A stretch of 64,000 bases of DNA from Darksidea phi (taxonomy: Eukaryota; Ascomycota; Dothideomycetes; Pleosporales; Lentitheciaceae), in contig JASJFT010000089.1 of assembly GCA_030770425.1 (NCBI GenBank), positions 62,001 through 126,000 of the forward strand, read 5' to 3'. The position numbers and the translations under genes are program-made. Numbering within the stretch: position 1 is the stretch's first letter; each line of letters begins with the position of its first letter. Below, one piece after another: positions 1-64,000 of the stretch. The notes under the pieces are model-generated. The model did not search any database and was not told the DNA's origin. It saw only the letters and a list, made by a program, of their open reading frames with translations.

Positions 1-1333
1 ACTTACCGTTACTGATGCTGAGTTGCCTGTACTGGATGGTCAGCCGAAGCTGGAGGTTCAGCCTGAGCTCATGGCTGTCAGTGAGGTGATGATTGTCTCT
101 GCACCTTCCTCGCCAAGGAATAACCACGACAAAAAGGACCCAAAGAACACAGAGCCCAGTTCTATAGATGCAACCATAAGCGCAGTCATTAATGACAGGA
201 AGTCTGAAAAGGTCGAAAGTAAGCATGCCCTTTTCCTAGCAAAAGTGGTGCCAGTAACTCAAAAGCGGGAAGCTCAACAGGAGGCTATGCAGACACGTTC
301 GGGCAACCCTTCTTTGGAGACTCCTGTGCTGTGTCCTAACGAGCTGTTGGACGCAGTAAGCTTACCGGAATCTGGGCCAATTATGCTCGGGTTACAGCAT
401 TCCACCAGCAAGGAGGAGCCAGTAGCGAAGACGAAAGCGGCGCTACATAGGATCGCAGTGCCAAACCTAACCCTTCTAAAACGTCGACCGTCTCCCACCA
501 GGAAAGTGTCTGCGGTTGACACTATCTCGTCGGGAATTAGCCCAACAGAATCTTCCGAAGATGCGCTGGGAATGACCTCTATCAACAATGGTAGGTTATA
601 GTCAACTGTATTCCACCTTTCCAAGCTAATACTCCTCAGACTCTGGCTTCGTTGCCGTATCGCTTGACGCAGCATCGGTTGGGAGCTCTCCCACGCTTCG
701 AGCGCCAAGCCCACCTCCTCCGATATCAGCGAGCCCGACCACTAGCAACTTCTACACTCCCGTGCAGACGCCTAGTGCATTAGGTCCGGCTCCTAGCACC
801 GTAGACCGACAACCAAATGAGCCATCCAAGAAGAAAAAGAGTAAAAAGAAGAAGAAAACTGGCCCAAAACTGAATGAGACTGCGAACGAAACGAGCACTT
901 CGAAGGAACCCTTCCATGATCAATTTAGCGAAATTGATGGCATCAAGACTGCCAATCAGTCTAAAAGCTACTATTCGCGAAGTTCAAAAGAACATGCAGA
1001 AAAAGAATCGCGATCAGAAGAAAAGGTGCGTCCTGCACTTTTTTCGTTGGTCCTCAAACCCTCTGACAATGTTGAAAGGACTCCCGGAACCTGTTCCGAA
1101 CTGTCCACGCCTACGTGAAAGGGAAGGTGGATACGTATGCGCGTTTGCCGGAGCAATCGTGGAGCGCGGACGATTGGCGTAAGGCGACACCGATGGCGCC
1201 TCGTGAGGTCGAAGGGATCATAAATAACGATGAGGCGGTCATTGTGAAAGCGCTCGCCGAGGATTCGCAATTACCGGATGATGACCCGAAGAAAGTCAAC
1301 AAAGCTGGAGTCCGACCCATTTTTCACGACTGA
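1..1333 (+). CDS. Hypothetical lysine-rich protein, 3' part (5' end outside window)
   Basis: I do not recognise the family. The reading frame is already open at base 2, so the gene begins upstream. Model: exons <1-590, 640-1025 and 1079-1333. Intron 1 (591-639, GTAGGT...CTCAG, with CTAAT before the acceptor) and intron 2 (1026-1078, GTGCGT...AAAG) both restore one continuous frame to the TGA at 1331-1333. The visible part is polar and probably disordered, with a strongly basic Lys/Ser run (KKKKSKKKKK) around bases 825-860, which could be a nuclear or nucleolar signal. The C-terminal stretch (RNLFRTVHAYVKGKVDTYAR, then SADDWRKATP) looks folded and may be the conserved part. The GTGCGT donor is weaker than usual, but the frame join supports it. 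The function is unknown. Confidence 0.7.
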
Positions 1334-2876
1334 GCTCTGAGATGGACAAGGCTTAGACTCTAAGCAGGTGGAATGTTTGGATTTTTGGCTGGGAACTTAG
1401 CCAACGGTGGGGCATTTTACGCCTGAGCGGTTACCGGCTTCCCTTCGAGGATGGGTGTCGTGGTCATCATGAGCAAAAGATGGTATATATAATAGTTTGA
1501 CGCGCACGAGGTGGGATCGATTACGGGGGCAGTGGGACATCATATCCAAAGGGCGTATGAATTGGCGAGCAGTGTTGATGATACCCGCCGTCCACCGTAG
1601 ATGAAGTCAATAACCGCATACATATAAAAGGGTTATTCTATTCGTGATGCTGACCGATCTCTTTTCTAAATCTATACTGAGGGAATTGCTGTGCACTAGC
1701 AACGTTGGCTGGAAGCTGAAAGACCAAGGGCAATGGTGTACTAAGTAAGGAAGCAGACTCGTATAATTAATAATTTGGTGGCTACCATAGCTTTTCTCAA
1801 CATCGACGTTGTCGGAGCGCAGCGAATGAACGAACACGGTGAAAACTGTGCGTGCAATCGCATGATGTTTGAGGGTACATCTGAACCCTGGATACTCAGG
1901 TATATGAACTTCACCGGAGGCTCGCCCTATTCGTGGCTATGACGGCCAGTTTGGGACACCGTCAGCGCAAGCGCAATTCAGCCTTGCAACAAACCTCTCA
2001 GCTTAGAGGAGGCCAAAGCACCACGAGGCACCAAATAGCGTCCCAAATGACAGTCTCGTAAGGGTTCGGTGCGTAGTTCGCCCCGTTGTCGGAAATGCGG
2101 CTCTTCGTAGGGCGGAGTTTCGGTCGATGTGAGGCTAGTGGTGGCTGTGTCGTGCACGGATGGGGCTCCACCGCTCTTTCGGAGGCCGCCGGTGGGGTTC
2201 GAGGAGGAAAGGCCGTCTTATGTTGGGTCATGGAAGTCTTGTTTTCTGTGATGAAGAGAGAAGATTGCGGAATCTTTGCTCGCCACCGTCTTGTGCTCAG
2301 AGGCGGTTGCAGTAGTGGCATCGTCAGCAGCGATGACATGGCTATCCACAAGAGGAATCGAGCGTATATGGAAGCAGTTACACGACAGGCATGCGTGTGA
2401 AGCACAAGCGCACATCAATACTGTTCAAATACAGAAGCCCACCAAGCAGACAATGGTCCATGCTTGGGTGATGTGGCAACAGCGACGTCGTCCTTCAACG
2501 CGGGGAGAGGACAGAATCCAAGGCTGTCGGCGCGGATGATGGGCGAACTGGCGGTGGGGAATGCACAGGAACCGGAGGCACATGAGCGAATGAGGGCAGG
2601 CGGGGCTCGGCGTCGTGCAGGCCGCTAAGGCGAAATACGCGCGGGAAGGTGGACCCTCACTCTGAGCACTGGCGGCTGTGGTGAGAAGATGCGTCAGTGT
2701 GCACCGAATTGTGGGCTTCAAAAACCTCCGCCCTTGCTTATTCTTCCCCTCAGAATGTAACTTTCGACTTCATATTGCCCTCGTCACCTTACCACTGCTT
2801 CATCCTGTCCCATGCGCACGTCGGCCGCCAACCAGTTGCTCTGCTCGCCTGACCACTCCATTCACCACCACTTTGC
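1334..2876. other. Intergenic region
   Basis: This 1.5-kb stretch has several short overlapping open frames on both strands (for example around 2000-2700), but none shows fungal splice structure, low-complexity bias or family resemblance. The last few hundred bases are pyrimidine-rich and probably form the promoter and 5' leader of the gene starting at 2877. I see no RNA gene or repeat. Confidence 0.5.
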
Positions 2877-5789
2877 ATGGCGTACTCCGACTACGCAAGC
2901 CGCTACAACCACCGCTCGCGTCATGACTCCCACTACCAGCGCTCTCGCGACACCGACGTATACTCGCGGCACGCTCAGCCCGAAGCTCCCGAGCCAAACA
3001 CCATGAGGAATTATTCCTCGTCCCACCGTTCCTACGAACCCCGCTACGCCGCACCGCCCGCGCCGCCCAAACGATCCTCTGCACAACCACAGTACCGCCA
3101 CGACACACGCAGGAACCGATGGCCGCCCTCGCCTAGCGTCGAGGACGAGGCTGCGGCCCTTGCCAAAGAATATCCATCGTCGGTGGGAGAGGTAGAGGAA
3201 GAGAGCAGCGGTGAAGCCAAATCGCGGGGCAGCGTCGATCAGTACCCCATTATCGAGGAGATCGCCCGACCTAAGATCGCTCACGACGACGAGCGGCGAT
3301 TTGTCCTGGTCTCGGACCCTAACACAGATGAGGGCCCTAGCCATGCCGCAAGAGATCGGAGACGCAGGAGCTTTGCTGAGCGCGGGAACATGCCGTATCT
3401 GAAGACGGATATCGACGAACCACCCGTGTTCACCGAGCGCACCTCGACGCCGTATGCATATACAAAGCCGCAGAAAGAGTCGCTAGCGCCCTCAGCAGGT
3501 GAATATTTCCTGTCGCCCGAGACGATTGGACCTCCATCCTCGAGTGCTCCGAGGTCAGTTCCGAGCCGAGATGCTTGGGATGCACGAGACCAGAACGCTA
3601 GAACATCAAAAGCAAACCCAAATTCTACGCGGTACGACTCGTATAGCCAGTCCCAGTCGCCTCGTACGAGCAGGAATGATGTGTCCGACGACTCTGACGT
3701 GGAAACTGAGTCCAGTCGTCTCCGTGCACCCGAGCGGAGATCGGCACGATACAGCTTCACGAAGAGCGACCTGCAGAAGGAAGATTTAAGGACAAACGTT
3801 CTGGATAGCCAAGCGAAAAACGAGAGCGAGAGGAGGAAACGCGATTCCGCCCCGCCCTTGGCGGCAAGCCGTGAATCATTTGGGCGCGGTAGCACTTCGT
3901 CGTCGGGCTCATCAAAGCATGCCACTCCGCAGTCGCAGTCGCCAAGGTCGTCGTCATCTTCTTTGAATGGCGAGCCGCGAAAGTCAAGACCTGCACCAGT
4001 CGACACAGGCTATGCGAGGAGCAGCTCAAGATACCCGGACTCGCGTCCGTCATCCCGTCCCAGCTCGCCATCCTACAACAAAGGTCCGTCGCCTCCGCGC
4101 TCGCCAAAACTTCCAACACGTCGAGCTGCGTCACCGAGTACCTCAAGGCCGTCATCTAGATCTGGAACACGGCCTGCTTCTCCTCTTTCCTTTTCGCAAT
4201 CGATACCCCGAAGCTCTGCGCGAGTACCGGTCACGGGAGCGGATTGGCATGCTACCTACCCACCTGCGGCCGATCAGCCAAGGTCCACCCGCTTTGAAAG
4301 ATATGATTCAATGCCCGTTCCTGCGCCTCGGATTGATGTACAAAGCCCGTCGCCTGCAAGACCTCCAAAGCCCGGAAACCCTCTTCCATATCCGGTAGAT
4401 GATAGACATGCGGATGTCTACATGCCTCCAGAGGAAAAGTATCAATATGATCACTCATACACGCCCATCACCGCTTCACCAAGGCAGTCCTATCCTGAGC
4501 AACCTATTCCAAGCTCTCCGCGCGAGCGACCATCTGCTTCTCGCCCAACTGTCAGCAGTCGTCACACTGCCAATTCCGACGAGTTACCACGTTCGCCAAG
4601 GGTCAGATCGAATAGCACTCGTTCACAGTCTGGTGTCGATGGGCGCCGAGAGCGCGAGCGGAGGGCAGCTGTGCCTCTGAGTCTCGATAGGCCTCTGCCG
4701 TCCTGTCCACGGAGCGATCCATCGACCAAACACAACGACTGGTATACTCTCGACAACCGCCCAAATTTCGACTTGTGTCCGAGCTGCTACCAAGGTGTCT
4801 TCGCCGATACCCCCTTCTCAGTCTATTTCTCCCAAACTCGCCGATATGAGCGGCCAATAGAACGAATATGTGATTTTAGTAGCCCATGGATGCGTCTTGC
4901 ATGGCACATCACCATCAAGCAACGAAGACCATCGTTAGATTTGCTATACGCACTCTCCACAATAGCCGATCAAGAACGAGCCTGTCCCGGCGACCGAGAA
5001 CTGAGCACTGATCACGTGGCATGGTACGGCATCCCAGATCAAAGAGACGGCGTCCACGTTACCAACTTCGCAATTTGTCCCCGTGATCTCAAGATGATGG
5101 AGGTCCTCTTTCCTAGCATCCGCGGCTACTTCACACCACTACCTGCTAGCAGTCCCTACGCCATGCCCAGCTCCTTCGTCTGCAGTCTACGCGTCACCTC
5201 CCGCCGCTTTGGGAAGTACTTGGATCTGCTCGTCGAACTAGACGCCGAAGCGCAGCTGCTCAACCAGCGACCCAACATAACACGTTTCGTGCAACTAGCC
5301 CGCGAGAATGCCTTCAAGAACGAATGCAGCCGCGAAAAGCCTCTCTTACGCAAACTATGGCACTTCATCCCGCAACTCCCGGAGCTCACAGTCTGCCAAG
5401 AATGCTTCGATGAACTCGTTTGGCCGGCCATGAATTCCAACTCTTCTTCCTTGGCGCCGTCTGTATCCTCCCTGTACAATACACCCACCATTCCCAAAAT
5501 GTTCAACCGCACGATTCAGCCGGTGCCGAACGAAGACCCGGAACTAGGTAGTAGCTGCTGTCTATACAGTCCACGCATGCGCGAAGTGTGGGAGCAGAGT
5601 GTAGAAGCAAATGATTTTGGGTACTTGACGAAGAAGGCGCTAGATAGGAAAAGAGCGGAGACTCGATTGGGCAGGGATAGGAAGGATATCTTGACTTGGA
5701 TGGCGAGGCTGGAGAGGGGGACGGGGCAGTGGGAGAGAGCTAAGTTGGATCTGAAGGAAAACGAAAAGGAGTGGAAGCTTTGGGAGTAG
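2877..5789 (+). CDS. Ser/Arg/Pro-rich protein with Cys-containing C-terminal domain
   Basis: Single exon, 970 aa. Residues 1 to about 615 are low complexity, rich in Ser, Arg, Pro and Tyr, with many RS/SR and SPR motifs; fungal proteins like this are often labelled 'Ser/Arg-related nuclear matrix protein', but that label rests on composition. From about residue 620 to the end the sequence becomes globular. It holds two CxxC pairs (CPSC near 632, CQEC near 838) plus further Cys residues (ICDF, ACPGD, ICPRD), a pattern compatible with a zinc-binding domain. The C-terminus is a charged, probably helical tail. The ATG at 2877 follows a pyrimidine-rich leader and opens directly into the biased region. 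The disordered arm and Cys-rich domain suggest a scaffold or regulator; the function is not known to me. Confidence 0.85.
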   Translation: MAYSDYASRYNHRSRHDSHYQRSRDTDVYSRHAQPEAPEPNTMRNYSSSHRSYEPRYAAPPAPPKRSSAQPQYRHDTRRNRWPPSPSVEDEAAALAKEYPSSVGEVEEESSGEAKSRGSVDQYPIIEEIARPKIAHDDERRFVLVSDPNTDEGPSHAARDRRRRSFAERGNMPYLKTDIDEPPVFTERTSTPYAYTKPQKESLAPSAGEYFLSPETIGPPSSSAPRSVPSRDAWDARDQNARTSKANPNSTRYDSYSQSQSPRTSRNDVSDDSDVETESSRLRAPERRSARYSFTKSDLQKEDLRTNVLDSQAKNESERRKRDSAPPLAASRESFGRGSTSSSGSSKHATPQSQSPRSSSSSLNGEPRKSRPAPVDTGYARSSSRYPDSRPSSRPSSPSYNKGPSPPRSPKLPTRRAASPSTSRPSSRSGTRPASPLSFSQSIPRSSARVPVTGADWHATYPPAADQPRSTRFERYDSMPVPAPRIDVQSPSPARPPKPGNPLPYPVDDRHADVYMPPEEKYQYDHSYTPITASPRQSYPEQPIPSSPRERPSASRPTVSSRHTANSDELPRSPRVRSNSTRSQSGVDGRRERERRAAVPLSLDRPLPSCPRSDPSTKHNDWYTLDNRPNFDLCPSCYQGVFADTPFSVYFSQTRRYERPIERICDFSSPWMRLAWHITIKQRRPSLDLLYALSTIADQERACPGDRELSTDHVAWYGIPDQRDGVHVTNFAICPRDLKMMEVLFPSIRGYFTPLPASSPYAMPSSFVCSLRVTSRRFGKYLDLLVELDAEAQLLNQRPNITRFVQLARENAFKNECSREKPLLRKLWHFIPQLPELTVCQECFDELVWPAMNSNSSSLAPSVSSLYNTPTIPKMFNRTIQPVPNEDPELGSSCCLYSPRMREVWEQSVEANDFGYLTKKALDRKRAETRLGRDRKDILTWMARLERGTGQWERAKLDLKENEKEWKLWE

Positions 5790-6466
5790 GTTGGATAAAG
5801 AAGGGTCGAACGCGAAGTATGTAACCTAGTGGAAATGGACTTGTGACCATAATTAGGCCTCTCACGTGTGCAGTACCGGCTTGGAGTCTGATGTAGAACG
5901 CGAAGTTGAAAAAGCTTCAAAAGCAAAGTCAAGCTTCACTGAGACGCAAAGAACTTTTGTCGCTAAAGTTCAAACTTTTTTCTCGTTGACGAATGCAAGG
6001 CCCTCAGACTGCAGGTATGAGGCGAGCTCGAACGTGGGCCTTGTTGGAGACCGCAAGATCTCTCAAGGCGTGCTTGCATAGACAGAACCGATCAGCATGG
6101 TATGTTTCTATTGAAACATACAACTGTCTAGGGCATACACTCCTTCAGTAGTACGCCGTGATGACGGAATTGATTGAGAATACAATTTTTGTCGCATCAT
6201 CAAGCATCCCACGAGGACGCTTCTGGACGCCTGAATACCCTCAAATAGTCTCTTCTCTTGACATACTAGTTGCGTCTCATTGTGAAGAATCCTGTTTGCA
6301 GTCCCCCCCACTGAGACATCTGTGTCAGCATCACTCAGGCGTCTATAAAAGCACAAACTAGAAAGTAAGTGTGATCTATGATTGCATTGAGACCGAGAAA
6401 CTATTCACAATACGTAGGTAGTACAACCCAGACCAACCGGGGAATTTCGGACGACGGAAGAGACGC
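5790..6466. other. Intergenic region between convergent genes
   Basis: This holds the 3' flanks of the convergent gene ending at 5789 and of ATP7 ending at 6467. Short open frames here show no conserved features. No RNA gene or repeat is evident. Confidence 0.5.
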
Positions 6467-7235
6467 TTAGAGAACCGAGAGATCTCCGAACTTCTCCTGT
6501 GTGGGTGTTAGCAATCCAGATCAACATCATCCTAGAAAAGGATGGACTTGCCTTGTACCCTGGAACAGCCCAGCGACCCTTGGACACGAGCTGCTCGGTA
6601 CGCTTGTCGATATCCGGCTGAGCAGAGGCGACCTCGTCCTACACCCTGCATTAGCAACCGCCTTGGAACCATGTTCATCCCGTCGAGTTGTACGCACCAC
6701 TGTAAGCTCATCAAACGGCCTCGCGTCCTCGATATTCTTCAGCGTCTTTTGCAGATCACTCAGCTCCTTGTCCACCACGGCCTTAGTCTCCTCGGCACTC
6801 TTCACAGCTTGCGCCTCAAACGCCTCGATAGCCTTGATCTGACGGTTGACATCGTATGTCTGGGGCTTGAAAGAGTTGAAGCTCTTCTCGATCTCATCGA
6901 CGATGGCCTGGTTCTTGAGCACGCTACGGTAGTGCGAGAAGTCAACGGTTTGCGGCTGCTCGGACAGGACGGTGACTTTGCGGCGGGCGTCATCGTTGCG
7001 CTTTTTGAAGGATTGGAGGGCCGCGGCGGTTTGGCCTCTGATACCCAGCTGCGTGCCGAGCTTGGTCCAGTCGAGCTTAAGGGCGGCGCTGCGCTGTGAG
7101 AGAGATAGGTTAGTTTTCGTACGTTTGGATTTGAGGGAGCAATTGCGGAGGATGGCGCGCAGCCAAGGGTGCAATTGATATTTGTTGAGTTTCTAGAAGG
7201 AGGGGAAGAGGTAAGAAACGTACTCCGACGGCCAT
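6467..7235 (-). CDS. ATP7: ATP synthase subunit d, mitochondrial (peripheral stalk)
   Basis: Subunit d of the F1Fo ATP synthase peripheral stalk, on the matrix side of the inner membrane. Exons (minus): 7224-7235, 6698-7093, 6552-6638, 6467-6496, giving 174 aa, the usual fungal length. Conserved blocks are [36 protein letters not shown] and ARPFDELTV. The third exon reads DEV...[10 protein letters not shown] and the last EKFGDLSVL, matching the family C-terminus. The first exon encodes only MAVG. Introns are 130, 59 and 55 nt; the third (6497-6551) has a GC donor (GCAAGT) and a CTAAC branch point, so it is a GC-AG intron. The unspliced frame past ARPFDELTV does not resemble the family, so the spliced model is firmly preferred. 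Confidence 0.95.
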
Positions 7236-7631
7236 CGTGATGAATTTGGACAGGTTGTGGTGGGGAGGTGTTCGTGAGGGAGTTGAAGTTCTCCGTCGCT
7301 CTTGCGGAACCAGGGCTTGGCGCAATTACTTATGTAAGCTCACACCTAAGGTTTATGCGCCTCGAGCGGTTGACAGGTACTAAAAGCGAGTCTAGACAGT
7401 TCTTCATATCTAGCTGTGCATAGCTAGACTTTAGTGTTGAGAGTTCAATCACCCGTTGCATTTTAGTAGTTAGGATCACGTCTTGAAACTCTCGCGGGTA
7501 CCAATCAAATTTCTAGTACATCCGTTTTGAAGCCTATACATGGGTGCCAGAAGTTCCTGTGACTCCTGAACGCTCAGAAAAGCCATCCGAATTTTCCCAG
7601 AGCATGCCTAACAAGCCAGCCCCTAGTCGAC
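7236..7631. other. Intergenic region (ATP7 promoter side)
   Basis: This 396-bp gap separates the ATP7 start from the 3' end of the NAC-alpha gene, both on the minus strand, so it should hold the ATP7 promoter. I see no clear TATA box, RNA gene or repeat. Confidence 0.45.
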
Positions 7632-8404
7632 CTATATGCTGAGCGCCATGATGGAGTTGACAATATCGTTGTCATTTTCCTTGAGAGCCTTAACGGCTTT
7701 CTTTCGTGACACACTTGCCTGCTGCATGACCAGCTCGATATCTTTGGCCTCGAGACCTGTATCGTCCACCTCCTCGTCGTCATCCTCCTCCTCCTCTTCC
7801 TTCTTGTCCTCGACAGCCTTGCCCTTGCCGTGGTCGTGATCATGGTCATGGTCGTGGCCAGAGTGGTCGTGGGCACCAGCCTCGGCGGCGGCGAGCTGCT
7901 GGGCAGCGGAAGCCTGGGCCTGGGAGTTCAAGTCCTCGATCTTGGCCTCACCGAAGATGCTACCTAGGGTTAATAACGTCACCGCAGCTATTGGTGAGGA
8001 TAAGAGCTTACATGTAGGTGTTGCTTGAAGGCGACTTGTAGACATCAGGCTGGTTGATGACGAAGAGGATCTGGTTTGCGTCAGACAGATGTCTACCAAA
8101 AGCGGCACATGTCATGGCCGTATTCGACACTTGTCGCATCCATTGAGCAGGTTGCACTTACACCCTTGGGCCGGCGCAGCGTCACGCGGGTAATGCCCTC
8201 GATGTGCTTCAGACCGAGCTTCGCGATGGCCTTGCGAGCCTTCTTCTCGTTGCGGGAGTGCACGGCGACGGAGGAGCCTGCGGGGATTCCGGTCTCGCCC
8301 TCGCCGGCCTCGCCTTCCGACTCATCGCTGGACTCTGCGTCCTCAATTTCGACGCCCTTCTTCTCGGGCTCGTCCGGAAGTTCCTCAATGCGTGGGTTGG
8401 CCAT
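7632..8404 (-). CDS. EGD2: Nascent polypeptide-associated complex subunit alpha
   Basis: The alpha subunit of the ribosome-bound NAC chaperone, which pairs with the beta subunit (Egd1/Btf3) near the exit tunnel. Exons (minus): 8162-8404, 8012-8070, 7632-7959, giving 209 aa. The NAC domain covers roughly residues 45-115 ([55 protein letters not shown]). A C-terminal UBA domain follows ([20 protein letters not shown] ... [10 protein letters not shown]). Between them lies a His/Asp stretch, (HD)n around bases 7832-7870, then an acidic run. The start ATG gives the usual [14 protein letters not shown]-terminus. Intron 2 uses the second of two adjacent AGs (GGTAG), because only that one yields TYIIFGEAK. 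Confidence 0.95.
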
Positions 8405-8977
8405 GTTGACGTGTGTGATGGAGAGGTCAGGGTGAGTTGAACTTGGGCGGAGCTTGCTGTGGGTGCTAAGCGAACAAATTAGCGCCAAGTACAGAAGAGC
8501 TCTATAAACTGCAGTCAGTTGATGTCACTGTCATCACGCAAAGCGCACATGGAAAAACAAACAATGGAAAGTAGAACACCAGTCACCCGATTATAATGCT
8601 TCCTTTATGTTTAATTATCGCGAGGGCCGTCGCTATCCATGGAATCGGGCACGAACGTGTCGCCTTCGACCAGTTACTTGACCCTGTATATACGTTCATC
8701 CAACAAAGAGGTCAGATCAGCTGCGACAAATGCTAGTGGGATTTCATGAACTTTGGAATTGGCTCTTTGCTACATGCGTGAACATGAGAGAGCCGTCTTA
8801 AACATCCCGATCCGAATTGCACCAGCCGTGAACAAATTCTCCCGATCCAGGTCTTGAATTTTGAATACCGTGGATAGCCATATTCGAGACGCTCATGAAA
8901 TGCAAATGCCCCCCACTGTCACCGAGAACGTAGCACCTGCCATCCGCAACCCCAGACTCTGACACCCTTCAGATCAT
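8405..8977. other. Intergenic region (EGD2 promoter side)
   Basis: This 573-bp stretch lies between EGD2 and the 3' end of RPL14. Beyond the expected promoter and untranslated sequence I see no gene, RNA or repeat. Confidence 0.45.
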
Positions 8978-9558
8978 CTATGCATTAGCCTTGACCTTAG
9001 CGAGAGACTTGCGGACCTCGAAGCGGGCCTGTAGAAGATTGTTAGTGTAATTGTACACCTTCATACTCTTGAAATCCTTGGGCGATCCGGCCGCACGGCG
9101 GATTTCCAGTAGGTGTAACCCACCTGTTTCCTCAGCTTAAGGACCTTGAATCGCTCGAAGTCGTTGAGCTGCTTCCGCTTCTGGAACTGAGCGCGCTTCT
9201 TTGCCCAGGTGCTCTCCGCCCACTTGCTATCCACCTCGGCCTTTGCCCATGCCTTCTTAACGGTACCGACTCCTGTTCCCCGAGGTAGCTTAGGGAGGAC
9301 AATCGGGGTGAGGGATAGGTGGGCGAGGGCTGCGGCGTGTCGGGGAACGGGACCGTTCTCGGAGGGTCCGTCAACCAGCACCTAGCACATTGTGAGCGAA
9401 GAAAAGCAGCGGGTGTTGCGCAGTCCCCATACACGCTTGTGATCGATGATCTCGACAATGGCAGCTAACCGGCCATCGTACTCGCCGTCCTTAAAGACGA
9501 CGACGCGGCCGACCTCGACCAACCTCCACTGGCTCGTTGAAATATCGGCGTCACCCAT
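8978..9558 (-). CDS. RPL14: 60S ribosomal protein L14 (eL14)
   Basis: A structural protein of the large ribosomal subunit. Exons (minus): 9433-9558, 9124-9381, 8978-9028, giving 144 aa. Family blocks are [69 protein letters not shown] and [12 protein letters not shown], with a short basic C-terminus ending KVKANA. Introns are 51 nt (9382-9432) and 95 nt (9029-9123, donor GTGGGT); both are phase 0 and restore the family sequence. The start ATG gives [17 protein letters not shown]. The upstream region faces the snoRNA host transcript divergently, so the two may share a promoter, which would suit co-regulation of ribosome-biogenesis genes. Confidence 0.95.
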
Positions 9559-9930
9559 TTCGACGGTATGTGCTATAGACGCGCGTTAGAAAACAAAGAG
9601 ATGTGTCGAGAGATTCGTACGCGTACCGGTCGCAGTAGGTGTCGTTGTGATATCGAAGTTGTGGAATTGTCCTTGACTGTGCTTGCTCGATTTCTGGTGT
9701 GCGGCAGATGCGCTACTAAGCGATTGGCCGAACAGCGTCCGTGCTGCGCTTACTCAGCTTTTTACACCTCTCGAAACTTTTCTTTCGCGATTTCCTCATC
9801 ACCCCCGAGAACTTCGCTCACCAATTCCCAACGTACTCTCTACAAGCCTGCTCACTCGCAGCTGCTACTTGGGTGCGGAGTACTATACGCTTACTGCGTC
9901 GTCGCTGAAGACATTCACACTTTTACCAAT
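9559..9930. promoter_or_regulatory. Probable shared promoter region, RPL14 / snoRNA host transcript
   Basis: This stretch of about 400 bp lies between the RPL14 start and the inferred first exon of the plus-strand snoRNA host. It has pyrimidine-rich tracts near 9760-9860 (TTTTCTTTCGCG, CTCATCACCC). I cannot point to a defined binding site. The bidirectional role is inferred from gene orientation only. Confidence 0.35.
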
Positions 9931-10013
9931 TTAACTGAGCACAGCAGGGCATCGCACAGCTAACAACCTCACGGTATGTCCCCCGTATATTCTCCTCGCT
10001 TTTCATACTCGCA

Positions 10014-10120
10014 TCCAATGATGACGTAATTTGCGATTGAGTTCTTTGCCGGAGACCCTCGCCGGGGTCTCGTTAACGGCATCGGACCTATGATATTCCA
10101 TTCTTACATATTCTGAGCAC
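10014..10120 (+). ncRNA. Box C/D snoRNA, U16 (SNORD16) / snR87-like
   Basis: Box C ATGATGA is at 10018-10024 and box D CTGA at 10113-10116. Just after box C lies GTAATTTGCG (10026-10035), which is perfectly complementary to the conserved 18S rRNA stretch CGCAAATTAC, followed by a D'-like TTGA (10037-10040). This is the guide arrangement of vertebrate U16 and yeast snR87, which direct 2'-O-methylation of an adenosine in the CAAAT segment (yeast A436, human A484). The core ATGATGACGTAATTTGCG matches my recollection of vertebrate U16 with one substitution, and ATTCTTAC before box D also recurs. As in U16, an internal hairpin is present: GAGACCC (10052-10058) pairs with GGGTCTC (10065-10071). It lies inside intron 1 of the host transcript. 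Confidence 0.88.
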
Positions 10121-10287
10121 TCGCATTCAGTCACGTTGAACACATCCATTTGTTCGATAGAGCAATGTTGACTTTTATAGGCTCATCTTAGGTGCTCTTC
10201 CTCACAAGGGTGCTACACTCATCATGAAGTTTGCAGTTTCATGGTTGGTAAGCCTGTCGATTTCCGTTGCGTCCCGCACCCATCCCC

Positions 10288-10373
10288 TTTCCGATGATTA
10301 AAACCTTTGCCTAGATAGTAGATGACCCTTCGGGTGTGATTTTTACCATTTATCACCAAGATCACTGAGGAAA
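10288..10373 (+). ncRNA. Candidate box C/D snoRNA in second host intron
   Basis: A perfect 5-bp terminal stem (TTTCC 10288-10292 with GGAAA 10369-10373) closes an element with an imperfect C box (CGATGAT, 10292-10298) and box D CTGA (10365-10368). Upstream of box D, TATCACCAAGATC (10351-10363) is complementary, allowing one or two G-U pairs, to the conserved large-subunit rRNA stretch GATCTTGGTGGTA. By the box D+5 rule the target would be the C of GATC. A C'-like TGTGATT lies near 10335. The degenerate C box is the weak point; intronic position beside a clear snoRNA and the terminal stem support it. I do not know the yeast or human counterpart. Confidence 0.6.
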
Positions 10374-10549
10374 CAAACACATCACCTGTTCTGTTCTGTT
10401 CGGTCTTGCAGCAAGTTGCTGACGCATCAATACAGGTTATCGCATTCGATAAGGCTTTCGTGCGACCAGCTCACGCGTTAGCTAGGCGGGCTGGAGATGT
10501 TTGGTACAGTTATTTATATAGTTGAACTCAACCCAATCGTCAAATCTAT

Positions 10550-11758
10550 CTATTCCACCGCTTGAACGTTCTCCGCGTTGTTGGCTAGCCTACCTCGGCG
10601 ATTGCTTGTGATTCTCCTCCCATAATTGCGGTACAGCCGGACAAGCATCTCTCGCACAATATCATCGAACGCCGTCCTCGTGTCAAATTTCGCGCCACCA
10701 TATGGAAAGGGTACAATCTTGGTCCAGTCGGCCTCGCCCTCCAGATAGAACTCGAGAGCAAACTTATCAGCCTTCCTGAGCAGGTCCTTCAGAAGCACTC
10801 CTTTGCCCTCATGCGAGTCTGCCCACTGCCAGAGCTTTGGGTCATGGAAGTTAAGTACACCCTTTGGTGCAGACTCATGCAGGATCTGGGCGTTGAACAG
10901 TATATGCCGGACGATGTTGAGATTGCACCCGCAGTCGATGACTGCGTATCGCACGGTTTGGGTGTCCAGGGCTTGCGCGACTCCGAGTAGCACCGAAAGG
11001 GCAGCGACCGCGTGCTCATTCTTCTCCAGAATGGCTTGCTTCACACCTTCTTTAGCCGTCTCCCCGGCCATAGTCCCCTGCCAGTCTATCTCGCCGCCCA
11101 GAGAGACAAGCACATACAGGAGTGACGCTTTATCGTCGCTCCAAGGGCCATGCAGCAATTTCTCCGGAACGTGAAACCCCTCAGCAAACGCGAGATACGC
11201 GATCCTCGTAAACCGATACGGCCACAGCCCACTAAAGTCCTTAGGGCCCGGCACATCCACTCCAGCTTTTTCCCAGATCTTACCTCTCAGCGTTATCAAT
11301 GCGCCATGCGCTTTCTTGACGTAAGCGAGGAAGAAGTCCCAGGTGAAAAAGCGGCACGCCAGTATCTCGGATTGAATGACCGGGTCACTGGTGACTTTGC
11401 GGTCGCGGATGTTGACAACTCTGTGCTCGACGGTGTGGAAGAAGGAGCGCATGACAAACTCCATAGTGACGGCCTGGGAGGATAGCTTTCGTCCTATGTC
11501 GGGTGAAGCGCGCGGGAGAGAAATATTCATGCTGTAGAGGAATATGATCTCAAGCAGTTCCTGTGGCAGACCCTGGAGCGTCGGCATGGCAGCAGCAGCA
11601 ATTGTCTTGTTCAGTTTAGCGACCTTCGAAGTTTTCGATGTTCGCGACGTCCCAGGTCGTTTTGACAGTTGAGAAGAAGTTGAGAATTGTGTGCTGATAG
11701 CGGGAAACACGATAGCCCTCCGTTTCTTTCCTCGAATTCTCACGGGCGTGAGATCCAT
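10550..11758 (-). CDS. F-box domain protein
   Basis: Single exon, 402 aa. The F-box is at about residues 60-95 (LQGLPQELLEIIFLYSMNIS), the motif that binds Skp1 in SCF ubiquitin ligases; it would recruit substrates for ubiquitination. A basic, Ser/Thr-rich N-terminus precedes it. The rest (residues 100-402) is a mostly helical region without LRR or WD repeats, a type common in lineage-expanded fungal F-box families. A second in-frame Met at residue 58 (MPTLQGLPQEL) sits right before the F-box and could be the true start; the upstream 57 residues are low complexity. Substrate and pathway cannot be told from sequence. Confidence 0.85.
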   Translation of the reverse strand: MDLTPVRIRGKKRRAIVFPAISTQFSTSSQLSKRPGTSRTSKTSKVAKLNKTIAAAAMPTLQGLPQELLEIIFLYSMNISLPRASPDIGRKLSSQAVTMEFVMRSFFHTVEHRVVNIRDRKVTSDPVIQSEILACRFFTWDFFLAYVKKAHGALITLRGKIWEKAGVDVPGPKDFSGLWPYRFTRIAYLAFAEGFHVPEKLLHGPWSDDKASLLYVLVSLGGEIDWQGTMAGETAKEGVKQAILEKNEHAVAALSVLLGVAQALDTQTVRYAVIDCGCNLNIVRHILFNAQILHESAPKGVLNFHDPKLWQWADSHEGKGVLLKDLLRKADKFALEFYLEGEADWTKIVPFPYGGAKFDTRTAFDDIVREMLVRLYRNYGRRITSNRRGRLANNAENVQAVE

Positions 11759-12025
11759 TTAAGCCCAGTATCAGGAACAGGCAGCAGTGGACGGGTCAGT
11801 ATCAAATCAGAGCGAGGGCTTGTGTCACCAGAACGTTCGCGGGAGGCGCACCAAAGTTAGCGACACTAGCCACTTGTGTGGCTTTCACCATTTGTGGCTT
11901 CCATACGCCGCGTTCATACTTGTCTCCGGACTTTTGTTTCTCCCCCGTCGTCAACACCATAAACAAAGGACCCCGTCGCAACAACCCCAACCTTTGCACA
12001 CACGATCGATTGAAACGGCTTCGCG

Positions 12026-13546
12026 ATGCAGGTCCACGCTGTTCCCGACTCAGAGCGTGCATATGATTCGACGGGCCGGAGGCTGCCGTGGGCGTTTGAG
12101 TTCGCGGAGTAAGTTCTTTTGTGATTCTAGCCGCTGTCACTTCTGCGCGCCGGCATGGATTGGCCCATCGTGGGTAGATGGCGCCTTGCAGCCATTTATT
12201 CTAGGGATTTCGACAAGCTTGCGCGAATTAGACGCCTGGCAACCCCCTCCGTTACTTGAACCTTAGGGATGTAAAGTGCACCGCTAACATGGGCTTGCTA
12301 TAGTTCAGAAAATACCAAGCGTCGCATACCTGAAGAGAAAGGGCCATTCGGCAAGGCACGAAAGCGCGGCGCGAGCCGAAGCAGAACCCCAAATACAAAG
12401 CATGTAGAAGATACAGCGAAGCTCGAGAATATCCGCGCCATCGACGACATCTTTGCACGATACAAGGCCGACACAGACAAGCAGAGGTCGCTGTCGGGAA
12501 GAAACTCCACGTCACAAGTTCCTTTGTCCGCTTCTGCGCCGAATTTGTTGGAAGCTGGCGGGGCGTCATCATCGTTTCAACCCGGCGCACTCACGACTCC
12601 GGCTACGAAAGAACCAAAGGAAGTCATCCTCTATGGCCACGGGAGCGAAGTACAATGGGCGGCAATAAGCCATTTCGAGATGGTGTCTGGTGGAATCATA
12701 TATGAGCAGTACGAACGAGGACCCCAGGGTGGGAAATACGACTTGTCCTTCGGTCAGCAACAATCGTCGCAATACAGTTTGCTTTCCAAATCAGCGATGG
12801 CAAAAGTCAACGAGTTTGTGGGCGGCAACCATTGGATAAAGGTCACGTTTGACTCTGCAGAAGCTGCGGAGCGCGCATGCCACTACTCACCGCACAACAT
12901 CCAGGGTTACACCGTCTTCGCAGAGCCATACCGAGGGACGGGGCCAACAGGTGGCGATAAAGCAATCCGCACAATAGCAGGCGAATCCGTGACGACATCC
13001 CCAAATACAGTCTCCTCAACTACCATGCAGCTGGGTGCATCGCAGTCCTCGGCGACGATGTCATCAGCTACCGCAACGGCCTCTGTACCTGCATCCATGC
13101 CACCGCGTATGGCTTCAGAGCCCTTGTTCCGAGCAAGCGGCGCCTTCCCCTGGGAAACTGATGACCCCGTACCTATACAACCCACAGCCGCTGTAGCTCC
13201 AGTCGACACACAGACACGCCGGCCTGGGCGGACAACAGCTCTGCAGTATGATCAATCCGGCCGAACAACGCTCCGCATTAAGAACGCCAAACCGGTGCAG
13301 TTCCTACCACAAGAGAAAGCTTTCCTCCCGGCTCCGCCCCGCTGGCAGCAAACGCTTGGCTCGTTCCCGGTTATTGGGTGGGCGATCGGGTCGGGGCACG
13401 GGATTATAGGTGACCAAGTGCCGAGGAAGGAGGATGGGCAGTTTGACAGCGCGAGTGCAAGTTTGTATTGGCGGTTGTGGTATATGGTGGATACGTGTTT
13501 CGGTACTGACTTTTGCGGTGTGAAGGAGGCGGAGTACGAGGATTAG
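12026..13546 (+). CDS. NUP53: Nucleoporin of the Nup53/Nup35 family
   Basis: Exons 12026-12108 and 12304-13546, giving 441 aa. The intron (12109-12303, 195 nt, GTAAGT ... GCTATAG, with CTAAC upstream) is placed at the acceptor that keeps frame; the nearby TTCAG does not. The Nup35-type RRM fold is at about residues 135-240 (EVILYGHGSEVQWAAISHFE ... WIKVTFDSAEAAERACHYSP ... GYTVFAEPY). In this family the domain dimerises and links Nup170/Nic96 in the inner ring of the nuclear pore. A Ser/Thr/Ala-rich linker follows. The C-terminus (SASLYWRLWYMVDTCFG) is an aromatic amphipathic segment like those that let Nup53 bind the nuclear membrane. The N-terminus (MQVHAVPDSERAYDSTGRRL) comes from exon 1. 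Confidence 0.88.
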
Positions 13547-14375
13547 ATCGTGTACAAAACATGTGGGTGCTACAAGTATCTACAAGCATAGGGCGGCGCA
13601 AATGGTTCGGAAGGGTTATTTGCATAGCTGATGGCGAAGCGCGGGCACAGTCCTCAGTCTGGATCTTATTTCGCTCTTGTAAAGCATTCCTGCTCAATCG
13701 ACATGCACCTGAAGATATTTTCTAGCTCTCACAAGCTTCTACATGATTGTGCGGCAGTGTGGAACGCATTCCCTAGATGGCGACTCAGCCCCCAAGTTCA
13801 ATCAACAGATAGATGACACGGTGTTTCTGAATGTCCGTGGTGGCCTATCGCCTTGCTGCACCGCCATTCAGCAGCTGACTGTGCGGAGTATGGCTAGCGG
13901 AAGTCCGAGGCGATGGCGTTAGTCGTTAATATCCAGATAGCGTGAGTCGTGGAGATGTGTGCTTGCAGAAGAAGTCATGGCCCCACCGTCCTACCCAGTG
14001 CCTGCTCATGATAGAGTATCACGCAGACCGGATCGTTGCTGATGGATATGTGTTCGAATAGAAACGGGGCCTGACGTCCGGGTCGTTAGATCGACTAACC
14101 GTAACCGTACTAGCCTCACCAATTGAATACGGGACTGGGCCAGCTCCACGGTGCTATCTCGCTCTCACGAGGTGACATCCGACTCTGGACCGGCGGTCTG
14201 ATGCTTATTTTACGCCCTCCCAAGTGCTTTGAGCGGCACTAAGCTATGCTAGGCCTCGTAGAGGATCATGAGCTGGGGTTGACCCATGTCGAGTCGTTGA
14301 AGTGCGTGAGGCTATGCCCAGCTCAGCCGCAGCGCACCAGCACCATCGTCCATCTTGCGGACGCAGCTGGCTGAT
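13547..14375. other. Intergenic region
   Basis: An 829-bp stretch between two plus-strand genes. Small open frames at 13513-13816 lack support. The region should contain the NUP53 3' UTR and the promoter of the membrane-protein gene. I see no RNA gene or repeat. Confidence 0.45.
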
Positions 14376-14468
14376 ATGGTGGCCTTCCGCTTTGTTTCTT
14401 TTTCTGTGCTTGTCTCTTTCTTCTCATCCCATGGTTCTACCTGACTTTGGGCTCGCATCTATCGCACC

Positions 14469-15728
14469 ATGTACACCAGCCCCTATGGGGCCGACGGCGC
14501 GAGTGAACAACGGATATATCAGTCCCCAAAAGCCTCGAATTCAATCGCAGCCCCCGGGAGACAGGGTCAGACTCCCGTTATAGTGGAAGCGACGTCTACT
14601 GCAGCCACATCTACAATATTGCCCCAGATCACCGCTCCGGACAGACCTACAGTCGAGACTGCGCCTTCTGTTCCGATTTCCAGTTCTGGTAGTGGGTCGC
14701 AGGGTGTATCCAAGGGCGCAGTTGCGGGCATTGCGATCGCAACTGCTATTATTGGGGCCGCTATCGCATTATGTGCCGCCTTCTTCTTTCTCAAGCGGCG
14801 GAGACGCTCGTCTGGACACCCGTATGGCGACTCTACGCCTGACTTGAGCTCCCACTTGAACGTAAAGAATGCGCCATACGTGCAAGTATCGCAAACCCCA
14901 GCGACACCGCCTACAATCGCGACTGCGGTTCTTCCAGCAAAACGAGAATTAGATTTGGCCAGTCTGTCGAACTCCTCAGACTTCTTAGCTAAGGTCCTAG
15001 CGCCAGCAGCGGATGAACAGGCAATTAAGACCAAAGTTACGGCGCTGTTCAATCAGTTCCAACACCATGTAGACAGCTACTACCGGGATGTACATGCTAC
15101 CATGACTCCGACCATGGAAAGCGATTTGGCGCGATTTGGAGGCGACTTGATTGAGATTCTGGAGAGTTCTTCTATTCCTACGGTTGCTATCAAGCACGCA
15201 CTCGCAGGCTACATTCTGAGCATAGTGTCTCCCGAGGCGGAAGACCAGGCGACGCTGTTTCCGGCAGAAATCGCAGGCTTGAAGGAGAACGAGCGTTCAA
15301 CGGACACATCCGGTAGGTCTGTTTTCCCTCCGCGATACGATATGTTAATCCAGGCAGAAGACCAAGCCGCGTATATTCTCTACAAGCGTCTCGCAGTCCA
15401 CCTCCACTCCTCCACTCCTACATCCCTCCAATCCCGTCAAGCCGATATCCGCGAGGCTGCCGAACACTTTGCGCTCACCTTCTTTCCCTGGGCAAACCCC
15501 GCATATCATGAGCAACAGAAGGATGAGGAGCTAGTGCAGATAATAAGCAATGCTTTGGATGTGAGCATCTGGCTGTACGGGCAACCGTACCTATATGAGT
15601 TTGTCTGGGAAGGCGTAGGCAGGCGAGGAACAGTGGTTGCGCCGGGGCTCGCAAAATTGACAGATGGGAGGGGAAGAATTTGTGAAAGGCCCGAGGTTTT
15701 ACTTGAAGCGGTTGTTTTGGCTGGTTGA
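14469..15728 (+). CDS. Single-pass membrane protein with conserved cytoplasmic region
   Basis: 419 aa from the ATG at 14469. A Ser/Thr/Pro-rich segment (residues 1-80) leads to one transmembrane helix at about 84-108 (GAVAGIAIATAIIGAAIALC, then AAFFFLKRRRR) with a basic stop-transfer sequence. A soluble region of about 300 aa follows, containing FLAKVLAPAADEQAIKTKV, IKHALAGYILSIVSP and AAEHFALTFFPWANPAYHEQ. This resembles fungal type I membrane proteins with a short ectodomain. As called, it lacks a signal peptide. In the same frame, 31 codons upstream, an ATG (14376) begins a perfect-looking signal sequence (MVAFRFVSFSVLVSFFSSHG) that ends at TGA 14442-14444. Either the strain carries a nonsense mutation or an intron I could not define removes the stop. 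The function is unknown. Confidence 0.75.
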   Translation: MYTSPYGADGASEQRIYQSPKASNSIAAPGRQGQTPVIVEATSTAATSTILPQITAPDRPTVETAPSVPISSSGSGSQGVSKGAVAGIAIATAIIGAAIALCAAFFFLKRRRRSSGHPYGDSTPDLSSHLNVKNAPYVQVSQTPATPPTIATAVLPAKRELDLASLSNSSDFLAKVLAPAADEQAIKTKVTALFNQFQHHVDSYYRDVHATMTPTMESDLARFGGDLIEILESSSIPTVAIKHALAGYILSIVSPEAEDQATLFPAEIAGLKENERSTDTSGRSVFPPRYDMLIQAEDQAAYILYKRLAVHLHSSTPTSLQSRQADIREAAEHFALTFFPWANPAYHEQQKDEELVQIISNALDVSIWLYGQPYLYEFVWEGVGRRGTVVAPGLAKLTDGRGRICERPEVLLEAVVLAG

Positions 15729-16718
15729 GGATCGATGAATAGACATTTGATCATAAATACTTCAAGCTGCTGTCGATTGGTGCTTAGATGAGAACACTCA
15801 CATGCGGCTTACATTCATCTTTCAGCTCAATAACATACACTGGATCAACGAGTGAGCCACGAGGTCCAAACATTTCCTCAATTGAGAAGATTGGTTATAT
15901 GTGCAGGTAAGAAGCAAGCTTTTTTGACAAACTCACCTATATATATCATTCGTAAGTGGTAGAAGGTGCATCTGTCTTCGCGTAATTGATGTCCATCACC
16001 TCACGGCATCAACCCGATATAGCAACAGAGTAAGGACTCTACCGTCTAAGGACCTCTGAACAATCCGTAAGTATTCATACACTCCGAATCCGATTCAGTT
16101 GGGATGTTTACAACGACACTCTTCGTGACGTGCTTTTCGAGCGCGGACGCTGGGACCTTCATCACCATTAAGTATCGTAATCTGAAGGAACTACGTCGCA
16201 ATCGCGGGGACAGCAGCGCCTCTACACTCGCCGGAGCATCAGATCCACCCCCAGACTAAAGTGAAGCTCAGGATATGGCTCCTCAGTGTTCTGCCCGGAT
16301 AAGCCAACTTGTTGGTTCCCCATCGGGCCACTTACCTCATCTGCATGAATCTTCACCGCGCGAAATCCGCATATCCTTACCGCATGCCTCTGCGTGCCGC
16401 GGTCCTAACGACACTCTCAACCGTCACACTTTACTGCAAAAAAATGCCTCGCTACCTCGAGTACATGCATCCTTACCTTTATCTTCTCCTCACGGTCCTA
16501 GTTATTGTTCACAAGCCTCTTGTCGCTCCTAGAGTTGAGTGTAGCCCGCTCTTATGCTTCCTTGTCACGTCTAGCTTATGCATCACGATGAGTGGAGGAG
16601 CCTTTGAGCTCAAAGCGCGCTCCTCATACACAATGAGTTAGTGTAGTAGACAGAGAGCTCATCCGTAGCTTTAATTAGCGTCCGTGAGGTTCTGGGCGAG
16701 AGATGGGACGCATTTGAC
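15729..16718. other. Intergenic region
   Basis: About 1 kb with short open frames at 16275-16641 that show no conserved features, splice signals or composition typical of the neighbours. No gene is called here. Confidence 0.45.
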
Positions 16719-16728
16719 CTATATAAAG
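16719..16728 (+). promoter_or_regulatory. TATA-type promoter element
   Basis: The sequence CTATATAAAG is a strong TATA box. A pyrimidine- and A-rich leader follows, up to the ATG at 16901 of the degraded small secreted-type gene. It suggests that this locus was, or still is, transcribed. Confidence 0.55.
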
Positions 16729-16900
16729 GTGGCGAACTCGCCGTGAGTCTTCACTCACAAACACACTCATTTTCTACATATGAGTGTCTTAGAGTAAAAG
16801 ACACTTGCGTACATCTACTATTCCAGAATCTGTTTCAGAGTCTGGTTGTCGATCGTTCATCCATCCCTTTCATCACCACCAGATACCTCAAGAAATAAAG

Positions 16901-17333
16901 ATGAAGTGCCTCACTTTCTGTCTCACTGGTTGAATGTCTCCCTATTTAGGTCTTATTGTCTATCATTAAACATCACAGCCGGCCTCTTCGCCATGCTCAC
17001 CTCTGCAGACCCTGGCGCCAACTGAAATCGAGACTTCTCCGGCGAGGAATATAGGGTAAGCCTTCCCTACCACTTCATTCACTGTAACTTCCATCTGACA
17101 GTAAGCTTCAGGTTGAGAAGGCTGCCGTAAATGAGGATTGCGGCATGGTCGTCAAGATGGCCCGCGGGCCTGAAATGTACCCGCGTGTGGACCTCACAAA
17201 AGGGACTCCCACTGTGCAAATCCAACAAATAATTTGCGGATGCTGCGAACGCATGTTAGACCGTCCAAGACAGACACCTCTCCCATCAGATATGATGAGG
17301 AGTAGAAGTGTTTGCGCTGTGGTACCTAGCTGA
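16901..17333 (+). pseudogene. Relic of a small secreted Cys-containing protein gene
   Basis: An ATG at 16901 begins MKCLTFCLT, a typical start of a fungal secretion signal. The hydrophobic continuation is scattered over other frames: LLSII in one, then ITAGLFAMLTSADPGAN followed by TGA in another. A plausible intron (GTAAGC ... CTGACAG, about 17056-17101) leads to a last block read in one frame (17145-17333) with EDCGMVVKMARGPEMYPRVD and QIICGCCERM, four Cys in all. At least one frameshift and one nonsense codon are needed to explain this, so I call it a relic. A partial copy of the last block lies at 23534-23579. I do not recognise the family; a host-interaction or antimicrobial role would be speculation. 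Confidence 0.45.
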
Positions 17334-17697
17334 TTCGGGAGTCATTATATCGTTCGACATGATCTCTGGGATTTTGCGTCAATAGCTTGATTTCTCAGAA
17401 AGGCAAATCACCTCCACTCCACGGTTGGCGATAAGCTACCGTGCATCGAAATTTGCGCAGCCCCTGCGCCGTAGTGTTTTAGTTAGCGAAGCTGTCTTCG
17501 ACGAGCACGATGTGTAGCTGTGGTAGGCAGAGAGGAAAGTAACAACGCGCCGACTTCTCCGATTTGCACCCTGAATACCGATATTTCACGTATTGCAAAC
17601 ATGGCGGTACAAGCTTCCCAAATAGTACAGGAACAGCCAGTTTTATTATTGAGTCGCCGATAGCGCGTTTGAGTGTACGATTGGAATGATATATCGA
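17334..17697. other. Intergenic region
   Basis: A 364-bp spacer between the relic and the 3' end of the FMN dehydrogenase gene. Nothing recognisable is seen. Confidence 0.45.
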
Positions 17698-19035
17698 CTA
17701 TAACTTCGCCGGTTGCTGAAAGACCTTTAAGTCGTCCCGACTAAGTTCCGCCAGGTTCTTCTTCCCAAGGTTTGCCAAAGAGTTATCAGTGTCCGCTAGA
17801 AGGCAGTTAAGCACATGTTTGACACCGTCTTCGCCGCCAATCGCAAGTCCGTAAGCGTAAGGACGGCCGATACCGACAGCCTTTGCACCTAGCGCGAGGG
17901 CTTTCAGGACATCGGAACCTGTACGTACACCACTGTCGAAAAGAAGTGTCAAGCCCGAGCTCTTGACTTTTTCATCACCACTGATCTCAGCCAGGGCATC
18001 GAGAGAAGAGATAGCACCGTCGAGCTGGCGACCGCCATGATTGGATACGAAAATGCCGTCCATACCATAATCGATAGCCCTGTGAGCATCCTCCACTGTC
18101 TGAATGCCTTTTAGTACGATAGGGCCATCCCAGTGCTTTCGGAGCTCGTGCAGATCATCCCAATCGCGGTACGTGCCAGAGGCCACAATACCTGTAAAAA
18201 GCATAGACTTCTTTATGGTCGTGGCATTCGCAAGGATTTTGGCGGCGCCAGTAATGCTTCCAGGGCGCTTCAGAATTTCCCATGTGTCTCCCAATTTTTC
18301 GGTCACACTTCTCGTGTCCTCAGTCTGCATCTTCTCAAACATGCGGTTGAAAGCCGGGTCAGAGAATCCGACCTGGCAGCCTTGTCCATAGATGAAAGGG
18401 AGATATGATTCATCGAGATCCTTCGGTCGCCATCCCATCATACACGTGTCAAGAGTGACAACCAAAACCTCGAAACCGCTTGCTTTGGCACGCTGCAGCA
18501 AACTGGCGGTGACATCATTAGCTGTGGGGATGGGCCAGTAAAGCTGAAACCATCTGTGACCTTCGCCGTTGGCAGCTGCGACTTGTTCGATAGACCTGGT
18601 CGCCGCTGTGGACATGATCATAGGAACATGAGTAGATGCACAGGCCCGCGCGGTGGCCTCCTCACCTTCGGGATGGGCGATTTCCTGGACTCCAATTGGC
18701 GAAACGAGAAGCGGGCTCTTATAACGACGACCGAACAGCTCCACCGAGAGGTCTCGTCGAGTAGCTTGCGCCAACATCCATGGGCGAAGGCGGTAACGCT
18801 CGAACGCCGACAAGTTGGCCGCACATGTTGATTCAATTCCAGCTGAGCCATTGATGTAGTTGAAATTGGGCAATGGCATAACACTTCGCGCCTGGGCCTC
18901 CCATTGCGCGGGCTTAGTGGAATATTTCGGTTTGCGCAAACTTGCGTAGATGTTTCGTTGGAACGACACAAACGCGTCGGGATCCGGTTCAGCGCGTTGT
19001 TGTGCCGCCTGCAGGCTAACATACTTTCCAGCCAT
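17698..19035 (-). CDS. FMN-dependent alpha-hydroxy-acid dehydrogenase (lactate 2-monooxygenase type)
   Basis: Single exon, 445 aa from MAGKYVSLQ; the frame stays open upstream to 19221, but the added residues do not match the family. These TIM-barrel flavoenzymes oxidise L-2-hydroxy acids such as lactate or glycolate to 2-oxo acids. Visible motifs: LLVSPIGVQEIAHPEGE (flavin site), a conserved Lys in VLKGIQ (Lys309), the active-site signature SNHGGRQLDGA with catalytic His333 and Arg336, and the phosphate-binding FDSGVRTGSDVLKALALGAK ... VGIGRPYAYGL. Extra residues around 205-285 resemble the long loop 4 of lactate monooxygenases rather than short glycolate oxidases. There is no cytochrome b2 domain, mitochondrial presequence or clear C-terminal PTS1 (it ends PAKL). 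The next gene on this strand is a glyoxalase-fold protein. Confidence 0.88.
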   Translation of the reverse strand: MAGKYVSLQAAQQRAEPDPDAFVSFQRNIYASLRKPKYSTKPAQWEAQARSVMPLPNFNYINGSAGIESTCAANLSAFERYRLRPWMLAQATRRDLSVELFGRRYKSPLLVSPIGVQEIAHPEGEEATARACASTHVPMIMSTAATRSIEQVAAANGEGHRWFQLYWPIPTANDVTASLLQRAKASGFEVLVVTLDTCMMGWRPKDLDESYLPFIYGQGCQVGFSDPAFNRMFEKMQTEDTRSVTEKLGDTWEILKRPGSITGAAKILANATTIKKSMLFTGIVASGTYRDWDDLHELRKHWDGPIVLKGIQTVEDAHRAIDYGMDGIFVSNHGGRQLDGAISSLDALAEISGDEKVKSSGLTLLFDSGVRTGSDVLKALALGAKAVGIGRPYAYGLAIGGEDGVKHVLNCLLADTDNSLANLGKKNLAELSRDDLKVFQQPAKL

Positions 19036-19625
19036 TGTGGAATATGCCGAGACTGGCCAGATACTGGATGTTCGTGATACCGAGTCGATACAGCTCCTTG
19101 CGCAGATGAAGAGGTCAATCAAACAGTTCAGGTGTCCATTGCCGGGGAATGAATGGAACAAACATATAAGTTCCGAGGCTCGGAAAAACTGCTTGTCCGA
19201 CCACGGGACACTCGTTGACACTCGCCGCGCGTCTTCAGTCTGATAATAATTCTTGAAATAACATCGCCCCGTCTTGCCCGTATAATAGACATGAGCTTGG
19301 CAATGGCGATTCTTAAGAACATTTGGCGGTTGATCTCTGACTGTAGCGTTCGGTAAAGACAGCTAGCTGTACGCAGCGTCTAACCATCGTACGGCCAGTC
19401 ATCTGTTAGGTACTTATTGCTGCTATATATTTAACACTGTCATCTAAGAAGCTTAAATTTTATTAAAGTCTTCGTTAAAGTTCCTCCCAGCCTAATAGGG
19501 CGTTAACTATGAGCTGTAGGCAATTGCTGAGATTTCTAGATAACGCTAGTGGCGATATAAATGTCAGACCAAGCACCACAAAACTCGGAATCCCCAACGC
19601 ACATATCTCTACCGTAATCTCCGCT
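19036..19625. other. Intergenic region
   Basis: This 590-bp spacer should hold the promoter of the FMN dehydrogenase and the 3' flank of the glyoxalase-like gene. It is AT-rich near 19420-19500. No gene or repeat is seen. Confidence 0.45.
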
Positions 19626-20345
19626 CTACCCAAAGAGATTGGGTTCGTTGAACGGCTGGATCTCCAGCAAGTTTCCATCTGGGTCCGCTGCGAAGATGTT
19701 CAACTGGTTCAATTGCGTCATCTGATCCTGGATCTCCTTAAAAGCCTCGGGAGTGAGGTACGTTGCGTCACCCAGAATAAATGGTGACCCCAGGGGCCCA
19801 TCCTTTGGCATTGGCTCTGCAAGTCTTTTGTAGATGGTAACGCCATACTCATCCAGTCGAGCCTGGGTAGCCTGTGGGTCAGGAACAATCAGTCCTACGT
19901 GATTGAATGTACCGGTTCTTTTATCGGGGCCGGGGATTGGTTCGCCGCCGATGGATGTCGTGTTGAAGTATACTAGTTCGATCAAGCCGGCCGAGTTTTG
20001 CTTGTACCGAATCAGTTCTTCGGTAGTCTGGTATCCGGTGCCGTTTCGCCCACCCTGGCTGCGGCCTAGGTACGTGAAGGACAAGTGCTCGGTTAGGCGG
20101 TATGTGAACATGTGGCGCATGCCGAAGATGCGGGTATAGAAGTCGACGCTACGAGTCAAATTGTTGGTGTTGAGTGAGAAGTAGTTGATGAAATATCCAG
20201 TTGTTTCGGGGTCGGCTGGGCGATCGGATCCACCTTCGATGAAAGGATATGGAGAGGTGCTGTTGGTATCTTGTCTTCGTATGGGAGGAACGCAGGAAAT
20301 GGTGGTGGGAATGAACAAGAGAACAAAAGCGGTGAATGCGAGCAT
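19626..20345 (-). CDS. Secreted glyoxalase I-like (VOC superfamily) protein
   Basis: Single exon, 239 aa. It starts with a signal peptide (MLAFTAFVLLFIPTTISCVPP), then a glyoxalase fold: TGYFINYFSLNTNNLTRSVD, FYTRIFGMRHMFTYRL, then TFNHVGLIVPDPQATQARLD and FAADPDGNLLEIQPFNEPNL. This is the two-module layout of lactoylglutathione lyase. Candidate metal ligands lie in the second module (H of FNHVGL, E of LLEIQ). Several N-glycosylation sequons (NSTS, NNLT, NGTG, NTTS) agree with secretion, which is unusual for a cytosolic detoxification enzyme, so the substrate may not be methylglyoxal-glutathione. The frame extends upstream to 20555, but only the Met at 20345 gives the signal peptide. Confidence 0.85.
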   Translation of the reverse strand: MLAFTAFVLLFIPTTISCVPPIRRQDTNSTSPYPFIEGGSDRPADPETTGYFINYFSLNTNNLTRSVDFYTRIFGMRHMFTYRLTEHLSFTYLGRSQGGRNGTGYQTTEELIRYKQNSAGLIELVYFNTTSIGGEPIPGPDKRTGTFNHVGLIVPDPQATQARLDEYGVTIYKRLAEPMPKDGPLGSPFILGDATYLTPEAFKEIQDQMTQLNQLNIFAADPDGNLLEIQPFNEPNLFG

Positions 20346-22144
20346 TGTATGCAGGGGGTGGTTTAAGGGTTGCGGAGTTTCAGGCAAATATTCAGCTGCG
20401 CAAGGTGTGTTCGATAGTAGAAACTTATCGTTACACCCGCATATATATATACATACTTCATCTGTACTCGGGTCTTGTAGATCTCTGTCAGGGTCAATCT
20501 CAGTGTAGAGACCATCTTGGCCGAGGCTGTGACACAACGTGGCAGGAAGAAACATAGTAGAGATTTGCTCACAACCGACAACTCATTGAGGAAGCTTTCT
20601 TGGCCAAGAAGGTGACTAACATTATACTTTAAGGTTGGAGGAGGCTGAATCCCGTAACTGTGGAGCGTCTGGCTGACTGTGCTTACTTCATGAATCGCTT
20701 CCAACTCCAAACTCGGATGCTATAGCCACTCTACGCAATTTCACGGACAAAATAGACGGCCGTATGCTTATGGTGGTTCTTGGCCAATAAGATCAGAATA
20801 TAATTTCGCTTCTGGCGCTCGACATTACTTTAGAACTCATATAACTGTTGCAGCGGCATTGTAAGCGAAGGAACGTTACTTCCTAGACATTGTTACACGT
20901 ACTATATTAGACAGGTCATATGACTAGGCATCAAGCAGACCGGATCGTGGATGACTACACAGCAGAAGAAAGGATGTGGGATAATTGCTCACAATGGCTC
21001 TCAATCTACCCCTCAAACCATATGTATTTCCCTCGTGCTGGTTAGCTGGAGTACGACTATGCTCGAAAGCCCTGTCAGTCGAGTTGAGGTATCTGATTCC
21101 ATCCCGAGAGGGTCTGGCGCTGAGAAGGATGCAACAGCCTTCAGCAACGAACCGGAACGGGGATACTGGATTGGAACATTTTGCGGTAGAGCCAGTGCTT
21201 AGGTGAAGAGACCAGCGGATGTGATCAAAGGGGACATTGCAGTGCCGAACAGCTGTGAGGTCGAGCCGGTGCATATAGTTCATCATCCGCTGGGAGATGG
21301 GAAGGGATGGTACTAGCTCGATACCATATCAGATGGCCAGATATAGCGATAGCCATCTCGCAAGGAGCGTGGGTTTGATGACGATGTTGTCCCCACAACT
21401 ACCGTCCTCGACATTATCAACGATTCTTAACATCCGCCAATCACACACGTTCAGCACAATCATGGATAGCACAAGAGTCAAGTGTCTCAATAGGCGGCAG
21501 AACGATTGGCGAAGTCCGCTCTTGCAAGCCTAAGGGCGAACAATCCTAGCCAAGCACGTGAAGATCAACATCAACGATGGCATCATGGCTATTGCAGGAA
21601 GTGAGATCGGCCCATGAGGTAGCTGTCCTCGTTGCCAGAACGGAGAATAGAGGAAGCGGTTGATTCAATGATGTGACTGTATTTTTCAGCCGCGTAATTG
21701 AGGTAGAGCAGCCCGGATCTTGCGGACGGTCCGCCGGACTGATTTAGCTCCCGCCTACCCTTTTGCCGTCTCGAAAGAACCACATGTGGCACGGCTGCGC
21801 TGCCGAAGCACCGCTGCACGATCATCAACATCGTCATCAAACACCTCCAAGCTTTCCCTGTAACCGCCAGACATGCAGCCCCGGTTTAATCGTGGACTAT
21901 AATGTCGTGTTCGCGTACAGCCGTTCATCGCGACATCGTCCGTGTGAGCGACCGGGGTTTGGGACTCCTCGGAAAGCAAGCTTAAAAGCCCGGGACGATG
22001 ACCAGGTTAAAGGCCCGATCACGGATGAACGACGAAGCTACCGCATATGTAAGTGTTGACCGCCGCCCTTTGAATACATTACAACAACAGAGCTTAGTAT
22101 GCGGGTTTGTTATTCCGACAATTTTAGCTGAAATTTGGTGTACA
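20346..22144. other. Intergenic region between divergent genes
   Basis: A 1.8-kb gap between the glyoxalase-like gene (minus) and the SDR gene (plus). I found no coding frame with family resemblance or convincing splice signals, and no RNA gene. A long dinucleotide-like run (catatatatatacatac) at about 20440 lies in the leader of the glyoxalase-like gene. Confidence 0.45.
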
Positions 22145-23133
22145 ATGGTTGCTTTCAACCCCGCCACAGACATTCCAGCTATGACGGGCAAAGTGGTACT
22201 GGTTACTGGAGGTATGCGACACCCCATAGACTTGACTATGAAGAGGAGCATGAACTCACAGAGATCATAGGAAATACAGGCCTAGGCAAACAGACGATCG
22301 CCTACCTCGCCGCGCACTCCCCCACGCGCATCTATCTCGCCGCGCGCACCGCCTCCAAAGCAACCTCCGCAATCAAGGACATCCAGACCCTCGTCCCCAA
22401 TGCCGATATAGAGCACCTTCCTCTCGACTTGACCTCCTTTGCCTCCATCGCGGAAGCCGCGAAGATCTTCAACTCGAAGGAGAAGCGCCTCGACCTCCTT
22501 ATAAACAATGCCGGCGTGATGGCTATGCCCTACAGCCTCACCAAGGAGGGGTATGAAATACAATTCGGCACAAACTACATGGGTCACGCGCTCCTGACAA
22601 AGCTGCTCCTACCTGTGTTGCTAGAGACAGCGAAGGAACCCAATGCTGACGTGCGCATTCTCAACTTGTCAAGTATGGGACACCGCGCGGCACCTTCAGG
22701 GGGCATAATCTTTGACCAGCGCAAGCTCGAGACATATTCGACATGGACTCGCTACGGCCAATCCAAGCTCGCTAATATCCTCTTCACGCGCGAACTCGCC
22801 ACCCGCTACCCGTCCATAACCTCTGTCTCCATCCACCCCGGCATCATCATCACCGACCTCTTCGCCTCCGTCGCCTCCAACTTCTTCATGAGAATCGGCT
22901 TGTGGGTATACGGGTTTTTCACACCAATTCTGCCGGGGCATTTCAAGGATACAAAGGGTGGGGCGTTGAACCAGACATGGGCGGCGACAGTCGAGAAGGG
23001 GAAGCTGGAGAACGGCCAGTTTTATGTGCCGGTAGGGTCCAAGTCGAACGGAAGTGCTTATTCGAGGGATTTGGGACTTGCGAAGAAGCTGTGGGAGTGG
23101 ACCGAAGGTGAATTGGAAAAGCATGGGTATTGA
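22145..23133 (+). CDS. Short-chain dehydrogenase/reductase (retinol dehydrogenase/WWOX-like)
   Basis: Exons 22145-22211 and 22271-23133, giving 309 aa. The 59-nt intron (GTATGC...CATAG) interrupts the cofactor motif, which reads VVLVTGGNTGLGKQT after splicing (TGxxxGxG, residues about 20-28). Other SDR landmarks: DLTSFASIAEAAK, the NNAGVM motif, YMGHALLTKLLLPVLLE, NLSSMGHRA with the catalytic Ser, and YGQSKLANILF containing the catalytic Tyr and Lys (YxxxK). SIHPGIIITDLF follows as in classical SDRs. A hydrophobic segment near 235-250 (FMRIGLWVYGFFTPILP) suggests membrane association. It is an NAD(P)(H)-dependent oxidoreductase of unknown substrate; nearby genes do not define a pathway. Confidence 0.88.
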
Positions 23134-23983
23134 GGACTGGCACAAGTGTTTCTGTTCCGCACAATACGTTTATGGGACTTGGTTCGTTGGAGTGATAGTA
23201 TAATGGCTGTCTATTATGTTTACGATAGCTGGTTATATATCTTGAAACCGTCATAACAGTTATTACGTGCATTTGAGAGATTCTAGCGTTTCTGTCAGTA
23301 AGCTAGAACAGACAGCAACACCATTTGCGCGAATTTACACTACAAAAATGGCGTATGATTCGCTTTTACGAGCCATGCATCACCAAGACCGTCTTCCACA
23401 ACAGCAGAAGTTTTCGAAGAAGAATAGATAAGTCAAAGACTATCACACAATCCAGTCTCGAGGGATCATCTCCAATTTGACTGGAATTCTTGAGGGTGTG
23501 AAACCTGCCACCACTATGTAGAAAAGCTTTTCCGTGCGGACCTTACAAGAGAGACTCCTGCTGTGCACATCCAAAACAAATGTAGAAGAAGCTTATACGC
23601 TAAGGTGTCATAGACGTTACCCGACATCCCCTAGTCCCGCGAAGTGAAAAACGCCGACCTAGACTCATGCCCCATCCTTGTCCCATTGAGCTCCAGCACG
23701 TAAACAACTTTTAGGAACTAACACCCTATCGTGCCGTAAAAGTGGAAAGCTAGAAGTGAGAAGGTTCCGTGTGCTGCTTCCGTCGCCAATACGAATTATT
23801 GTACCCCGCAGGCTCTCCCTTGGCCAAGGCTTGAGCCGCTGGGGGATGCTTCTGAGGGTTTTGTGGTCGAGGAGGCTGGCTCTGGTTCAATCGCCCCCGT
23901 AATGGCTGCGAGAAGAGCTGTTACCCGTCGATTTACCCACCGAAAGCTGTAGTTTTGAACAAGGTGGGAAGCTCCTGCCCGTC
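23134..23983. other. Intergenic region with fragment of a second relic copy
   Basis: An 850-bp gap between convergent genes. At 23534-23579 it carries a short degraded copy of the last block of the relic at 16901-17333 (see the separate entry). Otherwise no gene is seen. Confidence 0.45.
23534..23579 (+). pseudogene. Partial diverged copy of the small secreted-type gene
   Basis: By eye about 38-39 of 46 bases match 17185-17230, and most differences are transitions in both directions. The matching segment covers the part encoding VDLTKGTPTVQIQ in the first copy. Here the frame has stop codons (ATGTAG at 23516-23521). It is probably an old duplication decaying in parallel. Confidence 0.35.
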
Positions 23984-26244
23984 CTACTCATCGTCGCTAG
24001 TGAGATCGATAACGCCGTCGTATTGTGGTATCGGGCGCGCGGGCGCTTGAGGATAACGTCTTGAAGTTGGTGGAGCAGTAGGTGCTGCTGGTCTTATACC
24101 AAACCGGATTGGAGACACGCTGTGCATGACCTCTTGACATTGAGAGGAAGGTGACCTTATTCGTCCAAATGTGGAAAATGACCGAGGCGGAGGCATGGTA
24201 CGATTCGGAAGTGAGCGGAAATTATCCTTGAACATTGTCGGCATGATCGGCGACGTCGTCGATGTAACACCTGTCGGCACTGCTGTCGTTAGGGGGACCA
24301 TTGGCCCCGTCTGGGCAATGGGCGCACGATAGCTGTTGAGTTCCGATATACGGTGTTGGCGAGCCTCATTAGGGTTAACAAGCGGAATGCGCTGCGAAGT
24401 CGAGCCAGGGGCCAATGGAGGGACGACGACCAGACGTCCACTCATGGGCGTTTGAGTTCGCCGCGTCTTTTGGGTTGAAGGTGCTGTGGAAGAGACGGGC
24501 TTCGATACAGCACTTAGAAATTCAATGTCAGGATCCGAAGTGTCTACTGGTGAAGAAATCGCACGAGACGAGCCAATTATGTTAGCTGGAGATGGCAATG
24601 AAGGTCGAGAATGGGAAACATCAGACAGGGGTTCGACTCGTAGTCGCTTTGGGGGGCGAGCATTGACAGGTGGTGTTGCAGCGTCACGCTCTGTTGTGAT
24701 GTTGCTACCCCTAGGTAGTACTGTTGTCGGCTTGGTCCTTGCCGTCGGCCTCCCCAGCTTCACAGTAGGTGACGCCGACGTTGTAGGCCCTCGCTGTGCG
24801 AGCGCTGGTTTAGCCTTGCCACTACGGTCAACAGTAGTCCTGTCAACAGCTCCCCCGTTCCGTTCAAGGTTGTCTATGAAGTTCCAAATGAACCTCCACA
24901 ACCGCGTGTGGAGCCGCAGGTCGGTAAAGTTCTCGCGGAGCTCACCCCGCAGCGCTTGAATATCGCCGATTAGAAGTCGGTTGTTGCGCGACTCTGAGTA
25001 CATGGATATGAGGACTGTAACAGCCACCATCTCGACTGGTGCAAAGGTCTGTACACCACAGAGTCTTTTGTCGGCGTTCGTAAAAGTATTCGGATCTAGT
25101 CCGATGAGATCTTGAAACGTGTACCAGACGCCTGCCAGATGCGATTTGACACCATCGTCTAAGGCGCTTTTGTTTCCCAACAGCTTTTGCAAATGGGAGT
25201 AATTGGTCTTCAAACTCGGAATGCCATCGCGAGCGGTTGGATGTTGGACTTCAATTATCTGACTGAAGCAGCTGAGAGTCATCTGAAAGTCCTTTGCGCG
25301 CGCTCGATCCTTCAGAAGGGAGTAAATGGTGGAGAAGTCGTTGACGTAGCAACGAGCAAGCTCCTGCCACGGCCCTGTCGAAGCATGCATTTTCTCGGGC
25401 GGAGGGAGTTGGACGTCCATTTGCACCCGAGAAAATAGTTCTTCTTCCTGCTCTTGCGAGAGACCTGCATACTCAAATGACACCAACTCCTTATTAAGAA
25501 ACTCTTCTTGGACGGTAATTGGGAGTGTCTTCTTATTCCGTCCACCTGGGGTGTCGGGTGTGATGCAGAACCACCATTTCTGGCCACGGTGGTCATTGCA
25601 TGGAATGACACCATTGATGAATGCCCTCACAGAAGACAAACGCTGCTTGCCATCCACGCACACAAGCGTATGCCCAGATGCAGCTCCATTTCCAGTTGGC
25701 CGCGGCTTTCTATTGAGTATAATCGGGGGAACGTAGAAGTTCTCTACAAAGGTGAGCTTGGTGTTTGTCAAAAGAATAGCGCGTGTAATATACCCATAAG
25801 AGAGTTCACTAGACCGGTCATGCGGTCGGCTACAAGTTGTCAGCATCAGGTCTTACTACGAGACAAGAACGGCCGTACCAGTCCACACCACATCTCGCTG
25901 ATATTCGGGATCAACATCGATTACGCCGTCCTCGAGTGCAGCTATCAAACTTTTAGTGCGACCATGATTTCGACACGTTGGTTCTTACTCATGAGGTACT
26001 TAAGTGTTCGTCGATAGTCGCCCGGTGTCGACAGCTGCGGGCGTGCCTTGTACGAGGCCTCACCCTCTTGCGCTTCCTCATCGAGTAGGAAATCATCGAG
26101 TAGGAAATCATCAGACTCATCTACTTTTGATTTGACAGCGGGCTGAGATCTGTAAGCGGCGTTTGAAGGCGTATGAGTAGATATCTTGTCAGACTTGGCG
26201 CGTACCTGAGTCGGTATCGGCTCCATGTTTGCCAGCCCTAGCAT
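23984..26244 (-). CDS. DUF262 (GmrSD N-terminal/ParB-like) domain protein
   Basis: Exons (minus): 25989-26244, 25879-25941, 25794-25829, 23984-25743, giving 704 aa; the introns are 47, 49 and 50 nt. After splicing, residues about 75-330 form a DUF262 domain: YRRTLKYLMTALEDGVIDVD, PEYQRDVVWTADRMTGLVNS, LMENFYVPPIILN, LVCVDGKQRLSSVRAFINGV, VQMDVQLPPPEKMHAS. The DGKQR core is the form of the DGQQR signature of this ParB-related NTP-binding fold, known from the GmrS part of bacterial type IV restriction enzymes. Here no nuclease domain follows; instead comes a long disordered Ser/Thr/Pro-rich tail (about 410-704). Exon 1 has a 2x15-bp tandem repeat (26079-26108) encoding DDFLL twice. The role in fungi is unknown to me. 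The Met at 26226 is an alternative start. Confidence 0.85.
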
Positions 26245-26773
26245 TGTTGAGAAGTAACTGGTACAAGAAGCGCTCTTCCAACCTAGTATACTTTCACGCT
26301 AGCTACCTTAACTCAGTTTGCTTATGTAATAATGTATAGCAGTGGAGATTCTAGCTTTAAGCTTCCACCAAGATGAAGAGTGGGTAGAAAGTGAGGGAAC
26401 TAGGTGGAAAAACCAAGGCATTTAAACAGTGACATTCAAGTGGGGCGCTATAGTTACTTTAGCGTTACACAGCTTTTACTGGATTGCTGTTTGATCGTGA
26501 GGTCACCTTGCAGTAGCCGTGTAACATTATCCTTAATAGTATAGCTGTTCATTGGTCCCTAGACGCCACTCCCAATATCGACGTTGCGGGGTCATTGAGC
26601 AATGTTTGAATGTGAGTGACACACAGCGACGAGTAAGGCAGGACGTCAGTGTCTGCGCATCGTGCTGCTGAAGATTACCCCCGTTCATATCAACACTCAA
26701 TCAAAGGGACGAGGCTGAATGACCGCCGCGAAATTACCAGCCAGCAACTTCTCGCTCTGCCGAGAAAATGGTA
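26245..26773. other. Intergenic region
   Basis: A 529-bp stretch between two minus-strand genes; it should contain the promoter of the DUF262 gene. Nothing else is recognisable. Confidence 0.45.
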
Positions 26774-28116
26774 CTACTGCTCCCCGTGAAAGTCAAACAT
26801 GCCCTCCTTCACAACCTTGCGCAGCTGAGCTGCTGCACGACCCGTCTCTCCGCCACCCTTGGTAGCTTGCTCCAACCCGGCGACGATTGCTGCTTCCGCT
26901 CTGTCGTGAAATACTCTCTGGCGATCCTCCCTGTCTTCGTACATTTCTGCCTCTTCGTCTCTCGGTGCCCCGAACAAATTCAAATGGGCGTATACGTTCG
27001 ATCTCTCTGATAGAACGTGGTGCTCTGTCTGCCATAGAGGAAACTTGTTCGCTCCACTGGTATTTGTCGCTGTTGTTTGTGATGGTGGTAGCAGACCAAC
27101 CCTAAGGAAAGATGCAAGCGCGGTCATCTGCTTGACCAGAACTTTGGAGTCTCCGGCCGCTTTTCCGAACGACTTAGACGCAGACCATTTGCCCGATGAA
27201 ACATTTTGCCAGCTGAGAAGACTGAGAAAGCAATTTAGCGTCTTCACCCAGCCCCCAGCGCAGCTGACTACTTCGTCTCCAGCTACTCCTAGCAACCACT
27301 CTAGAACGTCAAGCGCGAAAATCCGGATATCGGTTGCGAGATGTGTCATTCCGGCTCTGGTGTGCAACAAAAGCTGGTCTGTGTGGCTAGCAATGTCGTT
27401 CTTCGGTAGACTTTGGAGGAGTTTTAGCAGCTGTTGGCGAACAGCATTTGACCGGTCCAGAACAAGGCGCTGTACAGTGGGTATGATGACTGAAGTCGGT
27501 TGTGGCAAAGGTAAGTCGGGGGGATGTGTCGATATGGCAGTTGTGAGATAAGCCAGTGAGTCGCGTCGTTGAGTGTCGGATTTGTGGTTGAGCAGAGCCA
27601 AGTGATGGGCACATTGCGCTTCCAATGTAGGAGCGTTGGTAGAAAGAGATTGCTGTTTAAGAGAAATCGCTGGATAGATCTGATCAGTGACTGTACTAAA
27701 TTGTCGTGCGAAATCCGAGCTGGCAGGGCACCAAGCTATAGAGTAGAACCTTTGAAGGCAACCAGCATGCACAGTCCGTATGGGGAGCAATGAAGAACAT
27801 CCCAGATTGGCGTGAAGGACGTCTACACCGTCATTCCACGCGAACGGAACAGCCTCTTTCGCGGATTCCGTGTCCAGGTTGCTCTCAGCGGCTGACAGTT
27901 ATGAAGGCTGCTACACTGGCCGTGAAAACTGTGACAAAACGTACCCTTAGCCTTGAAATTTGTATCTGTTGCATTCACTGCCTTTGGCTTTGTCTTGCCG
28001 ACCTTCAACTTAGCTTTCTAAAAAAATTAGCAACTGCTATGAGGCCATTAAAGTCGGCCTTCGCGTACTTGGAAGTCCTTCTTCTTTTCCTTCTTTTTCT
28101 TCGCGCTTGAACCCAT
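26774..28116 (-). CDS. IPI1: Pre-rRNA-processing protein Ipi1 (TEX10 family)
   Basis: Exons (minus): 28069-28116, 27945-28017, 26774-27669, giving 338 aa. Ipi1 works in the Rix1-Ipi1-Ipi3 complex, which in yeast acts on pre-60S particles in the nucleus for ITS2 removal. The N-terminus is the family's Lys-rich start (MGSSAKKKKEKKKDFQ | KAKLKVGKTKPK ... TNFKAK), followed by AISLKQQSLST and a HEAT-like region with SDTQRRDSLAYLTTAIS, VRQQLLKLLQSLP and DIRIFALDVLEWLL. Intron 2 is long for this window (275 nt) and happens to be open in frame with exon 3, so a start inside it would give an equally long but wrong protein; the conserved N-terminus in exons 1-2 decides the model. Confidence 0.9.
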
Positions 28117-28399
28117 GTTGCCTGTTCACCCACTATCCAGTTGCTTGCTCCAGAGTATGTACCAGTATTCGAATTGCGCGAGAAGCATGAATGATGTCGC
28201 TTTACATGTGACCAAGCTGCGGAGGTAAAAGCAGCCCTTCAGAAAATCTATGACGCGAGTAGAACGCTATACCATTTTGGAAATAGCGTACCATTCTCTT
28301 GGCAGGATCAACACGAACCTAGGAGGACTTTACAACTCTCCATTGCTCCCTAGACACTAGTCGATTGCGCAGCGTATAATTGCTACTTACGCCCTCAAA

Positions 28400-28912
28400 A
28401 TGGCCCAGCATACAGTAAGTGGTTTTACACTAGGATTAGAGACGGACTGAGCTGACTATCCCGCCAGCCAGACGAGACGCTCGCACTTCTCACCCGCCTA
28501 AGCCAGAAGCCCGGCGTCCAAAGCACCCTTATCATATCACGCGAAAGTGGAGCTATCGTGCGCACCTCCGGCCTCATATCCAAGTCTACGTCGGCGAACC
28601 CAAATAGCACACTTCCGGCTTCTTCCCTTGATACCGCACCAGATGGCCTTGCAAATGGGACAAGAGAGAGTGGGATACATAGCGCTGAGGATGTGGCCAG
28701 CATGGTTTGGTCTTTCATAAGCGCTGCAGGAAGCTTAGTCGAAGGATTGGACAAGGAGGATGAGGTCAAGTTACTGCGGCTGCGGACGAAGAAGAATGAG
28801 CTGGTTATTGTGCCCGGTAGGGGAAGCACTAGGTCACGCGGCGATGCACTTCTGACGAGATTCAGATTCCAAGTACATTCTCGTGCTTATACACGATACT
28901 CCGCCAGCATGA
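28400..28912 (+). CDS. Roadblock/LC7-type dynein light chain
   Basis: Exons 28400-28414, 28468-28816 and 28860-28912, giving 138 aa. Exon 1 encodes only MAQHT. The second intron is only 43 nt, and its removal gives the family ending SDSKYILVLIHDTPPA. Conserved blocks are ETLALLTRLSQKPGVQSTLI, ISRESGAIVRTSG, and DEVKLLRLRTKKNELVIVPD. Roadblock light chains bind dynein intermediate chains and help form the cargo-binding part of cytoplasmic dynein; the same fold occurs in small-GTPase regulators (MglB/Ragulator), but the ending fits DYNLRB best. A loop of about 45 aa in the middle is longer than in animal DYNLRB. The gene starts 283 bp from the IPI1 start, divergently. Confidence 0.85.
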
Positions 28913-28998
28913 TGCGCTTGGTACGCGCTCATCTTTATAGTTGTCCCTTCGGCATTTATGATACCCCTTCGCCCTGATGCGAAGATTCAGACTTCCCT

Positions 28999-29549
28999 TC
29001 ACCAGTGAGCCTCGCCGATCTCGACCGTGTTGACGTCAACACCGTCCACGAACCAACGTTCTACCGAAGACTTAGCAGAGTTCACGCTGCATAACCGATG
29101 TAGACTTACCAGACTCGCTGAGCTCGACATCGTTACCGCTCATCTGTCGCTTACGCATCTTGCCGTCCTCCGCGAACGTCCAGTCCTCTAGGCCATAGCA
29201 CCGCTTCCACTTCATTCCATCATGCGCATCCTGATACTCGTACCAGAATTGGACTGCGATTCTGTTGTCTGTGAACGCGAAGAGTTCCTTGCGAAGGCGG
29301 TAGCTCTTCTCTTTCTCCCACTTCTTGGTCAGAAAATCCTCGATTGCGGCTGTGCCCGAGAGGAAAGATGAGCGGTTGCGCCAGATGCTGTCGGGAGTAT
29401 ATGCCTTGGCGATGGTTTTTGGGTCCCTGTTGCTGTTAGCTCGGCTGAAAAGCTACATTGCAGCTTCCGTACTGGCTGTTCCACAGGTCCTGCGCCCTCT
29501 TGACTTTGGCATGCGCCGTTTCCGCGGTGAATGGTGGGACAAGAGACAT
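28999..29549 (-). CDS. DUF1348 / NTF2-like (SnoaL-type) protein
   Basis: Exons (minus): 29473-29549, 29110-29426, 28999-29060, giving 151 aa, the usual length. The sequence reads MSLVPPFTAETAHAKVKRAQ, DPKTIAKAYTPDSIWRNRSS, TKKWEKEKSYRLRKELFAFT, RIAVQFWYEYQDA, WKRCYGLEDWTFAEDGKM and ends RWFVDGVDVNTVEIGEAHW. This family adopts an NTF2-like cone fold and occurs widely in bacteria and fungi; its reaction is unknown. Introns are 46 and 49 nt, the latter replacing an unspliced stop-containing stretch with the conserved C-terminus. Confidence 0.88.
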
Positions 29550-30100
29550 CTTGGTGTTATGAGTAGGTTGATCCTAATCAGGCGTCGTGAGATGTTCTGC
29601 AGAAGAGAGAAGAGATGCGATTTATATAAAGTGCCTCAGCCCTTCTGCCGGTGAACCGACAATGGTTCAAGGGCAGTAAGCTCTAAGACCTTACCTTTTA
29701 TACCACGTTTCCCAATCGTGCAGCTCTTTCTTTGCTTAGTCTTCAACCTTTCCTGTGCCGGTTACATCAACGTGATGTCGCATGGAGCGGCAACGCAAAC
29801 GCCGAAGCCGATAGTACACCGAAGCGCGCACGAAGTTTCCAGCTCTGCCGCCCGACCTCTCAGCTGCTGCCACAAGCAATTCACATTATTTGGAATGCTA
29901 TCCTCTGCAATTACTCAGCTTGAGCACTTGAGCACCCCGGCGACTCGGTTGATGACGCAATTCCCCCGCGGTCCGCCCGCTTTGCAAGTGGTGCCCCACC
30001 AAAAGCTCCCCCTTGAGACAAGACAGTCAGCCTTCATAAGCTGCTCGATTCTCCGATTGCTTCCTATTCAAGCAGATACTTATAGCACCAATCATTCGCA
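29550..30100. other. Intergenic region between divergent genes
   Basis: 551 bp between the DUF1348 gene and the peroxiredoxin gene, probably containing both promoters. ATATAAAG at 29620-29630 could be a TATA element for the minus-strand gene if read in reverse, but that is weak. The small open frames at 29718-30113 are not supported. Confidence 0.4.
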
Positions 30101-30897
30101 ATGGCTCCTCTGAAAGTTGGCGACTCTTTGCCTGAGGGCGTGAAGTTTGAGTATGCACTGCAGGACCCTTCTTTCTCCACTACACCCAGGAGGATATTGC
30201 AAGTCGAAAGCTAATGAGCATGTAGATGGGCACCCATCACCGACAGCGACCCGACTGCCTGCGGTCTTCCCCAAGAGTACGACGCTAGCAAGGAGTGGAA
30301 GGATAAGAAGGTGGTCCTCTTCTCCGTCCCCGGTTCGTCTCTCTCAACGTCTACTTCTAACCCTGTAAAGCTGATCGAAGTTATGCATAGGCGCCTTCAC
30401 CCCCGGCTGCCAAGCTCGTCATCTGCCCCCGTACATCGAGAAACTAAGCCAGTTCAAGAGCAAGGGTGTGGACGTCGTGGCTGTTATCGCGAGCAATGAC
30501 AGTTGGGTAATGAATGCGTGGGGCAAGGTCAACGGCGTCAAGGGCGATGATATCGTACGTAAACTTACGGAGTCTCGGAGACGAGGATGGACGAGATGGT
30601 TGACTTTGATATAGTTATTCCTCGCCGACACCAAGACATTCTTCTCCAAGGAATATGGGTGGCCCGCTGGCATGGGTGACAGGAAGTAAGTGTTGTTGAT
30701 GGATCGTTGGTTTCACGTGCTAATGAGGGAACAGTGGCCGCTGGGCTATGGTATTTGATCATGGCAAGGTGACCTACGCTGAGCACGAGACGAGCCCGGG
30801 TGAAGTTTCGGTGAGATCGCATCTATTGACGAAGCTCGCGGTGGTACTAACGAGCATATAGGTCTCCGGTGCTGAAGCTGTCCTCTCGAAGCTATAG
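30101..30897 (+). CDS. Peroxiredoxin (PMP20/Asp f 3 type), peroxisomal
   Basis: Exons 30101-30150, 30226-30332, 30391-30554, 30615-30685, 30735-30810 and 30862-30897, giving 167 aa with five introns. It is a thiol peroxidase of the Prx5/AHP1 group that reduces peroxides with a catalytic Cys in the motif PGAFTPGC (Cys59). Other blocks are [44 protein letters not shown] and [19 protein letters not shown]. The protein ends AEAVLSKL; the terminal SKL is the canonical PTS1 peroxisomal import signal, as in yeast PMP20 homologues (AKL), whereas many fungal relatives end in a weak or absent PTS1. Relatives include known fungal allergens. Confidence 0.93.
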
Positions 30898-32105
30898 TGC
30901 CTACCCTTGTAAGGAACACTCTAGCTGAGAGCCAATTTACTAAACGCTGTCCTACACGTACCCAATATGCTGCAATACTTGGAAGCGTATTCTGTTCCAT
31001 CCGGACGGAGCTCCACTCTTCAAGAGCATCTTGCTCTGATGTCAATCCTCCACCCCAGCCAAGGCCTAGCTAGTGTAGATTTCCACCTCTAGACAGTAAA
31101 GAATAAGATACTTTCTTGACAAGATCAGGTGTTTTGGCGGGGAAATTATACATCCGCTAATATTGTCTTAAACCAGAGAATCTATTCTGGAACGCGTTCA
31201 CTTCCATCTATATAACTTAGTTATCCACTATTTAGTGGTCAAGTAGCGTGAGGATGAAGCTGTCATCAGCAAAGCATACGATCCGCCGAAACCTGCAGGG
31301 TGCCATGGAGCATAAGGGGAATCGTCATCTTCCCGTCTTCAGTGTATCTGATGGCCGAAGAATGACACGAGGTGGATCAAGAACGTCGTTGTCGCAGACC
31401 GTGTGAAGTAACGCAATCGCCGAGCACACATCCGCTACCTGAAACCGAACAAACCACAAACTTGAGATCCTGTCCTGAACCCAAGACGGCTCTTCTGGTG
31501 TGATCAAATGTGTTCAAACATCCAAGCCTCGGAATCCCTGGATGTCCGGTTTCGGAGGATAATGTGCAGCCGCAGGTGCGAAGGTGGCGTAATTCCTGCC
31601 TATGTGGCTTAACACCATATTTGACTGTAGAGATACCTGCGCGCCAATGCAGAGGTCATATCGATCGAAGAGCAGATGAATTTCCTTATTTTGAGAAGAG
31701 GCACGGTTCTTGACCCTGGCTGGTGCTCTGACACGCGCCCGGTTGTCGCTTCATCCGATACTCGCCGCACAAGCCCCAAGCCAGACCTGAAACGGTTCCT
31801 GTCTACAACATGCTAAATACAGCAACGGCCATGAAAGTCATGTTGCGCGCGCCTGTCGTTCGAGAAAGGATGAGCCTGGGGACAAGCAAGGTTGTGAGGC
31901 TGAGGGGTGCTGTGACATGTGGCGGTAACGGTCAAGCGTTTGAAGTGGTCTTGGTCGTGCGAGGGGCGTGTTGAAGGAGACTATAAAGGCCTCAGGATCC
32001 CAGGTTTTTGACAGTCCACTAAATTCCGGAGAGAGTGTTATCCCTACTAATAATTACTTTTCTTACCCAAAGTTTTTCACATTTAATCTTGTTCGATACC
32101 TAAAC
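30898..32105. other. Intergenic region
   Basis: 1.2 kb between two plus-strand genes. A short minus-strand frame at 31325-31507 looks slightly protein-like (FQVADVCSAIALLHTVCDND) but has no splice context and no family I know. A CTATAAAGG motif at about 31980 may be the TATA box of the next gene. Confidence 0.4.
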
Positions 32106-33208
32106 ATGCGCTCCACATATTTCTGCCGCGCAGCTTTCGCTGCTTCAATGCTCCACTCCGTCATTGCGCAAGGTTCAGTTCCTACGGATCTCACTGCCGG
32201 CTTTAATAGCGAAGTCCAAGTATCATTTACCGGAGAAGCGAACGAGGGCTTCAAGGACGGCACAACCTTCAGCAAAGACCGTAAGATCTCCCTTCCAAGC
32301 TAACCTACCCTATATCAATCTAACACACGACAGAGGTGACGGAAGAGCCCACATTCGCACTCGGCGACTCTGATGGCATTGCACCGCAAGTCCTCTATAC
32401 TATCATAATGGTAGACACCTCAGATGACAACGCACGAACCCTGCATTACGCCCGTGCGAACTTCCAACACTCCGAAGGCGTCAAGATCGCGAGCGAAGAC
32501 CAACCGCTACTTGAGTACAAGGCGCCAGGCACCCTCGGTGAGACTGGAGATGAGAGGAAGTACACTTTCTTGATGTATACGAACCCCCAACGCAGAAAGA
32601 TCGACAGTTTGAACCTCCCAGGCGATGGCGAGGCGTTCGATGTGAAGAAGTTCCAGGACGACAATGGGCTGGATGATCCGAGCGCGGGAACTGGTATGGT
32701 CGTGAGCCTGAATGGCGAGGCAAGCTCCGAACCGTCCTCCTCTAGCTCATCCCGAAGGCCTGCTGCGACCCAAGCCCCATCGTCAACCGCGGCACCAAGC
32801 AGTGCAGCTACGAGGAGTGCTGCACCATCAACATCGGAGTCAGAGCCAGAGTCTACGACGGTTGCTGCACCATCACCATCAGAGTCGGAGTCGGAGGCTG
32901 CGACAAGTGCAGCATCATCAACTTCGGAGCCAGATTCGGAGTCAGCACCGACGGCTCCCACCCCAACGGAAGGCTCCCAGGATCAGACGCCTTCATCGGC
33001 GGCTGGACGTACCACTAATCTGGCGCCTGCTTCGCCAACGCCGTCAACCCTCTTGCAGACTTCAGCTGTAGCAAATGCTACCGCTTCGTCTACCACTTCC
33101 AGTGCTCCAGCTGAGCAGACGGGATCTGGGGGGTCTATGCTATCCTTACCTTGGATCCAGTGCGCGGTATTGGCTCCTGTTGTTGTTTACGCCGGGCTGT
33201 TAGTTTGA
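32106..33208 (+). CDS. Secreted PEBP-like protein with Ser-rich repeats and GPI anchor signal
   Basis: Exons 32106-32280 and 32334-33208, giving 349 aa. The signal peptide (MRSTYFCRAAFAASMLHSVIAQG) is followed by a phosphatidylethanolamine-binding-protein-like domain (about 25-200): SFTGEANEGFKDGTTFSKDQ, EEPTFALGDSDGIAPQVLYT, IMVDTSDDNARTLHYARANF, YKAPGTLGETGDERKYTFLM, NPQRRKIDSL. The DxD and HYA motifs fit PEBPs, which bind anionic lipids or act as protease or kinase regulators. Residues about 215-320 are a mucin-like Ser/Thr/Pro/Glu region with three imperfect repeats of about 20 aa (TSESEPES, SESESEAA, TSEPDSES; DNA near 32820-32960). A final hydrophobic segment after GSGGS signals GPI attachment, so it is probably wall- or membrane-linked. 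Confidence 0.88.
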
Positions 33209-33765
33209 TCCTGGGATGGTGAAGGGTGTTCGTCTTTGATCTTGATGAAAAAGCTTTTTGCGCGTTGGAAACCCAAAGTCCGAGGAAATGCAATATGATA
33301 CCACTACTCGTTTGGCACTGTTTTAGAGGACTCTTCTGGTCTAATGATAATGAAAAATCTTGTTCAAAATTTTGGCTGTTGAGTGGAGATACCACTACCT
33401 TACATGTACCACATCTATGCGTTCATGTAGCTTGATAACCAATTGATATTCTGAAGAACGTTATACGTTCGGATTCATACTACGGCCCTGGAAATGTGAG
33501 CAGTCATGCCGAACGAAAAGTGAGATCCTATCTAGGATGATGTCATCTTTCCGACGCGACACGGAGTGCGCCAAGGGCACGCCAGGAACAACACACGTCA
33601 AACATTCTCGAAACTCTACCTATCCCTGGTGTGCTGGCCACATCGGAGTCCTTTTCGCTTCTGTTTAAGTATATTGTTTCTTGTTCCTGATTCTTCACAC
33701 ACAATACCCGAATTCATTCCCCCAGACTGCCTGTTTTCAGATCTAATCGACACGTTTCGCCCATC
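33209..33765. other. Intergenic region
   Basis: 557 bp between two plus-strand genes. No coding or RNA feature is seen. Confidence 0.45.
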
Positions 33766-34418
33766 ATGCCTTCAGCAATGGTCTCGCAGACACTGCAAGG
33801 CGCCGTGCTGAGTGCAACATCTAACGTCCTCGCACAAGGCATTACGTCCTACAAAGAAGATGTGGGGCCTCACTCCCAATGGCGCATGCGCGTACACCTT
33901 CGATCGGTTACTTACAGCGTGCTAATCAGGCGCCCTTCTCCCTCAGCGTAACCCCGATTATCAAATTCATCGCCTTCAGCATCGTCAGCAATCCACCAAA
34001 TATCGTCTGGCAAGGGGTCCTCGAAAACGCTTTCCCCACAAATGTCCCCGTCGCACCGTCCGCACCGTCCGAGAAGCTCAAAGATAAGCCCGCTAGGACG
34101 CAGATAAGCAAGAGAAATGTGCTCATCAAGTTCGTTCTCGACCAAACCATTGGCGCTGTGGTTAATACGCTGATGTTCCTCGTGTTTATGGGTTACGTGA
34201 ACGAGCCGGGGGCAATGGCGGGCAAGGTTGAGCCGTTGCAGGCCGTAGTGAAAGAGATCGACGAGAAGTTCTGGCCGATGATACTGGATGGGTATAAGTT
34301 CTGGCCGATAGTCTCATTGATGAGTTTCGTGTGGGTTCCGGTTGACAAGAGAGTGGTATTTGGGTGCTCTGTGGGGGTGCTGTGGGGAATCTACTTGAGT
34401 TTGATGGTGGAGTCTTGA
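33766..34418 (+). CDS. Mpv17/PMP22 family membrane protein
   Basis: Modelled as exons 33766-33861 and 33930-34418, giving 194 aa. The N-terminus (SQTLQGAVLSATSNVLAQGI) and blocks IAFSIVSNPPNIVWQGVLEN, FVLDQTIGAVVNTLMFLVFM, EKFWPMILDGYKFWPIVSLM and FVWVPVDKRVVFGCSVGVLW are the standard family pattern, with four predicted membrane helices. The W-P and D-x-R elements near the C-terminus are typical. Mpv17 relatives sit in the mitochondrial inner or peroxisomal membrane and may form channels. The splice site is uncertain: the GTGGGG donor gives a 68-nt intron; an alternative GTACAC donor at 33892 gives only 38 nt and eight more residues. Both are phase 0. Confidence 0.82.
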
Positions 34419-35526
34419 GGCGACTTTGGGCAACTATGCACAGCGCACAGCAGGCATAGTCCCGCGCTTGCAGGAGTGTCCCATTACGATTTGCGATAGA
34501 GCCAACGCGCTGTCCGAACACCTGACAAGAGCGAACATACTGCCCTGAAGATCCAACAGGGGACAACAGTTGTACCCTTCTGTACTTTCCGGCCTTTGAA
34601 CTCCTCTTAGCTCACACCATGTGCTTTCTTCTCCTCAATTCATTCGTACACGCAACTCTGGATCCTATCCAACCACGTTAACTGACAGCTAGCACGCACA
34701 ACAACTCTTCTGGCTGCATGTGTTAAACAAACCTGGTCACATGCAACGGTGGATTCCAACGCCGGGATTTCCGTGGTTGAAAATTGTTGACAGCAAGACA
34801 ACATCACCGATACCTTCGGCCAGGAAGACGCTACCCATACAACAATCGATTGGACAATGGTTATGCCAACCACCCATCAACATAACGACGTGGAGCGGTA
34901 ACATACACCATAAGCGTTGATTCTGGTCAAACCTCTATCGGCCGATCTACTTGTCGCAGGTGTGCTACTGATGCTATGGATAAGATATCGAAGCAGTGCA
35001 AGGTACAAGCGTGTGGCTGGTCCAGTGTGTTCATTCGCATTCGCTTGCGCAAGGTTGGTAAGAGGTAAACCACGGTGCGACACGCCATTCTAGTTGTTGG
35101 ATACGCTAAGTACCTAACTTCTGGTCATGCGCTACCACTATCCAGTCGACGCACACGAACAGAATACTATCCGTAGATTACATATGGAATGTACCCATCT
35201 TAGCGAGACCTGTATGAGACTCAGGGCAAGTCTTCCTAGCTCATCGACCATCTGCGCGTGAGCTCGGAGCCTAGGCGTGCTTGCCTGAATCAAATCTACT
35301 AACTGCAGGACGCACGAGTTAATCATAAACCAGAACCTACTTTCCATAAGGTTTCGGTGTTGTCATTTTTATCTTCTCGTCGCTTGTGGGGCTATCACTC
35401 GTTACCACCAATTCGCTTTCCCCGGCCGATTTGGTAGCGATCTAATCCATCCCTATTCCTTCTCCAACATCTTCTCAGCACTGAGAACCTGAAATCCACA
35501 TTACTACGGCTCCTAAAATCTTAAGC
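34419..35526. other. Intergenic region
   Basis: 1.1 kb with only short unsupported frames. I see no gene, RNA or repeat; the last 150 bp are pyrimidine-rich and probably the leader of the GH16 gene. Confidence 0.45.
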
Positions 35527-37132
35527 ATGGTCTCGAGCGAAGCTGAAAAGCAATCGTCCGAACACAGTGCCCATGAGCCCCACCCAACGCCAAATGCCAT
35601 CTGTCCGGACCAAATTACGTCTGCGCCTCGCCGACGGAATTATGAAGGCCCTTTCGCTAAGCCAGCTTCTCAGGTGCCCGCCGATCAGACTCGAGCAGCT
35701 TCCACTCCGATCCCTTCGACTCCGGCATCCACGAAAACTTCCGGGCCAAGCTCAGCCGACGTTAGGCGCGATAGCAATGCTGAATGCGACAGCAGAGCGA
35801 GTGGAATGAAGGTCAAACCGAGGAACGACAGATACTTCAAGTCACGTCGCATCCGGAAGGGTACATCAGAGAGGCCGTGGATGAATGAGAAGGACCCCAG
35901 GGAGAAGTGGAACACCATCATTCCTCTTTTAGGTCTGGGCATCGGCTTGGCTATCTGCGGGTTCCTTATCTGGGACGGTCTACGAAGTGTCACCAATAAC
36001 AAGTATTGTCCCGTACTGGAGGAAACATTCTCGTTGGGCTTGAATGACAAAGTCTGGACGAAGGAAGTGGAAGTCGGCGGTTTTGGGTAAGTGCATCGAC
36101 TCGTCACATAATATCCGTTAATGACATGATCCTGAAGCCATGGTCAATTCGAACAAACGACGAACACCGAGGAGAACGCCTTCGTTAAGAATGGAGTGCT
36201 TTACATCAAACCTACCCTGCAAGATCCGGCTCTCATTGAGAAAGACAGTGTAATTGATCTGCGCGGCAATGGTTGTACTGGAACAAGTTGGGAGGATTGT
36301 ACCACCGCTACGAACACCACTAACGGCACGATCGTCAACCCCGTCAGGTCTGCTCGCATCAATACCAGACTCGGCGCCTCGATCAAATTTGGTCGCGTCG
36401 AAGTCGTCGCTAAGCTTCCAGCTGGTGATTGGCTCTGGCCCGGCATATGGATGTTGCCTAAGTACAACAAGTACGGAGAGTGGCCAAGATCGGGAGAGAT
36501 CAACATTGCAGAAAGCCGCGGCAACAATTGGACGTACGCACAGGGCGGCAACAATGTCGTCAGCAGTGCCTTGCACTTTGGTCCTAACACAGGCAACGAC
36601 GGATGGTGGCGCAACAATGTCAAGCGGAGAGCTTTGCATACCACTTACTCTGCAGGATTCAACACTTTTGGTATAGAGGTCGGTCCCGCCATTACCGTCT
36701 TCCGAAGCGCAGGCTAATATCAAGCAGTGGAGCGAAAAATACATATATACCTACGTCAACACGCGCCTCCTTCAGGTCATGTTCACACATTTTACGGAGC
36801 CCTTCTGGACCTACGGCCGCTTTCCCCTCTCCGATAGCAATGGTACACGACTTGACAATCCCTGGGCTAACACCGGCAGCAACGCATCGCCCTTTGACCA
36901 GGAATTCTACCTCATCCTCGATGTGGCTGTTGGCGGAACTAACGGCTGGTTCGAGGACGGGAAGTCAGGGAAGCCTTGGATCGATGTGAGCTCTAGAGCG
37001 AAACGTGACTTTTGGCAGTCCAGAAACGAATGGTATCCTACTTGGAGAAATCAGGGATGGATGGAGGTCAAGAGTGTGAAGATTTGGCAGCAGGAGGGGT
37101 ACAAGGGATGTAATTCGACTAATTCACAGTAG
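35527..37132 (+). CDS. Membrane-anchored GH16 family glycoside hydrolase-like protein
   Basis: Exons 35527-36086, 36138-36678 and 36728-37132, giving 501 aa. A disordered cytoplasmic N-terminus (1-128) precedes one transmembrane helix (about 130-149, IIPLLGLGIGLAICGFLIWD), so the enzyme is type II membrane-anchored. The GH16 beta-glucanase domain follows (about 165-495): GGFGHGQFEQTTNTEENAFV, ARINTRLGASIKFGRVEVVA, LPAGDWLWPGIWMLPKYNKY, GEINIAESRGN, and VAVGGTNGWFEDG. The catalytic signature is normally ExDxxE; here it is E307-I-N309-I-A-E312, so both glutamates remain but the middle Asp is Asn. That could lower hydrolysis or favour binding or transglycosylation. Fungal GH16 members act on beta-1,3-glucan in the wall. 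Introns are 51 and 49 nt. Confidence 0.9.
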
Positions 37133-37641
37133 AGGCTTTCTCAGAAAGGATGCTTGGCTTGATTGTAGGATCACCGCAAGTTGAGTTAGGTGTTGGTATA
37201 TTGATGAGGTAGTGTTGTGAAGTCTGAGTATCATCATTACTACTCACACGTAGCAGCTATGGAATAGGAGCTAATACTATGCATTGGCATTCATGGCCGT
37301 TGGTACAAATGCCTGAGATAGTAACTCTGAAATGACACCCACATAGGGTGTCTCGCGATAGTGTTGCAGCTAAAACCCTCCCGGACGCCTGACTGACGTA
37401 CCTTGCATATCCACGACACGAGGCCTTTCGAGAACCATGGGAGACCCAACCAGCCCCATAATTCTCCGAGAACTCTCCAAAACCCAACATTCATTGCAGC
37501 TCCCAACCCACTCAAACACACAACCTTGAGCTATTTCCCATGTCTGGTAATATTTACCCCATCTACGCAATGTTGGCCCACGTCGAGAAGTGTATGGTGT
37601 CATACTTCCACAGCAAAACCCAAGCTGCGGTCTGGCAATGA
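37133..37641. other. Intergenic region
   Basis: About 500 bp between the GH16 gene and the relic. No supported feature. Confidence 0.4.
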
Positions 37642-38230
37642 CTACTACAAGCCGTGCTCAACCTTCTCTCTCAACGCAAAGGACTGATCAACTGCTTTAT
37701 CGTTTCGCGTCCCAGCAATCCCAACCTTCCAGCTATTCGATCTCAACGTTTTGCAAGATGATGTCGAATGGTTCGCTTCAGGCAGGCCTACTACTTCCCC
37801 TCCCCATCTTCCTCGTCCCATGTAATCGCCACCGCAGCCAATACTTTATTCAGCTTTTTCGCAGAACGGCCCAGTAATATCACCGATAACTGAGACGTCA
37901 TCAAGCAGGCTTACTCGGAGCTGCGTTAGATTCTTACTGGGCAGGGCCGCGCATATGTTAGAGGCAAATTTGACGTTCAACTACCTCCAAGAGATCCGAG
38001 TTAGCGATTCCTTTATTCACATGCCGAAAGTGCTCAAGCGGTTTAGATCTAGCATGGTATGTATATTTGTGGACTTCGTAGGAATGATGCTGCTGGCTGT
38101 GGCGTCGATTATTTCATCTTATCGGTATATTGTGAATTTAGCGACAATATCGCCAATTGCGCCGGGTTATGTAAGATGTTTGTTGTTCCCTAGTGCGCTG
38201 AACTCGATGTTGATGACATCTTCGGGGTAA
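37642..38230 (+). pseudogene. Frameshifted relic of an unknown protein gene
   Basis: Three protein-like fragments follow one another on the plus strand in different frames. 37642-37737 encodes LLQAVLNLLSQRKGLINCFI then VSRPSNPNLPAI. From 37736 a +1 shift gives FDLNVLQDDVEWFASGRPTT up to TAA 37823. 37955-38230 encodes VSDSFIHMPKVLKRFRSSM and a hydrophobic GMMLLAVASIISSYRYIV. The frame change falls in the middle of a sequence that reads naturally across it (SNPNLPAI/FDLNVLQDD), which is why I regard it as a decayed gene and not chance. I do not recognise the family. Confidence 0.4.
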
Positions 38231-38499
38231 GATTCGGACGGGAAATTGTCTTCTCAAGTAATTCGAAATTTAGAGCTAGAGGATGAGGGCGTCGTATCGT
38301 ACGCCTGCGTGATTGAGAAAATATCTGACACCATTGCTGAGCATCTACTGTCATCCCAAGTGCACCAGGATCGGGCGATCTCTGCGTCTGAAAAAAATGT
38401 GTCATCGAATATGTGTTCCGAAATCATACTTGAGGATTCTATTGAAATACTTTACAAGCATCCATCGCTGCTCAACACCATTCCTTCCCAAGAGCCTTT

Positions 38500-41400
38500 C
38501 TAAGGGGTGCTCTTGCTGAATTGGATCAACCTCTTGACACCAACCTGCACCTGATTAGCATCGTTTTTCACAAGATAATTTCGGATTGAGGTGCTTACCA
38601 TCCAGTTACTTCCCTCATCCGTTTTGTTCGTCATCAAATCCGAGAAGATGCTAATTGCCTGATCGTACTGCTTCGCCTGAATGTGGCTCGCAAGGTTGTT
38701 CATCTCCTCAATTGTATCCGGCTTAAGCAGATCCTCGTTGTTCAGGTGGTCAAACAAAATGTTTAGACGCTTCTCGGTGTCGGCAACGTGTGCTTTGTAT
38801 TGAGCTGGAGCCTTGGCCTTTACTCGCTGCATATCTGCGCTAAGAATGTCGAAGATGGGGCGAGAAGCTGGAGGGATGTGTGAGCGGTCACCGGCGGCTG
38901 TAGAACATTAGCACATGTTCGCAAGGAGACTTGTTTAAATGCAAGACTTACGATGCTTGGACGCCGAAGCTGCCTTCTGTGAGCCGGCAGTTCCAGGTCG
39001 TGAATCTGGCCTGGGAGGCCCGCCCTGAACAGGACCACCAGGAGGTCCAGCTCGAGGTGGGCCTTGCGGCGGACCTCGAGGTGGTGCCGATGCTTGAGGA
39101 GGAGCTTGCGCATGTGGTGCCGGTGCATAAGGCGAGATAGCTGGCGGTGAAGGGGCATATGGCGAAGCACCTGAGAACTGACTTGGTGGAGGTGCAACCT
39201 GTCGCGGTGGGGCCATACCTCCTTGAGGGGCAGACGGGGCTGTTCCAGGAGCGGGAGCATAGCGGTTCGACGGTGGTGCTGAGGATGGTGGAGGATTATA
39301 CGGCGAGGCACCGCGGGGCATTGGTGGCTGCTGAGGGGCAGCGAATCCTGTCGGCTGCTGCGGCGGGGTGTATGCGCTCGCTGCTTGCGGTGGAGCATAC
39401 GGGCTCGGAGCAGACGTTTGAGACGCTGATGGCGGTCCATGTGGCGGGCCTTTCGGTGGGGGCGGAGGAGTCGGTCTGGACATAGGAGGGTACGTCGGCG
39501 ACGGTCCTCCGGGTGGCGGCCCAGTCATAAACTGCTGATTCGGGAATGGTGAGCTTACTGCATTGAGCGGAGTGCCACGGCGCGAAGATGGCTTTGGCGG
39601 ACCAAAGTCGGGCGTGTCATTCCAGTTCGGGATGTTCGATCGGTTGGCTGCTGGGGGTGGACCCGCTTGCGAGTTCCCGAAGTTACGTGGAGGCGGCGCA
39701 ACAGGATGTTGCTGGGGTGGTTGGTAGCCGCCAAAAGGCTGGGGCTGCGAAGGCTGGTAGCCAGCAGGAGTATAGGCGTTTCGAGCGGGAGCGGGGGGGT
39801 AGGCTGGTACAGCCGCTTGTGCCTGAGCAGACAGCGGGTTGGTCGGAGCATAGGCTGAGCCACTCTGCTGAATAGGGGCAGGAGTCGGAATCGGCGGCTG
39901 CTGCTGTTGGGGTTGGTATGAAGGTACTACGCGAGAAGCCCGTTGGGCGGGAGCAGCCTGAGTCTGTCGCTGAGCTGTCGCCTGTGGTGCGGCTTTCTTG
40001 GTCGCCATCTTGATCCGGTCTCGGGCTACTTCTGCTGCAGGATACTTTAAAGGCAAAAGGTCCAGATACTTCTCAGCAATGGATAGCTGCCCGTGCGAAG
40101 ACGCAATGTCAGCATATTCGACATACTTTGCGTAGAGTGGGCCAAGCTTCCAGTCCGACTCCTTTTGCTGTTCTGCGTCCTCGAACTTGGTGACCTCTCG
40201 GAAGACCGTCACCTTCTCGATGAAGTCCTGTAATGATCGGGCATGGATGGAGAAGCTGTTGTCGTCCGTGGAGTTCTCAACGCTCTCGGCCTCGCTTTCC
40301 TGTAGCTCTTGTGCCCAATTGACCACGACCTTTTCTAGCTTGGATCCTGCCAGATAGCAGAATGACGCATCCTTGCGGTAAGACTCCGTCTCCTCGGAAA
40401 TGGCCTCTTCTAGCCGGTCGCCAAGTGCCTCGCAAAGATCAGGAAATTCGTCCTTGTCAGCAAACGTACAGAGTGTGACCATGACCTCTTTCCAGTCTTT
40501 GAGGTCGGCATTGTAGACGACATCCCAAAGGTTGTTGCCGACTATTGAAGCTAGTAGTCGTGTGTAGTTGGGACCATCGGTTTGTTTCTTGAAGTAGGCG
40601 GCACGTGCTTTTGCAATGCACTTTTCTCCACCGCAGATTGCGATCATGAACGCATCGGACAGCTTGTTCTCCTTGAGGCAGATGTCAACTGCCTTTTCAA
40701 AAGCACCTTGCGTCAACGCTTGTGTAATCTGCTTATCGGCTTCTGACTCTGACCCGGTGTACACTTGGAAGGGGTTGTTTGTCTTCGCACCCTTTGAAGC
40801 AGCCAAGTCTGAGAGGAAGTTACCACTTTCGGTGGACTGGTCGAAGAATGAAGCACCCTCATCTGCCGTCCCCTCTGTGTCCGCAACCTCCTTCTCTTCC
40901 GCAGTTAACTCTTCCTTGCCCTCCGAGTAGCCAAGATACTCAACAAGCTTAGTTCGTGGGTTGTCTGATATCAAAGTCTCAATGACCGTCCAGTCGGCCT
41001 TTTCCTCGTCTGTGCTTGCTTTAGCAATCTTCGATTCGCAGATTGCGGAGAGATCGCCCTTCTCCAACGCCTTGTTGAACTCTTCGCTGGCATTGCCTAT
41101 ATCTGAATCGACCGAAAATGTAGATATGCTAATCTTCGACTTGCTATCGACGATGCCGAACCTTACGATCTTGCCCCCAAATCCGAAAGATACACCCGTG
41201 CGTCGCCGCAGCCACTTGGGCGGCGTTTTCAGTGAAAACGATGCGCCCTGTGGCTCAACGTGCGTCTTCGAGAAGAAATCCTCGCCATCGAGCGCGTGTG
41301 AAGTCGACTTTGTTTGATCTGGTCCAGCTCCGGTATTCTGGAGGGATTGTATCGCGATTTTGCCATCGAAAGACCCGGTCGCCAGGATGTTCGGGTTAGA

Positions 41401-42435
41401 AGGGTGAAACGCTGTTTGGAAAGTCCAATTGGTCACAACGGGAAACTCGCCGAGGACCTCGCCCGTATGTGGATTCCATGCAATGGTACGGTTGTCCTTG
41501 CCGCAGGATAGAAGGATGTCGCTGTCCTGAGCACACCATGATAGCGACAGCACACCTTGATCGTGTGCCTGCAGAGTCTTCTCTGGGGCGTTCGAGTTTC
41601 GGAGGTCCCATACCAGGACCAGCGGGTTCTGGTCGGTGGGAATGGCGGTGACGAGCCTTGTGGGGACATCAGGATCCCAAGATACCGCGCTCACCGTCTT
41701 CCTTCCATAATTGTTCAACGTAAGATTTTCCTTTTTTCCTTTCACGTCCCAGACAGTGACAAAGCCGCCACTGCTTCCAGTAGCCAGAATATGCCCCACC
41801 TTTTTGTTCCAGTCCAGCGATGTGTACTCGTCGGGATTCGCACCAGCCTTGCCCAAGCGGAAGGATTTGGATTGATCATCGAGGTTATGGATGAAGAGCT
41901 CGCCTTTTGCACCTGCCGTGGCGAGGATGTTGGACCACTGTGGGTTGAATTGGATGGCTTGAATAGGCCCGGAATGCTTGTCGATCTGCTCAATGAAAGC
42001 GTCGCTGTGGACATTCAGTATTCTTGCCATATATACAATTGAGCGTGTGCCCTGACCTTGCGCCAGTCCGTAGTTTTTCCGCATCCCACAGCACCAACGC
42101 GCCGCTGTCTAATGCGCCTGCTATTATTCCACGGGGATATTCTTCGCTCGGCCGACTCCAGGCAATGCCGTTGAACCTGCAAGCAGATCAGCTTCGCTCC
42201 AAATACCCAGGTTGATGCTGAGCTACCTTGACTCCACGCTGACAGTAGCAACAGGCTGGAGCTCCACGCCCTGCTCCGCGCTGTCTAGATTGAGCTCCCA
42301 GAGCTCTAAAACAGTTTCATTTGAAAAGTCCGCATCGACAGCGCCAGCCTTTGTCCCCGTAGCAATCAATGGTTGCGTCGGCCCAGGCGACCAAGCGAAC
42401 GTGGCTGTCCTGGGGATCTCTCGCAAACGGACCAT
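38500..42435 (-). CDS. SEC31: COPII coat subunit Sec31
   Basis: Exons (minus): 42227-42435, 42057-42176, 38952-42004, 38599-38897, 38500-38544, giving 1241 aa. Sec31 pairs with Sec13 as the outer cage of COPII vesicles leaving the endoplasmic reticulum. The N-terminal beta-propeller (about 1-330) starts [19 protein letters not shown] and includes [56 protein letters not shown] and [20 protein letters not shown]. The helical ACE1 region spans about 450-750, then a long Pro/Gln/Ala-rich segment (about 770-1120) that in yeast binds Sec23 and Sar1, and a conserved C-terminus ([19 protein letters not shown] ... [17 protein letters not shown]). The last intron (38545-38598) is 54 nt, stop-free and in frame; keeping it would insert 18 residues between NWM and VGVKRL. 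Confidence 0.95.
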
Positions 42436-42768
42436 GGCGGCGGTCGCTCGCAGCTGTCAGACAAAATAAACGGGGAGGGTTCAAGGCGAAATGGGTCAAT
42501 TAGAAGAAGAAAAGAACAGACTCGCGGAAGAGCGCGGTATGGAAGAGGCGAGTCGCGGAATGTGTTTAGACTATATGTGTCGGGAATCTGAGGCAGCTTC
42601 ACTTCAACATCCACCTGTCCTCCTTCCATCATCGCGGGCTTGGCGACTGTGGGAAGTTGCATTTGTGGGCCTGTCACGTGCTTCGACTACACGAGCTTTC
42701 TCCAGTCAACGACCAGAGCGCACGACAACATCAAAGCCGACATACTCGAAGCATAACGTAAAGTCAGC
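42436..42768. promoter_or_regulatory. Bidirectional promoter region, SEC31 / RRM protein
   Basis: 333 bp separate the start codons of two divergent genes. No TATA box is evident; the region should serve both. CACGTG at about 42677 is a perfect E-box-type palindrome. Confidence 0.45.
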
Positions 42769-43280
42769 ATGGCAGACACATCTCGACTAAAAGCGACAAT
42801 ATTCGTCGGTGGCCTCGACCACGCCGTGACGCAGCAAACCCTCTATCACGCCTTCCTGCCATTTGGGGACATCGTGGAAGTCAACCTACCAAAACCAGAT
42901 GCACCAGGCTCGAGCGATCCGCACCGAGGATTCGGCTACGTTGAGTTTGAGACTGCCGGGGATGCAGCAGATGCCATCGACAACATGGACCGAAGCGAGC
43001 TGTACGGACAAGTCATCAAAGTCGCGGCTGCCAAGCCTCAAAAGGATTCAAATGAGGGGTTAGGAAGCAAGACGGCGATCTGGGAGCAGGTAGGTTTGGC
43101 GTGTTTAGTATGATGGGTTTCCGGCTAATACAACTATAGGAGGGTTGGATAGCGAAGCATACTGTGAGTGAAGAAGACCGGCAAGCAGCTCAGCAAACAC
43201 AAGGAGAGTCAGACAATGCCCCCATAGATCCCATGCAAGGACTTGAAGGGCTGGATGAAGCCGGACCGAAGCAGGCTTGA
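42769..43280 (+). CDS. RRM protein similar to the N-terminal half of PPIE (Cyp33)
   Basis: Exons 42769-43089 and 43140-43280, giving 153 aa. One RNA recognition motif (about 7-90): RNP2 TIFVGGL, RNP1 RGFGYVEF, with YHAFLPFGDIVEVNLPKP and AIDNMDRSELYGQVIKVAAA. The tail (IWEQEGWIAKHT ... DEDRQ-type charged region) resembles the linker of the nuclear cyclophilin PPIE/Cyp33, but no cyclophilin domain follows; the protein ends GPKQA. In animals PPIE is a spliceosome component. The stand-alone RRM form seems to be how many filamentous fungi keep this protein. The intron is 50 nt. Confidence 0.88.
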
Positions 43281-43694
43281 CCTCTTTTTCCAAGAAGTAT
43301 TGGGACTGAACAATTATGAAGGGTTTATGGGCGCTCGGAGTACAGATATTATGGCACTACCGAAAGAGATACCTAGGTTCTATTTGTCCGGCATACACCC
43401 CATGTGTATCTCCATTTTCTGGGGATCCGAGATAGCGATATTGTAGCTTGCATCGCGAAGGTGCAGGCAGACGGAGATGCATTAGTAGGCGCCCGGCGGA
43501 ACGAAAATTGTTATATCTCTTCAGTCGCCTTGGACGAGCGTTGCTGGAATTGTAACATGATGCCACACACAAAGGAAATCGATGTTTCTGCTTCTAGTGT
43601 CATGTTGACAAAGGAATCTGCAATCATTTTATACATGTGGCCCTCAGCCAACCTGACCCTTCCCCACCAATGTTTCGATATCCGGCCAAAGCAT
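43281..43694. other. Intergenic region between convergent genes
   Basis: 414 bp of 3' flanks. No feature recognised. Confidence 0.45.
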
Positions 43695-44190
43695 CTAGTC
43701 CCGGCCAGCCGATCTCTTCAAACGGAGAGTTTTATCCACCATGAGTTTCCTGATGAGCGAGAAGATGGCGGCACCGACGGCGACGCTGTATGATATCAGA
43801 CCACAGGTTTCTGCAATAGGCGAGAGGGTTTATCTTACGCAAGGACGATACCTGCATGGTCGTTAGCCTAACCGGAGCATGTGTTTGAATTTAATTAAGA
43901 GCACTTACCAAGAGGGATCAACTCGGCGGGGATCTTCTTGAGATTGCGAAGGCGTTGGGAGATGGTGTGAGCTGTTTCCCTATCAGTACCCTCGCCCCAC
44001 GCTCCATTGGTGCTTCGGGTGAGCCAATTGCTTACCGCCTTGCTCTTCTTTCTATTCTTGGTCAGTTCTGTGCTCGGAGACATCGTAGTGAGCTTGGTGT
44101 ACGTACCGGCACAGGCTTCATCATCCGCGCAGTCTGCCTCATGTACAGCTGCGGGCTCCGGCGCATGAACATCATGCGGGTTGGCTGCAT
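43695..44190 (-). CDS. MLRQ/NDUFA4-like mitochondrial respiratory subunit
   Basis: Exons (minus): 44107-44190, 44036-44051 (16 nt), 43909-43971, 43839-43851 (13 nt), 43695-43785, giving 88 aa; introns are 55, 64, 57 and 53 nt. The first exon encodes a mitochondrial targeting sequence rich in Met, Arg and Gln (MQPTRMMFMRRSPQLYMRQT). The mature part reads AHTISQRLRNLKKIPAELIP, LGIVLAVAVGAAIFSLIRKL and MVDKTLRLKRSAGRD: a short matrix segment, one membrane helix and a basic tail, as in the B12D/MLRQ family. Mammalian NDUFA4 was first assigned to complex I and later to complex IV. Two micro-exons are needed to keep frame; each is flanked by clear GT and AG sites and total length is exactly divisible by three. 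Skipping either breaks the membrane helix or the LKKIP block. Confidence 0.75.
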
Positions 44191-44472
44191 AGCCATAGCT
44201 CTGGTAACCTTGAACATCTTGCTCGAATATTAATCGGTCGTTCGATCGGAGTGGAGAGGGTGGTAGTTGTGGGGGTGCAGGAGTGTCAAGTCTCGCCAAC
44301 GTCACAGCGTTTGGGGATGGAAGCTCAGGTCCGGAAAATGCCGAGCCGCTAATTGGCCGGGGGACAAAGCGCATCGTACCATCGCAACCTCACCTCGTCC
44401 CAACCCTCCCACACAGCAGTCAGCCATTGAACCCGTACACGCACCCTACGCCTTAAGTCTACAATAGCAATC
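44191..44472. promoter_or_regulatory. Bidirectional promoter of MLRQ-like gene and COX12
   Basis: 282 bp separate the two start codons. CCAATT-type sequences occur near 44350 (AGCCGCTAATTGGCCGG, reverse-strand CCAATTAG) and 44425 (GCCATTGAACCC), plausible HAP-complex sites, which in fungi drive respiratory genes. This is inference from motif and context. Confidence 0.4.
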
Positions 44473-45021
44473 ATGTCTGACGAGGAGACTGAGACTAAGC
44501 CCTTCAAGTTCGTCACTGGTATGGCCATCATTGCTGCGCAGCTTCCTAGATATCCGAGCTAAGCTAACCTTACTTCGCAGCCGGTACGCCACCCTTTCAA
44601 GCTCCCAGCAGCCCCCGCAAGCTCCCTCACGCGATGAGGACCTTTTTGATATCCCGCAAAGGAGGACGCTGACCGGTTGGTCGTATTCTAGGCTTTGACG
44701 CCCGCTTCCCGAACCAAAATCAGACCAAGCACTGCTGGCAGAACTACGTCGACTACCACAAGTGCATCCTTGCCAAAGGCGAAGACTTTGCCCCCTGCCG
44801 CCAGGTACATTACAACCCTTTCCGAAAAGGACTATGGAAAGTGCGGACCCTAATGGATATAGTTCTACCTGGCCTACCGCTCCCTTTGCCCGAGCGGCTG
44901 GACAGCACGATGGGACGACCAGCGCGGTACGTACTCCCCCACTTGATAATAGGAGAACACAAGGACAGGACTAACAACCACTACAGAGAAGGGCAATTTC
45001 CCGTGCAAGCTCGACCAGTAG
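44473..45021 (+). CDS. COX12: Cytochrome c oxidase subunit 6b (Cox12)
   Basis: Exons 44473-44518, 44581-44583 (3 nt), 44692-44804, 44863-44926 and 44987-45021, giving 86 aa. Cox12 sits on the intermembrane-space side of complex IV and is imported by the Mia40 pathway through twin-Cys motifs, visible here as [11 protein letters not shown] (CX9C) and [12 protein letters not shown] (CX10C). The rest is typical: [20 protein letters not shown] and [20 protein letters not shown]. The 3-nt exon CCG lies between a good acceptor (CTAACCTTACTTCGCAG) and a GTACGC donor; including it gives VTAGFDARF, which aligns with TVGFDARF of yeast Cox12, while skipping it gives VTGFDARF (85 aa). Both keep frame, so transcript data must decide. 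Confidence 0.93.
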
Positions 45022-45744
45022 ACAACCCACATCATCCGCCAGGCCAGGCGATCATTTCTTAGGCTGGAACACGTGAAGCGGAAACTGGCATCGCAGTAGA
45101 ACCTGTACCATAACGACTGGAAAATAGCCAATGCACTTTTAGTTCATCTGCTCTTAATCATACAATTCCTCGACCAAAGCAGCTTGTGATGATCATCAAC
45201 ACATTTCATTACTTCGTAATTGAGCTTGAGCCCTCGCTATCTTCGACACATGTCACCTCCAACCCAACCGTTGCAAATCGGGTTGGTTTCCTCAATTTTC
45301 AACATGACCTGCAACCCATGAGCACTAGAAAAATAATGGCTAAAGACAGAATGTGCTCGCTAAAACGCCCACAACGCACTATATGCCACCACAAAGATGA
45401 TTTTCCGATGTTTTCAAAAATTACCCCAAACAAGCAAAGGTATCATGCAACTAAACAAGATCCCCGGCATCAAGCCGGGGTAGGAAGCGAGCTTAGAAAG
45501 TAACGCCAAAAGGTCGGAAAGGTGCCGGACAAGAGGGTATACGACGTGAGTACCGGGGATCGATGAGGCGAAGAGGCGAAGAGGCGTCGACCTTAGATGC
45601 GCATATAGTGGGTTGTGCTTGTATCTGGCTGGTAGTTCTGAGCAGGAGGGAGGTGGGGCAGTGACAGTCTCGCTATACAAAACCTACTCTTAGTGACGAT
45701 TCATACCGGTAACGAAGTATGCAGGAGGTAAGAACAGAGGAGCA
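45022..45744. other. Intergenic region between convergent genes
   Basis: 723 bp of 3' flanks of COX12 and the RasGEF gene. A short tandem repeat (unit GAAGAGGCG, about 2.5 copies) occurs near 45566-45590. No gene is seen. Confidence 0.45.
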
Positions 45745-48700
45745 CTAACGCTCTCGGAACCAGTTGACGAATCTCTTCTTTTCGCCTACGCCTGCAGCTT
45801 CGAGCTGCACGCTTCGGTCGTATAGATCCTGCAGGCCTACATCAGTACATGCGCGAGGTCGGAAAAGCAAGAGGGGGTACGGGAGCTTACATCGTCGTCT
45901 TTCGAAATCCTGACATCGAGGATGAGGTTTCGGATTTCTTCGTTTTGTTTCCAATTCGTATACGGCGTGCCCTGTGCTCGTTGAACTCCTACAATCACCT
46001 CGCCCATGATCTCAAACTTCCGCCAGTTGATCCTTTCTTTTCCTGTGATGCCACCTGGTGGTGCCTCTCGCGAGTTTCTGTTCCCTGGCGCACCTTGGAA
46101 CACGCTAACGCCGGGGTGAGGCGAGAATAGCTCAGCTGATTTTGATTTGTCGCCCACAAATGTCGAGTTGCCTTCCGATGCTGACACAAGATCGCGCTGC
46201 AAGAGTGGAGTGTACGGAATCCGTTCGCCGGAACTATTCTCCCATGCCAGGCGGTATGCGAAATAAGATTTCTGCGTACCCATGAGAATTTCGAGCTTCA
46301 TGAAGTCTTTGCCAATTTGTGGGGAAACCAGCTCCCTAGTCGCCGAGAGACGAACGACAGCGGTGCCTTTGACGCCCGCAAGTACAGCGCCAAGGGTATT
46401 GTAGTTATTCAACTTCCGTAGCTCACGCCCAACCTTCATCCACTTCTCAATCATCATAGCTCGATGCTTTGGCTTGTCACGGAGGAGGACGTAGTTTGCA
46501 ACCAGGTACGCAACATGGTTGAAGTGCTCAGTTATTCGTGTAACGTTTTCCAAGCTCCTATATCTTTTCTTCTCTTCAGCATTTACGCTCACATGCCGGA
46601 CAAGATCTCGTGGCCGAATGGAGGAGAACATGATCCAGTCGATTCTCGTCAGCTCTTGAGCGATTGCTTCTTCGGGCTCGTTCATAAGCTGATGCCATTG
46701 TATCTTCGTTAGTGGTTTGATAGGATTTGGAACTAGCTGTTTAGCCTGTCCTTGGTTTCTCTCGACCTGGTGGAGCAGCGTGTGTGTTGATGAGCTTCCC
46801 GATGCTGCTGATGAATGTGTATCTCGTGAAGTGCCTGTCAGTATACTGCTCTGCGTAATCGATAATCGGTTGGCCGACATAGTCATGTGACCCAGTGCTC
46901 TTGTGAAGTCATCGTCATCCGAATCTTCATCCAGAACGTTGTGAAATGTCGGAATCTGGTCATTCTGCGCCCGTTGCCGATCACTGCATGCCCAATCCGT
47001 GTCGTCGTCTTCCGTAACAAGCTCGAGATCATTGAGCATTTCCTTCGCCGCAACTGAGAATTCGCGGTTTCCAGACAATGTTGAGGCAAATTTACGCAAC
47101 ATCCTGCGGGTCGTTGGAAAGGCGAAGTCGCCCGGATAGTAGCTAACCCATTGTTGCAGGATTGCGAGGTAGCGTAGCTGGGCGATGATCCGTATGACCG
47201 GTGGGCTCCTGTTCCGCTTCAGAGCCTCGAAACGCTTGAGTATCGCTTCGAGCAACTGTCCCGGGGTTGCAAATCTCCTGTAGAGCGCCAGAAATATTGT
47301 CACGAATTTGGAGTCGTCCTTTGACATAGGTTGTGCAAGCAAGCAATCTACCAGTTGATCAAATGTGTACCCATTCTCGTCTGAGGGCATTTCCGACGAG
47401 ACACTCTGGTCAGCATCCGACGTTTGGCCGTCAGATTCATTCGAGTCATGTTCTTCTTCGAAATTGAAGAAGGTCTTGTTCGCTCCGCTCGACTTATACT
47501 TGTGACCCGTGGTTTCGGATGAACGTGGCCTATATCTTGCCGAGAATTCAGAACTTGCGCGTTCGTGTTTCCGTCCCCAGGGGTCTTTCGCCACGCTTGA
47601 TCGTACTGCAGAGGAGTTCGCGCGCCGTCGGGCCATGGATGCTTGTGATCGAGCTGACGTCGGTTAGTGATGAGCATGCGGAGAAGGTGAATATGTGCTT
47701 TATATACTCAGGGATGTGGGGGGAACACATGGGCACATATAGGGAAAAGGGAGTAAAATGCACTCACGTCGTTTGGCAGCAATCACGGCGCGAGTTATTA
47801 CAGACAGGCAACCTTTCTGCGTCTCTGGTGACGCCTGCGAGGTTTGAAATACATTCACGTCTGGCAACAATTGCTTCGCCGTGTATTCGACATCGGCAGG
47901 CTCGACTTGGCGGTGCGCGGGGTGTTGGTCGCATTTGCACGCGACCAGTATAGCGGGCAGACTGGACTTTGACAGCACGGCTAACAATCCGTCAGCATCC
48001 TTCACGCGAAGTAGCGTCTACATGGCGAAGCCAATGTACTAACTTAACATGTCCTTCACGCCTTTCAAGCTATCTTGGCTCGTGACATCATATATGGTCA
48101 CAGCTCCATCAATCCGGGGTGTGCCTAAATCTTCGCTCATTTGAGGCCACCTGATAGTGTTCTGCTCCCCGACAAGCACCTCACTGAGTGCCATTTCCAA
48201 AAAGCGCACAATGTAGTACCCGCCGTCGATTGTCATTTTGCGCATGCACACAGCCCCGGCGCCCACATCGGGCAGGTTCAGGGCACGGCGGATGAAGGTG
48301 GACTTGCCCGTGCCGCGGTGGCCCAGCACGGCAATGTTGAGGTCCTGCATGGTGGATGCGGAGTCGCTATTTCCCGACTAGAAATGCATGTATCAGTACT
48401 GTAAGGGCGCGTGGTCTATGCTCAGAACAACTTACCGCGACAGACGGCGCTGGGGAGCGCGGGCTCGGGAGAGTGTCTGCGGGGCCGGGATGACGGGCCT
48501 TGATGTGCGTGGGCGAGAGAGGTCCCTCGGTGTCGGAGGACGAATCTGCGGAGCTCGATGATGCTTCTTCCAAGCCCGGCTGGCCCGTCTGTGGAAAGTG
48601 ATAGCGCTGGAAGAACTCGTCGCCCGCGATTTCGTCGTCGGGATCGCCCAGATGGCTTGGCAGGTCGTCGTCGTCGGTTCCATGGCCGTGGTGCTTGGGA

Positions 48701-48792
48701 ATCATGGGTGCCGAGTAAGCGCGGTGCTTGAGGCTGGGAGGTTGCAGCCCTGCGCAACCTGCAGCTCCGGACTCTTTACGGGGCGGTTGCAT
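45745..48792 (-). CDS. Fusion of P-loop GTPase-like domain and Ras guanine-nucleotide exchange factor
   Basis: Exons (minus): 48436-48792, 48044-48377, 47768-47980, 45891-47641, 45745-45828, giving 912 aa. A disordered acidic N-terminus (1-125) precedes a Ras-like G domain (about 130-300): Walker A GHRGTGKST (138-146), a switch/G3 region without the canonical DxxG, the G4-like element ACKCD in place of NKxD, and TSQAS in the G5 position. Then come a RasGEF_N module (about 390-530, YTFDQLVDCLLAQP, KFVTIFLALYRRFATPGQLL) and a Cdc25-type RasGEF domain (about 620-890, ELTRIDWIMFSSIRPRDLVR, VAYLVANYVLLRDKPKHRAM, LRKLNNYNTLGAVLAGV). It should activate a Ras/Rsr1-type GTPase; the N-terminal G domain could autoregulate it. 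The last acceptor is CCTGCAG, the only one that keeps frame to ...FVNWFRER. Confidence 0.9.
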
Positions 48793-49951
48793 CGCCTGCG
48801 CGCTCGTTGCCTAATCGCTGCGTCTGCTGCTGCGAGGGGTGTGGCAAGCAGAGACGGCAGCTCGTCCGGACGAGGGGATAGAAGCACGCCCGGGGGGCGT
48901 ATGAGCTCAGCAGACAGGCAGCAGGATTCTCAATACACTCGGTACGACGGGGTGGCGACCGTGGAGAGCTTGTGACAGCGAGCCGCTGGGCGCAGTTCCA
49001 AGCGGGGCTCTGCTGCCAGACATTGGAAGCGGCCGGAGAGGGAGGGAGCAGCAGGTCGAACGGTCCGGCGCACAATGGATGGGAGGGAACGGCGTGGTGC
49101 CAATGTTGTCTGTCTTTCGATATGGGCAGTTCGGAGGATTTCAGCGTCAACGCGGGGAGAGAGGTGAAGGTCGGCCCGTGCGTGCTGCGATGTGCTGCGG
49201 CTGGTGTCTGAATTGCCCGCATCTGGCCACACCCGCGCCGCACAAATATTGAACTGAAGACGCTACCACCCTCCAGAGCGCTGCGAAGAAACGAAAAAGC
49301 AAGTCGCGCGCCCCGAATCCAGCCCTCGCCGATGCGGGTTTCGCCCGGTGCGGAAGCCCCACGGTGATCTCCTCCCTGAGGCGCCTCACAATAGGAGATT
49401 CCAGCATGTCCTCGATCAAGAGTCCATAATAATCACACCAAAACAATAGCAACCCGCCAGCCACTGACTGTCGGCCACCCACGGCATATGTTCCCAGACC
49501 CACCCGCTTCGCTTACCGCACGGACACATAACAGCCATGATCAGCAACCTGCTCGCTCGCTTTGGTGGGGCAGAGAGCAGCGTCAAGTGCACATGGCAAA
49601 TTGCCGGGATAGACGCCCTCCCTCTTCGTTCGGTTGCCGTCTGCCCAGTAGCCCAAGTCGACATCTACTCACTGCTCGGCCGTGATACTGTCGCTCGTGG
49701 GCTGGTTCGAAGCGGGGTACGCAGCTTCAGCTACCCACAAGGTTGCTTTCTCTTCCCTGTACCTACATGGCGTGAGACAGTCGGGCAACGGTGACCATGC
49801 CAACCCCATGCACAATCGATACCGCCCCTCAAGACGCTCATGTGGATCTATTGATTATTACATGATTCGTCCTGCACGGATTTCTGGGCGAAAACAAGAC
49901 GGAGCTGGCAAAGAGACCTTGTCTAGTGAAATCAATGCTGAGCTGACACGC
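48793..49951. other. Intergenic region
   Basis: About 1.2 kb upstream of the RasGEF gene. It has overlapping short frames on both strands, in keeping with GC-rich sequence, but none is supported. It probably holds a long leader and promoter of the RasGEF gene. Confidence 0.4.
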
Positions 49952-49981
49952 TAGGAATGGCTTGCATGCCATTCCTAGCAT
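49952..49981. repeat. Perfect 12-bp inverted repeat with 6-nt loop
   Basis: GCTAGGAATGGC (49952-49963) is followed by TTGCAT and the exact reverse complement GCCATTCCTAGC (49970-49981). It lies in the spacer about 125 bp beyond the 3' end of the disordered-protein gene. It could be a 3'-end hairpin, a protein-binding palindrome, or the footprint of a lost element; there is no larger structure or poly-T tract. Confidence 0.75.
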
Positions 49982-50105
49982 GGCTAATAGAGACATATCC
50001 TCCTTACACAAATTACCCTCCGCGACTCAAGTCCTCGAATGACGCTTGGAATCGAAAACAAGAAAACATAAGGAGCGTCCGTTGACCAGTCAATAGTCAT
50101 CCTCT

Positions 50106-51946
50106 TCACTTTTCAAACAGCCCGCAGAAGAAGTTCCACCGCCTCCTCTTCTTCTCCTCCTTGATTAATTCCTTTTCTCTCTCCTGTTCTAGCTCATTCG
50201 CTCTCTTCACCCTCTCCTTAACCTTCTCTCGAGCCCTTTCCCTCCCCGTCTTCTCCAGCTCCAGCTTCTCTCTCTCCGTCTTCGACTGTATCATTTTTTC
50301 TCCTTTTTTCACGAGTTCGATGTCTTGAGGCTTTGGCGCTACTCCCAACACGCCTCGCTTATCTGGATTCTCACGGTGTATAATACTAGCCGTGTCGTTG
50401 GTGCCCTTGATATCGACCGTCGATAGCTGCGGGAGGGGCGGTTTTTGGGTCAGAGAATTCCTTGTTGAGTGTTGCGATGATTGACTACTCCTTCTCAGCC
50501 CCGGGTTTAGAGCCGCTGGATAGGATACTAGGGCGGAAGGATTGGTAAGAGACAGCATATCGGGAAGCGCTGGAAAAACTTCCAGACGCCCTTTACTTGT
50601 TTGATGCTTAGCATGGTAGTGAGATCCAGAGCTTGTGTGCGATGAATACGATCGCTGGGTTTGATTCGTACCGTTGGATTTGCCTGAAGCGTTCGATAGC
50701 CTCGATGATGAGCAAGTCGATTTAGGGGACGGTGTCAACAAGCTCGAGGACCTGGTCCGGTTCCGTTGATATCGATTCTGGGACAAAGAGGTTCTCGCAA
50801 GCTCTGGCGTTGCTCGAATGGCTGCATTAGCGTGGTATGCCCAGTGCGGATTGGGTGCTGCGGATTGGCTTCTCTGAAGAACACCACGCTGAGTCATATT
50901 AAAAGAATGTCCGCCGGTACTTGCGCGCTTCGGTACTAGTTGGTTGGTATGATTGACATGTACTGGCACCTGACCGTAGCTAGCTCTTCGGCCGAGCGAG
51001 TCATGAGCACGGCTGTCGTAATTTTGCTGAGCTTGAGAAAGGAACTGTTTCTGACTGCTCTGTCTCTTGATGTGTATTTCTTTCGCCTTTGTCATAGGAA
51101 GAGGCGACAGATGTGAAAGAGCTGAAGGGCTTCCCATGACAATATGGCCTTCCATCTCTCGATGAGCCTTTGCTGCTGCAATGGCCTGCTCATGGATGAT
51201 TTGCTCTTTTTCTCGTTGTGTGCCCCAATCTTCACTATGAAGAACCTGTCCATTTGTGGATCGATTGGGCTTCTTTGCATGGGCTCCATATTGTTTAAAG
51301 TAGGGTGGGTGAGAGTGGACAGTGTGATTAGCGTTGCGTGGGTCCGACTGCGTTCCTTCAGTAATGGGGAATAATGGGGGGTCCTGCGAATGCCGACAGT
51401 GTAAAAAGGAGCTAGCAGAGAGGCCATTGTGGTCTAGATGTAATGGTTTAAGATTAGCGAAGCAGATCTAGAAAAGGCTGTGTACTGATTGTCTTAAGCT
51501 AAAGACCATGCCGTCTCCCAAGAAAAAGTATTTGTACCGCGGAGTTACGTACCAATACCCACAGAAACCCTAGGCTCGTTGTTCGATCGTCGAGGCGCGT
51601 CACGCTTCCAGTTCGAGGGGTCCGTCAATGAGCGACGTAGACCTGGTGCGTCCGTTGCTGTGACCAGTATTGACGGCTTCGTCTGAGTGTCATATTCCGG
51701 CCCATGGTATGAGAGGCTTCGCCTTCGATTAATTTTGGCACTTTTACTAGAAACTGTAGGGCCGTTGAGAGTATTGCAACGCGCTTTTGACGATGTATCG
51801 GTCCATTCCATTGACGTTGCATCCTGAGTTGACAGTTCGCTGATGGTTTGGAGAGTTTTTCGTCGTTCGCATAGCGCATTGAGATCTATCGAATTGGATT
51901 CGTTAGTTGTGAATAAGGATTTGGGGGGCGCCTTTTGTAGGGGCAT
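50106..51946 (-). CDS. Disordered Ser-rich protein with charged coiled-coil C-terminus
   Basis: I do not recognise the family. Two exons are secure: 51553 upwards and 50106-51433, joined by a 119-nt intron (GTACGT ... TAATC ... CATCTAG). From the Met at 51946 this gives 573 aa, but the frame is open to at least 52045, and another open stretch at 52083-52331 with similar Ser/Arg composition could be an upstream exon; I could not find a join that keeps frame, so the 5' end is unresolved. The protein has RRSLSYH- and RRSLTDP-type basic/Ser motifs that suit phosphorylation, a Gln/Ala helix (QREKEQIIHEQAIAAAKAHR), and a final highly charged helix (about 485-560, KTEREKLELEKTGRERAREK) ending WNFFCGLFEK. 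Confidence 0.65.
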
Positions 51947-52331
51947 CCCGAGAGTGAGAGTGAGAGGCCGCGATAGCCTCGACCTCTGTAACAGAAACTT
52001 CCCACGCAGGGGAGGGCACGGGTCCCTGATCAATGAATCGTGGATCTCGAATAGACCATGCAGTTCGGATGGACAGGGATGATCAGGCTAGGAGTGTAAT
52101 ACAGGAGTGCCAGCCTCTCGGATGGCTGGACAGGGGCCGGACAAAAGAAAAGAGATCCAACGTACGGAGAGCTGGGTTGTTGGCTGCGTTCAATAATGAT
52201 TGTCGAGCTCGAGGTTGCCCCGAGCGGTGAAATGCATCGGCATTCCCGCTTCTCGGAAGCATGCTTGACGTGGATCTGGTTTCGGCGGTCAACACAGCGC
52301 TACCGTCCTTGCATTGACTTTGCGAACCCAA

Positions 52332-53492
52332 TCGGGGCTCTTGAATTGTGTAACTGGTGCTTCAGAGTTCCACGGCAGGTTTGGTCTTTCAAGCAAGGAC
52401 AGGTAAGACCTCCACCCCGTCACCGAAATCCCTCGAGGTAGGCTGTCCGCCCCACCAGAGAGAGTGCATCAAATTTGAAAGATGGGGAACGAAGGATATG
52501 TTGAAGAGATACCCTCACATGCTCTAACCGAACATGATTAAACTAGCGACAGCTTTGTTTGCAGCCACGCAATCTCCAGCCTTCGGTACCGTCCGTTGGC
52601 GTTTTGTTGGACCATCTAGGCAATGATCTGCGCATTTGTATGGTCGTAAATAGTCACAAAGAAAGCTAGACCTAGAAATTGATTAGCACATGCATTTCAA
52701 CTGCAGATCACGGAAAGAACACTAGCTTGGAGCACACGTTCCATGAGATGTGGTCCAATCGACTGCCTCGTGGCTGATCTAGGGTTAGCCCTCGGACCGG
52801 CTCTCCTCAACCACAAACAGCCAAACGTGTCGCCTTGGGTCGGGATCACCACCTCAAGGCCGAAGGAACATTGTGATCTAGTACCATGGTTCTACCAGAC
52901 TTGCTGCTGCCTGACATTGATTTGTAAAAAGGATCCCCACACGCAACCAGCCGGATCCATTACGCCATTATTTACCGTCGGACAAATTCCTGGGCCATCT
53001 CGTATTTGACAAGCGTCAAGAAGAGCGGCGTGGACGTGCATAAGGTTCAGCTACTTCGAGGACGCGGACAACCCGCTTTGCATCCGAGCTCGAGCCGCAT
53101 AGCTACATGGCGCCCAGAGCAAGGAGGAGCCACCAAGCGCCGTGACTCAGATTCCATTGAAAAAGCCCACCATCAGGCTGTCTTGCTGCTAATGTTGGGA
53201 TTGGCGGGATGAGACGAGATGTCGTTCCAGGTTTATCTTCGCTAGTCCAAGCACTAGAACTAAACAGAAAACTTGGGTCTAAAATGCTCCACAGCAAAGT
53301 TTGCTGTCAGTGAACTAGCCATGAGGTCAAAACACGGTTTCATATTACGCATGTGAAGCAACATCTGGAATCATTCATTACAGCTTGCTATTCATCAAAG
53401 ATATTGTCCCAGAATATAAACTGTTGAGGCCGAGGATCCTATGCACAACGACGCATTATTTACCCCCGAACGCCTCGTGTTTGTGGCTGACT
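52332..53492. other. Intergenic region
   Basis: Over 1.1 kb with no supported gene, RNA or repeat. It separates the start region of the disordered-protein gene from the 3' end of the Rab escort protein gene. Confidence 0.4.
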
Positions 53493-55317
53493 TTACTCGT
53501 CATCATCATAAGCCTCTCTGTCCGCAAACACTAGGAAGTCCCTAGCCTCATCGCCCATGATCCTCTGCCATACCTCTTTGACGTGATCGAAGACAGAGTC
53601 AACGAATGCCAGATCGAGCGGCACCGGAGGGAAGATGAGAGAACGGTCTTTAGCATGTGAGGGTAGCATAGGTGATACCGAACCTGCCCGTTGCTCATAC
53701 TGGAAAGACCATAGTACCGTCGGCGAAAGTGTAACGTCTGCGATCGACAAAAGCGTATTAGTCGCTAGCTGTAGAAGCTGAAAGCCCTCATCCCCGCTCA
53801 ACGATGTGGATGCGTAAAGCACGTCTAAGTTCCAAGTTAGCCCCGCTGATCCTTACGCTTTAAGAAAAAAAGAGGGGTAGAAGAGCCATCATCAGGTTGT
53901 CAGAGGATATCTATCGTCAATGGAGTTCGGACAATGTAGATAAGTATTCAAAAAATCAATCATCATCGTGGCGTATGAGCGTGAAAAGACAAGGGAAAAC
54001 TTACTTTGGCCGGTCGGACACTCGCCAGTGTCGCTAGAGTGGACATGTATGTAGACTGGAGGAACTTCCTCGCCAGGCAGGGCTGGCATTGATAGTGAAC
54101 CTGAGGGGAAAACAACAACTGCTGCTGCTGGGGCAGGTGCCTCTTCTGCGATAGGTGGAAACAGCTTTGTGAGCGGTGGAGACACAATGGAAACCAACTT
54201 GCAATAGAGTGCTTCACTTTTGCTGCACGGGCCTTCACCAACAACCCACTGCGTGGTGACAGCTTCACCCCCTCTCAAATGGAGCTTGACACCAGCTGTA
54301 CACTCATGTTCGTCGGAGCCTGTTGGGTTGGAATGGGAGAGCCCCTTCCCAAGCACGTATACTGCACCTCCGACAGCTGAAGCACGGCACGCAACCTGGC
54401 TGATCTCGGAAATGCCACCCCACTTAGGAATAACAGCACCAAAGCCAGCTCCGAAAAGACCAATAGACCGCAGATGCAATGCTACCCGTGGCAGCGCGTA
54501 TTCAGTGGTCGTGCGATCGGAAGTTGTGCTCGACAATGTGAGGGCAAGCAACGGGGCGTGCAGGGTGGCGGGGAGTTTGAATCGCTCAATGAGGAAAGTA
54601 GGAAAGGGCCGAGTGCGATGCTCTTCCCAAACGTCAGTCTGCTCTTCGTACTCGACGATGAAGCGGAGAAACTTCGTCAGAGCACGCTTTGCCTTGAAGT
54701 CCAAACTAGAGTCTTGGAAGACATCTTCCCGACCATTAGGCACTTTCAGAAGTCTGCCGGGTCTAGATGACTGGCCAGAAACATTCTCCGAGCCAGTGGT
54801 AAAAACCCACCAACTACCGACAGCTAGAAATTCGAGCTGTCGGAACACCTTCGACGAGACAAGGTATTCCAGGAGTTTTGCGCGGGTGTAAATTATTTGT
54901 GGGGCGAGTGCCAAGCTATATGCTCTCGAGAGAGATAGTGTTGGCGTAGACGAGTCTGTATCTGCGGATGTCGGTGTGGTGATGGAAGCCTGGGAGAAGG
55001 CAACCCGCGATGAACCTTCGGCGTGTTAACATCAGCCTCGACGGCATGAACGATAATAAGTACCCTCATTTACTCTGTTCACCCATGCCTCAGCTTCCTG
55101 TAAGCTGAAGGCGGCCTCAGCGCCGCCGTAGTAGTTATTCTCATCGATGTGTAGAATTCTTTTCCCCGAACGCGACAGGGCACTTCAAGTACTACGTCAG
55201 TCAGATTGCGTATGATAACTCAAAGGAAGTACAGGTAACATACAGTGCAAGAAGGGATTGCTGCAGGCCAGTGCCCACAATAAGAACATCCCATTCTGTG
55301 TTGTCGAGAGTGTCCAT
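53493..55317 (-). CDS. Rab escort protein (Rab GDI / REP family)
   Basis: Exons (minus): 55244-55317, 55064-55182, 54005-55015, 53493-53824, giving 511 aa. Rab escort proteins (yeast Mrs6) present newly made Rab GTPases to geranylgeranyltransferase II. The N-terminal dinucleotide-like fold is clear: EWDVLIVGTGLQQSLLALAL, SRSGKRILHIDENNYYGGAE. Then SLALAPQIIYTRAKLLEYLV and SSKVFRQLEFLAVGSWWVFT, typical of the GDI superfamily, and ALPRVALHLRSIGLFGAGFG with GGAVYVLGKG. The C-terminal exon (NVLYASTSLSGDE ... VFADREAYDDDE) is acidic. It is closer to REP than GDI because of the long central insertions and the missing C-terminal GDI block. Intron 3 is 180 nt; unspliced sequence there reads a foreign tail. 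Confidence 0.88.
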
Positions 55318-56092
55318 AGTGGGTTGTGGAAAAGTAGGACCGCACGGAAGAGCTTGACGGCCGTGGTCAAAGCTTTGGTGCCGCTGACTAAGGTCGATGT
55401 TAGTTGAGAAAAGTTCGCAGAGGCAGCTCCGAGCTTCCCTAAACCACGCGCATGCTAAAGGCGTCTTATATATTGTAGGTCGCCATAAAGCACCAAGGCT
55501 TCACTGCTTTGAAGATGTGCGCGTTAGAAAGATCTTCGTCCAGTATCTTCTGCTAAAGATTTCACCTGAATTAGCGGCTCGAATGTGGCGATACATTTAC
55601 TTGATCCAGAGCTTGACGACGGTGCAATGTAACCATCAGCCTCCAAGGTTAGTTACTCATGGGTTGGTCCCTTGGAACCTTCACAGTTCTGCACTGCATT
55701 CGGCTTTGCTATGCTGCTGTTTAGCACCATGTATGCAGCTGCCCTGATGCAATGAAGAATGTGGGCATCAAAACTGGTTGCCTAAGGTTTTAAGTACTTG
55801 GGTTTGACGCTTTGCAAAATTGAACTGTTCTAGTCTTCTAAATATGAGTCGGTATGAGTCGGTATCCAGTGTACAAGAGATCGGGGACAGATGGTTGCTT
55901 GTGATGCCTGGCTTTCCCGCCGCCCTTACCTCATGCCGCCTAATTCCGCTTGACAACTGCCGGTTCCACAATCGCTTTTGATGACGCACCATGGCGCATT
56001 ACCTCAAAGACAAGACGCTTCCTTACTTTGTATCTTTTTTTTAAAGTAGTATATAAATTACCAACAGCTTCGTTTATATATCAACTAACAAA
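55318..56092. other. Intergenic region
   Basis: No supported gene. A direct 11-bp duplication (ATGAGTCGGTATGAGTCGGT) lies at about 55843-55863, and the last 100 bp before the tRNA are AT-rich. Confidence 0.45.
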
Positions 56093-56174
56093 TCTTCCTT
56101 GGTCTAGTGGTCATGATTTCCGCTTGTCATTCTAACAAGCGCGGGAGACCGGGGTTCGATTCCCCGAGGGAGAG
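56093..56174 (+). tRNA. tRNA-Asp (GTC) with a 10-nt intron
   Basis: Cloverleaf: acceptor TCTTCCT (56093-56099) with AGGGAGA (56167-56173) and discriminator G56174; D stem GTC/GAT around 56102-56117; anticodon stem TCCGC (56119-56123) with GCGGG (56141-56145); T stem CGGGG/CCCCG with loop TTCGATT. The loop TTGTCA places anticodon GTC at 56126-56128, followed by TTCTAACAAG (56130-56139), which sits at the canonical intron site between positions 37 and 38. Box A (GGTCTAGTGG) and box B (GGTTCGATTCC) are intact, and a T6 terminator follows at about 56185-56190. Spliced length is 72 nt. Confidence 0.93.
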
Positions 56175-57584
56175 TGTAAATGAATTTTTTATTTTGCATT
56201 TCTTTTCGGTTGAACATTTGAATGACCGCAGTTGAGTGCACATGAACGAACGCCGCTAGAGCTATCATGGCAACCATGAGCGCCATCTTCCTTTTGCGTA
56301 ACTGCAGACCATGCCACCGCAATCTCCATTTTTCTTATCCTCTGCTTCAAACCTAGGCTTTCTCCTCGTCGATAGAATGCGCTTATTATAGAGTTCAGGG
56401 GATATAGCCGCATGCATTGGTTGGCAAATAAAGGCTAATGCCATCATCGCTCCGACCAGAGACGAAGCACTTTATTCTCAATATCTCTGCTGCTCAAGCG
56501 CCGCCTATGAACGAATATATCCATTAAGCTTCAAAACAAACAAACAAACCTTGCCGCCCAACCTCACCTACTCCTACACCACAATCTGGCGACTCTAGAA
56601 TTGAGCATCCCAACTGTACTATATCCACGGGGCTAACTAATAATATTTTGATATAAAACTACTCCCAGATGAGTGGTACCACTCACAGTCGCTCTTCTTT
56701 CCGCCCAGCTACTCTTACAGGACGCGTGCCATAACCAATACTCTCGGGAGTCTCGCCCAGAACCACTCAAACTCTCGCATGCACCAGTTGCTCATGTCGA
56801 GCGAAGTCGTAACCCGCAACCAACGTCAACAGATGAACTTACAGACTTTCACAGTCACCCACGTCACACACATAAAGTTTAGGAATACGTTGTCGGCATT
56901 TCTTAACCCTATGGAAAACATATGCATTCGCTGGATTACCTCAGCGTTAAACATGGAAGCACGGTTTCTGATCATTTTTCGTATCTTTCCTCAACTTGCC
57001 GCCGCGTTGCATTCTTCGCTAGTGCTGTACGGACAGAGCACAAAGCCTCATTCCAGAAAGGCTAGAGTGAAAACAGTAGTATGAAATACGAATCAGATGT
57101 CGCTGGCTATGCATCCTGCAGCATTGCTGAGTGCAACAGAAAACACTCCGTGAAATGTACTATATTGTCTTGCGCGCCAGTCCGAACAGTTGGAATCACT
57201 ATACTGCGCATGCCGGATATTTACACGCAAATGACAGACCTAGGTTGCTATTTTGAAGGTCTATATCATAGCTACTATTTCGTTCTTGGTAGAGATCGCA
57301 AAAGGATGTCAAGTGCGCTATTGAAAGAACCGAGACGAAGTATCGACAGATACGGGCAAATACATTGTTGCTGAACGCTAGGTGGGATTGACACTCATTG
57401 GAGCATTGCATGCTGAACGCAATCAGGAGCCGCCCACGAGGGATAAGGAACCCGTGGAAGTAATGCAGCACACTGTTCATCGGCCTCGGGAGGCTGATGT
57501 AGCAGGAAAATCCGCATGCCTGTCTAGCAATCCAAAGGGATAAACAACCGATTCTTAAGCTACCTAAGAGTCCAAGGTCACGGA
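56175..57584. other. Intergenic region
   Basis: 1.4 kb between the tRNA and the prpD-type gene. Short frames at 56673-57374 have no support. A small (AAAC)n tract (AAACAAACAAACAAACC) is at about 56535-56551. Confidence 0.45.
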
Positions 57585-59394
57585 TTAATAATCTTTCTTC
57601 CACAAAAGGTCTACAAAAGAATCAATATCCATATTGTCGAGCGTCTTGCCATCCTCGGCCAGTTTCACTAGCTTATCGACGGTTTCCGGCGGGTAGTGTG
57701 GTCCGAGATGCCTCTTGTACTTGGCGAGAATTTCAGGTTTGGCCTCCTCTCGTCGCAACCGGTGACCCAAGGGCGCCTCAACGACCTCCTCATCTAGAAC
57801 GGTGCCGTCCTTGAGCTTCACCGTCAAAGCATTGGAGATAGTACGCTTCTCGGGGTCATGGTAGTCCTTGGTAAACTGTGGGTCTTCGACGCAAGAGATG
57901 CGCTGCCTGAGAGACTCCACGAGCGCAGATGTGGCGGCCTCGCTGTCATCAGGATAGTCCGTAGCCTCAAGACGATTGAACACGAACATAGTGGCAACCA
58001 TATACTGAAAGTTGATTAGTCCTGACCAATTATCGCTTACTGGGGCTAGCTCACCTGCACACAATGGTCACGGTCGGCGAAGTTCTCCATAGGCTTGAAC
58101 TGCTTGTCAATGATGCGGATGCAGGCCTCGTGTGTCCGGTTGACGACGCTCTCAATGTCTTCGGCAGACTTCCCCATTGCCTTTAGCTTCTTGTTTAGGC
58201 GCTGGGCCGCTTCGACAGCGGTCTGAGAATGGAACTCCGCTGGGAGGATGATAAGTATGTCGCAAGACAAAGTGGACCATGCAAGCTACTTACCAGGATA
58301 TGAGACCTTGAAGAGGACGTTCTCCATGACATAGCTGCCATATGGTCTCTGGAACCGGAATGGCTTGCCACCGAAGTTCACATCATAGAATCCCCAAGTA
58401 GGCGCAGAGAGAACAGTGGGCAGACCCTGCTCACCCTTGAGGACCTTGAGAACGATGTTTACAGCCTTCTGACAGGCATCGCCAGCGGCCCACGACTTGC
58501 GGGACATGGTGTTAGGAGAGTGCCTGTACGTTCGCAGCGACTGGCCATCGACCCAGACCTGCGAGACGGCATCACGCGTCTGAGCCTCACTGAGGCCCAT
58601 CATCTTGGACACAACTGCCGTAGAGGCAAGCTTGACTAGCACAACGTGGTCCAAGCCGACCTTGTTGAACGAGTTCTCCAGGGCCATGCAGCCTTGGATC
58701 TCGTGTGCCCTGATCATGGCCTCAAGCACATCCCGGACTTTGAAGATCTTGCCATTGCCCAGATTTCCTCCGGCCTTGTTTGTTCGTGTGATCCAGTCGG
58801 CAGTTGCGAGAATAGCACCCAGGTTGTCCGAGGGGTGGCCCCATTCAGCAGCCAACCAGCAATCGTTGAAGTCTAGCCATCGAATCATGGCGCCAATGTT
58901 GAAGGCGCCGTTCACCGGGTCAAGTTGGTAGTTCGTACCGAACACTTTTGTGCCATTGGGCACTGTGGTACCCTCAACGATGGGGCCAAGGATGTTCCTG
59001 CATTGCTCGAATCGCAAACCCTCAAGGCCGCAGCCGATAGTGTCTACGAAGACCCAGCGGGCTGTGTCAAACTATATAAAAAGAACGTTAGCAATGCCGG
59101 GACCTGTGAAGGCGGGTGTTGTACCGCGAGCTCGGAGTCAATTGGGGTGTTGTGGACGTAGCTGGCCACGTCCTTGATCTCGGGGTCGAACTCCCGGTTG
59201 CTGGGAACAGGCGGGGCGGTGCTCTTGAGCGAGGACATGGTGGAGAATGATGCTACTGCTGCGGTGCGGGCGGTGATCGGAGTCGAAGATGCGGGTCGGA
59301 AAGCAATTGGCCTCGCTGCTCTGCAGATGACGCCGGATCGCTGTCGGAAAGATCGCGTAGCAGCGCTGCAAAGGTTGCGACTGAAGGTCGACAT
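57585..59394 (-). CDS. 2-methylcitrate dehydratase, mitochondrial (PrpD family)
   Basis: Exons (minus): 59125-59394, 58294-59071, 58055-58239, 57585-58004, giving 550 aa. The enzyme dehydrates 2-methylcitrate to 2-methyl-cis-aconitate in the methylcitrate cycle, which clears propionyl-CoA in mitochondria. The N-terminus is an Arg/Ser/Ala-rich presequence ([20 protein letters not shown]) of about 50 residues. Typical PrpD blocks: [126 protein letters not shown]. The frame upstream of 59394 is open but lacks conservation. Introns are 53, 54 and 50 nt. Confidence 0.93.
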
Positions 59395-60267
59395 TGTAAT
59401 TAGCTTCCGTCGTGCCCGGACGACCGAGGGGAGCTTTGGGAAAAAGGAGGGAGATGTCGTACGTGTGTTTGCAGAGGGCTGATGGCTCTGAGGAAACAAA
59501 GCTGGAGCACAAGCAAAGCTCTCGGTGTAGAATGGTCGGTGTGGGATGAGCCGCTGAGAACCGAGGTCGCGAAAGCAATTCCGCAACGCCACGCCCCGCT
59601 GCTCAACGGCAACGGACCCTGCGCTAGGTGCCACTAGAGGGTTCCTCATCGTCTGGAGTCGTTCAGAGGGTCCGTCGATGGCTGTTTAAGCTGGACAATC
59701 AATCCAGAGCCAGCAAAACGACTTCCTACCTGCTGCCCTTACCCGGCGAAACCCCACATCAGCCGAGCGGAAGGCGCGCACGTGTCGGTGCGTCGGCAGC
59801 GGCTTGCCGAATACGGCGCTCCCATCGGAACGGCCGACCCTTTGGCTTGACAGCGTTCCGATGTTGTTTGAGCTCACTTCAGATGTCGACTTCAACGGCT
59901 ATTCAAAGCGTTTTCATCCCTCGACGGTAATCAGGATACACAATCCATGAGACAAGTCATGAACCTGTCTCCTCTAACAGATGCGCCTGCACGGTGTACT
60001 CATCTGTGAGCTTGGATGGGTGGAAATATGGCAGCTGGACAGGTGAAGCGGATATCGATTGGTAAATCTTTGCCTAATGAAAGACGATATTTTGATTCTT
60101 TGACCTCGTCAGAGTCTCTGATAGCATCAGATGACCGTGTCTTGTCTATCATATTATCATAGTGTGACCTGATAATCAAAGTCGTGTCCCGCCACCTTCA
60201 GCCGTGATACGATAGGACTTACTCAACTCGCTACATTCAATCAATGCAGCCGCGAGCCAATATAAGT
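59395..60267. other. Intergenic region
   Basis: 873 bp between two minus-strand genes, including the prpD-type gene promoter and leader. The open frames at 59400-59930 are shadows of its leader. No other feature. Confidence 0.45.
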
Positions 60268-60976
60268 TCAGTCGAACTGGCATTGTTAGTACGAAGTGAC
60301 TTTAATAGGTCGGGTCGCACCATACCGGAGTCAAGAACGATTCGGCCACAAACCGAGCCCTTGCGTTGAGCTACTACTGTCAGCTTGAAGCCACGTATAC
60401 GACCGATGTGCGCTTACGAAGAGCTTCATCTCTGAAATCTCCTTGTCCACCTCCTCCATGAACTGGATGATAAAATCCACCAGCTTGTGCTTCAACATCT
60501 CTTCGGTGTGGAAGTTCGTGATCAGAAACGAAATGTCGTAGCCCTGAGCATGTCAGCCTGCCACTTGTTCGCTTCTTCCATGTTTCCCGTACCTTTACCG
60601 GTTTCCTTCGCAGAATGAAGAATGCCTCCGCTCGCTGCGTCAAGAAGCGTGTGAACTTGTGCACCAGTATGTGCTCTATCTCATCCGCCTGTTTTATTTT
60701 TATGCTTATCCGCACGCTGTTGATGCTGGGTTCAATGAAGACCTTCTCGTTCTCGTTCCTTGCCACGGTGAGGGGATTTAGGAGCACTTCTGGCGAGCTT
60801 GCGGCTTCGATCTCAGGTACATTATGTCTTTCGGAGGCTTGTGACGCGAAATTGGAGAGGGCGAGAGCGGCCGTGAGCGAGGACCGCACGCATTGAAGGT
60901 ACGGGCGGAGTGATTGAGACTGAGGATGTCAGCAATGCGGCGGTATGAACTTCGGATGCTGTGGAATAGGCACCAT
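60268..60976 (-). CDS. ARC19: Arp2/3 complex subunit 4 (ARPC4, p20)
   Basis: Exons (minus): 60974-60976 (ATG only), 60593-60919, 60418-60543, 60326-60370, 60268-60276 (9 nt), giving 169 aa, the family length. ARPC4 forms the core of the Arp2/3 complex with ARPC2 and nucleates branched actin at endocytic sites. The spliced protein starts [20 protein letters not shown] and continues [112 protein letters not shown]. The first intron (54 nt, GTGCCT ... CTGAC ... CCTCAG) directly follows the start codon. The last intron (60277-60325, GTATGG ... TACTAAC ... GCCAG) gives the conserved LTPF ending; reading through it would give TPVWCDPTY. Confidence 0.92.
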
Positions 60977-61274
60977 GTTGCGATGGATCCCGAGCGCAAG
61001 TCTCTAGGGGCGGTAAAGCAGCTAAGGTTGCAGGTAGCTGCCTATGCCATGCTAATATTTGGTGATGGGGTCCCTCGTGGTGGGGGAGTTGAGGCTGTAC
61101 GCGTTGCAGGGATGCAGCCTAGCGCACCTTGGCAACAATCGCCGCTTTCCTCATGCTTCTGTGCTTTACTATTTCGTGTTTGCCCCGCGAGCCACTTCGA
61201 AATCGATTCAGCTGCCATCCTGCTCTTCAACAACTCCTATACTCGCGCATACGGTGCCTTCTGGCAGCGTCATC
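60977..61274. promoter_or_regulatory. Bidirectional promoter region, ARC19 / UBP6
   Basis: 298 bp separate the divergent start codons. I see no defined motif with confidence. Confidence 0.4.
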
Positions 61275-63178
61275 ATGGCTTCCATACCAGGTACACTAAG
61301 CAACACCCAAATGTCCAAAGTCGTGTTTACTAACTTCGATGGATATAGTAATTGTAAAGCACCAGGGCAAGAAGCATGAAGTGGAAGTCGACCCTAGTGC
61401 CGACGGCGCTACTCTTAAATACCAGCTCTTTTCCCTCACCGGCGTTGAACCAGAACGCCAGAAGATTATCGTCAAAGGCGGGCAGCTCAAGGATGATGCC
61501 GACCTCTCGAAGCTGGGTTTCAAGCCCAACCAGACCATCATGATGATGGGAACGCCTTCCGGAGACACTACAAACGTAATAGAGAGGCCTAAGGAGAAGA
61601 TGAAGTTCCTGGAGGACATGACCGAAGCGGAGGTTGCGCAAACGGAGGGCGCCACACCCGCTGGTCTGCAGAACTTAGGCAACACCTGTTACATGAACTC
61701 CACCCTTCAAACTTTGCGATCTATCCCGGAGTTGCAGGAGGAGCTGTCGCATTATTCTGCTAGGTAGGCGACCACCTCATTCTAAGGCCAGCAGGCACTC
61801 ACAAATTCTAGTAATGCGGGGCCCAGCTCGTCAAACCAGCTCAGTCAGTTAGGCCTCGGAGGCCTCGGATCATCCTTAGATCTCACTTCGTCCCTCCGCG
61901 ATCTCTTCAAGCAAATGTCCGAGACTCAGCAAGGCTTTCCCCCTCTTATGTTCCTCAACGCCCTCCGAACCGCTTTCCCACAGTTTGCACAAAAGGCCAA
62001 AGACGGACACGGTTATGCACAGCAGGATGCGGAAGAAGCCTGGTCGCAAATTGTCTCGCAGCTCCGACAAAAGCTCAAGATTAAGGATGCTTCAGAGGGC
62101 TCTAGTTCGGCTGCAAGTGAGGCTAAGGACCTCTCATTCATCGACAGGTACATGGCAGGCAAGTTTGAGTCAGTCATGGAGTGCGACGAGCCCGCGGCCA
62201 AAGAAGGCGGAGAAGAGCCAATTCGTAGCGAGGATACGTTTTTCAAGCTCAACTGCCATATCAACGTGGAGACGAATCATCTACGTGAAGGCTTGGTCGC
62301 TGGTTTGAAGGAGAAGATTGAGAAGCGTTCCGACGTGCTGGGTCGCGATGCTATGTATACGAAGTCTTCGCGTATATCTCGCCTCCCCAAGTACCTCACT
62401 GTGCATTTCATGCGCTTTGACTGGCGAAGAGATACAAGCAAGAAGGCCAAAATCATGCGCAAGGTCACCTTCCCAGACGAGCTAGATGCCGTAGAGTTCT
62501 GCTCGGACGACTTGAAGAAACTGTTGATCCCGGTTAGAGATAAGATTCGTGACATAAGGAAGGAGGAGCTGGATGTTGAGCGAGCCCGCAAGCGGCAGAG
62601 GCGTCTGAAAGCCGGCGAGGAAAACGATACGGACCCTTTAGCGACCAAGGAACCTCTACAAAAGAAAGCCGACGCGAAGAAGGCTGCCGAAAAGGCTTCT
62701 GAAGATGTTGAGATGCCGGACGTGGAGTACAAGACGGAGGCTCAGATTGATGCCGAGCGCGCGGCTTCCATCTTAACGGCCAAGAAGGAGCTCCTGACGC
62801 TTGTGGATCCAAAGCTCGCCGCAGACGACTCCGCCAACCAGACTGGGTTGTACGAGCTTCGGGGTGTCATTACTCATCAAGGTGCCAGCGCCGATAGTGG
62901 ACATTATACTTCATTCGTAAAGAAGCAAGGTCCGAAAGACCCCGTCACTGGCAAGCGGAAAGCAGAGGATGGTAAGTGGTGGTGGTTTAACGACGACAAA
63001 GTCTCCGAGGTCGATGCTGAGAGGATCCAAACTTTGTCTGGTGGAGGTGAGTTCCCCGGCTTTCGCGGTAGTTCTCTACATGAGCTAACTTCGTTCAGGC
63101 CAGAGTCACTCAGCGCTGATTCTCTTGTACCGCGCTGTTCCCCTTAGCTCCATTGATGAAGAGGAGAACAAGGCATAG
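61275..63178 (+). CDS. UBP6: Proteasome-associated deubiquitinase Ubp6/USP14
   Basis: Exons 61275-61290, 61349-61763, 61812-63046 and 63099-63178, giving 581 aa. Ubp6 binds the Rpn1 subunit of the 26S proteasome and trims ubiquitin from substrates. The N-terminal ubiquitin-like domain (about 5-75) reads VIVKHQGKKHEVEVDPSADG ... QKIIVKGGQLKDDADLSKLG. The USP catalytic domain starts at the Cys box GLQNLGNTCYMNSTLQTLRS (Cys119), with QQDAEEAWSQIV, LPKYLTVHFMRFDW, and the His box ITHQGASADSGHYTSFVKKQ (His508). A charged insert (about 400-470) is rich in Lys/Glu. The end (GGGQSHSALILLYRAVPLS) is the usual USP14 terminus and depends on the last 52-nt intron. Intron 1 follows MASIP, restoring VIVKHQGKK. 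Confidence 0.95.
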
Positions 63179-63628
63179 GCAAGGAACATGCGCTGCTCCA
63201 ATCCGGTGTAGTTCGAGCATGTTCTTATTGGCCCGTTGAGCTGGAAGCAGCGTCATATAGCTCTTTGGAGATGGATAGGGATGTGAAGGTCCTCCTGATG
63301 ATCGACCAAGTGGTGATGCATAGGGTTGGCGTTGCACAAGAGGCCGTTGCATTGCAAGGAATAGAGGTAATGAATACATTTGTCACGATGTAGATAGTAT
63401 CGTGAGGTTTTTATCTCTTTGACTCATTGAACTCACGATGTAGCGGTGAAGTGGTCGTCGGGTCGAGGTGCCTCGTGTCTGCCAAGACTTGTGCTTTCCA
63501 GCAGCTCACCTAGATCCCACCCCGACCCCGACGCTCTAGAATCCTTTTCCGCATACTCATTCTCCTCATTTCAAAGACGCGCTCGCATCAAGTTGTACTA
63601 CATCACTCACTGTGTACGAAGCACCACC
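63179..63628. other. Intergenic region
   Basis: 450 bp between UBP6 and the cohesin gene; the last 100 bp are pyrimidine-rich, probably the leader. No other feature. Confidence 0.45.
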
Positions 63629-64000
63629 ATGTTCTATAGTCACGAGGGTACGACCACTAGTCCATTCGCCACACTCAGAATTGCTTTCGAGCAACTAAGG
63701 CTAACTTATACAGTCTTGACGTCGCGGAAGTATGGCGTGGCCACCGTCTGGTAAGCTGTCACATTCCGTCCATGGGTCACTGTTAATGAGAGGAAGGCTC
63801 GTTGCAACGCTCGGTTCCAAGTCCAACTCTAAGAAGATCAACCGAAAGGCCATCCTTGAAGTCGATGTACCAAAAGCATGTCGCACCATCGTAGACCCGG
63901 TGGCGCCCATGGCCTTGCGTTTGCAGGGAAACTTATTGCAAGTAACCCCGATACACTTTCCACGTGCGACTCGAAGCTAATCAGATGTTAGGTACGGTGT
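63629..64000 (+). CDS. Rec8/Rad21-type cohesin kleisin, N-terminal part (runs off window)
   Basis: Exons 63629-63647, 63714-63750, 63797-63937 and 63992->64000. The spliced N-terminus reads MFYSHEVLTSRKYGVATVWL, VATLGSKSNSKKINRKAILE, VDVPKACRTIVDPVAPMALR, LQGNLLYGV: the conserved kleisin N-terminal domain that binds the Smc3 neck in cohesin. The VATLGSKS-SKKI-RKAI wording fits the fungal meiotic kleisin Rec8 better than Rad21/Scc1, but the C-terminal half is needed to decide. The third intron (63938-63991) starts with GC (GCAAGT) and ends TTAG, joining NL-L to YGV as the family requires; reading through it gives LQVTPIH and a stop. Confidence 0.87.

Follow-up and report, generated by a model that had tools for sequence, protein, structure and literature searches.

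A probable one-codon internal exon in the COX12 gene of Darksidea phi

Does the COX12 gene of Darksidea phi contain an internal exon of only three nucleotides? The gene occupies positions 44473-45021 of the forward strand of the window, a 64,000-nt stretch of contig JASJFT010000089.1 (assembly GCA_030770425.1), and a first-pass annotation made from the letters alone had proposed that the bases CCG at 44581..44583 form an exon of their own. The predicted product is Cox12, cytochrome c oxidase subunit 12/6b. Exon 3 alone matches PF02297 (COX12/COX6B) with 51 bits against a cut-off of 26, and the best solved-structure match is a chain named Cytochrome c oxidase subunit 12 (E 3e-36). Among the matches listed, the closest genome proteins are those of Lentithecium (94% identical), which a lineage look-up places in Pleosporales, and Pleomassaria (93%). 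Among the best candidates scored, the same genome has one other PF02297 match (L001, 1432-1851 of contig C1), which lacks the FDARFP arm. Its frame was read by eye, and we take this short gene to resemble the assembly factor Coa6. It was considered as a COX12 paralogue for comparing gene structure, and rejected as Coa6-like and without the FDARFP arm. One scan each of a collection of viral contigs and of one of bacterial and archaeal contigs confirmed no relative.

The proposed gene has five exons, all on the plus strand. The coding part of exon 1 (44473..44518) ends in phase 1 after ...GTC ACT G, and is followed by intron 1 (44519..44580, 62 nt), which runs from GTATGG to CTTCGCAG and has its branch site CTAAC at 44564-44568, with the branch A at 44567 and 13 nt of intron beyond it. 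The candidate exon CCG (44581..44583) is in phase 1 on both sides. Intron 2 (44584..44691, 108 nt) runs from GTACGC to TATTCTAG, with a branch site CTGAC at 44669-44673 (context GCTGACC, A at 44672). Exon 3 (44692..44804) starts with GC TTT GAC, the first base of its first Gly codon coming from the preceding exon. Intron 3 (44805..44862, 58 nt) has a low splice-site score, and its junction fits the listed orthologous proteins. Exon 4 (44863..44926), intron 4 (44927..44986, 60 nt) and exon 5 with the stop codon (44987..45021) complete the gene.

The local sequence is as the first-pass annotation had described it. CCG lies directly 3' of ...GCTAACCTTACTTCGCAG and directly 5' of GTACGC, and the 173-nt interval between exon 1 and exon 3 has GTATGG at its start, CTTCGCAG-CCG-GTACGC in its middle and TATTCTAG at its end. 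When included, CCG completes a GCC codon (Ala) and supplies the first G of GGC (Gly), giving a coding sequence of 261 nt including the stop codon, a protein of 86 amino acids and the sequence VTAGFDARF. When it is skipped, the coding sequence is 258 nt and reads VTGFDARF, so that both products are in frame, as had been claimed. Retention of intron 1 or of intron 2 leads to an in-frame stop; both must therefore be removed, either singly or as one piece.

Removal as one piece is what one competing reading says: CCG would be a decoy inside a single 173-nt intron (44519 to 44691), and mature Cox12 would be one residue shorter, with VTGFDARF. To weigh the splice signals, matrices for donor, branch and acceptor were learnt ab initio from 264 kb of unannotated sequence of the same genome (the window and 20 further stretches). 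A looser first matrix drifted to 244 candidates of mixed quality, and was replaced by a strict set of 79 introns. Their median length was 61 nt and their 90th percentile 117 nt, with an upper limit of 130 nt set on candidates. With the strict matrix, the branch and acceptor of intron 1 scored 14.1 bits and donor 2 scored 8.4. The acceptor, which the first-pass annotation had called excellent, is good, and so is donor 2, but donor 1 (GTATGG), at the far end of intron 1, is weak (1.8 bits with the strict matrix). Its low score is due to G at +6, a base found there in 0 of the 79 training introns, a set that was seeded with a T/C consensus at this position. For core genes of Fusarium, PMC5677156 gives 4% for G at +6 and 91% for a CTRAY branch.

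On the looser, noisier matrix, donor 1 was mid-range (45th percentile of 244) and COX12 intron 3 had the lowest score; the scores thus separate sites only roughly. Total scores with the strict matrix were 15.95 for intron 1, 21.6 for intron 2, 12.9 for intron 3 and 24.9 for intron 4. The single skipping intron scored 15.04, close to intron 1, which, like the open frame of the skip product, favours the decoy reading. The length of 173 nt is a weak argument against it, since the training introns were limited to 130 nt.

Whether CCG could be a chance product was tested by a shuffle control, in which the interval was shuffled 20,000 times with dinucleotides preserved; donor 1 and the final 30 nt stayed unchanged. 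The 173-nt interval itself contains a single AGNNNGT. Of the 20,000 shuffles, 1,050 had any such pattern that left introns of at least 40 nt on either side, and none of the 20,000 reached the observed acceptor-plus-branch and donor scores jointly, whether the exon length was set to 3 or to any of 0, 3, 6, 9 and 12. A site pair of this quality embedded in the interval argues against a decoy.

The positions of the splice dinucleotides also bear on a third arrangement, in which the interval would be a stwintron, where one intron interrupts a splice signal of a second, rather than two introns around an exon. Stwintrons have been described in Pezizomycotina in the literature. In the present interval, GT occurs only at 44519, 44584, 44676, 44680 and 44683, so no internal intron starts within donor 1. 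The penultimate AG ends at 44664, which leaves no internal intron that could end within the acceptor. An intron nested in the branch site is compatible with these positions, but would yield the skip product. We consider a stwintron extremely unlikely here, the least probable of the readings weighed.

The reading with two introns around CCG predicts two residues between the N-terminal arm and the FDARF motif, and this spacing was compared across fungi. The best 120 of 530, 440 and 582 matches, respectively, from three protein searches gave 220 distinct proteins. These comprised 136 with an exon-1 anchor (PFK[FL]V[TS] or PFKFIT), 72 from outside Pezizomycotina, an assignment made by reading names and sequence. 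The remaining 12 were Pezizomycotina-like models that lack the anchor, and entered neither count. The linker was counted from the anchor to the xDARF motif.

Outside Pezizomycotina, T and FD were separated by two residues in 71 of the 72 listed proteins, most often by AG (48) or VG (9). The sole exception (P0181) is missing its N terminus. The solved chains read TVGFDARF, and we take them to be from yeast. The spacing argument of the first-pass annotation, which had compared VTAGFDARF with the yeast protein, was thus borne out. Given this outgroup spacing, the two-residue linker looks like the ancestral state, from which the skip product would have lost one residue; this counts against the decoy reading. 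Four basidiomycete COX12 models (P0154, P0175, P0186 and P0197) break just after TAGFD or TVGFD, which suggests another intron mishandled by gene finders a few residues downstream.

Gene models from relatives, taken as representatives of 90%-identity clusters, were much less uniform. Among the 121 listed models with the anchor, 23 had two residues (20 AG, 3 GG), 26 had one residue and thus the skip form, 69 carried an insert, and 3 ran on after AG and broke. In all, 98 of 121 deviate from the two-residue form at the microexon site, in agreement with the forecast that gene finders would miss such an exon. With the anchor defined slightly differently, an earlier tally of 130 non-environmental models had given 24 with a two-residue linker, 24 with a single residue, 68 with longer linkers and 14 without the anchor. 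The spot that is difficult in Darksidea phi COX12 is difficult for gene finders in its relatives too. The 26 models with the skip form could be counted in favour of the decoy reading.

Proteins solely from environmental assemblies (n = 15; merc 4, jgi 9, lgn 2) offer a separate view, as we presume that the merc, jgi and lgn proteins for the most part derive from transcripts or lack both introns. The linker had two residues in all 15 (13 AG, 2 VG), and the skip form was found in none of them. The environmental proteins agree on the codon-including form, against the 26 models that skip, and we regard a decoy as very unlikely. Two proteins, P0058 and P0111, read through a downstream intron; they may represent genomic DNA that lacks the two introns, with the codon kept even so. 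P0001 is compromised by an internal duplication.

The same proteins bear on whether CCG is a regulated cassette exon, with both forms of Cox12 made and functionally different. The first-pass annotation had raised an alternative event, and the part of this that holds is that both forms are in frame. The environmental proteins, of which 0 of 15 skip, offer nothing in its favour, though they say little about Darksidea phi itself. The weak donor 1 would suit a cassette exon, as would precedents described in the parts of the sources consulted, namely codon-sized alternative microexons in Tuber nank (PMC4986451) and a 3-bp alternative exon in Drosophila hth (PMC7392893). The skip forms observed here, however, all occur in gene models, where skipping is an expected error. 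Regulated inclusion is very unlikely in our judgement, if slightly less so than a decoy.

With complete 3' and 5' splice signals on both sides of CCG (the far donor of the upstream intron being weak), and with a conserved in-frame coding context (two-residue spacing in 15/15 environmental and 71/72 outgroup proteins, and in 23/121 gene models), CCG is very probably a real internal exon of COX12, 3 nt long and normally included. Its inclusion in the mRNA of Darksidea phi itself is what we infer from these comparisons.

If this reading is right, the faulty gene models should carry traces of the splice sites that they mishandle. A model that accepts the acceptor of intron 1 and cannot use a 3-nt exon would read on through GCC GGT ANG, that is, Ala-Gly followed by K, M, T or R. 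One of these residues came next in 28 of the 28 models that start with AG and run on (25 inserts and 3 broken models), against a background of 0.203. In an earlier count of 25 models the residue after AG fitted in 25/25, compared with 3 to 9 of 23 to 25 at the nine following positions. At the other end of an insert, reading through a YAG acceptor requires that the residue before G can have a codon ending in YA. Such a codon was possible in 10 of 10 AG-inserts with at least 10 linker residues and ending in G (background 0.346); the other 15 of the 25 unbroken AG-inserts fell outside this test owing to their ending or length.

Inserts of the form G...AG (n = 10) fitted the acceptor rule in 8 cases. 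In the six of more than 11 residues, both ends fitted; these inserts imply 42 to 96 nt of extra sequence and resemble a retained intron 1. The two inserts of this form from the closest relatives, P0002 and P0003, break the acceptor rule; at five residues they are too short for a retained intron. Further models fall outside the pattern: 7 of 29 inserts starting with G have no donor-like second residue, 15 of 69 inserts start with neither AG nor G, and several implied insert lengths (30, 39 and 42 nt) are too short for whole introns. These residue tests were framed after the listings had been seen, and the species counted are related and hence dependent, so the counts are given more weight than any probability. 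In Darksidea phi, the start of intron 2 past the donor (44584-44594) resembles what the read-through models of several relatives imply (A-G-T/M-P), and conservation may extend past donor 2.

Some pairs of proteins are instructive. The environmental protein P0013 shares 84 of its 88 residues with the Lecanora helva model P0083, which has 22 extra codons exactly at the microexon site. In Verticillium longisporum, one protein (P0085) skips, and another (P0119) reads VTAG and then continues through the donor; P0085 thus needs a donor before the codon, and P0119 a donor-like site after it. A similar pair is found in Aspergillus, where A. hancockii P0135 skips and A. flavus P0134 reads through.

A lineage look-up of five species placed one each in Dothideomycetes, Lecanoromycetes, Sordariomycetes, Orbiliomycetes and Leotiomycetes, and we take Aspergillus to represent Eurotiomycetes. 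The one Orbiliomycetes model (Dactylella) showed no clear fit to any form. Choiromyces and Ascobolus, which we assume to be Pezizomycetes, had the plain AG form only. The pattern of the models supports a shared microexon structure in five classes, Eurotiomycetes included, a claim that stops short of the whole subphylum.

Three further entries stood out among the matches. Fungal COX12 proteins are listed under Corymbia, a eucalypt (P0068, on a 1,057-bp contig), and under Paucibacter, a bacterium (P0146, on a 374-bp contig), and look like contamination. Parastagonospora nodorum P0201, named "cytochrome c oxidase subunit 12 isoform B", has a different N terminus before GFDARF, which may stem from the annotation problem described here or from a genuine second start.

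We propose that two ordinary phase-1 GT-AG introns flank one codon's worth of sequence, and that intron definition would act on each of them, using the donor, branch point and acceptor that belong to it. A 3-nt exon can hardly hold the factors of an acceptor and of a donor together, so the introns would most likely be removed in succession, and CCG would already be attached to one flanking exon when the second intron is excised. In the resulting protein, Ala-Gly would separate the N-terminal arm from the conserved FDARFP motif, as two residues do in other fungi. A more speculative extension is that the one-codon exon and its two phase-1 introns predate the split of several filamentous ascomycete classes and have been kept as a sensor of splicing or growth state. 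Slack splicing would then lead either to skipping, with the N-terminal arm of Cox12 one residue short, or to retention, with an early stop, and would in this way tune complex IV. We think this improbable as a whole, though somewhat less so than regulated inclusion with two functional forms.

A search of open PubMed Central, screened largely by titles and the beginnings of abstracts, found no paper on a COX12 microexon. In the Fusarium intron paper PMC5677156, a passage search for microexons and for cytochrome c oxidase gave no hit. The COX12 exon is newly described here, and codon-sized microexons as such are already known, Tuber included. It is notable as an apparently old, normally included exon of a core gene that is misread in most of the listed gene models. 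If confirmed, this exon of a core respiratory gene would rank with the shortest reported from fungi, and would provide a natural test of how the spliceosome deals with an exon to which exon definition cannot apply. With 98 of 121 listed models off, the locus is well suited for benchmarking gene finders and spliced aligners.

The first-pass annotation had placed exons this short at the limit of what a spliceosome can define, a view that does not agree with the 1-nt exons of plants and the 3-bp exon of Drosophila described in the parts of PMC8831610 and PMC7392893 consulted. Other short exons named in such excerpts are the 3-nt exons cited for mouse Ncam and Drosophila TnT (PMC8042270) and exons down to 6 bp in P450 genes of Phanerochaete (PMC1184071). 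In filamentous fungi, functional microexons were previously undescribed according to the excerpted text of a 2024 paper that reports one of 20 nt, in Trichoderma Xlr2 (PMC11121469). Like the COX12 exon, it is a Pezizomycotina microexon missed by the original gene annotation; unlike the 3-nt COX12 exon, its length is not a multiple of three and its inclusion is glucose-dependent. The conserved 3-bp exon of Drosophila homothorax (PMC7392893, in part) is likewise exactly one codon, but is an alternative to an overlapping 48-bp exon and belongs to an animal regulatory gene. A further parallel is found in the nank genes of Tuber melanosporum, a filamentous ascomycete, which have codon-sized, alternatively spliced microexons (Iotti et al. 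2012, as cited in the excerpt of PMC4986451). The Tuber exons are multiple and alternative, and are presented as a mechanism of diversification, whereas the COX12 exon is single, apparently always included and part of a core respiratory gene. In gene type and history, the 1-nt exons of plant APC11 and VPS55 (PMC8831610, in part) are comparable: each is a tiny, old coding exon between two introns of a conserved housekeeping gene, and is missing from the reference annotations. The plant exons are 1 nt long and have been validated by RNA-seq and RT-PCR, whereas the COX12 exon is 3 nt long, fungal and predicted from sequence.
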